From NCBI GenBank assembly GCA_031269465.1, contig JAISZB010000255.1, positions 1 through 64,000 of the forward strand: a stretch of DNA of 64,000 nt. Direction: 5' to 3'. The notes under the pieces were generated by a model. That model ran no database searches. It was not told the origin of the DNA and saw nothing but the letters and a program-made list of their open reading frames with translations. Origin of the DNA: Clostridiales bacterium (GTDB taxonomy: Bacteria > Bacillota > Clostridia > Lachnospirales > WQUN01). The position numbers were made by a program, and so were the translations under genes. This document shows positions 1-64,000 of this stretch, piece by piece (the stretch's first letter is position 1; the number at the start of each line of letters is the position of its first letter).

Positions 1-1932
1 AGGGGGCGGCTAACCCCCGACCTCCCACACCACCGTGCGTACCGTTCGGTACACGGCGGTTGAATCAGAATGAATGTACAGCTTGATGCCGATCAGCCAG
101 ACTTTTGAAACCTCTTTTCCCTAGGCGTTGATTGGCAGCCGCGGCAGACAAGATAGGGCTTTTGGATATTCTCCAACAGCCTTTTCTTGTGTTCGCAAAC
201 TCCCAAGCCTTTTCTTTGGATGCCCCAAGCTTCTGGAGGCTTTTGAACTTCGCTTCAGCCCGCTTCCACTGCTTCCATATGCAGGCGCGCAGCCTCCGCC
301 GCATCCATCCGTCCAACTCATTAAGCTTGCCTGCGCCGTCCGCCATTCCAAAACAGCCGGCCCAGCCATTGGCAGCCTCGGCTGGTTTCTTGAGCCGGCA
401 TTCCATGCCCGCCCCCCAATTTCGGCTGGCCGCGCGCCTCGCCTTTTCCCTCGGCCTTTGGCATGAACGCGGATGCATTCTAATTCCTGGCTTCCCGTCT
501 CTCTTGCGATGAAGCGAAAACCCCGGAAACTTGCGCCGCCCTGGTTTGCCTGCCGCGCTTTCGCCCTCATCTGCTCTGAGTTTCAGCTTGGCTTCCAGAT
601 GCGCTTTTACGCTTTCATGCACTCGCCGTCCGGCTCGCCTGCTTTTGGCATGAATGCTGCAGCCGCCGGCATAGCGGACAAATTTACGCCCCCGCCTTTC
701 GAGCTCTTTGTCCAACTCGCCCGGCATGATATTCGACGGCAGCGGGCTTGGCGGCCCGCCTTGGGGTGCGCCGCCCTCCGCTGCTGCTTCCGCGCCGCTT
801 GTCATGACTCCGCTTTCCAGGCAGCCTCTTGTCAGCTTCAGCAGCCGCTTGCCGCCCGCCCTTCCGGCAATTGAAGACATTGGCTTGCCGCGGCTTGCCC
901 TGTCGAAGAACTTTTCCAAGTCCATATCCACCGCCCATTTGCAGCCCTCCGATATGCGTTCCCGCGCCGCTTTTATTGCGTCGTGCGCGCTTCGCCCTTT
1001 TCGGAGCCCATAGCTGGATTCTGAAAATGCTTGGCCGAACATCCCATTCAGGACTTGCGCCATCGCTTGCCGCATCATTCCGTCCAGCGCAGCTGGCATT
1101 CCCAATAGCCGGATTCCTCCGCCGGGCTTCGGCATCTCCACCCGCCCAGCCGGTTGCGGCTTATACGCCCCCGCCATCAGCCGGCTTTTAATCCGCTCCC
1201 AGTTTTCCTTTAGATAAGGCTTTAGCTGGCCTGCCGTCATTTTGTCCATCCCGCGGCTCCCCTTATTTTCCGCCACTCGCCCGCAGGCTCGGGCCGTGCT
1301 TCCGCGTTCCAGAATCCATTCCAGCGGATTGCCGGCGCATGCCATTTGCACATCGCCATTTCGATTCTCAGGCGCCGCATCCCCTGCTTGCACTTCCAGG
1401 CTGCCTCCGGCTTCCATCCGCACTTCCTCTGGATAGCCGCCGCGCGGCGATTTCCGCTTTCCCGCGGTTCCTATCGAGTCCGCCGAATTTCCACGGCCTC
1501 CAATCCTTTCATCCTTCATGGGCTTCAGGATTCATCTTGCTCTCCTGAAAAAAAAGGAACCCGCTACTACGAATCTTGCCGGCTTCCGGCGTTCAACCGT
1601 ACATTGCCGCATGGGCTGCCGCTTTAGAGAATATCTCCCCGCACCGCGGCGTCCCGCCAGGCCTCGCCGGGCAAGAATGGCCGCTTTCCCCTCATATATC
1701 CGCCAAAGTCTGCTGCATGCGCTTCGGGCAGCATTGGACTTCGCTTTGTTTTGCAAGCTCGTCCGGCGCAAGCCGGCCTCTAATTTGGTTCGTGTACCTT
1801 AGACCGAGGGTTTGCCTCCAGCTTCCTTCAGATTCCACCTCATGATGGACACCCTTGCCTTTGGCTCGTGGTTCCTACTGCCAAGCCCACAGCGGTCTCG
1901 CACCGCCTAGCTGTCATTCATGCCGGTCGCAC
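1..1932 (-). mobile_element. Group II intron (IIC-like), 3' tip just outside window
   Basis: The minus strand begins at 1932 with GTGCGACCGGC, a group II intron 5' end, followed by about 400 nt of ribozyme domains I-III. A reverse-transcriptase ORF (1519-65) follows, then a domain V hairpin at about 62-25 and most of domain VI (about 25-1). Both ends closely resemble the Oceanobacillus iheyensis group IIC intron as I remember it. By that comparison the last ~10 nt of the intron lie before base 1. The intron starts immediately after the hairpin and T-tract of the upstream terminator (1939-1961), which is the classic target of IIC introns. The region is much richer in G+C than most of the window and nearly empty of stop codons in all frames. 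Confidence 0.9.
65..1519 (-). pseudogene. Group II intron reverse transcriptase/maturase, catalytically dead
   Basis: This 484-residue protein has the usual length and order of an intron-encoded RT-maturase: N-terminal leader, RT domain (about residues 70-330, with QGGPPSPLPSNIM), then a GIIM/maturase region with WKQWKRA and NTRKGCWRISKSP near the C-terminus. The catalytic YADD box reads YAGG (residues 283-286, bases 662-673), so both metal-binding aspartates of that box are gone and reverse transcription is not expected. Many other conserved positions differ from the remembered family consensus by changes such as D to G, L to P, V to A, N to S, Y to H and T to A, each explained by one A-to-G or T-to-C transition. 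There is no frameshift or stop. The call of an inactive relic is inference from the lost aspartates. Confidence 0.85.
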
Positions 1933-1938
1933 AAAAGA

Positions 1939-1961
1939 AAGCCAGGCTATGAGCCTGGCTT
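1939..1961 (-). terminator. Intrinsic terminator of the SLH gene, intron target
   Basis: AGCCAGGCT (1940-1948) pairs perfectly with AGCCTGGCT (1952-1960) around a 3-nt loop. Read on the minus strand it is followed by a T-rich run (1939-1932). It lies just after the stop of the SLH gene, and the group II intron begins directly at the end of the T-run. Confidence 0.85.
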
Positions 1962-1967
1962 TTTCTT

Positions 1968-4775
1968 TTACCCGGTTACTCTCACATAGTATGTCTGAGG
2001 CAGGAATGCGGTCGCGTTAGCCGTGATGATATAGGTCTTTCCCGCTTCGAAGACGGCGGCCGACAAGTCTATGCAGTATGCCGCGCCTTCTCTAACCGCC
2101 GCGGCGCCAATCGCGGCGCCCGCCCCGGAGGATCCAGCCTCCTTAACGGTAGTGAAGCCGCTGCGCCCGCTTATGACGAGCGTGGAGGCGAACTCCTCAT
2201 TAGTAAAGTAGAGCCTGTCCGTCTTGCCGGCTTCAATCGGATAGTCCTCATCCGCCTCGGCGGCAGCCGCCTGAAGCGCGGAATCTGTCGTCATGAGCGG
2301 CCTGCCTATCAGCTTTATCAAAGTAAAGCTCAATGGCTTGGATGCAAGAAGATCCGTATCCTTAATGACCCTTGCCGTGTAGGATCCCTGGAAGGCGCCT
2401 TGAAGCATTTCAGATCTCAGGGTTATCCGGAGCGCGGAATCTTCCTTTGACGCCTCGTACAAGGATGCCTCCACGTCCGCCCCGCCCTTTGAAAGGTAGA
2501 AGGAGGACGCGTCGTACTCTCCGAAGGCGTCGATTCCCGTTATAAAAAGATCTATCGGTTCTCCGCCGGGAGCGGCTGAAACGGTGGCCGGCTGCAGGGC
2601 GGCCCCGCCGTTTGCGTAGTCTTTAAGGAAGACAGTCTCTTCTATGTCCTCAAATCCATAAGCGTAGACGTGCAGGGTGAACTCCCCCGACGGGGTCAGG
2701 CTCTTGAATCTTTCGAAGCGCAGCGGCGAAATCGCCACGTCTATATCCGTATGCGCCTTGTGGGTGAATACGTTTTGCAGGAACACCAGAGGCTCCCTGT
2801 TTCCGTCGCCGTCCTCAACGAATCCCCCGTATATGTACTCCGCAAATTCGTCGAAGAAAGGGTATCCGTTCCTGGCGCCGCTTCCGTCTACCATGTATTC
2901 GTCTTCCAAATTCTCGAACGTGATCCCCACGAGCTTGTCGCCGAAGATGTTCCCGTATATAGGCTCCTCAAGCGCCGTCGACGATCCCGGCAGCTTCTTC
3001 GCGGCGCCCGGGTTCAGAGGCTCTTCCGCCCGCCTTCCCCAATTGCCGTCAGTCAGCAGGTATTTCGGCTTGTAGATGCCGGGCAGCGCAATCTCCTCGC
3101 CGTCCGCGTCCTCAAAGGAGCCGTCGGCCAGTTCCTTCGCCGCAAGCTCAAGCTTCTCAGCCTTCGCAAGGACGTTTTCCGTTTGGCTCCAGCCGAGTCC
3201 AGCCGATTCAAGAAGCTTTGCGTTCGCGTAAAGATCGAGGGATATCCCGACCTCCACCCTCGCTATCCCCACAGCCGCCGTGCCGGCGTCGGGCGCGCGA
3301 AGATCTCCCGTGGTCAAAGTGTTGCGGCTCGGCAGGTAGTGGACGCCTGAGTCCCCGAACGTCGCGCTCGATATAGCGTCAACCCTGGGCAGGCCCTCTC
3401 CGTCCGCATATGTAATGCTGCCGTTTCCTCCAGTGCGCGTGCCCTGGGTGATGAAGAGTTCGGGCTCGGCCGCTTCCTTTGCCTCCTCGAACGCAGTTGA
3501 CTCCGGCTCGGTCTCGAGCAGTCCCGCCGTTATGTCGTGGAAGAATTCGCTAAAGCTCATAGGCACCGTTCCGTACAGGGTTTTTGCCGCCTCTTCGCCT
3601 TGCGACTCAAACATCAGAACCTTTTTGAATATCTCCCTGCCCGCCAGCCTCGCAACGAGCTCCCCGTCTTTTACTCCCGCGGGAACTTCAAGCTTTATCA
3701 GGCTTCCGTCGGCCAAAACGCCGGTCGGCTCGACCGATACGCCGGCGAATGTAAATTCCACTCCCTCGGCGCCCTCTGTCGAAAGCAGAATGAAGTTCGC
3801 GCCATACGCTTCCGCCTGCCCTTTGAAGCTTATCCTGGCTTCAGGCGAATCCTCCGAATCTCCTGGATTTCCGCTTCCGGAATCGCTGTATGAATAGCCT
3901 CCCCCAGATGCCGGCGCGGGAGTAGGCGCCGCCGAAGGCGATGGAGTCGCCGAAGGCGTTGAAGTCGCCGAAGGCGTTGAAGTCGCCAGGGAGGCTTTAA
4001 CAACTTCTTTAGTAAGCAAATTAATGATAGGAGATGAAAAGCCCTCACTCAAAATGGGCATGTTCTTGGCTGCGTACTTGGCAAGCAGGAGCCTCCCGCC
4101 AATAACAGCGCCTCTTAAGTCTACGCCGCTTCCTATGACGAGAGCATTTCCCGCATAGGTTCCCCGGTCAGAGGACGCGGTTATTACAACCGGCGCCAGC
4201 CTATCCAGCAAGGCAATGAACTCAGCCCTCGTAATGCTTGCATTCGGCTTGAAGCTTCCGTCCGGATATCCATGTATTATTCCGTTTCCCGCAAGCGCTG
4301 AAACGCTTTCATACGCCCATCCAGAAATCAGCCCTGCGTCAGAGAAGCGAGCTGAAGGCGCATCGCTTAAAATCAGGCTGAATATCCTATGTAAAACAGC
4401 GGCTGCCTGTTCGCGGGTGAGATCATCCTGCGGTCCGAACTCGGTTTCGCTCTTCCCCGCGAAAATCCCTGCCGCGGCGACATTTAAGACAGGCAGGCGA
4501 TACCAATCCCCATCTCCCACATCCGAAAACGCCTTTGCCGTCTCGAAATCATCATCCAGCAAAAGATTGGCTAAAAGCGCAGCCGCCTCCGCCCTTGTGA
4601 TATAATCGTCAGGGCGAAGGCTCCCATCCGAATCGCCGTTTAATATTCCGTATCCCTGCCATTTGCCCAGCTGTTCCTCAGCCCAGTGATCCGCAGCGTA
4701 GCCGTTCGTAGAAAACGATGCCGCAATGGAAAGGATGCACAGAAGAGAAACAGATTTTTTGAAGAGCAACTTCAA
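1968..4775 (-). CDS. SLH-anchored surface protein with Tp47-like ectodomain
   Basis: Secreted protein of about 935 residues. A TTG start at 4775 is preferred because AAGGAGG lies 8 nt before it; an in-frame ATG at 4799 lies upstream of that ribosome site. A signal peptide (KKSVSLLCILSIAASFSTNGYA) is followed by three SLH repeats (about residues 28-200) that bind cell-wall polymer. Next comes a Ser/Thr/Pro/Ala linker of short repeats and a large ectodomain. Parts of the ectodomain (YGTVPMSFSEFF, DAISSATFGD, RFERFKSLTPSGEFTLHVYAYGFED) resemble the Treponema Tp47 lipoprotein family as I remember it. DAISSAT also resembles the D-x-x-S-G-A-T flavinylation motif of FMN-binding domains. It has its own promoter with two GTTAG/CTAAC inverted repeats. 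SLH anchoring is secure; the ectodomain's function is not known. Confidence 0.8.
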   Translation of the reverse strand: MKLLFKKSVSLLCILSIAASFSTNGYAADHWAEEQLGKWQGYGILNGDSDGSLRPDDYITRAEAAALLANLLLDDDFETAKAFSDVGDGDWYRLPVLNVAAAGIFAGKSETEFGPQDDLTREQAAAVLHRIFSLILSDAPSARFSDAGLISGWAYESVSALAGNGIIHGYPDGSFKPNASITRAEFIALLDRLAPVVITASSDRGTYAGNALVIGSGVDLRGAVIGGRLLLAKYAAKNMPILSEGFSSPIINLLTKEVVKASLATSTPSATSTPSATPSPSAAPTPAPASGGGYSYSDSGSGNPGDSEDSPEARISFKGQAEAYGANFILLSTEGAEGVEFTFAGVSVEPTGVLADGSLIKLEVPAGVKDGELVARLAGREIFKKVLMFESQGEEAAKTLYGTVPMSFSEFFHDITAGLLETEPESTAFEEAKEAAEPELFITQGTRTGGNGSITYADGEGLPRVDAISSATFGDSGVHYLPSRNTLTTGDLRAPDAGTAAVGIARVEVGISLDLYANAKLLESAGLGWSQTENVLAKAEKLELAAKELADGSFEDADGEEIALPGIYKPKYLLTDGNWGRRAEEPLNPGAAKKLPGSSTALEEPIYGNIFGDKLVGITFENLEDEYMVDGSGARNGYPFFDEFAEYIYGGFVEDGDGNREPLVFLQNVFTHKAHTDIDVAISPLRFERFKSLTPSGEFTLHVYAYGFEDIEETVFLKDYANGGAALQPATVSAAPGGEPIDLFITGIDAFGEYDASSFYLSKGGADVEASLYEASKEDSALRITLRSEMLQGAFQGSYTARVIKDTDLLASKPLSFTLIKLIGRPLMTTDSALQAAAAEADEDYPIEAGKTDRLYFTNEEFASTLVISGRSGFTTVKEAGSSGAGAAIGAAAVREGAAYCIDLSAAVFEAGKTYIITANATAFLPQTYYVRVTG

Positions 4776-4803
4776 TGTCAAAACCTCCTTTTCTTGCATG
4801 TAA

Positions 4804-4819
4804 GTTAGCGTATGCTAAC
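4804..4819. promoter_or_regulatory. Inverted repeat, second operator-like site before SLH gene
   Basis: GTTAGC-GTAT-GCTAAC is a perfect 6-bp inverted repeat in the leader, 29 nt upstream of the TTG start. Its half-site matches the operator over the promoter (4889-4905), but with a spacing of 6 rather than 5 between GTTAG and CTAAC. Confidence 0.55.
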
Positions 4820-4888
4820 CTATAGATGCGCCAATAATTCCAAATTATATCCATAAAAATGGATTTTAAGAAAACTTGGCGCCAGTAT

Positions 4889-4905
4889 AGTTAGGCTCCC
4901 TAACT
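4889..4905. promoter_or_regulatory. DtxR-like operator at the SLH gene promoter
   Basis: AGTTAGG-CTC-CCTAACT is a perfect 7-bp inverted repeat starting about 6 bp downstream of the -10 box, where a bound repressor would block initiation. The core GTTAG-N5-CTAAC recurs upstream of apbE (8456-8470). The half-site resembles DtxR/IdeR iron boxes, and a DtxR-family gene lies at 8623-9000. Assignment to that regulator is inference. Confidence 0.65.
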
Positions 4906-4911
4906 TCAAAC

Positions 4912-4940
4912 ATTATAGCAACAGCAGAGCAACAAGTCAA
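4912..4940 (-). promoter_or_regulatory. Sigma-A type promoter of the SLH gene
   Basis: On the minus strand, TTGACT (4940-4935) and TATAAT (4917-4912) are separated by exactly 17 nt. The transcription start would fall in or beside the inverted repeat at 4889-4905. Confidence 0.75.
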
Positions 4941-5064
4941 TAGCTATGTTAAAAAATTATTCAAGTGTTCCTAAAGGCAAAGGAAAGCGACTGCGCTTAA
5001 TAAGCATTTCTAGAGCACATGCCCGTATTTTGAGGCGAGCATGCGCTGAATTCCTTTAGCGCGA

Positions 5065-5267
5065 ATCCATCAGGATGCGGGGCATCCGTCAGGATGCGGG
5101 GCATCCGTCAGGATGCGGGGCATCCGTCAGGATGCGGGGCATCCGTCAGGATGCGGGGCATCCGTCAGGATGCGGGGCATCCGTCAGGGCGCATTCTGCA
5201 TCCGTCAGGGCGCATTCTGCATCCGTCAGGATGCATTCTGCATCCGTCAGGATGCATTCTGCATCCA
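5065..5267. repeat. Minisatellite, six 19-bp then four 21-bp units
   Basis: Six 19-bp units (ATCCGTCAGGATGCGGGGC, the first with ATCCATC) run from 5065 to 5178. Four 21-bp units with the ending CATTCTGC follow to 5262, two starting ATCCGTCAGGGCG and two ATCCGTCAGGATG. Units share ATCCGTCAGG, and each 19-bp unit contains the small palindrome GGATGC-GGG-GCATCC. The array abuts the stop codon of the DHH-like gene. It lacks the spacer structure of a CRISPR. Confidence 0.9.
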
Positions 5268-6149
5268 TTAAAGCCATTCAGAGGAGCCCGATGCGTTAGG
5301 CCGCGCATTGGCATGCAAAGAAGATACGGCTTCAATGGCCCTGCGAAATTCTATTTCCATTTGCGGCTCAGGCAAACCCCAGCACCTCGGCGAACCTGCG
5401 ATGCCTCGATGCCCGCCAGCCAAATCGCCCCACAATTCTCTTGCCATATTTGCGGCGCTATGTTCTTTCCCTCCGTCAGCAAATGATATCGTGACGCTTC
5501 CGTACTTCTTGTTCCAGGAAACAACGGCTGGAATTATACGACGCTGTTTAGGCGAGTAATAGGAGGCGTTGCAGAATACATCAGATGTTATAAAAAAACG
5601 GGCGCATTCGTTTTCTCCCACCAAATTTGCTTCCACGCGATCTTCAGATGCTCGCGCCCATAGTTCTCCTCTTTGCAATAGACAGGGATCGCCTCCTATT
5701 ATTTTTCCGATTGCTTCGCCTTGTTCCATTATCTTCTCTGTTACATCGGACAATGAGACGTACTTTTCTCTCCCCAGTGAATCGCTGTAGGCCCAATACG
5801 CCTGAAGCTTCACGCGCAAGCCGGCTGGCAGCTCATTCGCGTGATGAGGCCCCTTAACATCTATAAAGCCCGCAGCTTTCCAAAAATCTTCATCTGCGGG
5901 CTTTACGCCGTACAATGCGAGACAGCCTCCGACAGTGTCCAGGTCTATATGCGAAATGAGAGTGTCTCCGCTGAACCCATGCTGATTAGGGAACTCACAA
6001 GGCGCAGGGCAGCTTTTATATTTGCCGCTATGATGCGCAAGCGTATACAGCCGGCCTTCTACAACACATCCGCCGTATTCCGCTTCAACCGTCGCGTCGG
6101 GCTTTGCTCCCGCAGCAGCTTCGTAACTTGGAGCTATCATAATTTTCAT
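5268..6149 (-). CDS. Divergent DHH/DHHA1-like phosphoesterase-like protein
   Basis: About 293 residues from the ATG at 6149, which has GGGGTGG 7 nt upstream; an open extension to 6236 lacks a ribosome site. Two motifs suggest the DHH/DHHA1 superfamily of nucleotide or oligonucleotide phosphoesterases: SHIDLDTVGG near residue 60, placed like the metal-binding DHH block, and GGHRGIAGSPR near the C-terminus, placed like the DHHA1 GGH motif. The true D-H-H triplet is not present, and the protein is shorter than NrnA or RecJ. It may be a degenerate or substrate-specialised relative. It has no close partner: a PAL element lies upstream, and the minisatellite begins at its stop codon. Confidence 0.5.
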   Translation of the reverse strand: MKIMIAPSYEAAAGAKPDATVEAEYGGCVVEGRLYTLAHHSGKYKSCPAPCEFPNQHGFSGDTLISHIDLDTVGGCLALYGVKPADEDFWKAAGFIDVKGPHHANELPAGLRVKLQAYWAYSDSLGREKYVSLSDVTEKIMEQGEAIGKIIGGDPCLLQRGELWARASEDRVEANLVGENECARFFITSDVFCNASYYSPKQRRIIPAVVSWNKKYGSVTISFADGGKEHSAANMARELWGDLAGGHRGIAGSPRCWGLPEPQMEIEFRRAIEAVSSLHANARPNASGSSEWL

Positions 6150-6258
6150 CCAAAACCACCCCTTCATGCAGGAAGAATAACGCTTCCGCAGTCTGCAACA
6201 AAGAAAAAATGAATTTATGGTTTGCAGCGCAGTCATATGCGCCTATTTTTTGCTTGAC

Positions 6259-6392
6259 TATATTGATTTCATTTGAGATTACCTATTTACAGCTTGATTA
6301 TACAGAGAGCGCGAAATGTGGACATCTGCATTTCGCACCATTCAATGGATAATCAAGCTCAAAAAAATAAACATTTGATTAAAAGCGGTATA
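6259..6392. repeat. PAL element, 134 bp
   Basis: Intergenic palindrome with ends TATATTGATTTCAT and GATTAAAAGCGGTATA. The arms carry AGCTTGATTATACAG and ATGGATAATCAAGCT around an ATGTGGACAT-like centre. It lies between the Gx-transporter gene and the DHH-like gene. Confidence 0.85.
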
Positions 6393-6461
6393 TCTCTGGA
6401 TATAAGCAAAATGTTCAATAGGATGCCATGAATATACTGATGCGCAAATATGAACCACTCC

Positions 6462-7016
6462 TTAACCTCTGGCGCTTCTCCGGGCTTTTTTCACAGCAGG
6501 CAACGCGAACTTTACTATAAATCCAACTAGAATCCCAGTAATTATTCCGGATATGGCCAGAACAGGCAGGTAAGCCATAACATTAAGCGAGCCAAGTATA
6601 AAAGCCGCCATGAGCAGCTGTCCGATATTATGGAAGACAGCGCCGACTGCGCTTACGCCTATGGGACTTGCTCCATTCTCGCCCCCCAATGCGCGCTTAG
6701 TCATTAGCATTGCGAAAAAGCTCATCATAGAGCCGCTTATGCTGTACATAAACGCAGCCCAATCTCCAGAAACAAGCGCAATGGCAAAGCATTTAAGCAC
6801 CGCCAGCATGAATGCCCTTCCTGCGCCAAGCAGGTAAAGCGACATCAGAACAACGGCATTTGAAAGGCCAAGCTTCACGCCGGGAACGGCAAAGTCAAAC
6901 GGAATCAGGCGCTCAAACAGCCCGGCAATAAGCGCGGCCGCAAGAAGCGCGGCAAGCTCGGAGACATCTTTTGCGGTAGAGCCCGATTTAGCTCGCAATC
7001 GCGTCCACACCTCCAT
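6462..7016 (-). CDS. Gx transporter family / heptaprenyl diphosphate synthase component I-like membrane protein
   Basis: About 184 residues with roughly five hydrophobic segments and the family signature RLIPFDFAVPGVKLGLSNAVVL. These proteins are usually annotated Gx transporter or Hpre_diP_synt_I and recur beside ApbE and NusG-II proteins. A homologue belongs to the Listeria flavin-based electron-transfer locus. ATG at 7016 is preferred over TTG at 7019; it has GGAGG 9 nt upstream. A TTG further in, behind GGAGGTG, is also possible. It overlaps the end of the NusG-II gene, which suggests translational coupling in an apbE-nusG_II-Gx operon. The transported or bound substrate is unknown. Confidence 0.8.
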   Translation of the reverse strand: MEVWTRLRAKSGSTAKDVSELAALLAAALIAGLFERLIPFDFAVPGVKLGLSNAVVLMSLYLLGAGRAFMLAVLKCFAIALVSGDWAAFMYSISGSMMSFFAMLMTKRALGGENGASPIGVSAVGAVFHNIGQLLMAAFILGSLNVMAYLPVLAISGIITGILVGFIVKFALPAVKKARRSARG

Positions 7017-7371
7017 CAAATCGACCCTCCAGCCTAATTAGAAGCTTGTGCGGCAGGCATGCAATCACGCCTCCGGAATATATCCGTTTCGGTGTATGAA
7101 CGCAAGTTTGCGAAGCGCAGTCCGCGCTTTTCATCTTTACCCCGTCAGGATAGGCAATGAGCGTATTTACTCCGTATGGCGTCCGTATTTCTATCTCCTG
7201 AACTTGAGAGTTCAGGACGACAGTTTCACGCAACTCCCCATCAACATATACAAAAACCCGCGCCGGCTCATCTTTGCCGCCTCCCGCCCCGCCTAAAATC
7301 TGGATCCCGGCAAAGGCTGCAAGGCTTAAAAAAAGCAAAGCCGCAATAATTATAGCATCCATCCTTTTCAC
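6988..7371 (-). CDS. NusG domain II-containing extracytoplasmic protein
   Basis: This 127-residue protein has one N-terminal membrane segment (about residues 7-26) and an outside domain with the NusG_II pattern: a DC-x4-C pair (DCASQTC) followed by GGVIACLPHKLLIRL. Family members accompany ApbE and Gx-type membrane proteins in Firmicutes, and a homologue is part of the Listeria extracellular electron-transfer locus. The start overlaps the apbE stop by 4 nt and the 3' end overlaps the Gx gene, so the three are very likely cotranscribed. The two cysteines could form a disulfide or bind a cofactor; the sequence does not settle this. Confidence 0.85.
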   Translation of the reverse strand: MKRMDAIIIAALLFLSLAAFAGIQILGGAGGGKDEPARVFVYVDGELRETVVLNSQVQEIEIRTPYGVNTLIAYPDGVKMKSADCASQTCVHTPKRIYSGGVIACLPHKLLIRLEGRFDGGVDAIAS

Positions 7372-8426
7372 TGGCTCACCTCAAAAATGGAAAAGCTTGA
7401 GTCGATCAACTCCAAAGCGCCGCCAAGCCCGCTCGTAAAAAAGATCTCCTTTGCATCTGTTACAAAGATTCCCTCAAATCCGTCAAGGCTTTCCAAAAGC
7501 TCGGCGCCGCGCTCCAATCCCATGACGAAGCAGGCGGTGGAAAGAGCGTCAGCGTCAGCGGAGAGCTTTGAAATGATTGTTGCGGACAGAAGGCTGCTCT
7601 GGGCGGGATAGCCTGTTTTGGGATCCAGAATGTGGTGATATGTCACGCCGCCCTGCTCAAAGTTGCGCTCATAGCCTCCCGATGTGACTACGGCTTGATC
7701 TGACGCTTCGTAGACGCATATGTAGCCATCGGCGCCAAGCACGGGGTTTCTTATTCCGACGCGCCATTTTTCGCCGTCGGCTTTCTCGCCGAGCGCGTAA
7801 ATGTTTCCCCCGTAATCCAAAATGGCGCGCTGGACGCCGCGCTCTCTAAGCGCCTGGGCAGCTATGTCGCAAGCATAGCCCTTGGCTATGCCGCCAAGGT
7901 CGATAAGCATGCCTTTTTCAAGGGCAATTCGGTTGTTCTGCTCCATTTTTATTTTTTCGCTTCCGACAAGTAGAAGAGCGCCCTGAATTTCCTCTCTCGG
8001 AGGAAGCCTTATGAAATCAGCCCCTATCCTCCATCTTTGCATTACCGCCCCGACTGTAACATCAAACGCTCCCTCTGAGAGCCTCGAATACTCCAAGGCT
8101 TTTTGCACAAGCGCATATGTTTGCCCAGAAACAGAAAGCTCCCCTGATTGGTTTAAACGGCTTAATTCACTGTCAGGCCTGTTCAGGCTCATGAGATTCT
8201 CTACATCCTGCGCGGCGGAAAAGCATTCATCATATACGCTTTGCGGAGTATCGCCGTATGATGATATGGTTAGGACAGTCCCCAAAATCCCTGCCCTGCT
8301 TTGAGAATTCAAAGAGCTTCCCGCGCTGAGGCCGGGGTTTCCGCACCCGGACGCAATTAAACCCGCCGAAAAAATAGCAGGCAGCATGCGAAGCCATCCC
8401 TTCCAAACGCAATATCTGCAACCCAT
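7368..8426 (-). CDS. apbE: FAD:protein FMN transferase, lipoprotein (ApbE)
   Basis: ApbE transfers FMN from FAD onto Thr/Ser in D-x-x-[ST]-G-A-T motifs of proteins outside the membrane. The protein shows the family blocks DLGGIAKGYACD, HHILDPKTG and SADADALSTA (the last carrying metal-binding Asp). The N-terminus has a hydrophobic stretch ending in LIASGC, a lipobox, so it is probably an anchored lipoprotein. The ATG at 8426 (352 residues) is preferred because AAAGGA lies 8 nt upstream; ATGs at 8432 and 8453 are in frame but badly spaced. The operator-like GTTAG-N5-CTAAC sits at 8456-8470. Downstream are NusG-II and Gx genes. A plausible acceptor in this window is the SLH protein, by its DAISSAT motif, but this is inference. 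Confidence 0.92.
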   Translation of the reverse strand: MGCRYCVWKGWLRMLPAIFSAGLIASGCGNPGLSAGSSLNSQSRAGILGTVLTISSYGDTPQSVYDECFSAAQDVENLMSLNRPDSELSRLNQSGELSVSGQTYALVQKALEYSRLSEGAFDVTVGAVMQRWRIGADFIRLPPREEIQGALLLVGSEKIKMEQNNRIALEKGMLIDLGGIAKGYACDIAAQALRERGVQRAILDYGGNIYALGEKADGEKWRVGIRNPVLGADGYICVYEASDQAVVTSGGYERNFEQGGVTYHHILDPKTGYPAQSSLLSATIISKLSADADALSTACFVMGLERGAELLESLDGFEGIFVTDAKEIFFTSGLGGALELIDSSFSIFEVSQ

Positions 8427-8455
8427 CGGCATCGTCCTTTCTATCAATCGCATTT

Positions 8456-8473
8456 GTTAGTCAGGCTAACTAA
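8456..8473. promoter_or_regulatory. DtxR-like operator upstream of apbE
   Basis: GTTAG-TCAGG-CTAAC (8456-8470) lies inside the larger near-palindrome TTAGTCAGGCTAACTAA (8457-8473). The same core with the same 5-nt spacing sits on the promoter of the SLH gene (4890-4904). It lies 30 bp upstream of the apbE start. Confidence 0.65.
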
Positions 8474-8622
8474 AGCCCGGCCTTTTCTCATTGCTTTAGA
8501 GGAGCGATGAATCCATAAGCATAGCTTTCTTCGCCCCTCAGTCCTTTGAAGGCAGATCCTGCTTTTCGAGGCTTTTTATCATTGATTGGCGCAATGCGCT
8601 TTTATTGCATAAAAAAGCGTCC

Positions 8623-9000
8623 TTAATTTGCATCCGTTTCATCTACAAGCTTTATTATAGCCTCATACATTTCATCGCTGATGAAATGCTCTATTTTGCA
8701 GGCGTCTATTTCAGCCTTCTCTTCATCCATATTAAGGGTTCTCATGATGTAAGCCGTGATGTATCGGTGTTTTTTATACACTTGCCTTGCTATGGCCTCA
8801 CCAGCTTCCGTGAGCGCTATTAATCGGCTGGCGTCTATAGTTACATACCCGGCGTCTTCCAACGCGTGCATCGCCACGCTGACGCTGGGCTTCGTATACC
8901 CTGACTTTTCAACTACATCAACGCTGCGCACGGGACCCTTCCTGGAAAGAAGCAGTATTATTTCAAGATAGTTCTCCCTTGATTCTACGACGTCTGGCAT
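8623..9000 (-). CDS. DtxR/MntR-family metal-dependent regulator
   Basis: This 125-residue protein has an N-terminal winged helix (GPVRSVDVVEKSGYTKPSVSV) and the DtxR dimerisation/metal domain, with no SH3-like C-terminal domain, as in MntR. The metal motif DACKIEHFISDE aligns with EACRWEH of iron-responsive DtxR (Cys and Glu-His ligands) rather than the E-x-x-E-H of MntR, and His in YKKHR matches another ligand. This suggests iron sensing, though the first ligand position (Asn10 by alignment) is unusual. It is transcribed toward apbE, about 200 bp away, and GTTAG-N5-CTAAC operators precede apbE and the SLH gene. It is the likely regulator of that system. Confidence 0.85.
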   Translation of the reverse strand: MPDVVESRENYLEIILLLSRKGPVRSVDVVEKSGYTKPSVSVAMHALEDAGYVTIDASRLIALTEAGEAIARQVYKKHRYITAYIMRTLNMDEEKAEIDACKIEHFISDEMYEAIIKLVDETDAN

Positions 9001-9537
9001 GGCATCACCTCTATTTGGGGGTTTACATCGCCTCTTGGCTATGATAGCATTGAACTCATTAATATAAAAGCGCCCACTTGATTTAGCGCCTGCGCGTCAG
9101 AAAGCCCATTGCAATTGGAATTCGCTGCGGGCATGTCGCTCTGCCATGGCATGCCGCATGAAATGCGCTTCAATCCTGTCGGCGCCGTCAAATCGACGCG
9201 GCACAGCATAGCTAAATTCCGCCCACTCGAGCGAATGGCTTCTCTGGGCCTGCGGAAGCGATTTTATCTACATCAGCCTTCGGCTGCAGCGTTTAGATAC
9301 TCAAGAGCGTGTTGATGGCGGCGCCTTGCATCCGCTCAAGCATGTTTTAAGGCCTTCCTTTCACGGCGCTAAAGCCTCAGAGCCGATATTTCCAAGCCGC
9401 TTGCAATGAATTGCGTTTGAAAGCTCCTATTTTGCAGCTTGGCCAACCGAGCCTAAATGGATAATCCGGCTCAAAAATATGCGCATTGACTGCAAATCAG
9501 AGCAGCGAGTCTCTCCCGATGCTCCCTGTCCATCAGC
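9001..9537. other. Intergenic, no gene; diverged PAL remnant
   Basis: No convincing coding region. Bases 9422-9500 look like a decayed PAL-B copy: TTTGCAGCTTGG, then ATGGATAATCCGGCTC, then TTGACTGCAAATCAG. The rest shows nothing recognised. Confidence 0.5.
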
Positions 9538-9882
9538 TTACCCGGCATGCACTATCCCTCCGACAATCTCCTTTATAAGCTCCCGGATCTTCTCGTCGTC
9601 CACGCTTCGGGAAAAATTATTCAGGTCAGGGCGCATATTGATCATCGAGTCAAACTCAATGAACGAATCGCTGCCATACCTTGACGGCCATAGGTTTATT
9701 CCCCATAAGTCCTTCTGCTCGGAGCCCCCAAGCAGAAGATAAAGCTCTTCATCTGCATGAAGGCCTCCGTCAATGGCGATTATTCTGCGTCTTACATCAA
9801 TCACGGCCTTCACCATCGGCTCATACATATTCTTTGACATCTGCTCGAGTTCTGAGACGCTTGCTTCATTGACTATTTTCAT
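9538..9882 (-). CDS. DUF5674 family protein
   Basis: This 114-residue acidic soluble protein of unknown function matches the DUF5674 pattern as I remember it: an N-terminal helix (SELEQMSKNMYEPMVKAVIDVRRRIIAIDGGLHADEE), then the block LWGINLWP, and a final stretch beginning DSMINMRP. The family is small, single-domain and has no known reaction. The gene stands alone, with intergenic PAL remnants downstream and a 500-bp gap upstream. Its ATG is preceded by AGGTGAAAATC, an adequate ribosome site. Confidence 0.75.
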   Translation of the reverse strand: MKIVNEASVSELEQMSKNMYEPMVKAVIDVRRRIIAIDGGLHADEELYLLLGGSEQKDLWGINLWPSRYGSDSFIEFDSMINMRPDLNNFSRSVDDEKIRELIKEIVGGIVHAG

Positions 9883-10407
9883 TTGATTTTCACCTCGCTG
9901 CCTCTTTTTTACCTGCGGCTATCTTTAATATGCGGCACCAATAACTATACCACAAAGCCCATTTTTTGCAAAGTTCCATTATTTAGCGCAGTTTTGGGCA
10001 TTTAGCGCTGCTATGAGGGCGCGCATATGAAAGTTAGATTTTGGGCGGGACTTGCGAGAAAGCGGATAATTCTTCTCTATAATATGCTGATTGCATCGGA
10101 AAGCTCTGCAAATCAGCATATCTTAGATCTTGAAATTGCTCAGCCAAGCTAAGGCATTGCAAAGAGCATAATAAAATGCTAAAACCAACTCTTAGCGCCA
10201 TGCTCGACTTAAAAGGGTTCTGACTGGAAACTGCTTCCGACTGCTTCCTTATCTTCAAGAATATTTCATAATTGCCTTTAATTTTTTACAAGGCATTCAA
10301 ACATTGTTCATATAAATGCGTTATTATTATTATAAGAAAAAAGCTCCGGTAAGCAGCAGCGTCTGCCCGGCCACAAGGCCTTCAATATATGAGAGGATGA
10401 TTTATTC
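9883..10407. other. Divergent intergenic region upstream of htrA
   Basis: No gene seen. A small hairpin lies at about 10082-10123, with ATATGCTGATT pairing with AATCAGCATAT; these are the PAL-B end motifs facing each other. An A/T-rich stretch before htrA (10270-10345) could hold its promoter. Confidence 0.5.
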
Positions 10408-11949
10408 ATGGATGAAAAAGAAAAAATAACTGAAGAGCAAAGAATGGTTGACGCCGGCTGGCCGGTTCCTAAATCGGAAGCCACGCAAAAGACGGAGGAA
10501 CTCTCATCCGATTCCTCTAGCGCGTCAGATGAAGCGACCTCGCAGGAGCAAAGCGCCCCTTCGTTTTCTTCCGGTTTTTCAGGAGAAGCTGCCCCTCTTC
10601 CTGCCTCATCCGGATTTGCTCAATTAACAGCGCCGCCCGCTTCCTCTGGATATTTTGGAGAATCCGTAAAGCCTGCAGATGATAAAAGCAGCGAATTCGC
10701 GGCGCATGAATACTTTCAAAACCAGATGAAAGCCTCTCTGCCCGAGCCGGTTCGCAAGGGCAAGGAAAAGGATCGCTATTTCCTGAAGAAAACTCTCGCC
10801 TCATGCCTCATCGCAATTCTGGGCCTCGGAACGCTGGGCATAGGAATCAGCTTTGGCAGCAGGCTTGCAGCCATATACTTCATCCCTTCGGCCGAAGCAA
10901 GCGCGTCAGTTTTGTCGACTGAGACTCCCAAAGCCCCCACGGCGGCGCCGATTTCAGTAGAACCTGGCGTCATATCGGCATCTGCGCAACACAATGTTTC
11001 TTCGATAGTAAAAAAAGTTTCCGATGCAGTCGTAAGCATCAGCATATCGGTGCAATCCCAGTCCTTTTTCAGTCAGTTTGAGGAGGATGCGGCGGCCGGA
11101 TCCGGCATCATCTACAGCCAGGATGATGAGAATATTTATGTCGCCACTAACAATCATGTGATTGAGGATGCCGTTCAGGTTTCCATTTCTGTAGACGACG
11201 AAAAAATGGTGCCAGCGAAGTACGTAGGAAGCGATCCCCAATCGGATCTGGCTGTAGTGTCCGTCTCCAAGGCGGAGATGGATGAAGCGGGCATTCCGTA
11301 TGAAACAGCCACCTTCGGCGACTCCGACCTTCTTGAAGTAGGCGACAGCGTAGTAGCCATAGGAAACGCCATGGGCGAAGGCAAGACCGCAACCTCAGGC
11401 ATCATAAGCGCCGTTAACAAGAAGATTACAATTGACGATAAAACCCTTGACGTAATCCAGACAGACGCGGCCATCAACCCCGGAAACAGCGGAGGCGCCC
11501 TTGCCAACTCAAATGGCGACATCATAGGCATCAACACCGCCAAGTTTTCCTCCACCGGAGTTGAAGGCATGGGGTACAGCATTCCCTCCAACAACGCCAA
11601 GGCGATAATTGAGGATCTTATAGCCAATGGATCCGCTGAAAAGCCTTTCCTGGGCATTCAGGGAATGACAATCACCGACCAGATGAAAGAGATGTACAAT
11701 CTGCCGTCCTTGGGCGTGTATATAGCGGAAATAACCGAAGGCGGAGCTGCCCAGGCGGCGGGCCTTCGAGTTACAGACATCATTGTAGGGTACAATGACA
11801 CTAAGATATCCATCATGGAGGATCTAAGCTCCGCCATAGCCAACACGAAAATAGGTGAAAAAGTATCCGTTTACATCTACAGGAACGGTTCCATACCGCT
11901 TACGGTAGAGGTTGAAATCGGCGATCTCAACGCAGACAAAAAATTCTAG
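10408..11949 (+). CDS. htrA: HtrA/DegP-type membrane-anchored serine protease
   Basis: This 513-residue trypsin-fold quality-control protease is anchored in the membrane and acts outside it. A long acidic, Ser-rich cytoplasmic N-tail (about 1-125) precedes one membrane segment (about 130-155). The protease domain has the catalytic triad His250 (NNHVIED), Asp280 (QSDLAVV) and Ser361 (INPGNSGGAL). One PDZ domain follows (about 415-505, LGVYIAEITEGGAAQAAGL). This is the standard Firmicute HtrA/HtrB layout; the N-tail is longer than in many. GAGAGGATG lies about 8 nt upstream of the ATG. It is monocistronic. Confidence 0.93.
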   Translation: MDEKEKITEEQRMVDAGWPVPKSEATQKTEELSSDSSSASDEATSQEQSAPSFSSGFSGEAAPLPASSGFAQLTAPPASSGYFGESVKPADDKSSEFAAHEYFQNQMKASLPEPVRKGKEKDRYFLKKTLASCLIAILGLGTLGIGISFGSRLAAIYFIPSAEASASVLSTETPKAPTAAPISVEPGVISASAQHNVSSIVKKVSDAVVSISISVQSQSFFSQFEEDAAAGSGIIYSQDDENIYVATNNHVIEDAVQVSISVDDEKMVPAKYVGSDPQSDLAVVSVSKAEMDEAGIPYETATFGDSDLLEVGDSVVAIGNAMGEGKTATSGIISAVNKKITIDDKTLDVIQTDAAINPGNSGGALANSNGDIIGINTAKFSSTGVEGMGYSIPSNNAKAIIEDLIANGSAEKPFLGIQGMTITDQMKEMYNLPSLGVYIAEITEGGAAQAAGLRVTDIIVGYNDTKISIMEDLSSAIANTKIGEKVSVYIYRNGSIPLTVEVEIGDLNADKKF

Positions 11950-12203
11950 CCCTCGCTATGCTTTTCCTCATCCAGTTGCAATCGTAATCTCAGTATAATC
12001 AGCTCAGGCGCCGGGAATTCGCCATAACATCCAACCATGTGCGCAGAATGCGGCAATTTCCTGAGGCCGTTAAATTAAAAAACAGCGGCCGCGCATTGAG
12101 CCTTATACTGGTTCAAATGGGGCTGCCTGCTTGGGAGCTTGGGCTGTACGGCAAGTGCGATTGATATCAATCGCGCCTTGAAAGTAGAGTATCAGCCTCA
12201 ATA

Positions 12204-12425
12204 TATACTGCTTTTCATATAAACCCCTATGAAGCTTCGCTTCACCGCTAAGGATGAAAATATTAAGCCATTTGTGTGGCATGTGCAAATGTCCATAAAA
12301 TGCATTTCGTACTAAACTGCCTTTTTTTGGAGCTTGATTATACAGCAAGTGCAAAATGCCGATATCAATCGCACCACTCAATGGATAATCAACAAAAAAA
12401 GGGACATTTGATGAAAAGCGGTATA
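12204..12425. repeat. PAL element, long form, 222 bp
   Basis: It starts TATACTGCTTTTCATAT and ends GATGAAAAGCGGTATA. It carries the extra ~100-bp module (CCCCTATGAAGCTTCGCTTCACC, then AAGCCATTTGTG, then CAAATGTCCATAAAATGCAT) before the usual GGAGCTTGATTATACAGC arm and a TGCCGATATCAATCGC core. Confidence 0.9.
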
Positions 12426-12711
12426 GGTAGATTTGGCTTCAAAGCACATCTGTCAATCAAGCTTCAAAAAAGGCTCATTGGCTGGAATCGGCATAAAATG
12501 AAAATGCGGATTAGCAGCCAAATGAGCCTATTTTGCTTAGTCTCTTCTTGCAGTGGAACTCAGAATGAGAATGTTTGAAAGGATTGCGAAATCCGGTGGA
12601 GCTTAAGGCGCGGCCAGCCAGACTTGAGCCCCGCAGAGCTTAAATCCAAAGAAAAAGGGGAAATCAAAGCTATGCCTGGCGCTTCCTTAGCTGTCGCTAC
12701 TCCGCCCTTCT

Positions 12712-12831
12712 ATTTTTGTACTAAACTGCTTTTTTGGAGCTTGATTATACAGCGAGTGCAAAATGCCGATATCAATCGCACCACTCAATGGATAATCAAC
12801 AAAAAAAGAGCATTTGATGAAAACCGGTATA
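12712..12831. repeat. PAL element, left end truncated
   Basis: It begins within the long-form module (TTTTTGTACTAAACTGC) and continues through GGAGCTTGATTATACAGC, the core TGCCGATATCAATCGC and the right end GATGAAAACCGGTATA. Confidence 0.85.
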
Positions 12832-12879
12832 GCTCGGTTATGCAGGCATACTGATTCGCTCTGGAAAGGTACCGATTTT

Positions 12880-13035
12880 AATGCCGGATTGTACAATTAG
12901 CGCGATTGATATCGGCATTTCGCGCCTTGAAAGAGGATAATCCCTCATCAAAATCGGCTCATTTGATTGCTAAGAGTATATCAATGGGTGATCAAGCTCC
13001 AAAAAAGACGCATTTGACTGCAAATCGCCAGTATA
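12880..13035. repeat. Diverged PAL/PAL-B element
   Basis: The core GCGATTGATATCGGCATTTCG and the arm GATCAAGCTCCAAAAAAG are clear; the right end is TTGACTGCAAATCGCCAGTATA, a PAL-B variant. The left end is eroded. Confidence 0.65.
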
Positions 13036-13047
13036 ACTTTACGCCCT

Positions 13048-14334
13048 TCAGTCCAGCAGATGCACGAAAAGGCCGCTTCTAAGCTTCGGCTCGAACCACG
13101 TGGATTTCGGAGGCATTATGCGCCCGGCATCCGCTATGGCCATCAACTCTTCCATTGACGCGGGAAACATTGCGAATGCGGCCGCCATCTCGCCGGAATC
13201 CACGCGCCTCTCAAGTTCTTCAAGGCCTCGCATGCCTCCGGAAAAATCTATGCGCTTGTCTTCGCGAACATCGGCAATGCCTAAAATCGGCTCCAAAATC
13301 AAATTCTGAAGAATGGATGAATCTAATATTCTTTCAGGATCGGACTCATCCAAGCTGGATTCATCCTTTAAGGCAAGCATGCGCCATCCGCTTTTCATGT
13401 ACAAGCCGAAATGATGCTTGGATAAAGGCTTCGCACGCCCTTTAGCATCGTCCCGCACTGAAAATTTCTTTTTTAGGAGGGCCAGGAAAGCATCTTCATC
13501 AAGCCCGTTCAGATCCTTGACAAGCCGGTTGTAATCCATAATGGCAAGCTGGCTGTGCGGAAAAATCACAGAAAGAGTAAAGTTGCTCTCAGCTTCGGGA
13601 TTGAATCCAGATCTCTCCCTGCGCATTTTAGCTACCTCTGCTGCGGAGGCAAGCCTATGGTGGCCGTCCGCCACATAGAGCGCGGGCAAATCCTCATAGG
13701 CCTTCACAATGCTCTGAATCGCATCTTCGCTGGAAATCACCCAAACCTCGTGACGAATGCCCTTTGGAATGAATTTCGCGTCTTCTGGAGTAGCGGCGTA
13801 CTCCGCCTTGAAGTCGTAGTCTGCCTCATGTGAAGAAGCCCAATTCTCTAGCATCTCTGAAATATCCTTCGAGACTTCCTTGTACGCCAGGAATATCGGG
13901 CCGGTATTGGCGTTTAGTGCATCAACGTGCTTTATCCTGTCCAGCAGCTTATCCTTGCGGGTCAGCTCATGCTTTTTTATCAAGCCGTTGAGGCACTCGT
14001 CCACTGACGTGCATGCGACAAGCCCGGTTTGGACTCTTTCATAAAGCGAAAGCCTGTATATGTAAAGGCTCGGCTTTTCATCCTGAACCATCGCCCCGCT
14101 ATTTACGAGCCAATCAAAGTTGGCCCTTGCCTTTTCGTAGACTCTGTCATCATAGATGCCTATCGTTTCATCCAGATCAATCTCAGCCTTATCCACATGC
14201 AGGAATGAATGGGGATTGCCGGCGGCCATCAGCCTGGCTTCGGCGCTTGAGCAGACATCGTAGGGAGGAGCCGCTATTAGGCGCGCCAGATCCCTTCGCG
14301 GCCTGACGCCGCGAAAAGCCTTTATAAAAGCCAT
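13048..14334 (-). CDS. DUF1015 family protein
   Basis: This 428-residue cytosolic protein belongs to the DUF1015 family, seen in the N-terminal block FRGVRPRRDLARLIAAPPYDV and the block YVADGHHRLASA (about residue 220). Members are about 400 residues long and are repeatedly found beside serA and serC in Clostridia, as here, where the order on the minus strand is serC-serA-DUF1015. The biochemical role is not established; a link to serine metabolism is inferred only from neighbourhood. The DGHHR block has an HxxxxH-like look but no defined active site. The Shine-Dalgarno site is weak, and the gene starts 75 bp after the serA stop. Confidence 0.88.
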   Translation of the reverse strand: MAFIKAFRGVRPRRDLARLIAAPPYDVCSSAEARLMAAGNPHSFLHVDKAEIDLDETIGIYDDRVYEKARANFDWLVNSGAMVQDEKPSLYIYRLSLYERVQTGLVACTSVDECLNGLIKKHELTRKDKLLDRIKHVDALNANTGPIFLAYKEVSKDISEMLENWASSHEADYDFKAEYAATPEDAKFIPKGIRHEVWVISSEDAIQSIVKAYEDLPALYVADGHHRLASAAEVAKMRRERSGFNPEAESNFTLSVIFPHSQLAIMDYNRLVKDLNGLDEDAFLALLKKKFSVRDDAKGRAKPLSKHHFGLYMKSGWRMLALKDESSLDESDPERILDSSILQNLILEPILGIADVREDKRIDFSGGMRGLEELERRVDSGEMAAAFAMFPASMEELMAIADAGRIMPPKSTWFEPKLRSGLFVHLLD

Positions 14335-14409
14335 AAAATTTCAGCTGCGATTTTCAGTGCGATTTTTCGTTCGCCTCAGTTCGCGGCCTCTCCTTTCCAG
14401 TGATAAACA

Positions 14410-15567
14410 CTATATGATCCTTATGCGAAGAGCGCCTTCCACTTTCATCAGCTTTTGCTCTATTCCTTCAATGTCGGGCTGATCCACATCTATTACAGTG
14501 TACGCGAAAGCCCCTTTGCTCCTGTTCATCATATTGTCGATATTTACGCCTTTGTCAGCCACAGCGGTGGTAAGCGGGCCCACGACGTTCGGGACGTTTC
14601 TGTGCAGCACGCATATGCGCTTCCTGCCGGTATAGGGTATGTGAAGATCAGGGAAATTCACGGAATTTTTTATGTCCCCGTACTCAAGATACGCTTTGAT
14701 CTCTTCCGCAGCCATGGCTGCGCAGTTGTCTTCCGACTCCGGGGTCGAAGCGCCCAAATGGGGGACGGTTATAATTCCCGGAACGCCCAGCAGATTCTCG
14801 TTTGGAAAATCAGTAACATAAGCGCTCAAAGTTCCGTCAGCCACTGCGGCCTTGACAGCGTCGTCGCTGAAAAGCTCGCCTCTGGAAAAGTTCAAGAGCC
14901 GGGCGCCTTTTTTCACTTTGCAGAAAGCGTCCTCGAAGAGCTTCTTGGTTTGAGCGTTAAGGGGAACATGCACGGATATATAATCGCACTGAGAAAGAAC
15001 CTCATCCGCGCCGGCAGCCTTGTGAATGCTCCTTGACAGGCTCCAGGCCGAGTCTACGGACAGGAACGGATCATAGCCGTACACCTGCATGCCAAGTGAA
15101 TTGCAGGCGTTTGCAACCAGGACGCCGATTGCTCCTAGTCCGATGACCCCGAACTTCTTTCCGTAAATTTCAGGTCCGACGAACGCGCTTTTCCCCGCCT
15201 CGACTTTCTTTGCAATCTCGTCCTGCCCGGCTAGGCTTGAAACCCAGTTAATCCCTTCGACTATTTTTCTGGAAGAAAGCAAAAGGCCTGCGACAACAAG
15301 CTCCTTTACAGCATTGGCGTTTGCGCCCGGCGTATTGAAAACCACTATCCCCTTATCCGCGTATTTCTCGACGGGTATATTGTTCACGCCCGCCCCAGCC
15401 CGCCCGACAGCCAAAAGGCTTGAAGGCGCTTCATAGCCGTGCATATCGGCGCTTCTAACAAGAATAGCCGCAGGAGACGCCTCTTCAGAGGAAACTGCGA
15501 ACGCTTCCTTTGGGAGCTTTGCCAATCCAACCTCAGAAATTTTGTTAAGCGTTAAAATATTATGCAT
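14410..15567 (-). CDS. serA: D-3-phosphoglycerate dehydrogenase
   Basis: SerA oxidises 3-phosphoglycerate with NAD, the first step of serine synthesis. About 385 residues: an N-terminal substrate domain, a Rossmann NAD domain with GLGAIGVLVANA, the catalytic Arg/Glu/His region ending in VPHLGASTPESEDN (His near residue 285), and a C-terminal ACT domain (ICVLHRNVPNVVGPLTTAV, about 318-385). The ACT domain makes serine feedback likely. The ATG at 15567 is chosen over an upstream ATG at 15630 because GAAGGAG sits 5-6 nt before it; the longer form would overlap serC. It starts 25 nt after the serC stop. Confidence 0.95.
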   Translation of the reverse strand: MHNILTLNKISEVGLAKLPKEAFAVSSEEASPAAILVRSADMHGYEAPSSLLAVGRAGAGVNNIPVEKYADKGIVVFNTPGANANAVKELVVAGLLLSSRKIVEGINWVSSLAGQDEIAKKVEAGKSAFVGPEIYGKKFGVIGLGAIGVLVANACNSLGMQVYGYDPFLSVDSAWSLSRSIHKAAGADEVLSQCDYISVHVPLNAQTKKLFEDAFCKVKKGARLLNFSRGELFSDDAVKAAVADGTLSAYVTDFPNENLLGVPGIITVPHLGASTPESEDNCAAMAAEEIKAYLEYGDIKNSVNFPDLHIPYTGRKRICVLHRNVPNVVGPLTTAVADKGVNIDNMMNRSKGAFAYTVIDVDQPDIEGIEQKLMKVEGALRIRII

Positions 15568-15592
15568 ATGGACTCCTTCATAGCGCGGGATC

Positions 15593-16687
15593 TTAGGACT
15601 GCGCCTTGCCTCGCAACGCTTTCGCTTCATACTCCTTCATGAATTCAACAAGCCTTTGCACGCCTTCAATTGGCATGGCGTTGTAAATGCTTGCGCGCAT
15701 TCCGCCGACAGTGCGGTGCCCCTTGAGGTTTACAAGCCCCGCAGCAGTCGCTTCTTTGATGAAGCTTTCGTCGGTTTCTTCGCTTCCTGTTACAAACGGC
15801 ACATTCATAATCGAGCGATCCTTCACCTCGGCCGTGCCCTTAAACAGGCTTGAGCCGTCAAGGAATCCGTATAGCAGCGCGGCCTTCTCTTCATTGACTT
15901 TTTGGATCCCGGCTACCCCGCCTTGATCCTTAAGCCATTCAAACACGAGATTCGCGATATATATGCTGTAAGTCGGAGGCGTGTTGTAAAGGGAGCCTTC
16001 ATCCGCATGGGTCTTGTAATTGAACATGATGGGCGTCTCTGGAAGAGCTTTTCCAATCAAATCTTCGCGTATTACGACAGCGCACAGTCCTGAAGGCCCG
16101 AAATTCTTCTGCGCGCCCGCATAGATGACCCCGAATTTTGAAACATCTATTGCCTGCGAAAGTATGATTGAAGATGCGTCGGCGACAAGCGGCGCTGAGA
16201 CATCCGGAAGCAATGTGAAGCGCGTGCCGTATATGGTATTGTTCAGAGTGATGTGAAAGTAATCGGCGTCAGGAGAGAATTCGCTTGGATCCAGAACAGG
16301 GATATAGCTGAAAATTTTGTCCTCTGAAGAAGCCACGACATTGGCGCTTCCGTAAGCCTTGGCTTGCTCTATAGCCTTTTTGGCCCATTGGCCGGTCTTG
16401 ACGAAATCCGCCTTCCTGTTCTTGAAGAGATTTAGAGGAACCATGGCGAATTGTGATGAAGCCCCTCCTTGCAGAAACAGGACTTTATAGTTTTCCGGAA
16501 TGTCCATAAGGCTTCTCAGGTTCTTCTCAGCAACCTGTATAATCTCCAAAAACGCCTTTGAGCGATGGCTGAGCTCCATCACAGACATTCCCGTCTTGCC
16601 GTAAAGCGTCATCTCCTTTGCGGCCTTCTCAAGCACGGGAAGCGGCAGGCATGCCGGTCCCGGCGAAAAATTGTACACGCGTTCCAT
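15593..16687 (-). CDS. serC: Phosphoserine aminotransferase
   Basis: This 364-residue PLP enzyme of the class V aminotransferase fold converts 3-phosphohydroxypyruvate and glutamate to phosphoserine and 2-oxoglutarate. Length and motifs fit SerC: the start VYNFSPGPACLPLPVLEKA, GGASSQFAMVPLN, ADASSIILSQAIDV, the Schiff-base lysine in YAGAQKNFGPSG (about residue 190), and NTPPTYSIYI. GGGAGG lies 7 nt before the ATG. It is the first gene of a serC-serA-DUF1015 unit. Two PAL copies fill the gap upstream. Confidence 0.96.
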   Translation of the reverse strand: MERVYNFSPGPACLPLPVLEKAAKEMTLYGKTGMSVMELSHRSKAFLEIIQVAEKNLRSLMDIPENYKVLFLQGGASSQFAMVPLNLFKNRKADFVKTGQWAKKAIEQAKAYGSANVVASSEDKIFSYIPVLDPSEFSPDADYFHITLNNTIYGTRFTLLPDVSAPLVADASSIILSQAIDVSKFGVIYAGAQKNFGPSGLCAVVIREDLIGKALPETPIMFNYKTHADEGSLYNTPPTYSIYIANLVFEWLKDQGGVAGIQKVNEEKAALLYGFLDGSSLFKGTAEVKDRSIMNVPFVTGSEETDESFIKEATAAGLVNLKGHRTVGGMRASIYNAMPIEGVQRLVEFMKEYEAKALRGKAQS

Positions 16688-16727
16688 TAGGTATCCTCCC
16701 TGGCGTCTGTTGGGTCTCCCCGCAATC

Positions 16728-16857
16728 TATACTGATTTCATTGAAAACTGCCTTTTTTGGAGCTTAATTAAACAGCGAGTGCGAAGTGCCTGCCATCTCG
16801 CACTGTCCAATGGATAATCAAGCTCCAAAAAAGGAACAATTGATGAAAATAGGTATA
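16728..16857. repeat. PAL element, 130 bp (tandem pair, first)
   Basis: Ends TATACTGATTTCATTG and GATGAAAATAGGTATA. Both GGAGCTTAATTA and TAATCAAGCTCC arms are present. Its right TATA is shared with the next copy. Confidence 0.9.
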
Positions 16858-16982
16858 TACCGATTCGCAGACAAATGCACCGATTTTTGTTGATTGTCCA
16901 TTGAACTGCGAAATGCCGAATTGGCTTTCGCACTCGCTGCAGAATCAAGCTAAATCGTAGTTTTCGAAAGCGTCTCAGTATA
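16856..16982. repeat. PAL element, 127 bp (tandem pair, second)
   Basis: It begins at the TATA that ends the previous copy, has the core GCGAAATGCCGAATTGGC and ends CGTCTCAGTATA. The terminal sequences are more eroded than those of its neighbour. Confidence 0.8.
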
Positions 16983-17259
16983 ATTAAACTTTTAACAATT
17001 AAAACTTCTAACAATTATAAACCCTGACATAGATATTGTCAATCAGCCCTTTAAAAGATGGTGAGGATAAAAGCTTTTGGATTCGGGCATCAGCCATGGC
17101 TTAGAAGGGGGGTTGGCATCAAGCGCGGGAATGAAGGTTTTTTGAGGATGAGCCCCTTTGCACCGCCTTCGCAAAGGGGCTCGGAAACGGATTTGCGATT
17201 ATCCGCTTTCAGCAGCCAGGCTAAAATAGGCAGATTCCTTCATATGCAAGGCTGCATGC

Positions 17260-20200
17260 TTACAGCTTTGCGGAGGAAAGGCCGGAAGCGCCTGCGGCGC
17301 TCAGCTTGACTTCTATCGTAGAATCCAGAGCAAAAAGATACAGGAGCGCCTGCTTCACTTTCCTGCCCGTACCCCTGACTATAGCGTCCGCATATATTTG
17401 GAGCTGGATCCTGTACTTTTCAGCCAGGCTCCATTTGCTTTCCTCATTCACCGAATCGCTCTTGTAGTCGACCAGCACCATCCCGTCCTCTTCCTCAAAA
17501 AAGCAGTCCACTATCCCATGCACCAGCACAAGTTCGCTTGGGAGATTCTTGTCGGCGTTTCTGCCCGGAAGCATAATCTCATGCCTCAGTCCCATTACAA
17601 ACGGCGTTTCCCTCATGATTCCGCCAGATCTCCTCATTCTAGCCGCCAATTCCGAGTTCGCGAAGCGGACTAATTTATAGACTGGAATTGCTTTCTTCTC
17701 AATATGGCTCAGGAAATTCTTGCGCTCAAGCTCATCCAATAGCGCCAAAATGCTCTGGGCGTCAGTGTGGCGGTATATGTCAAGCTTTTCCATTACGGTA
17801 TGGATGGCGGTTCCGCGCTCGACATTCGTTATGAAGCGGCCTTCCCGCATGAACTGCGGCTGCTCGAAATAGATGCCCGCGGAAGTCTCCGGAAGCTCCT
17901 GCCCGCCTTTGTAGACCTCTGAGTAGCAGAGCCTCTTTATTTCTGAAATAGACACCTTTGATGGCACATCCATCTGATTCCTATACGGGTACGACCACCA
18001 AATCTTTTTTTCAATCTCTTTTTCCAGGCCGCTATAATTGCTTCCCGCCCGAATGCCCTTAAGCTCTTCGAGGCGCGCGTTCGAAGCTTCCCGGCTTTTA
18101 AGGCTCATAATCCTCTCGGCCTGGCCGAAGTGCAGCCGCACGTCAAACTCCGACGGATCGCAAAAAAACGCGGAGCCTAGGTTTGCCGCCTCGCCCGCCC
18201 TTTCCCGCAAAATCTCGCCGTCTCTGTGCCTTGCCAGACACGGCGCCAAGAAATCCAGGAAGCTTTTGCATCTCGCCCTGTAATGCTTGGGGATCTGCGC
18301 CTCACTGGCATTTGCGAAGACGCACCATTTCTCCAGATGAGATTGGAGATCGGACACGCAGCCAGTCAAAACCAGCTTCTCCTTAGCCCTTGTCAAAGCG
18401 ACATACAGCACCCGAAGCTCCTCCGAAAGATTTTCCAGCCTTATCTTCTTTGAAAGCGCGAAATGCGGCAGAGTATTGGATTTCGTCCTCTGCAGGACAT
18501 CAAATCGCACCGGCCCCAGCCCCAGCTCCTGGTGAAATATAATATTCTCCTTTTCATCCGCCATGTTGAAATTCTTGCCCAGCATCGCAACTACTACCAC
18601 AGGAAACTCCAAGCCTTTGCTCTTATGGATGGTCATGATCCTGACAAACTCGCCTCCTCCGGGAGCTTGCCCGTTTACGGCCATGTCCGCGCCGGAGGCT
18701 TTAAGCCTCTCCATATAGCGTATAAACTGGAAGAGTCCCTTAAAAGTCGTCGTTTCGTACTCCACCGCCTTCTCACGAAGCGCCCGCAAGTTCCCCTGGC
18801 GCACCGCCCCCGCAGGCATCGCGCCTGCCATGTTGAAGTATCCTGTATCTTCATAGACTTCCGATATCAGCCCGCTTACAGGCAAGAACACGCAGCGCTT
18901 CCTCCACCTGCTAAGATCTTCCATAAATGCCTTGATCCTGCGCGACGCCCTCGTATCCAGCCCCAATTCCATATAAGCTTTCACGCAGCCATAAAAGCTT
19001 CCATTCTCAGCCGCCTGCCTCACATCCATCAGCTCGTCCGGAGAGAGTCCGTAAACCGGGCTGTGGAGAATAGTCACAAGATGAAGATCCTGCCTCGGGT
19101 TGTCTATTGCTCGAAGAAAGCTCATAGCCGTTATCACTTCAATGGAGTCGAAAAAGGACGCGGATGCGTCAGCATAAGCCGGTATATCCAGACGCTTAAG
19201 CTCATCCGAAATAATATTCGACACCCCTGCTATGGATCTTGCCAGCACTACAATGTCGCCCATCCTGCAAGGCCTCAAATCTCTGGTTGCGGCGTCTAAA
19301 ACCATGAGCGGATCTTTCGGATCCAAAAACGACTTGATTCTCTGCGCTATTACCTGAGCTTCCAAAGCCTGCTTTGAAAGTTCTTCAAGCTTATTCTTCT
19401 CGTCCGGCTCGTCTTGCGCATCATCTTCTTTCTCCGGCTTTACATATTCCACCAAATCTACTTCCGTCTTGTAGAGTTCCAGACGCTTAGAAGGGAATTC
19501 AGCGCCCGGGTACAGCGCTTGTTTGCTGTCATAGGCCACCTCCCCTACAGTCTTGTCCATTATCTGGCTGAAAAAGAAATTGCAGGCGTTTAGAACCGAG
19601 GCCCTGGATCTGAAATTCTTGGACAGATCTATCCTGAGGCCACCTTCGGAGTTGCCTGCGTCGCTTGAAAACCTCTCATACTTGTCAATGAACAGATATG
19701 GGTTGGCCCTTCTGAATTTATATATGCTCTGCTTCACGTCTCCAACCATGAATCTGCTGGCGCCGGACGCCGCTGTCAGTATCAGCTCCTGCAGAGCGTT
19801 GGAGTCTTGGTATTCATCTATCATGACCTCGACATATCGGGCTTTAAGCTCTTTTGCGGCTATGGTCGGCGACGGGTCATCCGCTTTGTCCGTAAGGAGA
19901 ATTTCAATGCAAAAATGCTCCATGTCAGAAAAGTCAACTAAATTTCTCTCTTTCTTTGCTTCCGCGAAGTTCGCCCTGAAAATCCTTGCAAGCCTTGCAA
20001 GCTTTGAAACCAGCCCTTGCAGATCCATTACATCCTTCGCCATGGCTTCAGGAGATTTAAAAAAGCAGTCCTCCCTAATTCCAGAGATCCTGTCTTTTAT
20101 CTCTTTCTGCCTGATGGCTTTCACTTTTTCCCTTTGAGCCTCTGAAGATCTCTCGTCAGATTTCCTGTATGCGGGCAGCTTCATAGGCTTCCATGCTAGA

Positions 20201-21027
20201 ATCTCCTGGTATAGCTCCTCCAAAGCGCCGTGTGAGGCTCTAAGTATAGCCAGCGCTTGATCCCTGTCAGAGCTGAGCGCGGCAAGGTACCTGTCTGGCC
20301 CTTCCGCTTCACGGCATATCGATTCCGCGCGGCTTATAGATTCAAGCACGCCTTCCAATTCGCGCGCCGCCTCATTTTTAAGTATCTGGGCCCATGGAGT
20401 TTTATCAAGGCGCTCTTCGCTTTCGAGCGAGAACATGGCTTCGTACTTGTTCAGAGTATCAGCTGGATAAGGGCTGCTCTCGATAAAGTCGCAAAGCCTC
20501 TCGACAAGTTCCCCGAGCCCTATGTCTTGGGTCTTTCCTCCCCCGAAGCATTCCACAAGCTCAAAGAAATCCGCGTTGTCCTCAAGAGCGTACTCCTCCT
20601 CGAACAGATCCTCCATTACCTGGAATCTGATGAGCTTGAGTTCTGCTTCATCCCCCACCCTGAACTCCGGATCCAGATCTACCAGATTGAAGTACTGCTT
20701 CATTATCTTCCTGCAAAACGCGTGGATGGTGCAGATGCTGGCCATTGGAAGCAAAGCCAGCTGGCGCGTTGCGCGCTCGTCGTCCGGGTCGGCTTCAAGC
20801 TTTGCGACAAGGGCCTTTTCAATGCGCTCCCGCATTTCTGAAGCGGCCGCTTCTGTGAAAGTAACAACTAAAAGCCTGTCTATGTCGACAGGCTTCTCAT
20901 TGTTGGCTATCAATCGCATGATTCTTTCCACCAGCACCGCAGTTTTTCCAGATCCTGCGGCAGCCGCCACCAGAAGATCCCTTCCCGTCGTGTTGATTGC
21001 CGCAAGCTGTTCCTCCGTAAAGCCCAT
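17260..21027 (-). CDS. addA: ATP-dependent helicase/nuclease subunit A
   Basis: AddA is the UvrD-type helicase and nuclease subunit of AddAB, the RecBCD equivalent that processes double-strand breaks. At 1255 residues it is full length. Visible are the Walker A AAAAGSGKTAVLVERI (about 15-30), VDFSDMEHFCIEIL, the DEYQDSN box, MTIHKSKGLEFPVV, LYVALTRAKEKLVL, and the C-terminal PD-(D/E)XK nuclease with GTAIHTVMEKLD and VLVDYKSDSV. The usual addB partner, normally directly upstream, is absent: the next gene upstream is an unrelated hypothetical behind 400 bp of intergenic DNA with PAL copies. AddB may lie elsewhere. The start ATG has AAAGGAA. Confidence 0.95.
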   Translation of the reverse strand: MGFTEEQLAAINTTGRDLLVAAAAGSGKTAVLVERIMRLIANNEKPVDIDRLLVVTFTEAAASEMRERIEKALVAKLEADPDDERATRQLALLPMASICTIHAFCRKIMKQYFNLVDLDPEFRVGDEAELKLIRFQVMEDLFEEEYALEDNADFFELVECFGGGKTQDIGLGELVERLCDFIESSPYPADTLNKYEAMFSLESEERLDKTPWAQILKNEAARELEGVLESISRAESICREAEGPDRYLAALSSDRDQALAILRASHGALEELYQEILAWKPMKLPAYRKSDERSSEAQREKVKAIRQKEIKDRISGIREDCFFKSPEAMAKDVMDLQGLVSKLARLARIFRANFAEAKKERNLVDFSDMEHFCIEILLTDKADDPSPTIAAKELKARYVEVMIDEYQDSNALQELILTAASGASRFMVGDVKQSIYKFRRANPYLFIDKYERFSSDAGNSEGGLRIDLSKNFRSRASVLNACNFFFSQIMDKTVGEVAYDSKQALYPGAEFPSKRLELYKTEVDLVEYVKPEKEDDAQDEPDEKNKLEELSKQALEAQVIAQRIKSFLDPKDPLMVLDAATRDLRPCRMGDIVVLARSIAGVSNIISDELKRLDIPAYADASASFFDSIEVITAMSFLRAIDNPRQDLHLVTILHSPVYGLSPDELMDVRQAAENGSFYGCVKAYMELGLDTRASRRIKAFMEDLSRWRKRCVFLPVSGLISEVYEDTGYFNMAGAMPAGAVRQGNLRALREKAVEYETTTFKGLFQFIRYMERLKASGADMAVNGQAPGGGEFVRIMTIHKSKGLEFPVVVVAMLGKNFNMADEKENIIFHQELGLGPVRFDVLQRTKSNTLPHFALSKKIRLENLSEELRVLYVALTRAKEKLVLTGCVSDLQSHLEKWCVFANASEAQIPKHYRARCKSFLDFLAPCLARHRDGEILRERAGEAANLGSAFFCDPSEFDVRLHFGQAERIMSLKSREASNARLEELKGIRAGSNYSGLEKEIEKKIWWSYPYRNQMDVPSKVSISEIKRLCYSEVYKGGQELPETSAGIYFEQPQFMREGRFITNVERGTAIHTVMEKLDIYRHTDAQSILALLDELERKNFLSHIEKKAIPVYKLVRFANSELAARMRRSGGIMRETPFVMGLRHEIMLPGRNADKNLPSELVLVHGIVDCFFEEEDGMVLVDYKSDSVNEESKWSLAEKYRIQLQIYADAIVRGTGRKVKQALLYLFALDSTIEVKLSAAGASGLSSAKL

Positions 21028-21062
21028 AATTTATTCCTTTCGTCAGCCTTTAAGGCGAGCTG

Positions 21063-21115
21063 TAGCGATTTTCATCAAATGTTCCTTAAGGTAATTTTCT
21101 ATGAAAATCAGTATA
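21063..21115. repeat. PAL deletion derivative, 53 bp
   Basis: Only the ends remain: TAGCGATTTTCATCAAATG next to TTCTATGAAAATCAGTATA, with TTCCTTAAGG at the joint. It lies just upstream of the addA start. Confidence 0.75.
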
Positions 21116-21257
21116 GAAGCGGAAAGCGCCAAGCTCGCCTTCAGTTAAAGCCAAGCGTTTAAGCTTCTCGGGCGCAAGCCCGAAAGCGAATATTGCATGA
21201 ATCTTCAACTGCAATTATTCCAAATTTTCGACGAAAAATCAAGAGCTTCTTGCTTAT

Positions 21258-21379
21258 TTGATTTTCTTATAAAATGCCTTTTTTGGAGCTTGATTATACA
21301 GAGAGTGCGAAATGCCGATATCAATCGCGCCATTAAATGGATAATCAACATAAAAGGAACTTTTATGAAAATCGGTATA
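21258..21379. repeat. PAL element, about 122 bp
   Basis: It has CCTTTTTTGGAGCTTGATTA, the core TGCCGATATCAATCGCGCC, and the right end ATGAAAATCGGTATA. The left TATA end has decayed (TTTGATTTTCTTAT). Confidence 0.85.
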
Positions 21380-21433
21380 ACATATTCCCTCGCATATGGA
21401 ATGATTTCTTATGTATGAGCATCCTCAAGCCCA

Positions 21434-22000
21434 CTACGCCACGTAGCTCTGATTCGCGGCGATGAACTGCTGGAACGAATTTATGAAATAATAATTTACA
21501 TAAGCCAGAGCAGACGGATTGACCCCGTCTCGCCCGAAAATCTTCTCAGCGGCATATCTGGAGAACTCGGCTTCAAACTGGGCGTCGCACTGGCAATACA
21601 TGCCCGCGAACGTCGAGAATGCCTTGCACTCCTGCTCATTAAGAGCGAAAATCTGCCGAAACCCCTCGAGCATATCCAAAGGATCCCGTCCCTTGTACGT
21701 GCCCGAAGCCAGATAGTGTATCGTATGGTACATGCCTGTCAGTTTATAGATGGCGCGTCTTGAAAATCTATCCAAAGAGCGCAGCTGCTTGTAGAAGATG
21801 TTGTGCTTGCTGTGCACATATCCGCAGAAGTCATAGACATCGCCTATTGTGCAGCAGATTACTTGGCTGTAGAAATTCCGCAAAAAATGATCGCCCAGCT
21901 CCTCAAGCTTTTCGAAGAAGAAATCGCTTTCCTCCTCTATGCTCTTAATTAGTTTTTGGCGCGGCACAAACATCCGCAGCACAATTTTGATTTCATTCAT
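21434..22000 (-). CDS. Hypothetical protein, no family recognised
   Basis: This 188-residue soluble, probably all-helical protein is rich in Phe, Tyr and Glu and has no signal peptide or membrane segment. A good ribosome site (AAAAGGAG, 7 nt before the ATG) and consistent codon use support a real gene. Cysteines cluster as ICC, FCGY, ECKAF and YCQC but in no zinc-finger spacing. It stands alone, between addA (same strand, downstream) and a 1.9-kb intergenic region. I do not recognise a family and infer no function. Confidence 0.6.
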   Translation of the reverse strand: MNEIKIVLRMFVPRQKLIKSIEEESDFFFEKLEELGDHFLRNFYSQVICCTIGDVYDFCGYVHSKHNIFYKQLRSLDRFSRRAIYKLTGMYHTIHYLASGTYKGRDPLDMLEGFRQIFALNEQECKAFSTFAGMYCQCDAQFEAEFSRYAAEKIFGRDGVNPSALAYVNYYFINSFQQFIAANQSYVA

Positions 22001-22364
22001 TTAGCGCTTCTCCTTTTCAGCTTTTGGTTTTTTACGTTGCCAATAGTTCCAGAAAAGATGCTATTCGCAGGCGTTTTTTCAATTATCTAATGTTTTTTTC
22101 TTAATCCCTCTCCTATGTCAGAATCAGGCGCCCTCAAGCAGCCTGTCCCAATTTATGCAACTTCAGATTTGAAGAAGAAAATCCCTAACGCCGGAATTTC
22201 CGCCTCCAACTCAATGCTGCCTTAAACGCTTCTGCTTTGCCTATGAGCAGCCAACCGCAACTATTCAGAAGCATTATAATCCGCTTTCAAGGTGCGAAAT
22301 GCCGATCATTTCGCACTCGCTGTACAGTAAGCTCCCAAATCGGGACTCTCCCATGCGCATCAGC

Positions 22365-22525
22365 ATCTATTCTTATTTTCATATAAACCCCTATGAAGCA
22401 TCGCTTCACCACTAAGGATGAAAATATTAAGCCATTTGTGTGTTTGAGGCATGGACAAATGTCCATAAAATGTATTTTTGTGCTAAATCACCTTTTTAAA
22501 GGAACATTGAATGAAAATCGGTATA
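22365..22525. repeat. PAL long-form module with short right end
   Basis: It has TATTTTCATATAAACCCCTATGAAG, the ATGGACAAATGTCCAT palindrome at about 22450, and ends directly in ATGAAAATCGGTATA without the GATTATACAGC core arms. Confidence 0.8.
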
Positions 22526-22662
22526 TACTGACTGGTTCGCATATGAAGCCGCCTATTTTGGAGCTTGATTATACAGCGAGTGCGATTGATATCGGCATTT
22601 TGCGCAGCTCAGTGGATGATGAAGCCCAACAACAAGAGCATTTGACTGCAAATAGGCATATC
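22524..22662. repeat. PAL/PAL-B hybrid element
   Basis: It starts at the TATA that ends the preceding copy. It has GGAGCTTGATTATACAGC, the core GCGATTGATATCGGCATTTTG (orientation II-I) and the right end TTGACTGCAAATAGGCATA. Confidence 0.75.
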
Positions 22663-23338
22663 AACGAACGCCTCGATATGCCATGGCTGCAATCGACGCA
22701 TTAAGTTCGTTGGCATCCCTTGCCTTCCTCGCTTCGAAGCTGTCTCATCGGAGCGAATTTATTGGCGGTCTTACGCCCGCGGCAAAACTTTAAATGGCGC
22801 AGGCCGACTGCCTGCCGAATAAATGCCAGGAAATGCGCATGCCCTAGAATGAGGCGCGGCTCAGCGCATTAATTGCGCACTGATATCCGCTGCGGTAAAA
22901 GCGTAAATAACGAATGGGCGGTTTTTGCCTGGCAAAATTGAATATTGAAAAGCTTAAAATAAATATAACACAGAAATGAAATATAAGCAAGTTTTAGCGA
23001 TATACATTTTTACATTAGCCCTCGTTAGGCGGTTTTATTTGAACTTTAAGAGATTAACAATATATAGTGACATGAATCATCAAGATTTTCTATGAAATGA
23101 CTTGATATGCGACGCTTTTCTGGTCTTCTTCAGTCTTATTCCATAGCGTCAATATCAGTCGAAACAAATATTATTTATGTATCCTAAGAGTTTTTTGATG
23201 TGTTTTTATTAATTCCATTGCCTTAAATCAATCAGTTCCGGGCAGGCCTGCCGACTTTACCCTTAACTAAAGCATCAATATTCCCCGGCTATATCCGGCT
23301 GCCTTCACTCTTGGCCGTGAAGGGCGGCGTTAAAGGAG

Positions 23339-23479
23339 TTCATATGAAAACGCCTGTTTCGAGGCTTGACTGTATAGCGAGCGCGATGCCGATATCAGTC
23401 GCGCCTTGAAAGCGTTGAATTCACCCATTTAAGACTCAGAGCCAGCGGATAGTCAAGCTGCAAAACAGGAACATTCGTA
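23339..23479. repeat. Diverged PAL-B element
   Basis: It has a TTCATATGAAAACGCCTG left end, CGAGGCTTGACTGTATAGC, GATGCCGATATCAGTCGCGCC, the PAL-B segment CTTGAAAGCGTTGAATTC and AGTCAAGCTGCAAAACAGG. Confidence 0.6.
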
Positions 23480-23669
23480 CGAGGGACCGCATAACGATAA
23501 TTTCACCCAAGTTCCAGGAGGCTCAAGGCCAAGCCTTTAGTCCGAAAGCGCAAAATCCGGAAATTCAAAATGTTTCATCCTTTTTCATCTTCACAAAAAA
23601 ATCAGATTCTTCCTTTGGGGATATCTTAAATTGACAGCGCTTGAATTCTCAAATTTAGATCTGTATTTT

Positions 23670-23848
23670 TTATGCAGATTTGCCAATTGTTTGTTTGAGA
23701 CATGGACAAATATCCATAAATGCATTTTTGTACTAATGTTCCGATTTTGGAGCTTGATTATGCAACGAGCGCAATTGATATCGGCATTTCGCACAGCACA
23801 ATGTACAGTCAAGCTCCAGAAAAGGAACATTTGATTAAAATCGGCATA
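23670..23848. repeat. PAL element, long form with eroded left end
   Basis: GAGACATGGACAAATATCCAT of the extra module precedes TTTTGGAGCTTGATTATG, the core ATTGATATCGGCATTTCGC and the end GATTAAAATCGGCATA. Confidence 0.75.
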
Positions 23849-23922
23849 TTGGCAAGAATTCTTGAACTCTGAAAATATTGCTGCGAGAGACGCTTTCTCA
23901 ATGGCCGCATGATTCTCCAATA

Positions 23923-25104
23923 TCAGTTTATCACCGTCGTCAAAATCTTAGCGAGCGGCCCCATGGCATTCATCGCTTCTTCCATGGTGTTTGTCTGCGC
24001 GCCGACCTCTATTAGCATCGATTTCGGCAGCATGTGAAGGCTGTAGCGGTAGGCGTTTATGTAGACTCTTCTCGTAAAGTCTGGGAAGAGGCTGTTAGCC
24101 GCCAGCTGGGCGTTGAAGCTCAGAGCGAGGTTGTCTTCAAGATAGGGATTCGGAAAGCTGTCCAGGCGTTGGAGCGTTCCTGATTTCTTGATTCTGCTGA
24201 TGCCGTTGAAGAACATAACCTGGGCCATTTTAATCCCATTTTCAGATGTTATGAGATGAATGTTCTCTTTCACGCCGTCGCGGTGAAGATCAATTGAAAC
24301 TTGTATGGAAGGGTTGTCTGCCAATATCTTCTTTATATCCCCTTCTACCCGTTCATATGCGCCATCGCGCTCGACAGCTCCGTTTATCCAGTCGTACCGC
24401 CCTGTATGATGAAGCGTTTCTATGCCGTAAACCTCCGAAAGAATCTGGGAAAGCTTCTCCCCCACTCCCATTATTCCGTCCATCGGGTTCAATGGATTGC
24501 TGTCTTTGAACATTTCTGATGAGTGCGTATGGAAAATGAGTATTTTGGGCCCGCTCACAGTATTGTCTATTTTCAAATCAGCGCTCATGAATTTGTCGAC
24601 ATCGAATAGATCCGGAGTTATCATCGTTGTGGATGAGGTTGTATAGAAGGATTTCTGAAGATAAGCAAAGTCTCTGAGCTTTTCCAGATCTGCAAGCGTC
24701 GACAGATCCGTCTTTGGAACAGAACTTTGGCTGATGTCAGTTTCCGGCTGCAGGGATATGTCATTTACTCCGAGCAAATCCTCGGCATTGTATGCAACCA
24801 TGCTTTCCTCAATGCTTACGCCGTACACAGGAACAGCTTCAGGCTCAGGCTCTATCTGTGCATCCTCGTCTTCCTGCGGCTCTTCGGAATATGATTCTTT
24901 CATTTCCGCAGAATAAGCGCCTTTTGAGATTTTCATTGGAAACCCCGGAAGCGTTTCGTGAAGCAAAAAAGCAGCCCCGTCAACATTTTTGGCGCATAAA
25001 AAAAACAGGAGCATGGAAGCCAGGAAACTGACGCATCCCTGTATCTTTTTTCTTCGAGCAATGCTTTCTATATCCTTTTTCCTTATCCTGTAATTTCCTC
25101 TCAT
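23923..25104 (-). CDS. spoIIP: Stage II sporulation protein P
   Basis: SpoIIP is the membrane-anchored cell-wall amidase/endopeptidase of the DMP engulfment complex (with SpoIID and SpoIIM; spoIIM lies at 52580). About 393 residues: an N-terminal membrane segment (about 25-45), an acidic linker (EEPQEDEDAQIEPEPE), and a catalytic domain with LIFHTHSSEMF, SIDLHRDGV and SMLIEVGAQTNTMEEAMNA. The His and Glu residues in these blocks are the expected zinc ligands and catalytic residues. The ATG at 25104 is preferred, with GAAGGGGCGG 5 nt upstream; an upstream ATG at 25170 lies in a less protein-like extension. It has no operon partner here. Confidence 0.94.
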   Translation of the reverse strand: MRGNYRIRKKDIESIARRKKIQGCVSFLASMLLFFLCAKNVDGAAFLLHETLPGFPMKISKGAYSAEMKESYSEEPQEDEDAQIEPEPEAVPVYGVSIEESMVAYNAEDLLGVNDISLQPETDISQSSVPKTDLSTLADLEKLRDFAYLQKSFYTTSSTTMITPDLFDVDKFMSADLKIDNTVSGPKILIFHTHSSEMFKDSNPLNPMDGIMGVGEKLSQILSEVYGIETLHHTGRYDWINGAVERDGAYERVEGDIKKILADNPSIQVSIDLHRDGVKENIHLITSENGIKMAQVMFFNGISRIKKSGTLQRLDSFPNPYLEDNLALSFNAQLAANSLFPDFTRRVYINAYRYSLHMLPKSMLIEVGAQTNTMEEAMNAMGPLAKILTTVIN

Positions 25105-25172
25105 GCAATCCGCCCCTTCAACCCGCCAATTAGCTTTCTCAGCAGGAACGCATTCAAAGATGGCACGCAACC

Positions 25173-25296
25173 TATACTGCTTTGCATATAAAACTGCCTT
25201 TTTTTATTGATTATACAGCGAGCGCAAATGCCGATTTCAATCGCACCGCTCAATGGATAACCAACAAAAAAGGAACATTTGATGAAAAGCGGTATA
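25173..25296. repeat. PAL element, 124 bp
   Basis: TATACTGCTTTGCATAT start, TTGATTATACAGCGAGC, GCCGATTTCAATCGC core, and GATGAAAAGCGGTATA end. It lies directly upstream of spoIIP. Confidence 0.9.
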
Positions 25297-25356
25297 TATG
25301 AACATTTCAAGCTGCCTTTGCGCATCCTATTGCAAATACTATAGCCGCTCGGCTGC

Positions 25357-25399
25357 GCATCCCCTGCGGGGCCGCTTGCATCCCCTGCGGGGCCGCTCA
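25357..25399. repeat. Short direct repeat, two 21-bp units
   Basis: GCATCCCCTGCGGGGCCGCTT occurs twice in succession. Each unit contains the palindrome CCCCTGCGGGG. The flavour is similar to the minisatellite at 5065 but the sequence differs. Confidence 0.7.
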
Positions 25400-25479
25400 T
25401 TAATTCATATGCGCTGGCCTTGAAAAAAAGACCGCCAAATATTCTCAAGTCCTGGGCGCTAAACTGATCCTGGCGGTAA

Positions 25480-25632
25480 TATACCGCTTTTCATCAAACG
25501 TTCCTCTTTAAGATAATTTAGTACGAAAATACATTTTATGAACATATGTCCATGCCTCAAATACGCAAATGACTTGATATTTTTACCCTTGGCGGTGAAG
25601 CGTAGCGTCATAGGGGTTTATATGAAAATATA
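25480..25632. repeat. PAL long-form module, inverted, 153 bp
   Basis: TATACCGCTTTTCATCAAACG, then the extra module in reverse (TTTATGAACATATGTCCATGCC, then GCGGTGAAGCGTAGCG), ending ATATGAAAATATA. It shares its right TATA with the next copy. Confidence 0.85.
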
Positions 25633-25764
25633 CCGCTTTTCATCAAATGTTACTTTTTTGGAGCTTGATTATCCATTGAGTGGTGCGAAATGCCGATCTC
25701 GGCATTTTGCACTCGCTGTATAATCAAGCTCCAAAAAAGGTAATTTTATATGAAAAGCAGTATA
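25629..25764. repeat. PAL element, complete, 136 bp
   Basis: A near-perfect full copy: TATACCGCTTTTCATC left, ATATGAAAAGCAGTATA right, both GGAGCTTGATTAT and ATAATCAAGCTCC arms, and the I-I core GAAATGCCGATCTCGGCATTTT. Confidence 0.95.
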
Positions 25765-25783
25765 AGTATAGCCGCCCGCCAGT

Positions 25784-26860
25784 TTATGTTGATGCGCTTG
25801 GGCGAGCTTCCATCCACCTCGAAAAATATTCGCATGCTATTTCCGCTCCGCTGTAGTTTAAATGGGCGTCATCCCTAAAATTGGAGTTGTCGAACAAGCT
25901 CTCCATAGCGTTTGCAATGTTAAAATCAAGGTAAGGAATGCCTTTAGATTTGGCAAATGCTGAAACTGCATCATGAACGGCATCGTAGTTAGAGATGAAA
26001 TCCATCGAAACTGGCGCGACCGGAGCCGTTACGAAAAAGAGCTCAATTCCTCTATCCTCGCACAATTCGGCTATTCTGGACAAATACTGTTTCTGAACCT
26101 TTGAAAAGGTCCAGTTCTTCCCGTCAAATCCAGCGAATTGATTGGTGGGGCCGTATTCTGACTCAAGCATTTGATAGTCGCAGTACATGAATCCCCTGTA
26201 CGCGTATCTTTCCTCTCCCGCTTGCGCCTCGACATTATTTGAGATCTCTAGCGCCCTCTCAGCAGCCGTTTTGACTTTGGAGTTGGCGTACGCAAGAAAA
26301 TCCTGCTGAAAGCGGATTGCCGCAATATTGTATTTGATCTTCTCGTTCCACGGAAACACTTCCCTGATATAGCGCTCTTTGAGGGAATCATTCCTAATCA
26401 CCTGAAACAAGGCGTCGGCCTGCTTCACCTCGAAATCCTCATCCAACACATCCCAGTACACCTCCATAACAACTGCGGATGGGGACTGGAAGCTAAGAGC
26501 CTCTAAAAGGGTGAAATACGTGGAGTCAGGATGCTGCAAGGGCATTCCGAGCTGAAAGCTGCTGATTCCCATGAGCCCGCTTATAATTTCCGGCGCGAAA
26601 GTGCAGTACGAATGGGATGAACCGATAAAGATCATATCCAGTTCGTCCTCTAGATTGTAGAAATCTTCAAAACGCTGCTTGCTCCAAGCATTCACTTTGT
26701 TCTTTGCCGCAACGCCCTCGTACAGCAAGCCCAATCCAATCGCGCTTAATATGGATAGCGCCAGGAAGGCGGCGGCGCAAAGCGCGCTTTTAGCCGATCC
26801 AGCTTTACCCAGCCCCGGCTCTTCAGCTTTAGAACTGGAAATATATGAACTGTCCGGCAT
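25784..26860 (-). CDS. SGNH/DltD-AlgX-like protein, partner of MBOAT
   Basis: Membrane-anchored protein of about 358 residues: one N-terminal membrane segment (about 25-50) and an extracytoplasmic SGNH-hydrolase-like domain with FIGSSHSYCTFAPEII (Ser nucleophile block) and DDAHLNYSGAEI (Asp-x-x-His block) near the C-terminus. Such proteins work with DltB/AlgI-type acyltransferases to acylate cell-surface polymers. The ATG at 26860 is chosen because GGGGGTG lies 7 nt upstream; an upstream ATG at 27007 would overlap the MBOAT gene by 180 bp and has a non-protein-like Arg/Pro-rich start. The chosen start overlaps the MBOAT stop by 32 nt, implying coupling. The polymer is not identifiable. Confidence 0.82.
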   Translation of the reverse strand: MPDSSYISSSKAEEPGLGKAGSAKSALCAAAFLALSILSAIGLGLLYEGVAAKNKVNAWSKQRFEDFYNLEDELDMIFIGSSHSYCTFAPEIISGLMGISSFQLGMPLQHPDSTYFTLLEALSFQSPSAVVMEVYWDVLDEDFEVKQADALFQVIRNDSLKERYIREVFPWNEKIKYNIAAIRFQQDFLAYANSKVKTAAERALEISNNVEAQAGEERYAYRGFMYCDYQMLESEYGPTNQFAGFDGKNWTFSKVQKQYLSRIAELCEDRGIELFFVTAPVAPVSMDFISNYDAVHDAVSAFAKSKGIPYLDFNIANAMESLFDNSNFRDDAHLNYSGAEIACEYFSRWMEARPSAST

Positions 26861-28286
26861 TGTAGAACACCCCCAATGAAATGATTCCCAGAGAAATAAT
26901 GAAATATAAGGCTGCCTGGGCTGCCGCGGGCAGCTTCTGCGCCTTCTGAAAGACGCTCTCATCTCCCGCAAAGATATCAAGCGCCGCCACAAACGCCACA
27001 AGCCCAAAATTTATCAGGATCTCCAAAAAGCCCGGCCCCATTCCGGAGAGCGTTTGGTAAACGTGGACGGCGCTTCCCCACAAGCGAAAATCATCCGTTA
27101 AGTGCGATGCGATGTAGCAAGCGTCTTTAAGTGATGCCGCCCTGAAGAACACCCAAGCCAGGCATGTGAGGCAAAAGGTTGAAATCGTACCCAAAATTGC
27201 GCGGAAGCGCTTTGGAGCAAACTCGAAAGCCGCTCCGCAAGGCTTGCCCAGAAGATCCCCCGCCGCTTGGAACGCGCCGTGCATAAGCCCCCAAACGACA
27301 TACGTCCAGTTCGCGCCATGCCACAGGCCGCTTGCGGCAAAGGTCAGCATGACGTTTCTTACGCGCTTAAGCTTCGATGTCCTGCCGCCTCCCATAGGGA
27401 TGTACAGGTAATCCTTGAGCCATTCGGAAAGAGATATGTGCCAGCGCCTCCAGAATTCCTTTACGCTTGAGGACAAGTATGGCTGGCGGAAATTCTGCAT
27501 GAGATCTATGTTCAGGATCTTGGCGCTTGCCAAGGCTATATCAGAGTATCCGCTGAAATCGCAGTATATTTGGAAAGCGAAAAATATCGTGGCAACGGAA
27601 AGGGAAAGCCCGCCAAAATTCCTGGGGCTGGCGTAAACGGCAGCCACTGCGGCAGAAAGCCTGTCGGCGACGACGGCTTTCTTGAAATAGCCTATGAGAA
27701 GAAGCTTGATCCCGGCCGCTATATTTGAAGCTTGCGGCTTGCTGTCTATAAAGAGCTGGCCCAAGAGATTTTCGGCTCTTTCTATGGGGCCCGCAACCAG
27801 CTGGGGAAAGAATGTCAAAAACAGCGATACCTTGAAAAAGTTCGGCTCGGGCTTTATCCTCCTGAAATATACATCCAATGTGTAGGATGCGGCCTGGAAA
27901 GTGTAGAAGGATATCCCCATGGGGAGAACCAAGCTGAATTCCCGCGCAGGAAGGGTTATCCCCGCCAGCGCGAATAGCGCTCTTGCGCTTGAGAGGAAGA
28001 AGTCCAGGTATTTAAAGGCGAAAAGCAGAGAGAAGTTTACGATCATGCACGCAGCTAATGCCAGCTTGCGGCTTTTCTCCTCTTTGGACGCGTTTATCAA
28101 GATAGCGGCCAGGTAATTGGCGAACGTCGTAAAAAGCAGGAGAATTATCAGCTCAGGACGCCAAGCCATATAGAAAATCCAGCTTGCGGCCAGGAGAAAC
28201 ATCCATCTGAGCCTGCAGGGGAGCGAGAAGTATATAATTGCCGTCGCAGGAAGAAAAATAAGGTAGGTTAATGAATTAAACAGCAC
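26829..28286 (-). CDS. MBOAT family O-acyltransferase (AlgI/DltB-like)
   Basis: This 485-residue polytopic membrane protein has about ten or more hydrophobic segments. MBOAT signatures are clear: FFPQLVAGPIERAENL, FCDFSGYSDIALA in its usual position, RRWHISLSEWLKDYLYIPMGG, and GLWHGANWTYVVWGLMHG with the conserved catalytic His. These enzymes pass acyl groups across the membrane to polysaccharide or teichoic-acid acceptors. The start is GTG at 28286, with AAAGAGG upstream. It is followed, with a 32-nt overlap, by its SGNH partner. A dlt operon is unlikely because dltA and dltC are absent; an exopolysaccharide or spore-polymer acetylation role is possible. Confidence 0.93.
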   Translation of the reverse strand: MLFNSLTYLIFLPATAIIYFSLPCRLRWMFLLAASWIFYMAWRPELIILLLFTTFANYLAAILINASKEEKSRKLALAACMIVNFSLLFAFKYLDFFLSSARALFALAGITLPAREFSLVLPMGISFYTFQAASYTLDVYFRRIKPEPNFFKVSLFLTFFPQLVAGPIERAENLLGQLFIDSKPQASNIAAGIKLLLIGYFKKAVVADRLSAAVAAVYASPRNFGGLSLSVATIFFAFQIYCDFSGYSDIALASAKILNIDLMQNFRQPYLSSSVKEFWRRWHISLSEWLKDYLYIPMGGGRTSKLKRVRNVMLTFAASGLWHGANWTYVVWGLMHGAFQAAGDLLGKPCGAAFEFAPKRFRAILGTISTFCLTCLAWVFFRAASLKDACYIASHLTDDFRLWGSAVHVYQTLSGMGPGFLEILINFGLVAFVAALDIFAGDESVFQKAQKLPAAAQAALYFIISLGIISLGVFYNAGQFIYFQF

Positions 28287-28429
28287 GCAATCGCCTCTTT
28301 CTCATTCAAGGCGCATTTGGCTCTGACGCCTCTTGCGCGCGTCAGCCATTCTGAAGGCGCCCTTTATGATGAGCTTGAATATTTCTTTTATAGAATTATT
28401 TTTAAGCTAAAACCATTCCGACGCGCTTT

Positions 28430-28653
28430 TATACCGCTTTTCAACAAATGTTCCTTTTTGGGTTGATTATCCACTGAGTGGCGCGATTGATATCGGCATT
28501 TGCGCTCGCTGTATATACTGCTTTTCATATAAAATTACCTTTTTTGGAGCTTGATTATACAGGCTTCTATGGATAATCAAGCTCCAAAAAAGGAACATTT
28601 GATGAAGAGCGGTATAATCAATAAAAATAGGCAGTTCATTGAAAAGCAGTGTA
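28430..28653. repeat. PAL element interrupted by a second PAL
   Basis: The left half runs 28430-28515 (TATACCGCTTTTCAAC to GCTCGCTGTATA) and the right half continues after 28616 (ATCAATAAAAATAGGC to AAAAGCAGTGTA). Rejoined at TA, the halves match other copies, for example GCTGTATAATCAATAAA at 33902. The intruder occupies 28514-28616. Confidence 0.85.
28514..28616. repeat. PAL element nested in another PAL, 103 bp
   Basis: Complete ends TATACTGCTTTTCATAT and GATGAAGAGCGGTATA and both GGAGCTTGATTAT/ATAATCAAGCTCC arms; the centre is shortened to ACAGGCTTCTATGG. It is inserted at the TA of the host copy's GCTGTATAATC, leaving TA on both sides. Confidence 0.9.
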
Positions 28654-28781
28654 GATCATCATTATGATTTCCACTTGAGATGTCGCATAGTCCGCTCTAA
28701 AATGCGAAAGCGGAAAATCCGACCTCAAAATCTATACATTTAGGCGCAAATCAGCAATGCAAAAAGCATTTAACTTAAAAA

Positions 28782-28824
28782 GCCGCTTTGCGTTAATCGC
28801 GGAGGCGATCATACGCAAAGCGGC
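28782..28824 (-). terminator. Intrinsic terminator of the kinase-like/propeller gene
   Basis: GCCGCTTTGCGT pairs with ACGCAAAGCGGC (12 bp). On the minus strand the hairpin is followed by TTTTTAAG. It lies about 70 bp after the stop of the gene ending at 28893. Confidence 0.85.
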
Positions 28825-28892
28825 GCCATGAATTTCATAATTTCGACATCGGCTTGCGACATCTCCATTTTGCATCAAAGCAGGGCATTTTG

Positions 28893-30791
28893 TCAATTAA
28901 CTGTTCTTGTTTGAATAATCCACACCAATCCGTCCTTAGGATCTGCCAGCAGCACATCACCATTATAGATTGCAATATCAGAAAGCCTTGAAAAAGGAAA
29001 CACGATTTCATCAGCCGAATATATCCCCGCTTCTGTCCGCTTCACATCAGGAGAGGCTTCTCCCGCCAGGGTTATGGCCATCTCCGCTTTTCCGCCTTTA
29101 ACGCTTAGACGCCTTAAAGTATTGAAATCCCAAATATACAAATCCCCATCAGAGTACTTCATGCTGGAAGGCTGATAGAATCTTGGATCAGCTCCGTCTA
29201 TGAACGCCCTTTCATTTGGCGCTCCAGCCAGAAGTTTAAGCCCTTTTCCGTCATGCGAATATATCAGGCCTTCATCAGCGCAGGAGATGTATATGCTTTC
29301 ATCCGTTCCAGCAGCCAGGTTCGAAGCCGAGGGGGGCAGCTCGCAAATTACTTTTTCACGCCCGGGATTTACTAGATCGAACGCTTCAAGCATGCTGGCG
29401 CCCGACAATCCGGCATGGCTTATAAAATAAACCCAGCCGTCTTCGCCTACCGTAAAGTCCCTTATTTGCTTGAACTTGTCATTTTCGTTGGAATAAAGCT
29501 CTTTAAAGCTTCCGTCGCCATTGATTTTCACTATTTGGGTAAAGCCGTTTTCCTCTCCGCCTCCCCATACCCCCAGCATTGCATACAGGTCGTTTCCCTT
29601 CGCGCGCAGGGTGGATGGAGACGCGTTTTCAAACTCTATCCTGCCCAGAGGCTCTCCGCTTTCATAAATGTTTACAGCCAAGCCGTCTTTGATGTAAATC
29701 CTCCCATTGTCCGTCACTGCCAAGCTGTCAGGAGATTCCAACGGCTCTCCTCCAGCTTGTTTTTCTATTAGCGCTCTGGCGCTTCCTCCGTTGAGGAAGT
29801 ACTGCACTATCTCTATCTGCTCGCTTTCTTCGCCCCACTGCTTAGGCTCTACGACCCTTACATCCAGACTTATTTCATTTCCCAGATAGCTTCCTTGAAG
29901 CTTCGTCCATCCCGCTTCAATTCCCAGCATCCTGCCGCCTGTGAAAGCCACATTGCCGTTTGAAGCAGATAATTCAAGCTTTCCCACCCATGTTTTTTTG
30001 CCCGAAGGATTTCGCTTTTCTACGTAAATATCCGTTTCCAGGCTCTTGCTCAGTATCAAGGTAGCCGGAGAGAACTCAGAGTTCTTCTCCCAGTTGTAAA
30101 TGCCGCCGGCGCCGCCAAACGCGCTTGCCGCAACCGCCAGAAAAACGGCCGCCGACGCTGCGTGCGCGCGCAGAATCTTTGCGTATGGGCGGCTTTGAGC
30201 CTCTATCTTTGCAAAACGCAGATCCCGCAGCAGGTGAGCGGCATTTTGGTACCTCTTCTTAGGATCTATTTGAACGCACTTGCTAATGACATTGCCAACG
30301 CATTCCAGTTCGCGGCTCATCGCCCCGTCTTTAAGCAAATCAAGAAGGATCAGGCCTAATCTGTAAATATTGCTCCTTGCATCCGGAATCCATAAAAATC
30401 TTCTATCCTGCGAGTCCTGGCGCAAGCTGCAAGCAAACTCCTCCGGAGCCTCGTACTTGTCTGCGGAAAAATGCAGGACGCGGGATGATTCTATTATCAG
30501 CCTTCCGCTGGGCAAGACTTCAATTTGAGAAGGAGTCAAATCAGACAAGCGCAGCCCCTGGCTTGAGTTAAGGCCTTGAGCCATCTGGACGGCCCAGTCC
30601 AGGGCCGTGTCAGAGCTTATACGCCTCCCAGAGCTTATTATCTGCTCAAGGGTAACGCCTTGCTCTTGATCTGCTCTATTAACGCGGCGGCGCTTTCTAA
30701 ATGCATCGGAAGCCCAAAGGCGCGCTAAGGCTCCTACTGCCAGAAGAGCTGCGCATGCTCCGGATATTATGAAGAATAAAACGTCCAACAT
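28893..30791 (-). CDS. Degenerate Ser/Thr-kinase-like membrane protein with extracellular beta-propeller
   Basis: This 632-residue protein has an N-terminal membrane segment (1-27), then a cytoplasmic region (about 30-205) that resembles only the C-lobe of a Hanks kinase. LSDLTPSQIEVLPSGRLII sits where HRDLKPSNI and DFG would be, and SNIYRLGLILLDLL and CVQIDPKKRYQNAAHLLRDL match subdomains IX and XI. The glycine loop, catalytic Lys, HRD and DFG are all missing, so kinase activity is not expected. A second membrane segment (about 212-232) leads to an extracellular part with NHL/SMP-30-like propeller blades (DSLAVTDNGRIYIKDG, AAGTDESIYISCADEGLIY, VLLADPKDGLVWII). Orphan gene, good Shine-Dalgarno (AAGGGAT). 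Pseudokinase is inference from missing residues. Confidence 0.65.
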   Translation of the reverse strand: MLDVLFFIISGACAALLAVGALARLWASDAFRKRRRVNRADQEQGVTLEQIISSGRRISSDTALDWAVQMAQGLNSSQGLRLSDLTPSQIEVLPSGRLIIESSRVLHFSADKYEAPEEFACSLRQDSQDRRFLWIPDARSNIYRLGLILLDLLKDGAMSRELECVGNVISKCVQIDPKKRYQNAAHLLRDLRFAKIEAQSRPYAKILRAHAASAAVFLAVAASAFGGAGGIYNWEKNSEFSPATLILSKSLETDIYVEKRNPSGKKTWVGKLELSASNGNVAFTGGRMLGIEAGWTKLQGSYLGNEISLDVRVVEPKQWGEESEQIEIVQYFLNGGSARALIEKQAGGEPLESPDSLAVTDNGRIYIKDGLAVNIYESGEPLGRIEFENASPSTLRAKGNDLYAMLGVWGGGEENGFTQIVKINGDGSFKELYSNENDKFKQIRDFTVGEDGWVYFISHAGLSGASMLEAFDLVNPGREKVICELPPSASNLAAGTDESIYISCADEGLIYSHDGKGLKLLAGAPNERAFIDGADPRFYQPSSMKYSDGDLYIWDFNTLRRLSVKGGKAEMAITLAGEASPDVKRTEAGIYSADEIVFPFSRLSDIAIYNGDVLLADPKDGLVWIIQTRTVN

Positions 30792-32924
30792 CTTTTATCC
30801 CTTCTTTCTCGCGTCAACACAAGCAATATCCAGGGCGGTCTGCCCCTTTCGCTCGAGAAAAGGTTGCGGCGCCGCAAGCCGCAGCCTTTTCGGCTGCAAT
30901 CCATGCGGCTTCTAGTCTTTGCGCATCGCCCGCTTCGCGCGTCGCTCACTTGCGGCGCCCGGAGGATGCGCGTAAATTCAATATAAGGTTTAATGCTGCG
31001 CTTTTTGTTTCTGCCTATTTGGTTTTTCAGGATATATTTTATCGAGCCTTTCATTCTAAACGCAGACATTCTAAAGAACATTATGAAATTTTACAAAACT
31101 GTTTCCGTGAATTTTAGAAGGCGGTCTCTTGCATTCTCATACAATTATATTTAATCAGCGTTTAAATATATTCATATTGAAATTAACCAGAAGTAAGCAA
31201 GCTAACTGGTCATTAAAGCTTATTATCAAATTATTTTACGCTGTAAACGTTTGCTTATTCAGAGGAGCAGCATTCGACATCCTGAAGGCTATGAGAATTC
31301 AAAAAAACCAATAAATACAACATTGTTTCGCAGTGCGTTTAGACCTAAAGCCTTACAGGCAGTTGTATTCTCAGGCAAAAAAAGCTGAAATTGACAATCC
31401 AGATTCTGCGCATATTTTTCAAGATGTTATTGGTCTTTTAGGTCAAATCAATATATTTATGTATATCAGCATTAGGGTTAAATCGCCAGTTTTTGCAAGA
31501 GGATGGCTGGCGCTGTCTATCTAAAAATACGCAACAGTTGCAGAGGTTTTATATCTGATATAGTCATTAATAATTTAACCATTATATAAATCATAGACTA
31601 AAATTTTTAATATTACAATGGCGCAGGGTTTTAAATGAAGAAACTGCAATTTTTTTTTGAACATTTAAGGCCTTAATTCTTTCTAATGGATAAAATAAGC
31701 TTCAAATTGCGTTTATTTATCTATATAAAGTGTCAGAAGTCAAAATATATCATGGGCATAAATAATCCAGTCCATTGCCATCATTCAGGAGATTTATGAT
31801 TTTGTGATTTTTTTCGACTTTTTTTATAAATAAGCAAAAGGAATAAGGACTACGCAGCTTATAATGGATTTAAATATAACTATGAATGATTTATATGGCC
31901 AATGTTAAGAAGCTTCAAGAAAATTAATCATTAGCTTAGGTGAAAAACTGGAATTTTTAAGCCAAAAAATAATATCTCTATTTATCTTTACATTTTAATT
32001 TTAAATCATGTGAAAGATAATGCAAGTTTTTCTTTGTACGCTTAGTACATTTTTTTTGCAACTTTATTATACTAAACAGTTCATTTCATTCATAAATATT
32101 GTTTTTCTTGGAATTATTGCTTTTTATAGCTTCATATGACTTGATTTGAACATATAAAATCCATAATGTTTCTGCTTTCTGTTATACAGCACTTATTTCA
32201 GGCAAAAAATATCATATTTCAACTCTAATCAATGCCTTTAATTCATTCGTCCATATTTCGCGACATTCTTCAGGAACTCCCATAAGGAGGGCAAAAAGTT
32301 CTTTGAGATATAAAGTTAACATAGAAGCATTTAAATTCCAATGGTTTTGCAAAAAATCAATAGTATCATGAATAAAACAGCGGCAAGCTCCCTAAGGCAT
32401 GCTTTTGCGAGAAAGCCAAGCGGAGCTCTAACCCCTTTCAACAATTATAGGGTCTTTAAACTTAAGCGGGGTTAACTCTGCGTCCATTTCATTATAAGTG
32501 AATTTCATGTGATTTATTTTACTTTATTTAACATATTATTCGGTTAAGTTTAAAGACCCCAATTATAAAACCCGCCTTTGCCCCATCTGCGTTTCGCGCC
32601 TTGAAAGCGGGCAAACAAGCTCCTAATCGGCGCCTTTGACCGCCATAGGCGCATCGTTTAATTTGAAAGCGAGCCAGTATGATTTCTTTTGCAAATCAGA
32701 GTAAGAGCTGCCTCTTGACTAAGGTCTTAAAATATGCAATAATGTAGCACTGTAAAAGCATGGGTTCCTTGGATGCTCGGATTTGTCTGCAATGCTTTCC
32801 AAATTATGCCGGCGCCCAAGCCAATGCGCCTATGCATTTTCATATGCAAATCAGCATATTTTAGCGCCTCAGTCTTAGGAAGGGAGAATGCTGCGCCCGA
32901 ATTCCGGCGCAGCCATCAGCTGCA
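30792..32924. other. 2.1-kb AT-rich intergenic region
   Basis: No gene is supported. Small open frames at 31129-31314 and 31333-31524 have no ribosome site or family signature. The stretch 31000-32350 is very A/T-rich with many T-runs. It contains a 110-bp miniature transposon (32450-32559) and a PAL-B end (ATATGCAAATCAGCATA, about 32841-32857). Confidence 0.6.
32450..32559. mobile_element. 110-bp MITE with 16-bp inverted repeats and 8-bp target duplication
   Basis: The left end GGGTCTTTAAACTTAA (32450-32465) and right end TTAAGTTTAAAGACCC (32544-32559) are perfect 16-bp inverted repeats. CAATTATA flanks both sides (32442-32449 and 32560-32567), a perfect 8-bp target duplication. The interior is 78 bp, AT-rich and noncoding. 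An end starting GG(G/C)TCTTT and an 8-bp duplication fit the ISL3 family, but no transposase is present. It is unrelated to PAL. Confidence 0.92.
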
Positions 32925-33233
32925 ATGATAAAGCCGAAATACCATGTTTTCATCTGCAACGGAGGCAAGATTGCCGGTGACAGGAAGGGCGTCTGCCATG
33001 CCCGCAGAAGCTTAGAGATCATTGAGAAATTCATATCTGAAATCGATGAGCGGGAACTCTCTGCGGATGTGATGGTCAACGCCGCAAGCTGCTTCGGCAT
33101 TTGCGCCAAAGGCCCCGTTGTCGCAGTCTACCCCGAAGGGGTTTGGTACGGCAACTTGACGCCGGACGATGTGGAAGCCATCGCGGAAGAGCATTTAGAA
33201 GGCGGAAAGCCGGTTGAGAGGCTTCTCATCTAA
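32925..33233 (+). CDS. Thioredoxin-like [2Fe-2S] ferredoxin
   Basis: This 102-residue protein of the Shethna-type/NuoE-like [2Fe-2S] ferredoxin family carries electrons in the cytosol. The ligand pattern is visible: Cys11 (FICNGG), Cys24 (KGVCHARRS), then Cys56 and Cys60 in NAASCFGICAKGPVVAVYPEG, followed by the typical WYGNLTPDDVEAIAEEH end. No strong ribosome site precedes the ATG. Instead, a small open frame (32888-32980, strong AGGGAGA before its ATG) overlaps the start, so translation may be coupled to it. A hairpin CTGCGCC/GGCGCAG lies at 32891-32912. There is no redox partner next door. Confidence 0.9.
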   Translation: MIKPKYHVFICNGGKIAGDRKGVCHARRSLEIIEKFISEIDERELSADVMVNAASCFGICAKGPVVAVYPEGVWYGNLTPDDVEAIAEEHLEGGKPVERLLI

Positions 33234-33289
33234 GTTTATGGATAAAACTCCACGCTTGAAATTCATCCCGCTTTAAAATCAATAACGGC

Positions 33290-33576
33290 AATGAAGGCGA
33301 AAGTAGATGAAAAGCATCCGCCAGAGAGAAGACGCCGCCGGCTGAAAACGTCTTTCACGAAGCTTTTCATTGAAGTTCCCGCCCGAGCCCGCGCGGTGAA
33401 ATGAACCCGTTTAGGGAATTCAATTAGCCTCGCGCGTAAACGCGATACGTTATAATCGCAGCCGCTTTTAAGCGGCAGGCCGCGCTTCAAAAGCGGCTTA
33501 TTGAGCGTCTGCTTCGGCAGAAATCAGGGTGGTACCGCGAGTCTTCGTCCCTTTGGAACGAAGGCTTTTTTATTTC
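33290..33576 (+). promoter_or_regulatory. T-box leader for phenylalanyl-tRNA synthetase
   Basis: The T-box sequence AGGGTGGTACCGCG (33526-33539), which pairs with the acceptor end of uncharged tRNA, is followed by a terminator hairpin (CTTCGTCC to GGAACGAAG, 33543-33563) and a T-run to about 33572. A stem I region with an AGTAGA-like loop-E motif lies near 33300; TTC in GGGAATTCAAT (33419-33421) is a candidate Phe specifier codon. Identity rests on the T-box core; stem boundaries and specifier are approximate. The next gene is pheS, but 400 bp with two PAL copies lie between. Confidence 0.88.
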
Positions 33577-33689
33577 CCTGAAAGCTCCCTATGCGGTATG
33601 GCGTGATGAGCCGCTTTATGAGAAAGCTTCCGATTTATGCTGATGAGGGGCAAATGTATGGATTTGAAGCATGATTATGACCATTTCAG

Positions 33690-33820
33690 TTAACTGACTT
33701 GCAGTCAAATGTACCGGATTTGGCCCTTGAGCGCATGCTTTCAAGGCGCGGCATGCCTGTATCAATCGCGCTCGCTTAACGCTCAAGCGGTGAAGAGGCA
33801 GTATCATATGCAAATCAGCA
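33690..33820. repeat. PAL-B element, diverged
   Basis: It contains GACTTGCAGTCAAATG, GCTTTCAAGGCGCGGCATGCC, TATCAATCGCGCTCGC and the PAL-B end ATCATATGCAAATCAGCA. It abuts the next copy. Confidence 0.65.
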
Positions 33821-33947
33821 TATACCGCCTTTCATCAAATGTTCCTTTTTTTGTTGACTGTCCATTAGAATGGTGCGATTGATATCGGCATTTTCCACTC
33901 GCTGTATAATCAATAAAATAAGGCAGTTTTATATGAAAAGCAACATA
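33821..33947. repeat. PAL element, 127 bp, between T-box and pheS
   Basis: TATACCGCCTTTCATCAAATG start, the core GCGATTGATATCGGCATTTTC and ATATGAAAAGCAACATA end. It ends 36 bp before the pheS ATG. Confidence 0.88.
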
Positions 33948-33982
33948 ACAGGCTTTGACTAAAATGAAAGAGAGGCAAGTCG

Positions 33983-35002
33983 ATGAAAGAGAAGCTTGAA
34001 TCTATCAGAGCCTCCGCCCTGGAGCGCCTGAATAGAGCGAATGACTTGAAGGCCATTGAAGAGCTGAGGCTGTCGTTAATAGGCAAGAAAAGCGAACTCA
34101 TGGGAATTCTCAAGTCTCTGGGGGCGCTCTCCCCTGAAGAGCGCCCCGCTGTCGGCAAGATGGTAAATGAAACCAGCGCCTTCATCGAAGAGAAGCTCAG
34201 CCAAGCCAAGCAGGCGCTCATTTTAAGCGCGCAAAACGCGAGGCTCATGAGTGAAGCCGTTGATGTGACCATTCCCGGAAAGCGCAGGGCGCTTGGCAGC
34301 AGGCACCCGATGCAGCTAGCGCTCGATGAAGTCACTTCCGTCTTTCTGGGCATGGGGTATGAAATAGCCGAAGGCCCTGACATCGAAACGGATTACTACA
34401 ATTTCGAAGCTTTGAACATTCCGGCCAACCACCCGGCTAAAGATGAGCAAGACACCTTCTACGTCGAAGGAGGCTTTGTCCTTAGAACACAGACATCCTC
34501 GGTCCAAATCCGAACGATGGAAAGAAAGAGGCCGCCTATAAAAATCATCGCTCCCGGAGCGGTATACCGATCCGATCAGGTGGATGCGACTCATTCCCCA
34601 TCATTCCATCAGCTTGAAGCGCTCGTGGTGGATCACGGGATCACCATGGGAGATCTCAAAGGCTCTCTTTCCGCATTCATCCGCCAGCTCTTCGGCTCCA
34701 GCACGCAGGTCCGCTTCAGGCCGCACCACTTCCCGTTCACGGAGCCCAGCGCGGAGATGGATGCGTCCTGCTTCTTCTGCAACGGAAAGGGCTGCCGCAT
34801 CTGCAAGGGAAGCGGCTGGATTGAAATACTGGGCTGCGGCATGGTTCATCCCAAAGTGCTCCAATTGGCAGGCATAGATCCGGACGAATACACCGGCTTC
34901 GCCTTTGGAGTCGGAGTGGAGCGCATTGCGATGCTGCGCTTCGATATATCAGACATGCGTCTGCTTTTTGAAAACGACATCAGATTTCTAAACCAATTTT
35001 AA
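33983..35002 (+). CDS. pheS: Phenylalanyl-tRNA synthetase alpha subunit
   Basis: PheS is the catalytic subunit of the alpha2beta2 synthetase. At 339 residues it is of normal length. It has an N-terminal coiled coil for tRNA (about 1-85), then the class II core with HPMQLALDEV, GPDIETDYYNFEALNIP, SPSFHQLEALVV (motif 2 region), FPFTEPSAEMDASC and a cysteine knuckle CFFCNGKGCRICKGSGW, ending in motif 3 GFAFGVGVERIAML. GAGAGGCAAG precedes the ATG. It sits 27 bp upstream of pheT and downstream of a Phe-type T-box leader; a PAL pair lies between leader and gene. Confidence 0.97.
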   Translation: MKEKLESIRASALERLNRANDLKAIEELRLSLIGKKSELMGILKSLGALSPEERPAVGKMVNETSAFIEEKLSQAKQALILSAQNARLMSEAVDVTIPGKRRALGSRHPMQLALDEVTSVFLGMGYEIAEGPDIETDYYNFEALNIPANHPAKDEQDTFYVEGGFVLRTQTSSVQIRTMERKRPPIKIIAPGAVYRSDQVDATHSPSFHQLEALVVDHGITMGDLKGSLSAFIRQLFGSSTQVRFRPHHFPFTEPSAEMDASCFFCNGKGCRICKGSGWIEILGCGMVHPKVLQLAGIDPDEYTGFAFGVGVERIAMLRFDISDMRLLFENDIRFLNQF

Positions 35003-35029
35003 ATAAAGGCGAAATAAGGAGATGATATT

Positions 35030-37420
35030 TTGCTTCTTCCGATTTCTTGGCTCAAAACTCTGACAGATCTCGATGTATCAATCGAGGCCTATATTGAGGA
35101 CATAACGATGTCAGGCTCGAAAGTGGAGGCTGTCTCGCTTTCCGGATACGACTTGGAAAAAATCGTCGCCGGCAGGATCCTAAGCATAGAGAAGCACTCA
35201 AACTCGGATCACCTGCTGATAGCCAAAGTGGATGCCGGCGACGGAATGCTGCAGATAGTTACCGGCGCTCCTAACATCTACGTCGGAGCCTTGGTTCCGA
35301 TAGCGCTTGACGGAGGCTCGGTGCACGGCGGGCAGAGGATAAAAAAGGGCAAGCTCAGGGGAGAATGGTCTGAAGGCATGATGTGCTCCATTGATGAGCT
35401 GGGCTACACCAGGCAAGACTACCCTGAGGCCCCTGAGGACGGGATCTACATCTTCCCTGAGTCTTGCGGCTTAAAACCCGGCGACGACGCGGTCTCCGCA
35501 CTCATGCTCAAAGATGAAACCGTCGAGTTTGAAATAACTTCAAACCGCCCAGACTGCAATTCCATAATAGGCCTTGCAAGAGAAACCGCAGCAACCTACA
35601 GCAAGCCCTTGAACCTGGCGAAAATAAGCCTTAAGGAGGAAGCCCCGGGGGACATCGGCGGCATGATCTCAGTGGAGATAATGAATCCCGACCTCTGCCC
35701 CAGATATATCGCAAGGGTTGTAACCAACGCCTCCATAGGCCCATCGCCGCTGTGGATGCGCCACCGCCTGAGCGCGTGCGGCATCAGGCCAATCAACAAC
35801 ATCGTAGATATAACGAACTACGTGATGCTTGAGTACGGCCAGCCTATGCACGCCTTTGACATCGACAGCATAAGCGGGCGCAAAATCATAATAAGGACAG
35901 CTCATGAGGGAGAAAGCTTCACTACCCTTGACGGAGCTTCCCACACCCTGGATCCTTCCATCCTCGTCATTTCCGACTGCGACAAGGCCGTGGCGGCGGC
36001 CGGCGTCATGGGCGGAGAAAACTCAAAGGTTACGGGAAACGCCACCGCCATACTTTTTGAATCAGCAAACTTTAACGGCACGAGCATACGCCTTGCGTCA
36101 AAGAGGCTGGGGCTGCGCACGGACGCGTCCAGCCGCTACGAAAAAGGCTTGGATCCGAATCTGGCTCTTGACGCCGTAAACCGCGCCGTGCAGCTGGTTG
36201 AGGAGCTCGGCTGCGGCAAGGCTGTAAAAGGCATGGTGGACTGCTATCCCAACAGGCGCGATCCACTGCGCATCTCATTCTTGCCAGAAAAAATAAACAA
36301 GCTTCTGGGAACGGATATTTCCGCTGAAGATATGATTGGATTTCTTGAGAGGCTAGAAATAAGAGTTGAAGGCGCTCAGGCTCTGATACCGACTTTCCGG
36401 GCGGACATCGAGACCTCGGCAGATCTGGCCGAAGAAGTGGCGAGGCTTTACGGGTATGGAAATATCCCGGCCACGCTTTACGCAGGCTCTCCAAGCATAG
36501 GGGTGAAAACGAGGAAGCAGGGAATTTTCGACTTGATCAAAGCCGCGGCGGCATCTCTGGGATACAGCGAAGCCATGACATATTCCTTCGAAAGCCCCAA
36601 GGTTTTTGACAAGCTTTCAATCCCTGGCGGCGACCCCAGAAGAAACGCGGTTAAAATTCTAAATCCCATCGGTTCGGATTACAGCATAATGCGCACCTCA
36701 ATGGAAAACAGCATGCTCACCAGCCTTTCATTGAATTTCAGCAGAAGAAACGACGGCGTCCGCCTCTTTGAAGCGGCTAAAATATATATACCCAAAGGCT
36801 TGCCGCTTTCCGAGCTTCCAGACGAGGTTGAAACCCTAGCTATCGGCTCCTGCGGCGAAGGGGATTTCTTTGAGCTAAAGGGCGCCGTCGAAGAGGTTCT
36901 ATCCTCCATAGGCATAATTGAATCCGAATTCTCCCCTATCGCCCCTTCGCACATGCATCCCGGGCGCTGCGCCGAGGTTTCCTATAAGGGTTCGATTTTA
37001 GGCTATCTGGGCGAGATCCATCCTCAGACTGCTCAGCGCTACTCCATAGATTCCAGGGTCATGTTCGCATCCCTTAACATGGATAAGATGGCTGAATTCG
37101 CAAATCTCAGGCGCGCCTTCAAGCCACTTCCAAAATTCCCCGCCCTGCAGAGAGACATTTCCGTGCTTGCAAGGGATGATGTTTCAGTCGGAGCGATGAA
37201 AAGCGCCATCAGAGAAAAAGGCGGAAGCTGCCTTGAAGCAGTCGAGCTCTTCGATGTCTACAAAGGCAAGCAAATAGAGGATGGATTCAAGAGCGTCGCT
37301 TTCTCCCTTTCTTTCAGGGCGGACGATCGCACTTTGAAGGACGAGGAAGTAAACATTGCCATGAAATCCCTGCTTGCGAATCTGGAAGAGAAGCTCGGCG
37401 CGCGTCTCAGAGACAAATAG
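35030..37420 (+). CDS. pheT: Phenylalanyl-tRNA synthetase beta subunit
   Basis: PheT carries tRNA recognition and editing. The start is TTG at 35030, with AAGGAGATG about 5 nt upstream. 796 residues, the usual length: the N-terminal OB-fold tRNA-binding domain (about 40-150, ILSIEKHSNSDHLLIAKVD), B3/B4 editing domain (about 200-380), B5 (ISFLPEKINKLLGTDISAEDM, about 405-470), a catalytic-like domain with NPIGSDYSIMRTSM, and the C-terminal ferredoxin-fold anticodon-binding domain (FPALQRDISVL, about 700-796). It is cotranscribed with pheS. A GC-rich hairpin lies downstream at 37664-37691. Confidence 0.97.
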   Translation: MLLPISWLKTLTDLDVSIEAYIEDITMSGSKVEAVSLSGYDLEKIVAGRILSIEKHSNSDHLLIAKVDAGDGMLQIVTGAPNIYVGALVPIALDGGSVHGGQRIKKGKLRGEWSEGMMCSIDELGYTRQDYPEAPEDGIYIFPESCGLKPGDDAVSALMLKDETVEFEITSNRPDCNSIIGLARETAATYSKPLNLAKISLKEEAPGDIGGMISVEIMNPDLCPRYIARVVTNASIGPSPLWMRHRLSACGIRPINNIVDITNYVMLEYGQPMHAFDIDSISGRKIIIRTAHEGESFTTLDGASHTLDPSILVISDCDKAVAAAGVMGGENSKVTGNATAILFESANFNGTSIRLASKRLGLRTDASSRYEKGLDPNLALDAVNRAVQLVEELGCGKAVKGMVDCYPNRRDPLRISFLPEKINKLLGTDISAEDMIGFLERLEIRVEGAQALIPTFRADIETSADLAEEVARLYGYGNIPATLYAGSPSIGVKTRKQGIFDLIKAAAASLGYSEAMTYSFESPKVFDKLSIPGGDPRRNAVKILNPIGSDYSIMRTSMENSMLTSLSLNFSRRNDGVRLFEAAKIYIPKGLPLSELPDEVETLAIGSCGEGDFFELKGAVEEVLSSIGIIESEFSPIAPSHMHPGRCAEVSYKGSILGYLGEIHPQTAQRYSIDSRVMFASLNMDKMAEFANLRRAFKPLPKFPALQRDISVLARDDVSVGAMKSAIREKGGSCLEAVELFDVYKGKQIEDGFKSVAFSLSFRADDRTLKDEEVNIAMKSLLANLEEKLGARLRDK

Positions 37421-37525
37421 CCGCGCCTCAAAAAGGCAAGCCCTGTCCGCATGCTGAATCGCAGGATGCCGCATGCTGCGGTGCAAAATTCCGATATCGG
37501 CGTCGCGCTCGCTGTACAGTCAAGC

Positions 37526-37652
37526 TATGCCGGTTTTCATTCAATGTTCCTTTTTTTGTTGACTGTCAATTGACCGGTACGAAATGCCGATATCGGCATT
37601 TCGAGCTTATAATCAAGCTGCAAAAAGGGAACATTTGATGAAAATAGGTATA
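37526..37652. repeat. PAL element, 127 bp, downstream of pheT
   Basis: TATGCCGGTTTTCATTCAATG start, I-I core GAAATGCCGATATCGGCATT, and GATGAAAATAGGTATA end. A bare diverged copy with CCGATATCGGCG and GCTGTACAGTCAAGCT precedes it (37478-37525). Confidence 0.88.
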
Positions 37653-37663
37653 AATCGCTGTGA

Positions 37664-37693
37664 GGGCGGGCTGGAAAAAGCCAGCCCGCCCTT
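37664..37693 (+). terminator. GC-rich terminator-like hairpin
   Basis: GGGCGGGCTGG (37664-37674) pairs with CCAGCCCGCCC (37681-37691) around AAAAAG. Only two T follow, so it may act as a weak terminator for pheST or as a bidirectional hairpin. Confidence 0.55.
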
Positions 37694-37758
37694 GATGCTG
37701 CAGGCGCGGCAAAAATCCCGCTCCGCTAAATTCGCAGAGCATAGAAAGAATGATCTGT

Positions 37759-38820
37759 ATGGCTCAAATAACTGTCAATTACAGCAGCAACATAAAGCAG
37801 GCGACGTTGGAGGCTCTGGAGAATTCGAATCTTAAAAGCCTGATAAGCCCCGGCATGAAAGTTTCTCTCAAGCCAAACCTCGTCCTGGGCAAGCCCGCTT
37901 CATCAGGCGCCACCACCCATCCCGAGATTGCCGAAGCCCTCATATCATACCTTAGGGATCACGGAGTCAGGGACATTGAAATCATCGAAAGCTCTTGGGT
38001 CGGCGACGACACTAAAAGGGCCTTTCGCGTATGCGGCTATGAAGCTCTGGGAAAAAAAGCGAAAGTTCCCTTGTTTGATCTTAAAGATGACAAATGCGTT
38101 AAGCTTAGTGCTGGAGAGTACGACTTCGAAGTCTGCAAAAAAGCGCTCGATACGGACTTCCTCATCAATATTCCCGTCCTCAAGGCTCATTGTCAGACTC
38201 TTATGACATGCTGCCTTAAAAACATGAAAGGCGTCATCTCTGACATGGAAAAGCGGCGATTCCACGCCATGGGACTCCACAGGCCCATAGCTTTCCTCAA
38301 TAAGGCGATATCCTCGAGTTTCTCGATCATAGACGGCATATGCGGCGATTTGACCTTTGAAGAAGGCGGAACTCCAGTTGCAAGAAACATGATTATCGCC
38401 GCCGAGGATTCAGTCGCCGCCGACTCATACTGCGCCGCCCTGATGGGCTTTTCGGTTGAAGACATAGAATATCTGTCTCTGGCGGCTGAAATCGGAGCAG
38501 GCAGGCTCTTTGACGAGTCGACGCCCGCGCTCGAGCTTAATTCCGGCGACAAGCCCATTTTCGCAAAGTCAAACGGTGAAGAGATCCGACGCCTATCCGG
38601 GTTCATTGCGGAGAGCCAGGCCTGCTCCGCATGCTACAGCGCGCTCGTATTCGCGTTGAACCGCTGCCGCCGCATACCGGGCAAAATCAGCGTCGGCCAA
38701 GGTTTCAAAGGCAAGTCCGGAGCCCTCGGCTGCGGAAATTGCACCTGCGCCTTTGACAAGTACGTAAAGGGATGTCCTCCCAAAGCCGTGGAGATTCTGG
38801 AATTCTTGAAGGCGCTTTGA
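37759..38820 (+). CDS. DUF362 domain protein with C-terminal cysteine clusters
   Basis: About 353 residues. The DUF362 domain (about 1-250) shows VSLKPNLVLGKPASSGATTHPEIAEALI, IIESSWVGDDTKRAF, and INIPVLKAHCQTLMTCCLKNMKGV. The C-terminal 90 residues carry cysteine pairs ACSACYSALVFALNRC and LGCGNCTCAFDKYVKGCPP instead of a canonical 4Fe-4S ferredoxin repeat; these could still hold an iron-sulfur cluster. The family's reaction is not known. ATG at 37759 is preferred because AGAAAG lies 9 nt upstream; ATG at 37750 is too close. It is a single gene between PAL copies. Confidence 0.85.
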   Translation: MAQITVNYSSNIKQATLEALENSNLKSLISPGMKVSLKPNLVLGKPASSGATTHPEIAEALISYLRDHGVRDIEIIESSWVGDDTKRAFRVCGYEALGKKAKVPLFDLKDDKCVKLSAGEYDFEVCKKALDTDFLINIPVLKAHCQTLMTCCLKNMKGVISDMEKRRFHAMGLHRPIAFLNKAISSSFSIIDGICGDLTFEEGGTPVARNMIIAAEDSVAADSYCAALMGFSVEDIEYLSLAAEIGAGRLFDESTPALELNSGDKPIFAKSNGEEIRRLSGFIAESQACSACYSALVFALNRCRRIPGKISVGQGFKGKSGALGCGNCTCAFDKYVKGCPPKAVEILEFLKAL

Positions 38821-38859
38821 ATTCGGGGGGCGCTGGGGCGCCTTGGAGTCCTTTGCCTG

Positions 38860-38954
38860 AAGCGGCGCTATTTTCAAGGTGCGAAGCGCCGATATCAATC
38901 GCGCTCTCTGGGCAGTCAAGCTATAATCGGAACTTTCATATGCAAATCAGTATA
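38860..38954. repeat. PAL-B element, partial
   Basis: TTTTCAAGGTGCGAAGCG, CCGATATCAATCGCGC, CAGTCAAGCTATAATCG and the right end TTTCATATGCAAATCAGTATA. Confidence 0.7.
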
Positions 38955-39127
38955 CATTTTGAAATATTTGTGATAAAGTTATAAAGTTAACACTTTCCTA
39001 GCGCCCGCATGAGAGGCGCGGGAATAATTCAAAGCCCGCCCGGCGGCGCCGCGACTTTGTCGCGGACGGGGCGGGGTTGAAAGGAGAAGGCGCTCCTGTA
39101 CTGATGCGCATGGGAAAGTTCCGATTT

Positions 39128-39295
39128 TATGCCGATTTGCAGTCAAATGCACCTATTTTCAAGCTTGATCATCCACTGGCGCTGAAATTCCTAAATGCAT
39201 GAATTCAGCGCTTTCAAGGTGCAAAATGCCGATATCAATCGCACCATTCAATGGACAGTCAACAAAAAAAGGAACATTTGATGAAAAGCGGTATA
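39128..39295. repeat. PAL element with PAL-B left half, 168 bp
   Basis: The left half is PAL-B (TATGCCGATTTGCAGTC, GGCGCTGAAATTCC, GAATTCAGCGCTTTCAAGG). The right half is PAL (TGCCGATATCAATCGCACC, GATGAAAAGCGGTATA). It is a clear hybrid. Confidence 0.85.
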
Positions 39296-39339
39296 GCGCC
39301 GACGCCCTTTTAAAGCTCCGATTTTAAAGCTGCTAGATC

Positions 39340-39446
39340 ATATACAGATTTGCATATGAAATCACGAATATATGGCCGCAAATCGGTATTTCAAGCTCTA
39401 AATTCGGCGCATTTGACTGCGCGTCGGCAAAGCTGCGCATCGGTAT
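39340..39446. repeat. Diverged PAL-B element
   Basis: ATACAGATTTGCATATGAAATC, ATTTCAAGCTCTAAATTCGGC, TTTGACTGCGCGTCGG and an end CGGTATA. It ends about 25 bp before the mutS2 start. Confidence 0.5.
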
Positions 39447-39470
39447 AAAAACGGCGGCGCCGCATTGCAT

Positions 39471-41879
39471 ATGAACGAAAAAGCGCTGCGCGTGCTTGAA
39501 TACAACAAAATAGTCGAAAAGCTGGCCGCTAAAGCCGTTTCTACCATGGGAAAGGACGCGGCGTCAGCACTCAAGCCTGAAACGGACTTGGCTCTGATTG
39601 AGCGCGGACAAAAAGAGACCTCTGAAGCGGCCGCAATGGTGCTTCGCAAGGGAACGCTGCCTCTGGGCGGGATAAGCGATATAAGGCCGTCGTTAAAGAG
39701 AGCCTCCATGGGCGGCGCTCTTTCAATCGAAGAGCTCCTTCGCATTTGCGACTTTGCGCATGTATGCACAAAGGTAATCCAATACCATAAAAATACCCGC
39801 CTATCGAGCGTCCCCGATCCGCGCACAGGCTCAGATGAAGGCTTTCCGCTTTTGGATCCGCTTTTTGGAGGAATTTACGCCCCGACGCAGCTCGAGAAAG
39901 AGATAAGCCGCTGCATCATAAATGAGCAGGAGTTGGCGGACGACGCAAGCCCGAAGCTCCATGACATTAGAAGAGCCATAAAATCCGCGAATGAAGGCGT
40001 GCGAGACCTTCTCAACAGCATCATACACTCGTCAAGCTACAGGAACATGCTCCAGGACTCTGTTGTTACAATCAGAAACGACAGGTACTGCGTGCCCGTA
40101 AAGCAGGAGTATCGAAGCGCCTTTCCAGGAATGCAGCATGATCAGTCCTCCACAGGCGCCACAGTGTTCATGGAGCCGATGAGCGTGGTCAGGCTCAACA
40201 ACCGCCTGAAGGAGCTTCATGCGGATGAGCGCGAGGAAATAAACGCCATTCTCAGAAAGCTTTCTGAGATGACTGCAAATGAAAGCGAAAGCCTGCTTCT
40301 TGACGCATCCCTTTTAGCTCAGCTGGACTTTGCCTTCGCGAAAGGCGAGCTGTCCATTTCAATGAAAGCAAGTGAACCCATTTTCAATTCATGCGGCAGG
40401 ATAAATATAAAAAAAGGGCGGCATCCCCTTCTGGCGCCTGAAACTGTAGTTCCCACCGACGTTTGGCTTGGAGGGGAATTCAGCATCCTGCTCATAACGG
40501 GACCCAACACAGGCGGCAAAACCGTAGCGCTTAAAACCATCGGGCTTTTCAGCCTCATGGGGCAAGCCGGGCTTCACATACCCGCCTTTGATCGGTCTGA
40601 GCTCGCTGTTTTTGATAATGTTTTCGCCGATATCGGGGACGAGCAGTCCATTGAGCAGAGCTTGAGCACATTTTCGTCCCATATGAGCAACATCGTAAGC
40701 ATTCTGGACAATCTAACCGACAACTCCCTGGTTCTTTTGGATGAGCTCGGCGCAGGCACAGATCCGACTGAAGGGGCGGCTTTGGCCGCCGCCATCTTAA
40801 ACCGCCTCCACTCAAGGTCGATAAGGACGGCAGTGACCACCCACTACAGCGAGCTGAAAGTCTATGCCCTCTCCACAGAGGGGGTCGAGAACGCGTCGTG
40901 CGAATTCGACGTGGAAACCCTTCGTCCAACCTACAGGCTTCTTATAGGAATTCCCGGAAAATCCAACGCCTTTGCGATATCAAGCCGCCTGGGACTGCCG
41001 GAAAGCATAATCGAGCAGGCTAGAACCATTTTAAAAAGCGAGGACGCCCGCTTTGAAGATGTCATCACTGACTTGGAGATAAGCAGAAAATCCGTCATCT
41101 TGGAGCAGGAACGGGCTGAAGATTTCAGAAGGCAGGCGGAGGCGCTTAAAAAGGATCTCGCGGCGAAAAAGCAGAAGCTGGATTCAGAGCGCGAGAAAAT
41201 AATTTTAAGCGCCAAGGAAGAAGCCCGAAAAGTCATCCATGAGGCAAAGGAAGAATCTGATAGGATGCTCAAGCAATACCAGAAAACGCTCAGAGAAGCT
41301 TCTTTCAAGGAATCCGAAGCCGCGCGCCAAGCTCTCAGGGACAAAGCCTCATCCATAGACGAAGAGCTTGCATCCATCTCCAATGACAAAAAGGCCTTAA
41401 AGCCCCTGCCTAAACATTTAAAAAACGGCGACAGAGTTTTCATACACACTCTAAACCAAAGCGGCAGCGTCATATCCGCCGCCGATCAAAACGGCGAAGT
41501 CTTGATCCAAGCCGGAATAATGAAAGTCAGGATACATCTGTCCAACCTTTCACTTGATGAAGCCAAAGAAGCGAAAAAAGCGGAGCCTCTCGCGTCAAGA
41601 GCCGCTAAAATAGGAAAAAGCAAAAGCGTCTCCCCAGAAATAGACCTGAGAGGGCTCACCATCGACGAAGGCGTGGCAAAAGCCGACAAATACCTGGACG
41701 ACGCCTTCCTGGCGGGCTTGGCCCAGGTGACCATCATCCACGGCAAAGGCACAGGCGCCTTAAGAAGCGCCATTCAAGAGATGCTTAAGAACAGGGGAAA
41801 CATTAAGAGCTTCCGACTCGGCCAATACGGAGAAGGCGAGAACGGCGTCACCATCGCCCAGCTGGAGCAGCCGTCTTGA
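39471..41879 (+). CDS. mutS2: MutS2 endonuclease/ribosome-rescue ATPase
   Basis: About 802 residues, the normal MutS2 length. An N-terminal clamp region is followed by an ABC-type ATPase with Walker A ITGPNTGGKTVAL (about 345), a DEQSIEQSLSTFSSHM signature block and Walker B LVLLDELGAGTDPTEG. A long basic coiled coil (about 520-640) leads to the C-terminal Smr domain (IDLRGLTIDEGVAKADKYL, TIIHGKGTGALR). MutS2 lacks the mismatch-recognition domain of MutS; roles in recombination control and splitting of collided ribosomes are known from Bacillus. ATG 39471 and 39465 are both possible; neither has a good ribosome site. A diverged PAL copy lies just upstream. Confidence 0.95.
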   Translation: MNEKALRVLEYNKIVEKLAAKAVSTMGKDAASALKPETDLALIERGQKETSEAAAMVLRKGTLPLGGISDIRPSLKRASMGGALSIEELLRICDFAHVCTKVIQYHKNTRLSSVPDPRTGSDEGFPLLDPLFGGIYAPTQLEKEISRCIINEQELADDASPKLHDIRRAIKSANEGVRDLLNSIIHSSSYRNMLQDSVVTIRNDRYCVPVKQEYRSAFPGMQHDQSSTGATVFMEPMSVVRLNNRLKELHADEREEINAILRKLSEMTANESESLLLDASLLAQLDFAFAKGELSISMKASEPIFNSCGRINIKKGRHPLLAPETVVPTDVWLGGEFSILLITGPNTGGKTVALKTIGLFSLMGQAGLHIPAFDRSELAVFDNVFADIGDEQSIEQSLSTFSSHMSNIVSILDNLTDNSLVLLDELGAGTDPTEGAALAAAILNRLHSRSIRTAVTTHYSELKVYALSTEGVENASCEFDVETLRPTYRLLIGIPGKSNAFAISSRLGLPESIIEQARTILKSEDARFEDVITDLEISRKSVILEQERAEDFRRQAEALKKDLAAKKQKLDSEREKIILSAKEEARKVIHEAKEESDRMLKQYQKTLREASFKESEAARQALRDKASSIDEELASISNDKKALKPLPKHLKNGDRVFIHTLNQSGSVISAADQNGEVLIQAGIMKVRIHLSNLSLDEAKEAKKAEPLASRAAKIGKSKSVSPEIDLRGLTIDEGVAKADKYLDDAFLAGLAQVTIIHGKGTGALRSAIQEMLKNRGNIKSFRLGQYGEGENGVTIAQLEQPS

Positions 41880-41928
41880 TTTAGAGGCGGGCAAGCGCCG
41901 ATTTAAGGCCGGATTATCCACTTTAACA

Positions 41929-42041
41929 TATACTGCTTTTCATATAAAACTGCCTTTTTTTATTGATTATACAGCGAGTGCAAAATGCCGATATCAATGG
42001 ACAGTCAACAAAAAAAGAAACATTTGATGAAAAGCGGTATA
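41929..42041. repeat. PAL element, 113 bp, between convergent genes
   Basis: TATACTGCTTTTCATAT start, TTGATTATACAGCGAGTGC, TGCCGATATC core joined directly to AATGGACAGTC (the Q arm is shortened), and GATGAAAAGCGGTATA end. A bare core with CTTGAAAGCGCTG and CTTAAGAATATCA follows at 42078-42130. Confidence 0.88.
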
Positions 42042-42247
42042 TAATGGCCTGCGCTGAGAATTCATTTTAGCTTTACTGCCGATATCAATCGCGCCTTGAA
42101 AGCGCTGATTTCTTCACTTAAGAATATCATCGCCAGCGTACAGTGAATTTCCAAAGCATTTCATTCGGCTGCAAGTCGGCGCGGCACTGTCCAGCCTCTA
42201 AATCATATCTTTTAAGCGCGGCCGTCATATGCGGCGGCAAGCGAAAA

Positions 42248-42268
42248 AGCGCGGCTAAAAGCCGCGCT
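42248..42268 (-). terminator. Intrinsic terminator of the stalk-domain gene
   Basis: AGCGCGGCT (42248-42256) pairs with AGCCGCGCT (42260-42268). On the minus strand TTTTTCGC follows. It lies 10 bp beyond the stop at 42278. Confidence 0.9.
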
Positions 42269-42277
42269 GATTCCTTG

Positions 42278-43585
42278 CTATCTGTATGTCTCCAAGAAGT
42301 TCCTGAAGATATTGACCATGTATTCGGCAGACACGATATCACTTCCGTACTTCGTATCCAAGCCGCCCCCCTGTACAAGGAAGACGCATGGATTCGGAAT
42401 TGGCGACGCCGTGTAGAGGTCATTTGCGAACCACCATTCGTCCTTTTCGGCTTCATCTTTGTGATCGCTGTAGAATACATCTTCTTCGAGCCTTACTACA
42501 GCCTGCTTAATGATTTCAAGATTTGTCTCATATCCCGGCTTCGAACTGTCGAAGTACACGTATATGAAAGTCTCGTTGTTATTGTAAAGCCTTGTTGCTT
42601 CATATTCAGACCTGTGGCGGAAGTAGCGGCTCAGCATGTCCATTCCCGTAGGGGTGGGCGTAGGGGTAGGCGTGCCGGTAACCGGAGCGGGAGTAGGCGT
42701 AGGCGTCGTGGTTGAATAGAATCCCTTTGACCAGTTGTAGATGATATCGTCCAGCTCCTGCTGAGAGCCGAAGGTCGTAATCTTTTGAATATTTCCGCTG
42801 TTGTACATCACCAGCAGCACCGGATACTGTGTCGAGCTCCTGTCAACATAGTTCCACAGCCAAGTCAGCTTGTCCAGCTTATCGGAGGTTCTGACGTCAA
42901 TTCCGTATACTGTCGCTCCTTCGGTCTTAGCGGCCGCTTTGATCGCGGGAAGCCTTGCAATGCTTTCGGCGTCTCTGCTGTCAAAGTAGTAGAGCAATAC
43001 GCTGTTGTTGTTGTCGTACATGAACTGAGCTCGGCTTCCAGCAATGATTTCAAAGTTAGGGTCGGTTGTAAATACGACGTTCAAAGCTGGGGGGGTGGGG
43101 GTAGGAACAGCTGTTGGAACAGGAGGAAGGGGCGATGTCACGTTGACTGTTCTTGTTAGATCATCCCAGGTTACCAGCGCTCCAAGGCCTTCAGATATGG
43201 CGCGAACCGGAACCAAGGTTCTTCCGTCTAAGATCTTGGCAGGCGCATCTAAAGTTTCCGTCCTTTTTACCGAGCCTTTGGTGATGTTGAGGATAGCGCT
43301 TCCAATTGTCAGCTCCAGCACGGTGTCCCCAAGCGTCAAACCGACAAGCCGCGATGATTCATTCCAGGACACCGTCGCCCCAAGGGCTTCACCGATGGCG
43401 CGATACGGCAAAAGCACGCGATCGTTTTCAATTATCGGCGCAACATCCAAGGTGATTGTCCTTCTGTCAACGATTAAACTAATCGGCGTGTCCGCTGCCT
43501 GGACAGGAGCCGTCCAAACCCCTAAAGACGCCAGTGCGATAATGGCTGACAAAAGGCTTGTTGCAGCCTTTTTCAATTTAGTCAA
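42278..43585 (-). CDS. Secreted stalk-domain (copper amine oxidase N-like) protein with thioredoxin-like repeats
   Basis: 435 residues with a signal peptide (about 1-31, ending VQAADT). A copper-amine-oxidase-N-like stalk domain (about 35-150) has two matching halves, VLLPYRAIGEALGATVSWNE and TLVPVRAISEGLGALVTWDD. Two similar units follow, separated by Pro/Thr linkers: VLLYYFDSRDAESIARLPAIK (about 190-290) and IYVYFDSSKPGYETNLEIIK (about 335-430). Their order looks like a thioredoxin fold, but the CxxC active site is absent in both, so redox activity is not expected. The start is TTG at 43585, with GGGAGG upstream. Cell-wall binding by the stalk is an inference from the family. No partner is in the neighbourhood. 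Confidence 0.8.
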   Translation of the reverse strand: MTKLKKAATSLLSAIIALASLGVWTAPVQAADTPISLIVDRRTITLDVAPIIENDRVLLPYRAIGEALGATVSWNESSRLVGLTLGDTVLELTIGSAILNITKGSVKRTETLDAPAKILDGRTLVPVRAISEGLGALVTWDDLTRTVNVTSPLPPVPTAVPTPTPPALNVVFTTDPNFEIIAGSRAQFMYDNNNSVLLYYFDSRDAESIARLPAIKAAAKTEGATVYGIDVRTSDKLDKLTWLWNYVDRSSTQYPVLLVMYNSGNIQKITTFGSQQELDDIIYNWSKGFYSTTTPTPTPAPVTGTPTPTPTPTGMDMLSRYFRHRSEYEATRLYNNNETFIYVYFDSSKPGYETNLEIIKQAVVRLEEDVFYSDHKDEAEKDEWWFANDLYTASPIPNPCVFLVQGGGLDTKYGSDIVSAEYMVNIFRNFLETYR

Positions 43586-44537
43586 TTTTTTGTCCTCCCT
43601 TGAATCGAATAAATTCTTTTGCGCAAGCCGAGTCTATTATTAAGATTTATCCTGGCATAATAATAAAAGCGGCTCTTGGAGCTTGATGCTGAGCCGGCAG
43701 CAGGGGCAATTGAATTTGATCCGGCCCGCCGCAGGCGCCAAAAAAGCCAAATCCAAATAAGCTTTCCTCAGCAATAAACCGCGCATCCCTCTGAAAGCGC
43801 AAGCCTTTTCAGCCCATGAAATAGGAAGCCAGTGAATATATGCTCTTACTGTAAATTGCCCTATTAAGGCTTGTTTATGCTTTCTATTTCATTATATATT
43901 TTTCCATAAATAAATACAACTAGTTTTAAGGATTTCGCGAGGGCAAATTGTCTCGCCAAACAATAGCCGTCGATTTATAGGGCATTTTATCTCACCGCCT
44001 TGCATTTGACTAAGCCCTGAAGACTCCTGCGAACTCTAGGATATCCTTCTCCATCACAATCTAAAAATCCTCAAGAGATTTAAATCCCCAAGAAATTTTA
44101 AGCCTAGGCATGCCAATCATTTTGGTTGATGGCTATACATGCAGATTAGCGAATGAAAGGTTCGATTTTGAGCTTTAATGTACTGATATACCGATTTTCA
44201 TTCAATGATCCTTTTTTCAATTAAAATCAGTATATGCCGCCAAATGCTAATAAGGGTTCAAATCAGCGCAGGCTCATTGACGGGCCGCGCTGAGTCTCTG
44301 CCATTGGCGCAGCCCGCCTTGCCAGCAATCCCATGTCGCATTTCATCAAGAAAACTCGATATGCAATGTCAAATAATGGGCTGATATTATTTTTGAAATA
44401 AAATTGTTACGGCAACTTATCTAAATATGAAGCAAAAACAACGCAGTTTAAAGGTTGCTTAATGTTTATGATATATTTTCACTCTCCTTTCCTGCTCAAT
44501 AGCCAGTATCGGAAGCACTTTTTGTTATTTCGAATAG
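43586..44537. other. 1-kb intergenic region between divergent genes
   Basis: No gene is supported. It has AT-rich sequence, one PAL deletion derivative (44187-44234) and the rny promoter at its right edge. Confidence 0.6.
44187..44234. repeat. PAL deletion derivative, 48 bp
   Basis: Both ends are joined with no core: TATACCGATTTTCATTCAATG then CCTTTTTTCAATTAAAATCAGTATA. Confidence 0.75.
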
Positions 44538-44566
44538 TTGACAGGGTTCTTAAAAAGATATAGAAT
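44538..44566 (+). promoter_or_regulatory. Sigma-A type promoter of rny
   Basis: TTGACA (44538-44543), a 17-nt spacer and TAGAAT (44561-44566), about 40 bp before the rny ATG. Confidence 0.8.
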
Positions 44567-44604
44567 TAAGAGAGTGTTACAATAAGGAGGCTTGCCTTTA
44601 AACA

Positions 44605-46146
44605 ATGTCAACAACTGCATGGGTTGTTGTAGCTGTTTTAAGCGGTTTTGTTTGTTTTTTTGTAGGTGTTTTTTATAGAAAAAAGGTAGCGGAGTCTAAG
44701 ATAGGAACTGCAGAGATTCAGGCTGAAAAGATTCTGGAAGAGGCGAAAAAAGCTGCTGGGGCCCAAAGGAAAGAAATGCTCCTTGAGGCCAAGGAAGAAA
44801 GCATCAAAACAAAAAATGAAGCGGAAAAGGAAGCAAAAGAGCGCAGAAACGAGCTGCAACGTATGGAAAAGCGGCTGATTCAGAAAGAAGAGACGCTTGA
44901 TCGAAAAGGTGAGCAGATCGAGAAGAAAGATGAACAGCTGCAAAAAAAGTTAGCATCTGTCGAGTTGCAAAAGGCTGAAATAGGAAAGCTGGTCGAAAAG
45001 CAGCAGGCGGAGATTGAAAGGATTTCCGGATTTACTTCTGAGCAGGCTAAAGCCTATCTCCTTTCAACAGTCGAAGAGGAAGTAAAGCTGGAATCAGCTT
45101 TGCTAATCAAGGACTATGAAACGAAAGCCCGCCAAGAGGCGGAGAAAAGGGCAAGGGACATAGTAGCCAGCGCAATACAGCGATGCGCTGTAGATCATGT
45201 TGCGGAGACCACAGTCTCGGTAGTCAATTTGCCCAATGATGAAATGAAGGGCCGCATCATAGGCCGTGAAGGCAGAAACATAAGGACGCTTGAATCTCTT
45301 ACGGGCATCGACCTGATAATTGACGACACCCCAGAGGCGGTCATTCTCTCGGGCTTCGATCCGATGCGCAGGGAGGTAGCGAGAATTGCTTTGGAAAAGC
45401 TCATTCTGGATGGCAGGGTACACCCCGCCAGGATAGAGGAAATGGTCGAGAAGGCCAAAAAAGAAGTTGACGTAATGATTAGGGAGGAAGGCGAAGCGGC
45501 GACATTTGAAACGGGCGTCCATGGCATTCATCCAGAGCTTATCCGCCTTCTGGGCAAGATGAAGTTCAGGACGAGCTATGGCCAGAATGTCCTCAAGCAT
45601 TCTATTGAGGTTTCATATCTCTGCGGCTTGATGGCATCTGAGCTCGGAGCCGATGCCGCCCTCGCAAAAAGGGCGGGCCTCCTGCATGACATCGGAAAGT
45701 CCGTCGATCACGACTTGGAAGGCACTCACGTCTCAATAGGCGCGGCTTTGTGCAAAAAGTACAAGGAATCCGACATTATCATAAACGCAGTTGAATCTCA
45801 TCACGGCGACGTAGAACCCACGAACATCATATCAGTTATAACCCAAGCTGCGGATGCTATCTCCGCTTCCCGCCCAGGCGCAAGGCGCGAAACTCTCGAG
45901 TCCTACATCAAGCGCCTGCAGAAGCTGGAGAACATAGCAGACGAATTCAAGGGCGTTGAAAAGTCCTTTGCCATTCAAGCCGGTCGGGAGCTTCGGATAA
46001 TCATTATACCTGAAGAGGTAAACGACGCCGAACTTACGCTTCTGGCAAGGGATGTAGCAAAGAAGATCGAAGCTGAACTTGAGTATCCCGGACAGATAAA
46101 GGTCAATCTAATTCGCGAGACCAGAGCGATAGAGTACGCGAAATAA
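44605..46146 (+). CDS. rny: Ribonuclease Y
   Basis: RNase Y is the membrane-anchored endoribonuclease that starts mRNA decay in Firmicutes. 513 residues in the standard order: N-terminal membrane anchor (about 5-23), a long charged coiled coil (about 30-180), a KH domain ([21 protein letters not shown], about 205-275) and an HD domain ([13 protein letters not shown], about 330-430, His-Asp metal pair). A GGAGG lies rather far (14 nt) before the ATG. A consensus promoter precedes it and a 22-bp palindromic terminator follows, so it is a single-gene unit. Confidence 0.97.
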
Positions 46147-46151
46147 ACACG

Positions 46152-46195
46152 GGTTAAAAGGCGGCTGGCGCGTACGCGCCAGCCGCCTTTTAACC
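46152..46195 (+). terminator. Terminator of rny, perfect 22-bp palindrome
   Basis: The arms GGTTAAAAGGCGGCTGGCG(CGT) and (ACG)CGCCAGCCGCCTTTTAACC are perfectly complementary with no loop spacer. It begins 6 bp after the rny stop, and the TTTT is inside the 3' arm. Confidence 0.9.
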
Positions 46196-46514
46196 TTCTC
46201 CTGAACCCGTTGGCGAAGGCTTGCGGAAACAGAAAGCCTCTGTATTTTCTTCTAGGCCTGGGAAAATAGCGGCGAAGAATACAGCCGGGAAATGCCCTGT
46301 GAAAAGCAGGCGGACATTGCTTAAGCGCTAGGCGCTGCGGCTTGGCTAAAGTCCGAAAATCCTCCGCTGCCAGCCAGCGAAAGCCCCCGGCAAAGCGCCC
46401 GTTCCCGCCGTTTCGAATCTTTTTCCACTATCCAATCCGCAAAATAAAAATGCGTAAAATACCGATGCCAACCGCGCTCGTTGTACCGTCAAGCTCCGAA
46501 ATAAACCAGCATAA

Positions 46515-46545
46515 GAGACCCCCCGGATATCATCCGGGGGGTCTC
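46515..46545 (-). terminator. Strong hairpin downstream of the DUF1540 gene
   Basis: GAGACCCCCCGGAT pairs perfectly with ATCCGGGGGGTCTC around ATC (14-bp stem). It lies about 80 bp after the DUF1540 stop. There is no T-run, so it may stabilise the 3' end rather than terminate. Confidence 0.6.
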
Positions 46546-46625
46546 CGCTCGCGCATGACGAGCGGTTTGAAACTGAAGAAATATTCTGCCGTCTCAAACG
46601 CGTATGCCGGATATGCCTGGCAGCC

Positions 46626-46778
46626 TTACTTCTCCTGGAAGCTGTCGCATTCCGTAGCTTTCTTGTCATGAGCCTGAGGCGTGGATGAACCTACCTCTAT
46701 GTCGTGAAGGGTACAGCTCTGAGCTCCTTCATTGAACTTGCATGTGTTGACATGACACTTGACTTCTTGGTTTGGCAT
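46626..46778 (-). CDS. DUF1540 small cysteine-rich protein
   Basis: A 50-residue protein starting MPNQEVKCHVNTC at 46778, with GGAGGAG 7 nt upstream; the longer open frame to 46874 lacks a ribosome site. It carries four cysteines in the DUF1540 spacing (C-x4-C, then C in SCTLHDIEV, then C in ATECDSF). Members are common small proteins of spore-forming Firmicutes that probably bind a metal; function is not established. It is monocistronic, followed by a strong hairpin. Confidence 0.9.
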   Translation of the reverse strand: MPNQEVKCHVNTCKFNEGAQSCTLHDIEVGSSTPQAHDKKATECDSFQEK

Positions 46779-47028
46779 TGTTTTCTCCTCCAGAATTTTT
46801 CTAATGGACTGCCTTATGCCGGCTTCGGCGTGATTGCTAAACTTCATATTTAAAAATCCTGCCGATGCCGCCAAAGCGGAAGAATGGCCTGGCTGGACAT
46901 TTAAGCCTCTAATGTTTCCAGCAATGATTCAAGGCCTTCGCCGCATGTATATTATTTGATTTATACTGCAAAATATTCGTGCAAAATAATAAAAGGTGGA
47001 CTATAATAGATTACAGTAAAACAAGGAG

Positions 47029-47214
47029 GTGCGTCAAACGCAGGCCGCTTTTAAGCTCACAAGCTCTTCTATGCTGATTTGCATATTAAACTGCCTGCAT
47101 CGGGGTTTGAATTTACAGGGCCTCAACGGGCTCTCATGCTCCAAAATACTCGCATTTTACTGCAAATCAGAGGAGTTTAAGCTTCCTGCGAATATGAGAT
47201 GTATACCAAAATAA
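47029..47214 (+). other. Upstream open frame overlapping asnS
   Basis: A strong ribosome site AAGGAGG (47021-47027) is followed directly by GTG and a 61-codon open frame that crosses a PAL-B copy and overlaps the first 5 codons of asnS in another frame. The peptide itself looks like no protein family. Most likely the repeat was inserted between the original leader and asnS; coupled translation is possible. Confidence 0.35.
47070..47172. repeat. PAL-B element, 103 bp, in the asnS leader
   Basis: TATGCTGATTTGCATATTAAA at the left and TTTTACTGCAAATCAGAGG at the right, with ATGCTCCAAAATACTCGC inside. It separates an AAGGAGGTG ribosome site from the asnS ATG. Confidence 0.75.
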
Positions 47215-48587
47215 AGGAGATTTACAGTCGTCCGCAAACATTCATCGGCAAAGCCGTAAAGCTGGGAGGATGGATCAAAACCTCAAGGGACGGCAAGAAC
47301 TTTGGCTTCATAGAGTTAAGCGACGGAAGCTTCTTTAAGAGCCTCCAAATCGTATTGGATCATGCGCTGGAAAACTACCATCAGGTAATGAAGCTGACCG
47401 TAGGCTCAGCCATAACTGTTTCAGGAGAGATTGTAGAAAGCCAGGGCCAGAAGCAGGCAATCGAAGCGAAAGCCTCGGCGATTGAGATTGAAGGAGCCTC
47501 AGATTCAGACTATCCCCTTCAAAAAAAACGGCACAGCTTCGAATACCTTCGTGAAATCGCCCATCTGCGCCCAAGAGCCAACACCTTTCAAGCGGTCTTT
47601 CGCATACGCTCCCTCGCGTCGTACGCCATCCACAAATTTTTCAGCGATCGCGGCTTCGTCTACGTTCACACCCCCATCATAACCGGCAGCGACGCGGAAG
47701 GCGCAGGAGAGATGTTCAAGGTCACCACCCTTGATCTGGAAGCTCTAAAGAAAAACGCCTCCGGGAAGGTCGACTACCGCGAGGACTTCTTCGGAAAAGC
47801 CGCCAATCTCACCGTGAGCGGCCAGCTCAGCGCTGAGACGTTCGCTCTGGCATTCAGGGATGTCTATACCTTCGGCCCGACATTCAGGGCCGAGAACTCG
47901 AATACGACGCGCCATGCGGCTGAATTCTGGATGATAGAGCCTGAAATGGCCTTTGCCGACTTGGATAACGACAAGGAGCTCGCTGAAAGCATGCTAAAAT
48001 TCATAGTGAAATACTGCCTTGAAAATGCTCCTGATGAAATAGAGTTTTTAGGCAAGCATGTTGATTCAGGCCTTCAGGAACGGCTCAATTCTGTGCTCAG
48101 CTCAGCTTTCGCCTCTGTAACATACACGGAGGCTGCAAGCATCCTCTCGTCTTCAGGAATGAAATTTGATTATCCGGTTAAATGGGGCATGGATCTTCAA
48201 ACCGAGCATGAAAGATTTCTCACGGAGCAAGCCTTCAAAAAGCCGATCTTTGTAACAGACTACCCAAAGCAGATCAAAGCCTTTTATATGAGGGCCAACG
48301 ACGACGGCAAAACAGTGGCCGCCATGGATCTCCTCGCCCCTGGGATTGGAGAAATCATCGGCGGAAGCCAGAGAGAGGAAAGGCTTGAAGTTCTCAAATT
48401 AAGAATGGCGGAGCTTTCGCTTAAGGAAGAAGACTACTGGTGGTATCTCGATCTTCGCAAATACGGCAGCGCCAAGCATGCCGGATTCGGAATGGGATTT
48501 GAACGCTTGATCATGTATTTGACCGGCATGCAAAACATAAGAGACGTCATCGCCTATCCGCGAACCGCTAAAAACGCTGAATTCTAA
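47199..48587 (+). CDS. asnS: Asparaginyl-tRNA synthetase
   Basis: 462 residues of the class IIb synthetase: N-terminal OB-fold anticodon domain (about 15-105, [22 protein letters not shown]), then the catalytic core with [27 protein letters not shown] (motif 1 region), [27 protein letters not shown] (motif 2) and [27 protein letters not shown] (motif 3). The serial NTTRH in motif 2 is typical of AsnRS rather than AspRS. The leader is unusual: the good ribosome site is 170 bp upstream, beyond a PAL-B repeat, and only AGAGGAG at 47170 is near. A 42-bp hairpin follows at 48655. Confidence 0.96.
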
Positions 48588-48654
48588 AGGCGAGCAATGA
48601 AAATTAGCAGGAAGATCTTTCTCATCATAATTTAATGCTTATATATATTTCCTG

Positions 48655-48696
48655 ATCAAGCGGCTAGAGCTTGAATTTCAAGCTATGCCGCTTGAT
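48655..48696 (+). terminator. Long hairpin downstream of asnS
   Basis: ATCAAGCGGC pairs with GCCGCTTGAT, and inside it AGCTTGAA pairs with TTCAAGCT. It starts about 70 bp after the asnS stop. The T-run is weak, so it may be a terminator or a 3'-end stabiliser. Confidence 0.6.
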
Positions 48697-49102
48697 GAGT
48701 CATATCTCATGCGTATTTTTATTTAATTAGGCTATAGAGTAAATGCAGATTATATGGTATAATATTAATAAACAGTAATTGTTTCAAATTTAAACACTAA
48801 TCATTGGATAAAATTATGCCTTTTTTAGATTATATAATAATTTCGTTATGACCCTTTGCGCCGTATGTCCAACGATATGGCAAGAACATTGGGTTTTTCA
48901 GATGGCAGAACTCAATTGTTTTGTTAAATTATTAACAGTCATGAGCTTAAGCGCTTGGCCCACTGGCTGGGACTATAAAATATACATTGCCATTAGGTAA
49001 TTATTGCCAGGCAATAGCTCGATTTTCATTTAAATCATCGGGTTTTTAATTATTTATTTTATTTTTAATTTCAATAAAATTCTGAAAGTGATACATTTAT
49101 GA

Positions 49103-49131
49103 TTGAACTTTGGCTCGTAAAGCGGTATAGT
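49103..49131 (+). promoter_or_regulatory. Sigma-A type promoter of nudF
   Basis: TTGAAC (49103-49108), 17 nt, TATAGT (49126-49131), followed by AAGGAGG and the ATG at 49169. Confidence 0.7.
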
Positions 49132-49168
49132 ACATAAAAGAGGATTTATTAAGGAGGTTGCTTCTGGC

Positions 49169-49705
49169 ATGGAAATTTATGAAACACTTCGCTCCGAAAA
49201 GGTTTACGAAGGCAAGCTTATAGATGTCGTTCTGGATTCAATAAGACTTCCCAACGGGAAGGAAGCCCTGCGCGAAGTTGTCGTCCACGGTCCGGCGGCG
49301 GCTGTGCTGCCTGTAGATTCCACGGGAAGGCTTGTATTGGTCAGGCAATACCGCCACCCTGCAAAATCTATGTCTCTGGAAATTCCGGCAGGCTTGTCGG
49401 AGCCTGATGAGGATCCGGCCGCATGCGCAGTTCGTGAACTCTTGGAAGAAACGGGGCTTACTGCTGACAAACTCACTTTTTTATTTAAGTTTTACGCTTC
49501 TATCGGGTTTTGCACTGAAATCCTTTATCTTTACATCGCCGAAGGACTCCACGAAGGAGAGCAGAACCTAGATGAAGACGAGTTCGTAACAATCGAGAGG
49601 CTGACCCCCGACGAGGTTCTGGAAAATATCGCTTCCGGATGCATCGTCGACGCCAAAACCATCGCCGCTGTGCTGGGATACCTTAACCTGAAGCGTCCAA
49701 GCTGA
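49169..49705 (+). CDS. nudF: NUDIX ADP-ribose pyrophosphatase
   Basis: 178 residues. NudF hydrolyses ADP-ribose to AMP and ribose-5-phosphate. The NUDIX box is complete (GLSEPDEDPAACAVRELLEETGL, about residues 70-92: Gx5Ex7REUxEExGU), preceded by VLVRQYRHPAKSMSLEIPAG and followed by YASIGFCTEILYLYIAEGL, the ADP-ribose subfamily pattern. AAGGAGG lies about 10 nt before the ATG. In Bacillus subtilis nudF, spoIIM, fur and xerD are neighbours; here nudF, spoIIM and xerD are in the same order, but with 2.9 kb between nudF and spoIIM and no fur. Confidence 0.93.
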   Translation: MEIYETLRSEKVYEGKLIDVVLDSIRLPNGKEALREVVVHGPAAAVLPVDSTGRLVLVRQYRHPAKSMSLEIPAGLSEPDEDPAACAVRELLEETGLTADKLTFLFKFYASIGFCTEILYLYIAEGLHEGEQNLDEDEFVTIERLTPDEVLENIASGCIVDAKTIAAVLGYLNLKRPS

Positions 49706-52579
49706 TGCAGAGCAGGAGCGAGTTGCACTCCCGATATGGATTGGGAGCGCCACCCGCTGCCATCAGACTATACATATATGGCATGCTATGATAATCTGTT
49801 TAGTTATTAGGAAATGTACATTTTTTTGGACGATTAACTAGTCATTTCATATGATTTTTGATCTAAAAATCATCATTTATGATCAAATTATAATATTGCA
49901 ATCAACATTTGCTTTCTTGCATTTGAAAAGCTTGGCCTTGTAATCAACCATGCTTTATCTCATGTATATTGAAAGCTTTATTGAAACAGTTGTCAAGAAT
50001 TCATAAAAATCATTATGCTAATTTAGACAAATGCGAAGGCGTGCAGCCTCTTGCACGCTTTCAATGCGCGATTGATATCAATCGCGCTCGCTGCAAAGCA
50101 AGCTTCCAGCACAGGAGGCGAACGCACCCGGCGAGCTTGGTGAAGCCAGACAATAAACTCTTATATTCTTGAATTTAGAGGTTAGAAAAATAGGCTGCAA
50201 CATTATTGCAGGTGAAGAAGCGTCATAGGTGATAATATGAAAGCAACCGCGAGATTTGTTAAAACATTCCGGAAAATTCGGAACTGTTCCGACAACCCTA
50301 TTTGCATTACTTACCAGTCAAAATAGCATAATATTCTTGCAGAAAAGTTCAAAATTGAAGAGAATATATGTTTAAATTTGCAAACTTATCAATCCATTTA
50401 TATAATTTATAGATGATGTATATGTTTTAATAATCTATATGGATAGATATGTCAGCATTAACGACAAAATTATTCAAAATGACAGTCACTTTGCAAACCG
50501 TCGGAATAGCTATGAAAATTCTATAATCCTATATATTCAGACGCTAGATTCAGTATTCAACCGCTGTAGTCGCATGTTTTCGATCTTGGCTGTAGAAGCG
50601 AGGCATCATAAGGGTTCATATGCAAATCAGTTATAGGTTTAAGCGCCTGCTTGCTTATTATAATAAGTCAACTTTTGTTTGACAAAAAATATAGTTAAAA
50701 TGACTTTTTTATAATTATATACGAATTTTTTCCAGTTTCTAAACATATGCTAATGTAGAGAATTCACTGAAAATATACTTTGCTATGAACAGAAAAGAAA
50801 TTTTTAAAATCACTTTACCAGCTCAAAAGACGTATATGTATAAATAACGCTATTAATGCACAAATCACTCCTCGATTATTGCGTGATTTAATCATAAAAT
50901 ATATTTATACCTATTTATGATTATCTACCTTCAACAGACAATTTTCGATAAAAGAATTTGTATAGCATAGAGGTCTATTATTCTGGCAATAATTGTTAAT
51001 TAAATAAGCACAAGCTTAAATAACTGCAAATTCAAACTGTACACTCTTGATTATATAATTAAAACCTGCATTTATAAGTTTAAGGTTTTATCACAATTAA
51101 TAAAAGAAAATAACTTGCAGCCGCTTTTATTCGTTCTTAATTTGCTGTAATATAATATTTACATAAATTGCGTTTTGCTAAATAAAATTAATAAGCTAGT
51201 ATTTTTCAGTTTCAAGTTCAGCCTCTTCATCCTGCTCTCAAGCCATGAAGTTTTCTTATGCAAGCCTTTCCCAAGCGCCTATGCGTAGACGCTTGTGAAA
51301 GCTTTGCATCATAGTCCGCAGTATGAATGTTTTCAAACCCAGGCAAGCGCATGCCCCTGGTTCTTTCCTCCTCTGCGGAGGGACGGTTGCAAAGCTTTCG
51401 GCAGATACCTGCCCTCACTTATGCTAAACGCTTTACTTGAGATTTATTAGGGGAAGGCGTTTGAATCAATCTCATGCCTCAGCGGCTGAAAAGGCAGTCG
51501 CCGCTATTAAAGCCTAATCCTCTTCAGACGGCAAAGCCGGATTCACGCTTTTACAGTTTAGCGAGCTGAACTCGCTTGCCGGTCGATGCCGGACAAATGG
51601 ATTAAGCGTCATAAGAATCCGAAGCCGTAAATCCTCTTGAAGAAGATTTGCCAGGAAACCAAAGCGAGCCGCGTTTTCATGATTGGTTTCGCCCACCCAC
51701 CAAAACGCGGCGGCGAAAAATCCGATGCGCTGCCGCGCAACTAAGCGACGGCTTTCATTTCTCACAACTGCCCAAGGTGAAAATGATAGTTTTCTACTTG
51801 GCCTATGCTCCGCATAGCGGCTGAAAGCTGAGCAACTGAGTTTTCACCGCTTCTCATTAGGATGAGCTCTTATTGCCTTTAGGTCCCTCCCAGCCGGAAC
51901 TTAAGCTGATAAGAGCAAAGAGCAGAGTCCAGCCGATGCAGCCGACGCAAAACAAAGCGCATGGGAATTTTTCCGCCAGGAAGAACCAGCTTGATTCTTT
52001 GCGCCCAGCCAGCAAAGAATAGCTCTCAATCCGCAGGAAAAACTTTATCCTATAGGGGTTCCTGCAGGAATTAGGGGAAAATAAACCCATATTCATCGGC
52101 TTTCCTAGATCCTGCCTAGATGGAAAACAAGAGCTTCCGGGATTGTTCGTCAAATTTTATCCGTATCCCGGAAGACTCCCGCGCGTTCGCCTTTGCCAGG
52201 GAGAAAGACGGCAAGCAGGAAGCAGCCTTTATAAAAGCGCTTTAAGACAAGCGCAAGCATCTCTGCCAGCTCGAAATTCCCTGAATAAGCGACTGCGGAT
52301 CTTTAACTACATACAAATGAAATCAATCTTTGCATGCAGATCTGAATTTAGGATTGCCAATGTCGGGCGGCGCAGCTAAAGAAAAATCGCCCCAATGGAG
52401 GAAAGAGCTTAGAATTCCAGTTTCAAATTTACTTGATTCTTGCAAGAAAGCGTTTGTTCCTAAATCGCTCATCATCCTAAAGCGTGTTTCGAACGCTTCT
52501 AGACTTTAATCATAAAAAGGTTATCCTGAGCATAAAAATAGCCTGTGGGTATAGGCAGATTTCGCAAAGGAGCCTTAAT
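49706..52579. other. 2.9-kb intergenic region between nudF and spoIIM
   Basis: No gene is well supported. 49800-51200 is very AT-rich; it holds a bare II-II PAL core (50040-50110, GCGATTGATATCAATCGC) and a PAL-B end (TTCATATGCAAATCAG, 50617-50632). 51230-52150 has higher G+C and minus-strand open frames (51418-51227, 51765-51514, 52153-51857); the last has a hydrophobic stretch FPCALFCVGCIGWTLLFALI that could be a small membrane protein, but no family fits. The imperfect inverted repeat TTCCGGGAT/ATCCCGGAA lies at 52135-52171. Confidence 0.5.
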
Positions 52580-53140
52580 ATGGTAAATGCACTTATAACA
52601 AGCGCACGACTGAAAGAGCCAAATTTTGCCAGATTTCGTACGGCCGCGCTTATAGCTTGCTTGATTGCAGGTCTTGCGGCAGGCGCTGTACAAGCATTGA
52701 TTCTTCCCGAAGCGCGCTTTGCGGACATCAAAATTCAGCTGGACGCGCAATTTTCCGGAACTCTTAATAGATCCGACTTATTTGTCGGCGCCGTACTAAA
52801 AAACGGAGGTTCAATGCTTTTAATATGGCTTCTGGCATTCGCTCCCCTAGGGGAAGCCGCCGCGGCTGCAGTCCTCTTTGTAAGGGCTATGGGATATGGC
52901 TTTACTCTTCTAGTGCTGCGGATGGCAAACTCCGGTTCAAGGACTATATACCCACTGTCTAATCTCAGCATCCAGGGCCTAATGCTGCTTGGCGCGCATT
53001 TTTTCCTCTGCCTCTTGAACGCGAGCTTTCGCAAGGAACTCAAAGACGGCAATCTGGATTTCAGGCAGATTACCGAGTATGTATTGATACTTCTAACCGC
53101 GCTCGCAAGCGCCGTTCTTGCTGCTATGCTGCAAAGGTAG
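52580..53140 (+). CDS. spoIIM: Stage II sporulation protein M
   Basis: 186 residues from the ATG at 52580, chosen because AAAGGAG lies 8 nt upstream; an open extension to 52484 lacks such a site. SpoIIM is the integral membrane scaffold of the SpoIID-SpoIIM-SpoIIP engulfment complex. It has about five hydrophobic helices (AALIACLIAGLAAGAV, SMLLIWLLAFAPLGEAAAAAVLFV, MGYGFTLLVLRM, SIQGLMLLGAHFFLCLL, YVLILLTALASAVLAAML) and the family length. It lies upstream of xerD (about 110 bp) as in Bacillus. Its partner spoIIP is 28 kb away in this window. Confidence 0.93.
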   Translation: MVNALITSARLKEPNFARFRTAALIACLIAGLAAGAVQALILPEARFADIKIQLDAQFSGTLNRSDLFVGAVLKNGGSMLLIWLLAFAPLGEAAAAAVLFVRAMGYGFTLLVLRMANSGSRTIYPLSNLSIQGLMLLGAHFFLCLLNASFRKELKDGNLDFRQITEYVLILLTALASAVLAAMLQR

Positions 53141-53255
53141 GCCAATCGCCGCCATTAGGGCTTTTCTCCATGCGGGAAAGTTTCCAGTAAAAAGCACTTT
53201 ATCATTGTATATTCAATGTCGATATATTATGCAAATGATGTAAAAGGGAGATGAT

Positions 53256-54113
53256 ATGAAAATGCAAGCAGAAATAGATAATTATATCTTGTACCTCAGG
53301 GACAAAAAAAAGGCGCCGAAGAACACGATGATGTCGTATGAGCGCGATCTCAAGCGATTCAGGGAATACCTCGACGACCAGCATATAGAATCAATCAAGC
53401 TGATTGAAACCCAGCATGTTCTCAGCTACATGGCCACACTGGAGAAAGCCGGATTGGCAGCCTCCTCCGTATCTCGCAGCCTTGCCGCCATCCGCTCGTT
53501 CTTCCGCTTCTATATATTCATGGGAGTCATAATGTCTGACCCCACATCAACGATTGCTCCGCCCAAAATGGTGAGGAAAGTTCCCGAAATCATGACCCCG
53601 GAAGAGGTAGAGCTTCTCCTTGCCGCGCCTAAGTGTGAAGACCTCAAGGGCATTAGGGACAAGGCAATGCTTGAAGTCCTATATGCCACCGGCATAAGGG
53701 TGAGCGAGCTTGTAAGCCTTAGGCTTAGCGATGTCGATTTAAATTCCAAGACAATCCGCTGCACCACCGGCGAGCGCGAGAGAAGCATTCCGATTAATGA
53801 CAGCGCGGTTGCGGCAATAAAGGACTATGTTCATAGAGCCCGCGCGTTCATGGTCAAATCCTCTCTTGAAGATGTCATGTTCGTAAACTGCGCCGGCGTG
53901 CCGATGACTCGCCAGGGATTCTGGAAAATCGTCAAGGAATACGCAAAAGCGGCCAACGTGCAGGGCGATATCAGCCCTCACATACTGAGGCATTCCTTCG
54001 CGGCGCACTTGCTGGCAGGTGGCGCCGATCTCCAGGTGGTCAAGGATCTTCTCGGCCACATGGACATCTCTGCAACCCAGGTATATGTTCAGAAGAAGCA
54101 GCTTGGCATCTAG
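53256..54113 (+). CDS. xerD: Tyrosine recombinase XerD
   Basis: 285 residues, slightly short for XerC/D (about 295). The N-terminal SAM-like core-binding domain (about 1-90) is followed by the catalytic domain with the first Arg in LYATGIRVSELVSLRL, H-x-x-R in HILRHSFAAHLLAGG, His in DLLGHMDISATQ and Tyr in QVYVQKK. The beta-hairpin that usually holds the catalytic Lys (GKGNKER in Escherichia coli) reads CTTGERERSIPI, with no Lys. Role: resolving chromosome dimers at dif. No dif-like site was found. GGGAGATGAT precedes the ATG. Position after spoIIM matches Bacillus, which favours xerD over an integrase. Confidence 0.9.
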   Translation: MKMQAEIDNYILYLRDKKKAPKNTMMSYERDLKRFREYLDDQHIESIKLIETQHVLSYMATLEKAGLAASSVSRSLAAIRSFFRFYIFMGVIMSDPTSTIAPPKMVRKVPEIMTPEEVELLLAAPKCEDLKGIRDKAMLEVLYATGIRVSELVSLRLSDVDLNSKTIRCTTGERERSIPINDSAVAAIKDYVHRARAFMVKSSLEDVMFVNCAGVPMTRQGFWKIVKEYAKAANVQGDISPHILRHSFAAHLLAGGADLQVVKDLLGHMDISATQVYVQKKQLGI

Positions 54114-54130
54114 AGCCTCGCGCGCTTTAA

Positions 54131-54204
54131 TATACGGATTTCATAAAAATTGCCTTTTTTTAGGTAGGCCCTAAAAAAAGGCAATTTTCTATGAAATCAG
54201 TATA
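54131..54204. repeat. PAL deletion derivative, 74 bp, between convergent genes
   Basis: A near-perfect hairpin: TATACGGATTTCATAAAAATTGCC at the left, GGCAATTTTCTATGAAATCAGTATA at the right, with TTTTTTTAGG/CCTAAAAAAA in the middle. It lies 17 bp after xerD and 32 bp from the stop of the convergent spoIVFB-like gene, and could serve as a two-way terminator. Confidence 0.85.
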
Positions 54205-54236
54205 GGAAGCGAAAAATGTCGCTTTTCCGGCTTCCC

Positions 54237-55091
54237 CTAAGTGCCTGGGCAGTCTTTACTGGCTTCCAGCAAGTCTCCTGCAACGCCGCCTCCATGAGTA
54301 TAGAAATGACGCAGCACTTCACCCTCGCTTACTAATTCATCGGCGCCGTTTTCGGATCTGATGGAAAAAAGAGTAAGGCAATCCCAGCGCAGCCTTTCCA
54401 TCAGTCTCATAATAGGCTCTTTTTCAGTTGCTGAAAGAAGCTTCATATGAAGGGTTTTCTTTTCATCCACTCGATCTCTCAGGAAATACCGGAAAAACTC
54501 CAAGTTCAACCTGTATCTCTGCTCCCTCAGCGATCTGAGCATGAACAATGACATGCAGAGGAGGCTGAAATTGTACGGATAGAGCGACACTTGAACAAGC
54601 CCGGCCGCAATCATGATGACAGATTGAATCTTTGTCGCCTTGATGACTGCTTTATTGGCTTTTAGCACCCCCAGCGTCTCTCCCAGGGCTATATGGATGA
54701 TGCGCCCCCCGTCTAGAGGGTGCGCGGGCAGCAGATTGAATAATCCGATTGCCAGGTTTACTTCTGAAAACAATCGGAGCCTGCTTCGAAACATGAAAAA
54801 CAGAATGATGTTCGAAGCAGGCCCTGCAAGAACTACAGCCAGCCGCTTGGCGAAGCCGAGGCTTTCCATGTCTTTTATTACGGCGCACTCCCCAAGAGGG
54901 GTTATGTGAAAGCTCTCGACCTTCAAGCCTAAAGCTTTGCCCAATCCGACATGAGACATCTCATGAATGGTGACTGCCAGCAAGGAAAGCCCGATTTCTT
55001 TTCCAAAGCCGAAAAGCGCGGCGGTAATGATAAAAGGGATGAAAAGTGGATGCAATCTGACTTTCAAGGTTCCGCCCTCTAATGATTTCAA
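54237..55091 (-). CDS. SpoIVFB-like intramembrane metalloprotease
   Basis: 284 residues of the M50 family, which cleaves membrane proteins inside the bilayer; SpoIVFB of Bacillus activates pro-sigma-K. Zinc motifs are clear: TIHEMSHVGLGKALGL (HExxH, about residue 43) and FNLLPAHPLDGGRIIH (about 123-138, third ligand Asp). Five or six hydrophobic segments fill residues 10-185, and the C-terminal third (about 195-284) resembles a soluble regulatory domain. GGAGGCAG-type context is weak; the start ATG lies just inside the end of the preceding gene (4-nt overlap), so the pair is one operon. Sporulation role is inferred from homology and the SpoIVFA-like partner. Confidence 0.88.
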   Translation of the reverse strand: MKSLEGGTLKVRLHPLFIPFIITAALFGFGKEIGLSLLAVTIHEMSHVGLGKALGLKVESFHITPLGECAVIKDMESLGFAKRLAVVLAGPASNIILFFMFRSRLRLFSEVNLAIGLFNLLPAHPLDGGRIIHIALGETLGVLKANKAVIKATKIQSVIMIAAGLVQVSLYPYNFSLLCMSLFMLRSLREQRYRLNLEFFRYFLRDRVDEKKTLHMKLLSATEKEPIMRLMERLRWDCLTLFSIRSENGADELVSEGEVLRHFYTHGGGVAGDLLEASKDCPGT

Positions 55092-55591
55092 TAATCTCCG
55101 GATACAGCGGCGATTTTACTTAAAATGTCTTCATCTATCCTAAAATCCCCGGGTTCAGCATCTCCAGAAGCTTCCGGGCTTCCTGCTTGAGATGCCAAGC
55201 CATCCGCGTTTTCAGCATTCTCAGAATCATTCAAAACGCCTCCGAAAATAGTTTTCACTGATGTCTTGGCCGTATCCACGGCAGACTTTACATCTTCAAC
55301 GGTAGTCTGTTCCTGAATGGCATTTTTCACAACTGAGCTTATTTCATCTGCAAGCGGCGAGTCAATCAAGTTTATCACCAGCGCGGCAGCCAGCAAAAGT
55401 CCGCACACTATAAACTGCATGATGACCCTTTCGGCTAGCTTGCCGCTTCTTTCCCCTCTCGAGTACGCGCCGCGGCTCGGATTGCGGCGCGCGCCGCCTG
55501 CATAGGCGCTGGAGTGGACGTCCCTATCCGCGACTGCGCTTGCGCCCGCAGGCCTTGAGGCCTTTACGCGCCGATAATGAGCTCTCTCCAT
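55088..55591 (-). CDS. SpoIVFA-like membrane protein, short
   Basis: 167 residues: a basic Arg/Ser-rich cytoplasmic N-tail, one membrane segment (about 57-77, VIMQFIVCGLLLAAALVIN) and an extracytoplasmic tail of helix and acidic linker, with no recognisable domain. Position directly upstream of the SpoIVFB-like gene (4-nt overlap) and topology match SpoIVFA, which holds SpoIVFB in check in Bacillus. Bacillus SpoIVFA is about 265 residues and has a LytM-like C-terminal domain, missing here. Either this is a minimal SpoIVFA or a different regulator. GGAGGTGGAAT precedes the ATG. Confidence 0.55.
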   Translation of the reverse strand: MERAHYRRVKASRPAGASAVADRDVHSSAYAGGARRNPSRGAYSRGERSGKLAERVIMQFIVCGLLLAAALVINLIDSPLADEISSVVKNAIQEQTTVEDVKSAVDTAKTSVKTIFGGVLNDSENAENADGLASQAGSPEASGDAEPGDFRIDEDILSKIAAVSGDY

Positions 55592-55647
55592 TGTATTCCA
55601 CCTCCGCGGTTCATTTAGAACAATCTATGCCGGCACAGTCCAAAATA

Positions 55648-55745
55648 TACCGACGCTCAGCCAAACGCACCGATTTTGAGCTTGATTGCCCCCTTTCAAT
55701 GCGCGATTGATATCAATCGCGCTCGCTGTACCGTGAAGCTTAAAC
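55648..55745. repeat. PAL element, eroded, II-II core
   Basis: TATACCGACGCTCAGCC, TTTTGAGCTTGATTGCCC, then the perfect palindrome GCGATTGATATCAATCGC and GCTCGCTGTACCGTGAAGCT. The right end is lost. Confidence 0.65.
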
Positions 55746-56052
55746 AGGAGCAGCAAACCAAAGAACTCATAAGAATTCGGTGCTGTCGTCTCCTTCCCGA
55801 TGCCTAAGAGATCCCTGACGCCTTCAGTCCCGCGCGGTTTTTTCTTATCGCCCAGCATAAATCCGACTGCTTCTCCATCGGCCGTGATGGCCAACCTAAC
55901 AGGAATGGTTCTGCCAAGCGCACCTGCCTCCTTCAGGCTGGATAATCCACTCGGCGTTAGAGCCATAATACTTTCATATCGACGCGTCACCCCTTTTTGC
56001 GGAGGGCAGGCGCGAACTCCCGGGTGCGAATCACCCGAGATTTTCTCCCTGT

Positions 56053-56281
56053 TATACCGCTTTTCATCAAATGTTCCTTTTTTTGTTGACTGTCCATTGA
56101 GTGGTGCGAAATGCCGTTTCGGCATTTCGCACTAGCAGTATAATCAAGCTAAAAAAGGTAATTTAGTACGAAAATACACTATATGGACATTTGTCCATGC
56201 CTCAAACACACAAATGGCTTAATATTTTCATCCTTAATGGTGAAGCGAAGCTTCATAGGGGTTTATATGAAAAGCAGTATA
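56053..56281. repeat. PAL element, long form, 229 bp
   Basis: TATACCGCTTTTCATC start, core GAAATGCCGTTTCGGCATTTC, TAATCAAGCTAAAAAAGG, then the extra module in reverse (ATATGGACATTTGTCCATG, GGTGAAGCGAAGCTTC) and the end ATATGAAAAGCAGTATA. A right-half fragment follows (56282-56331, ending AAAAACAGTATA). Confidence 0.92.
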
Positions 56282-56767
56282 GCTATATAACCAAGCTCTA
56301 AAAAAGGCAGTTTTCTTCGAAAAACAGTATAAATACGCACTCCAGCGTAGTCAAACGCACTGTCAGGGCTCAAGCGTCCTTTATGCAAATCGGAACTTAG
56401 GAGTGCAAATCAGTCAGTAAGCATGAAGCGCCCATGGCAGGCATCGATATGGGTCTCTACCGCAAATTGAGCTTTGCTCCATATTCCATTCTCAATGCGC
56501 CCGCCGAAAAAATGCAGACCTAAGAAATGATTCTTGCGATGTTTGTTTTTAGTATTTACACAAAGATGTTTTAGTGGTAAACTTTATCAGGATTTGCATG
56601 TTAAACGAAAAGAACGTTCGTGTATACTCACGCGGCGCAAACACTGATTATTAAGTGCAGGCGGGCTATAGAGCAAAGCCCGCGCCTGAGCCGCACAGGC
56701 GTATACGCTTGTTTTTTTCGGGCAGTATATGCAGTGCCGCAACGCAAGCGGGACGCTTTAAGCGTCA

Positions 56768-56930
56768 AGACTACTCGCTCGCTGTATAATCAAGCTCAAA
56801 AAAAGGCAGTTTAGTGCGAAAATACATTTTATGGGCATTTGTCCATGCTTCAAATACACAAATGACTTAATATTTTCACCCTTAGCGGTGAAGCGCAGCG
56901 TCATAGGGGTTTATATGAAAAGCATTATAA
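56768..56930. repeat. PAL long form, left side lost
   Basis: It starts in GCTCGCTGTATAATCAAGC, then has the extra module in reverse (TTTATGGGCATTTGTCCATG, GCGGTGAAGCGCAGCG) and ends ATATGAAAAGCATTATA. Confidence 0.85.
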
Positions 56931-57084
56931 TTGATATACTGATTTGCTGCCTTATGCATCTAGTGCGGTTCTACAGCATGCATATCCCACATGCATATTT
57001 CACGTGAGAATCAGCCTGCGCCTTCAGCGCAGACTTTACAGCGGACGAATTTTTGCCGCGTTCAACGTTTCGATGCTGAAAAGC

Positions 57085-57214
57085 TATACCGATTTTCATG
57101 CAATGTTACCTTTATAGCTTGATTATCCATTGAGTGATGTGATTGATATCGGCATTTTGCACTCGCTGTATAATCAAGCTGTAAAAAGGGCAATTTAGTG
57201 CGAAAATCAGTATA
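57085..57214. repeat. PAL element, 130 bp
   Basis: TATACCGATTTTCATGC start, TTGATTATCCATTGAGTG, core GTGATTGATATCGGCATTTTG, GTATAATCAAGC, and GCGAAAATCAGTATA end. Confidence 0.9.
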
Positions 57215-57465
57215 ATAATCGTCCCCCTGCGCGGAATATGCGACGGGTGGCTTCAGTTTCGAGGCGAGCATTTCGGGCTGCTCCTCTGCGAAAATCTGCT
57301 TTAATCGGCGCATTTTCAAGTTTTGCGGCATAATGCGGCGTTATCGCATGAACAATCAAAATAGAGTGGAGGAAAGCGCAGGCAGCGCTTAGAGTCAAGC
57401 GTTCTTTGGAGTCTTCCAAGGATGCTTGCTCCTAAGCCGAAGCTGCGGCGCCTGCGCAGTGTATA

Positions 57466-59445
57466 ATGAACACAGAGAATCTTAAAAAATCTTATGATAA
57501 TGACAGCATTACATCCCTTAAAGGGGCGGATCGAGTTCGCAAGCGCCCATCCGTCATCTTCGGCTCAGACGGGCTGGATGGATGCGAGCATTCCATCTTT
57601 GAGATAATCTCCAACTCAATTGATGAAGCTCGCGAAGGGTACGGGCGTGTCATCGAAATATCCCGTCACAGAGACTGTTCCGTAACAGTTAAGGATCATG
57701 GCAGAGGCTGCCCTGTGGACTATAACCCTACAGAAAAGAAATACAACTGGGAGCTGGTGTTCTGCGAACTTTACGCCGGCGGCAAGTTCCAGAACAACTC
57801 TGAGGAAAGCTACTCTTTCAGCCTGGGTTTGAACGGCTTGGGCCTTTGCTCCACGCAGTACAGCTCAGAGTTCATGGACGTGGACATATACAGGGACGGA
57901 TGCCATTACATGCTCCGCTTCGAAAAAGGAGAAAATATCGGGGGCCTCATCAAGGAGCCGTGCCGATCTGTAGGAACAGGCTCCATCATCCATTGGCGTC
58001 CTGACAGGGAAGTTTTTACTGACATAGATGTGCCGTTGTCTTATTACCTGGACGCGCTTAAAAAGCAGGCCATTGTAAACGACGGGCTGCGCTTCGAGCT
58101 ATATGACGAGGAGACTGATGAGACCTACTCATTCTGCTATGAGAACGGAATACAGGACTATATCTGGGAAATCTCAGAAGGTCAAAGGCTCACTGACCCT
58201 TATACGCTGCGCTATGAGACCAAGGGAAGGGATCGGGAGGACAAGCCGGATTACAAGCTCAAGTTTCAAATAGCTTTCTGCTTTTCAAATGAACTCAGCA
58301 AAATAGAGTATTATCATAACTCCAGTTTTCTGGAATATGGAGGTTCTCCTGATAAAGCCGTCAAATCCGCCTTCATGTGGGCTATTGAAATGTACTTGAA
58401 AAACGCCGGCCTCTACAAGAAAGATGAAAAGAAAATAACCTTCACGGACATAGAAGACAGCTTGATATTGATATCATCCTCTTTCTCCACCATAACAAGT
58501 TATGAGAACCAAACGAAAAAGTCCATAACAAACAAATTTATACAGGATGCCATGACAGATTATCTCAAAAAACAGCTTCCCGTTTACTTCATAGAAAATA
58601 AGATGGAGGCGGATAAGCTGGCCGCGCAAGTGATGGTAAACAAGCGAAGCCGAGAAACCGCTGAAAAAACAAGGGTATCCATCAAAAAAAAGCTGACGGG
58701 CTCCATCGACATAAACAACAGGGTCGAAAAATTCGTCAACTGCCGCACCAAGGACTTGAACCGCAGGGAAATCTACATCGTAGAGGGAGATTCAGCAATG
58801 GGTTCTTGCAAGCTTGGCAGGGACGCCGAATTTCAAGCCATCATGCCTGTTAGGGGAAAGATTTTGAACTGCTTGAAAGCTGACTATGACAAAATATTCA
58901 ATTCTGACATCATCACAGATCTGCTGAGAGTTTTAGGATGCGGAGTGGAAATTCACACCAAGCACAACCACGATCTGAATTCCTTCGATCTGAGCCAGCT
59001 TAGGTGGAGCAAAATCATTATATGCACAGACGCCGATGTCGACGGCTTTCAGATAAGAGCCCTGATACTGACCATGCTTTACAGGCTTGTGCCGACTCTC
59101 ATTGAGGCTAAAAAGGTCTTCATCGCAGAGTCGCCTCTATATGAGATAAACGCGGGAAAGAAAACATTCTTCGCCTATACCGAAAAGGAAAAGGCTGATA
59201 TAACCGCAAAAATCCCAGGCAAGTTCACAATTCAAAGATCAAAGGGGCTGGGAGAGAACGAGCCCGATATGATGTGGCTCACTACAATGAACCCCGAAAC
59301 CAGAAGGCTCATTCAGGTTGTTCCTGACGACGCGGCGGATACGCAGTCAATGTTTGAAATCCTCTTGGGAGACAACCTTAAAGGGCGCAAGGAATTCATA
59401 GAGCGTCACGGTCACAAGTACATCGATTTCAGCGAGATAGTGTAA
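57466..59445 (+). CDS. parE: Type IIA DNA topoisomerase, B subunit (divergent ParE/GyrB)
   Basis: 659 residues. The B subunit binds ATP and holds metal for DNA cleavage. GHKL ATPase: EIISNSIDEAREGYG, VKDHGRGCPV, and SLGLNGLGLCSTQYSS, which differs from the usual GGLHGVGAS-type loop. The TOPRIM domain has EGDSAMGSCKLGRDAEFQAIMPVRGKILN and CTDADVDGFQIRALILTMLYR, with the expected Glu and Asp residues, and the end RSKGLGENEPDMMW matches. It belongs to a divergent Clostridia-type set, not classical gyrase B. No Shine-Dalgarno is visible before the ATG. The A subunit follows about 120 bp downstream. Whether it acts as gyrase or decatenase cannot be read here. Confidence 0.9.
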   Translation: MNTENLKKSYDNDSITSLKGADRVRKRPSVIFGSDGLDGCEHSIFEIISNSIDEAREGYGRVIEISRHRDCSVTVKDHGRGCPVDYNPTEKKYNWELVFCELYAGGKFQNNSEESYSFSLGLNGLGLCSTQYSSEFMDVDIYRDGCHYMLRFEKGENIGGLIKEPCRSVGTGSIIHWRPDREVFTDIDVPLSYYLDALKKQAIVNDGLRFELYDEETDETYSFCYENGIQDYIWEISEGQRLTDPYTLRYETKGRDREDKPDYKLKFQIAFCFSNELSKIEYYHNSSFLEYGGSPDKAVKSAFMWAIEMYLKNAGLYKKDEKKITFTDIEDSLILISSSFSTITSYENQTKKSITNKFIQDAMTDYLKKQLPVYFIENKMEADKLAAQVMVNKRSRETAEKTRVSIKKKLTGSIDINNRVEKFVNCRTKDLNRREIYIVEGDSAMGSCKLGRDAEFQAIMPVRGKILNCLKADYDKIFNSDIITDLLRVLGCGVEIHTKHNHDLNSFDLSQLRWSKIIICTDADVDGFQIRALILTMLYRLVPTLIEAKKVFIAESPLYEINAGKKTFFAYTEKEKADITAKIPGKFTIQRSKGLGENEPDMMWLTTMNPETRRLIQVVPDDAADTQSMFEILLGDNLKGRKEFIERHGHKYIDFSEIV

Positions 59446-59562
59446 GCGCCTCTCAATAGCGATTCTTTGCAGTCCGGCGCGCGGCGCTTCATCTGCCAAG
59501 TTGGGTTTTGAAAGCGCTCGGACAGGCTTTCGCGCATACTAAAAGAAAAACAGGTGAGAATT

Positions 59563-61764
59563 TTGGCCGGAAGAAAGAAAACAGGAGAAGATTCCAACAA
59601 GCATCATGCGGAGGTCATGGAGCAGAAAATCGTCTCAGCCTTGGAAACCAATTACATGCCCTACACCATGAGCGTAATAATCTCCAGGGCGATCCCTGAG
59701 ATTGACGGATTCAAGCCGGCTCATCGCAAGCTTTTGTACACCATGTACAAAATGGGACTTCTCACTGGCAACAGAATCAAGTCCACTGATGTTGTAGGCC
59801 AGACCATGAAGTTAAACCCTCATGGAGACCAAGCAATCTATGAGACCCTTGTCAGGCTCACCAGGGGAAATGACGCGCTCCTTCACCCATTCATCGACTC
59901 CAAGGGCAATTTCGGAAAGCAGTACTCCAGGGACATGGCATATGCCGCCAGCAGATACACGGAGGTGAAGCTTGACGCCATTTGCGCCGAAATCTTCAAG
60001 GACATCGATAAAAACGCCGTTGACATGATAGACAACTACGATGGCAGGATGAAAGAGCCGATGGTTTTTCCAACAACCTTTCCAAACCTTCTGGTGACTC
60101 CCAATCAAGGCATAGCGGTTGGAATGGCAAGCCAAGTCGCGAGCTTCAACTTAAAGGAAGTATGCTCGGCTGCCATTCACTATATAAAAGACAAGAACTG
60201 CCAGATTTCGAAGTATCTTCTGGCGCCGGACTTCTCAACCGGAGGACAGCTGATATACAACCAAGCTGAACTGGAAAGCATTTACGCCACCGGCAGAGGC
60301 GGATTCAAGATTCGGGCGAAATACCGGTACGACCAGAAAAACAGCTGCATAGAAATAACAGAGATCCCCTACTCCACCTCGATCGAATTCATAATCGACA
60401 AGATTACGGCTCTGGTCAAGTCCAACAAGATAAGAGAAATAATAGACGTCCGGGATGAGACGGATCTCAACGGGCTCAGGATAACTCTGGACGTAAAAAG
60501 AAGCTGCAACCCCGATCACCTCATGCACAGGCTGTTCAACATGACCTCGCTTTGCGACGTGTTCAGCTGCAACTTCAATTTTCTTATAAACAAAAGACCC
60601 AGAACAATGGGAATCAGTGAGATTTTAGATGAGTGGATAGCATTTAGAATTGAATGCATAAGACGGCAGGTTACATATGACATAGGAAAGAAAACAGAAA
60701 AAATGCACCTGCTGGAAGGTTTATCGCTCATACTCCTTGACATCGACAAGGCAATTCGAATCATTCGCCAGACTGAAGAAGACTCTATGGTCTTGCCAAA
60801 CCTTATGGCTGGATTCTCAATCGACCAGCTTCAAGCTGAATATATTGCCGAGATCAAGCTTCGAAACCTGAATAAGGAGTACATCCTCTCCAGAACCGCA
60901 GAGCTGGATTCCCTTAGGAAGGAGATTTGTGATCTCAAAGCTCTTGCGGGAAGCGACGAGAAGATCAAGGATCTCATATGCATCCAATTGAAAGAGATTT
61001 CCAAAAAATACGGCAAGCCCAGACGCACGGAAATCATAGCCGAAGAGCAGGTGCAAGACATACCGGATGAAGTTCTCATTGAAGACTACGGTATAAAGCT
61101 ATTTCTCACAGAGCACAGCTACTTTAAGAAAATAGCCCTGAATTCCTTGAGATATTCCGCTGATCAAAAGCTGAAGGATGATGACTCCATTATACAAGAG
61201 ATTGAAACCACCAATAAGGCTGAAATCATCTTCTTCTCAAACAAATGCAGCGCCTATAAAGCCAAAGCCTATGACTTGGCGGACTGCAAAGCCTCCGGCA
61301 TGGGTGAGTACCTAGCCAACCTTTTAAGCCTTGAAGAAGGCGAACGCATTGTATACATGGCTACAACCGCTGATTACAGCGGCTTTATGCTCTTTGCCTT
61401 TGAAAACGGGAAGGCGGCGAAGGTCAATATGGAAAGCTATAAAACCAACAGGAAGAAGATATCAAACGCCTATTCCGACAAAGCCAAGCTGATTTTCGCT
61501 GAAAAAATAGACGAGGATCAGGAGTACGCTTTTTTGCGCAATGATTTCAAGCTGCTTGCGGTAAACTCCAGCCTGATAGCCGCGAATGCCACAAAAAACA
61601 CCGCGGGAGTTCAGGTGATTAACCTCAGGAAGAATACTTTTCTAAAAAAAGCTTGCCACTGCAGCAATCTTACACTGGAGAATCCCAAATACTATCTTGC
61701 AGATAAAATCCCTTCTGCAGGGCATTTCATCAATGACAAAGAAAGGGCGGCAAACGCTCTTTGA
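59563..61764 (+). CDS. parC: Type IIA DNA topoisomerase, A subunit (divergent ParC/GyrA)
   Basis: About 733 residues. The A subunit cuts and rejoins DNA. The TTG at 59563 is preferred because AGGTGA lies 5 nt upstream; GTG at 59554 is the alternative. N-terminal breakage domain: SRAIPEIDGFKPAHRKLLYTM, DVVGQTMKLNPHGDQAIYETLVRL, and the catalytic Tyr (about residue 132) in YAASRYTEVKLDAI, preceded by its Arg. Next come NNYDGRMKEPMVFPTTFPNLLVTPNQGIAVGMAS-type sequence and a coiled coil (about 440-500). The C-terminal region (about 510-733) is shorter than the GyrA pinwheel, and no GyrA box (QRRGGKG) is seen, which favours a topoisomerase IV-like role. It follows its B subunit directly. Confidence 0.92.
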   Translation: MAGRKKTGEDSNKHHAEVMEQKIVSALETNYMPYTMSVIISRAIPEIDGFKPAHRKLLYTMYKMGLLTGNRIKSTDVVGQTMKLNPHGDQAIYETLVRLTRGNDALLHPFIDSKGNFGKQYSRDMAYAASRYTEVKLDAICAEIFKDIDKNAVDMIDNYDGRMKEPMVFPTTFPNLLVTPNQGIAVGMASQVASFNLKEVCSAAIHYIKDKNCQISKYLLAPDFSTGGQLIYNQAELESIYATGRGGFKIRAKYRYDQKNSCIEITEIPYSTSIEFIIDKITALVKSNKIREIIDVRDETDLNGLRITLDVKRSCNPDHLMHRLFNMTSLCDVFSCNFNFLINKRPRTMGISEILDEWIAFRIECIRRQVTYDIGKKTEKMHLLEGLSLILLDIDKAIRIIRQTEEDSMVLPNLMAGFSIDQLQAEYIAEIKLRNLNKEYILSRTAELDSLRKEICDLKALAGSDEKIKDLICIQLKEISKKYGKPRRTEIIAEEQVQDIPDEVLIEDYGIKLFLTEHSYFKKIALNSLRYSADQKLKDDDSIIQEIETTNKAEIIFFSNKCSAYKAKAYDLADCKASGMGEYLANLLSLEEGERIVYMATTADYSGFMLFAFENGKAAKVNMESYKTNRKKISNAYSDKAKLIFAEKIDEDQEYAFLRNDFKLLAVNSSLIAANATKNTAGVQVINLRKNTFLKKACHCSNLTLENPKYYLADKIPSAGHFINDKERAANAL

Positions 61765-61767
61765 CAT

Positions 61768-61890
61768 GCTGATTCGCATATGAAGCCGCCTATTTAGCTT
61801 AACTGTACAGCAACCGCTTACCTTGAAAGCGCTGAATTGTGCATTTAAGAATATCAGCGCCAGCAGACAGTCAAAAAAAAGTTTTTGCCT
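61768..61890. repeat. PAL-B element, diverged
   Basis: ATGCTGATTCGCATATGAAGC start, then GCTTAACTGTACAGC, CTTGAAAGCGCTGAATTG, TTAAGAATATCAGCGCC and AGACAGTCAAAAAAAAG. It lies directly downstream of the A subunit. Confidence 0.65.
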
Positions 61891-61895
61891 GCAAA

Positions 61896-62026
61896 TATTT
61901 TCATTTTCATAAAAAACAGCCATTTTTAGAGCTTGATTATACAGCGGGCGCGATTGATATCAGCGTTTAGCACCTAGAAAGCGGATAAAAAAACTAAAAA
62001 AGGAACATTTGATTAAAAGCGGAATA
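61896..62026. repeat. PAL element, about 131 bp
   Basis: TTTTCATTTTCATAAAAAAC, TTTTAGAGCTTGATTATACAGC, core GCGATTGATATCAGCG, and GATTAAAAGCGGAATA end. Confidence 0.8.
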
Positions 62027-62049
62027 GCATATGCCTGAACTCAAGAGAT

Positions 62050-62114
62050 AGCGCCAAAATAAGGCCTGATTATCCAAAGCTTCTACGGATAAACAGGCCT
62101 TATTTTTGGCGCTT
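62050..62114. repeat. Perfect-armed 65-bp hairpin, not PAL
   Basis: GCGCCAAAAT-AAGGCCTGATTATCC pairs with GGATAAACAGGCCTT-ATTTTTGGCGC around AAAGCTTCTAC. It may act as a two-way terminator. The ends differ from PAL. Confidence 0.7.
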
Positions 62115-62577
62115 GCAAGAAAATCTTATAGACTAAAAACTATTTCAGCTTGGCTGTACAGCGCCTCTCAAGGTACATATTACTGCAAATCGGCATAGCT
62201 TTACATTCTTAGACTCTGATTCCGCATTTTAGGGCGCTGCTTAAGCTTTCACTAAATCTGTCACGCTTATTTTTTCACGGAATGCTGGATGCGCGCATTT
62301 AAGAATATCAGCATCAGAAAAACCTATCCTGAAAACGCCTGTCCATCAGCGCCGGGCATTTCAGAAAGCCCGTGCGCATTGGGGTGCGTCCGGCGAGCAG
62401 AATCCGGCCTATGCCTCCGTCGACATTGACGGACATGCTCTTGCACTGCGCAAAGCGGCATGGAATCTTCCAGATATCCGCCTCTGATATTAAGAAAATG
62501 CAAAGGCGCTTCAGAGCACGGCATTCCCAGCGAAAACTCTTTTTTGTTCACTGCTTCAAAACAATTCAGAACATAAA

Positions 62578-62712
62578 TATACCGCTTTTCATCAAATGTT
62601 CCTTTTTTGGAGCTTGATTATCCATTGAGTGGTGAGAAATGCCGATCTCGGCATTTGCACTCGCTGTATAATCAAGCTCCAAAAAAGGTAATTTTAAATG
62701 AAATGCAGTATA
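62578..62712. repeat. PAL element, complete, 135 bp
   Basis: TATACCGCTTTTCATC start, GGAGCTTGATTATCCATTGAG, the I-I core GAAATGCCGATCTCGGCATT, GTATAATCAAGCTCC, and AATGAAATGCAGTATA end. Confidence 0.93.
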
Positions 62713-62884
62713 ATATGTAGATGAAAACAATTTTCAGTTATAAATTTCGGTTATTAGCTGAGATATAGTCGGGATCCATTTTCAATTCAACAATGCTTTG
62801 ATTTTGAAGAAAACCTTTCTTTCCCAGGCCTCCGCCATCGCCAGCCCATTTCGTATCTTAAGAAGAATTCAAACCACAGCCAAT

Positions 62885-63085
62885 TCACTTGCTTTTCGGA
62901 GGTTCTCTGAGATCATCTTCAGGATCGAAGCGGAACCCACCTCTCTTGGCTCCGCAATGAGTGCAGAACAAGACCCCCTCCTTCAGCCTTTGCCCGCACT
63001 TGCGGCAAATGGCCTCGCTTGGCTCGTCAAGAGCGATAGACTTATCTTGGCTAGCTTTTACGTCCACTCCAAACTTTTTGACCAT
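62885..63085 (-). CDS. Small zinc-ribbon protein
   Basis: 66 residues with one zinc ribbon, CRKCGQRLKEGVLFCTHCG (about 28-46, C-x2-C-x11-C-x2-C). It has an acidic N-part and a Gly/Phe/Asp tail. GGGGGCG lies about 6 nt before the ATG. Such ribbons occur in regulatory and scaffolding proteins; no more precise family is recognised. It stands alone between PAL-rich intergenic stretches. Confidence 0.7.
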   Translation of the reverse strand: MVKKFGVDVKASQDKSIALDEPSEAICRKCGQRLKEGVLFCTHCGAKRGGFRFDPEDDLREPPKSK

Positions 63086-63332
63086 AAGAGCGCCCCCTTG
63101 TCACTTTGCTTGAATAGGAAAACAGCTAGATTCTTCCGTGCCGCTTTCATATTTTCAAGCACAGATAGGCCTGTTAATTGAACCGCCTCGCATGCCCAGA
63201 TTCAAGCTCTGCAACGATTCACAGCCTGTAAGCCCGGCAAACATGCCGGCTTGCAACAGTATACGCAAGCTATGCGTTTGAAGCTTTCCCAACCGCCTAC
63301 GAACCTTTGATTTGCATCCTTATGCCACTATT

Positions 63333-63463
63333 TGAAGCTTGACTGTCTGCTGGCGCTGATATTCTTAAGTGAAGAATTCAGCGCTTTCAAGGCGCGATTG
63401 ATATCTATCGCGTTCGCTGAATAATCAAGCCAAACTTGGCAGTTTCATATGCAAATCAGTATA
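63333..63463. repeat. PAL-B element, 131 bp
   Basis: TTTGAAGCTTGACTGTCTGC, GGCGCTGATATTCTTAAG, GAATTCAGCGCTTTCAAGG, core GCGATTGATATCTATCGCG, and TTTCATATGCAAATCAGTATA end. A clean example of the PAL-B type. Confidence 0.8.
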
Positions 63464-63860
63464 GCAAACATTCAAGTTCCTTTAATCATCGTTGGCAACG
63501 ACCATACTAGTTATTATAAGATTATTGCCTGTACTTGTCAATATAAGATTATATAAGTGTTAAATTTCTAACAGATGCATTAAACTTAATATAATCTATA
63601 TTTGTAGCTAATATTACAAATATTATCTAAAATATATCATCTGCAAAATACAATTTAAATGGTATTACATATGAATATTGCAATAAGATTGAAAAAAGTG
63701 AATTGACCAAATGAAAAAGTTCAGTATACCTAAGCATATCCAAAAATACGCCTTAACGCAGTTCCTTCCCTCTTAAGCTAGAAAGCTAAACAATTAAAAC
63801 AGATGCAAACTCAGATGGGCCTTATCACAGGATGGGAGTTTACAGATGTTTTTCAGCATT
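63464..63860. other. AT-rich intergenic, nothing recognised
   Basis: About 400 bp of A/T-rich sequence with no open frame of note, between the PAL-B copy and the last PAL copy. Confidence 0.6.
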
Positions 63861-63996
63861 TATACTGCTTTTCATATGAAATTACCTTTTTTGGAGCTTG
63901 ATTATACAGCGAGTGCAAAATGCCGAGTTCGGCATTTCGCACCACTCAATGGATAATCAAGCTCCAAAAAAGGAATATTTTATGAAAAGCGGTATA
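63861..63996. repeat. PAL element, complete, 136 bp
   Basis: The clearest copy: TATACTGCTTTTCATATG left and TATGAAAAGCGGTATA right, CCTTTTTTGGAGCTTGATTA and TAATCAAGCTCCAAAAAAGG arms, and I-I core AAATGCCGAGTTCGGCATTT. Confidence 0.95.
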
Positions 63997-64000
63997 GCAG

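Follow-up and report, generated by a model that had tools for sequence, protein, structure and literature searches.

Positions 28430-28653 of the window (the whole stretch analysed here, 64,000 nucleotides from the start of contig JAISZB010000255.1 of the Clostridiales bacterium assembly GCA_031269465.1) hold two nested copies of a short palindromic repeat, PAL. Direct reading of the sequence confirms the preliminary description of this site, in which one PAL copy is split exactly at a TA by a second copy at 28514-28616. The interrupted outer copy consists of a left part (28430-28513, plus strand), which aligns to intact copies, and a right part (28617-28653, plus strand) ending in TACACTGCTTTTCAA (reverse complement). 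The inserted copy lies on the minus strand, spans 103 bp including one TA on each side, has palindromic ends (TATACTGCTTTTCAT and TATACCGCTCTTCAT) and belongs to a homogeneous 103-bp subfamily. Comparison of the filled site, GCTGTA-TA-[TACTGC...GCGGTA]-TA-ATC, with the empty site, GCTGTA-TA-ATC, places the element proper at 28516-28614, between TA direct repeats at 28514-28515 (left target-site duplication) and 28615-28616 (right), one TA being kept in the empty site.

Without the element and one TA, the outer copy is 123 bp long. That this removal restores it, as had been claimed, is borne out by an ungapped junction in the alignment to window positions 25172-25271 (87% over 100 bp); of the ungapped empty-site matches for the interrupted PAL, the best lies in this copy, at 25173-25296 on the minus strand. 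The empty-site sequence GCTGTATAATCAATAAA does occur intact in the window, once, in the plus-strand copy at 33821-33947, although it starts at 33901 and the position given earlier, 33902, was one base off.

Full-length PAL copies also lie at 25629-25764 (136 bp, plus strand) and 62578-62712 (plus strand; the query for genome searches), both with TIRs of the youngest class (GCTTTT), and at 63861-63996 (136 bp, minus strand). Further copies are found at 57085-57214 (130 bp, plus strand, GATTTT TIR class), 37526-37652 (127 bp, plus strand, TIRs diverged) and 41929-42041 (113 bp, minus strand). Long variants occur at 12204-12425 (222 bp, minus strand, with an extra tail of ~95 bp) and 56053-56281 (229 bp, plus strand); the ~95-bp tail, ATGGACATTTGTCCATG...GAAGCGAAGCTTC, is conserved between them and sits beside one end. 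A separate array at 5046-5281 is built of 19- and 21-bp units in tandem (GCATCCGTCAGGATGCGGG).

PAL is an imperfect palindrome from end to end, and its consensus folds into a single hairpin. It has no gene or coding capacity, carries a TIR of ~15 bp, TATACYG(C/A)TTT(T/G)CAT, and comes in main lengths of 103 and ~136 bp, with a further variant of 222-237 bp that bears the extra tail. Copies of exactly 103 bp number 9 in the first 816 kb and 17 in 1.4 Mb. The source assembly is fragmented (7.70 Mb in 391 contigs, ~92% complete). The commonest exact form of the TIR, TATACYGMTTTTCAT, has 1,257 matches genome-wide as compared to 1 for a reversed control pattern; of 37 further family genomes, which include the other species of the genus, only two have a match (one each), and that species has none. 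A profile search of 1,404,700 sampled bases returned 592 PAL copies, or 4.7% of the sample, and no match on the reversed sequence. This 1.4-Mb sample is slightly PAL-rich; scaled by the exact TIRs, the extrapolated genome total is ~2,850 copies, ~4.1% of the genome. PAL copies largely avoid genes: 4 of 188 lie inside ORFs of at least 150 codons, as compared to 55% of random positions. The nearest relatives of the host by PheS are uncultured Clostridia MAGs at 67% identity, and a literature search found no report of the PAL family. An AAGG-type motif and an outward-reading ATG are present at either end of PAL, and we considered whether PAL might be an outward start-codon device. It was rejected as a general supplier of starts: at 253 PAL ends with an outward ATG, frames of at least 60 codons numbered 8 in the ATG frame and 16 and 24 in the other two. 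PAL is absent from the genus's second large genome (G001), which carries a different, unrelated palindrome of ~100 bp whose ends read AGAGCATATCCCAAAATT (L246:4265-4363; L250:1772-1890; L250:3922-4027).

The TA rule was examined across the family. For 183 clean-ended PAL copies, seven definitions of the boundary were used to join the flanks, and ungapped matches spanning the join were sought elsewhere in the 1.4-Mb sample. With one TA kept, a spanning paralogous empty site was recovered at 19 of the 183 copies, and the nested pattern is therefore not a matter of chance. The six other definitions gave 0, 1, 1, 1, 2 and 7 sites, 0-2 for most of them; the 7 belong to a 'T only' definition and include six sites of the single-TA set. 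Empty sites with a single TA, which the preliminary description had proposed to look for, are thus present. In non-PAL DNA, empty sites have TA in 7 of 7 cases; within PAL targets TA is seen in 4 of 12, and the rest now read TG, TC, GA, AA or TT. None of the non-TA sites in PAL targets has a longer duplication, and they are accounted for by diverged paralogues that do not represent the true pre-insertion allele. All of the empty sites are paralogous, the nearest relative being too diverged in DNA for orthologous ones. The target preference extends symmetrically past the TA, with A at outward position 3 at a frequency of 0.53 (0.28 at intergenic TA) and, at outward position 1, C at 0.31 (0.17) and G at 0.06 (0.12). 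This palindromic preference recalls the Tc1 site.

A search for an IS630-type transposase with matching ends, also proposed at the outset, found one, only as decayed or contig-broken copies. The full copy of this partner IS (L034, 1167-2614) is 1,448 bp long with TATACTGCTTTTCA at both ends, starting TATACTGCTTTTCAGACATAAATG and finishing ATTACCAATGAAAAGCAGTATA. The ends TATACTGCTTTTCAG... and ...TGAAAAGCAGTATA are kept in many copies, and well-preserved ends read TATAC...GTATA beside unique flanks. For the one full IS copy, no empty site was found. A DNA search with the partner IS gave 47 matching pieces at ~40 loci genome-wide, and its relics number more than 30. The DDE_3 profile (PF13358) matched at 12 genomic places, mostly broken and mostly from one element family, and scored above its cut-off in several relics of the partner IS. 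The IS630 transposase profile NF033545 matched the best partner-IS fragment at E 1e-25; with partial fragments, this falls below the cut-off set for the whole protein. The transposase is of the DDE_3/transpos_IS630 kind that defines the IS630 family, with 35 residues from the last D to the E. Features in common with the IS630/Tc1-mariner superfamily are the DDE transposase of the partner IS (NF033545, DDE_3) and the TA target, duplicated at PAL insertions; the partner IS differs in that it is seen only as broken copies and has ~220 bp of non-coding DNA on either side of the gene.

No intact transposase of the partner family is present in the assembly, where every copy is broken or ended by a contig, and none was found in a contig scan of genomes; among 37 genomes of the family there was one weak match, in G007, at 47% along part of the query. 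An intact gene is a requirement for autonomy but not for belonging to the IS630 family. IS position 1261 is where two contigs, C292 and C330, begin (96-98% identity); C233 begins at IS position 902, and C127 ends within the IS. Breaks like these are what a short-read assembly leaves where copies are nearly identical. The lack of an intact copy therefore does not count as evidence that the element is extinct, and an active copy may be absent from the assembly. Relics in L031, L034 and L039 have in common a 1-base deletion near IS position 808 that six other copies do not show; this may reflect movement in trans of a copy with a frameshift, or a gene that employs frameshifting. Two further copies (L097:1067-1085 and L096:1279) have nearly the same internal deletion, from IS position ~930 to ~1353, which takes out the C-terminal part of the transposase.

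The youngest PAL class and the partner IS share 14-15 terminal bases at both ends. Beyond the TIR their interiors are unrelated, and PAL is therefore not a simple internal deletion of the partner IS. TIR classes were counted in 261 near-full PAL copies. Copies with both ends alike numbered 70, 60 and 66 for the three main classes, GCTTTT, GATTTT and GATTTG, and 11 for GCTTTG; the two ends agreed in 207 of 237 classifiable copies, as compared to a mean of 72 and a maximum of 102 after shuffling. The median copy is 95% identical to its class consensus for GCTTTT, 87% for GATTTT and 77% for GATTTG, so the classes differ in age and GCTTTT is the youngest. It is also the only PAL class that shares its TIR with the partner IS. 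No partner IS for GATTTT or GATTTG emerged among long TIR pairs, de novo repeats or other IS630 matches, and old partner-IS copies already carry GCTTTT.

Among the variable paired columns, coupling is strongest at the two TIR positions that define the classes (normalised mutual information 0.57 and 0.51); a few positions in the PAL arms are also coupled (0.20-0.49), and most fall below 0.15. Left arms pair with their own right arm at 0.797 and with that of the nearest relative at 0.807. Since pairing within a copy is no better than pairing with a relative, the coupling was passed down within lineages rather than created in each copy, and arm-to-arm conversion inside copies was rejected. Most simply read, lineages had to have two matching ends to be successful. 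These TIR sequences might also record a PAL lineage that switched its TIRs stepwise, from GATTTG to GATTTT to GCTTTT, with the interior kept and both ends changing together, and so followed successive transposases to thousands of copies; we regard this as a tentative proposal, somewhat more doubtful than probable. Each TIR change may have tracked a new transposase, although no older-class partner was found and old IS copies already have GCTTTT. If true, PAL would be a fossil record of MITE/transposase turnover within one bacterial genome.

Taken together, PAL has the features of a MITE: it is short and non-coding with TIRs (103-bp and ~136-bp classes, hairpin consensus), it shows a target duplication with clean, paralogous empty sites, and its ends are common to an autonomous-type element, the IS630 element with terminal TATACTGCTTTTCA. 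We consider it very probable, as a joint statement, that 28514-28616 marks one transposition event into an older PAL copy and that PAL is a TA-inserting MITE moved by the IS630-family transposase of a resident IS with the same ends, the movement being deduced from sequence. The resident IS (1,448 bp) would supply the transposase, which would recognise both PAL ends and excise the element; the excised PAL would then go in at a TA, with the TA duplicated. Earlier PAL classes may have used transposases of slightly different end specificity that are now past recognition. The preliminary description had PAL as probably mobilised by an IS630/Tc1-mariner-type transposase, and the empty sites and the IS with matching ends support this. 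Counter-points are that the family has no intact transposase in the assembly, that the older classes GATTTT and GATTTG are without a partner IS, that the matching TIRs are ~14-15 bp long between elements of unrelated interior, and that the empty site in some diverged paralogous targets now differs from TA.

One alternative is that PAL is a TA-targeting MITE with another, unrecognised transposase as its mover, for example a TA-inserting IS5-group member or a second IS630 lineage, the IS630 ends being alike by convergence. TIR identity with the IS is indeed confined to the youngest PAL class, the two older ones being partnerless, and the genome has two more IS630-type frames (L032/L254 and L262), albeit without PAL-like ends. 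We nonetheless find a different mover improbable: the 14 terminal bases are identical at both ends in many IS copies and in the youngest PAL, within one genome and with TA-flanked ends, and an unbiased repeat search of 1.4 Mb ranked the partner IS family as the second-largest long repeat, behind an IscB-like family without TIRs. Far less credible still is that PAL spread otherwise as a palindromic repeat, in a REP/RAYT-like manner or by inter-copy conversion, with TA as a by-product of AT-rich ends. Its full-length palindromes do resemble REP/BIME-type elements, and the arms covary at several positions; yet filled and empty sites form precise pairs with a single TA, in non-PAL sequence as well, the boundaries fall at the TIR, the IS has the same ends, and the arm pairing gives no sign of copy-by-copy conversion. 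REP/RAYT elements make no target duplication, and assignment of PAL to them was rejected on account of its duplicated TA.

PAL, read as a MITE moved by an IS630-family transposase, is a further example of a known MITE/IS630 pairing, and its scale is what stands out. The Correia elements of Neisseria have TATA termini, as does PAL. They are also alike in TA duplication, hairpin and mostly intergenic location; the Correia TIR differs from that of PAL, and promoter and RNase III roles are known for Correia elements. More than 120 Correia copies are reported in N. gonorrhoeae (PMC10969869). A closer parallel is RUP of Streptococcus pneumoniae (Oggioni and Claverys 1999, reviewed in PMC2229807), a gene-less element of 107 bp in 108 copies, with TIRs like those of the resident IS630-Spn1, TA insertion and inferred mobilisation in trans. 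PAL shares with the RUP/IS630-Spn1 pair its short, gene-less form, IS630-like TIRs, TA insertion and inferred movement in trans. It differs in copy number (~2,850, extrapolated, as compared to 108), in being a near-complete palindrome, in having three TIR classes that differ in age and in an IS without an intact assembled copy. The highest copy number that a recent review gives for MITEs of prokaryotes (PMC10969869) is that of ERIC, 711 in Photorhabdus; PAL resembles ERIC in being high-copy, palindromic and intergenic, the sequences being unrelated, and appears several-fold larger than that figure. The same review knows no prokaryotic counterpart of the 8-10% share of the genome that MITEs reach in plants (PMC10969869).

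A single nested site has thus become a tested MITE and IS pairing, and the three TIR age classes offer a route to asking how bacterial MITEs outlive their transposases. Palindromes here are remnants of transposons, and a regulatory reading of them needs further evidence.

Other repeats were seen in the same genome. The largest long repeat family of the 1.4-Mb sample comprises 26 regions with a decayed IscB-like gene, in which an RRXRR domain (PF14239, E 3e-28) is accompanied by an HNH-like motif; examples are L212:9830-11442, L230:12155-13754 and L208:1866-3398, with a fragment at L083:5926-6538. A long open frame of SDSSTESDS-type serine-aspartate repeats lies at L081:10300-11748.
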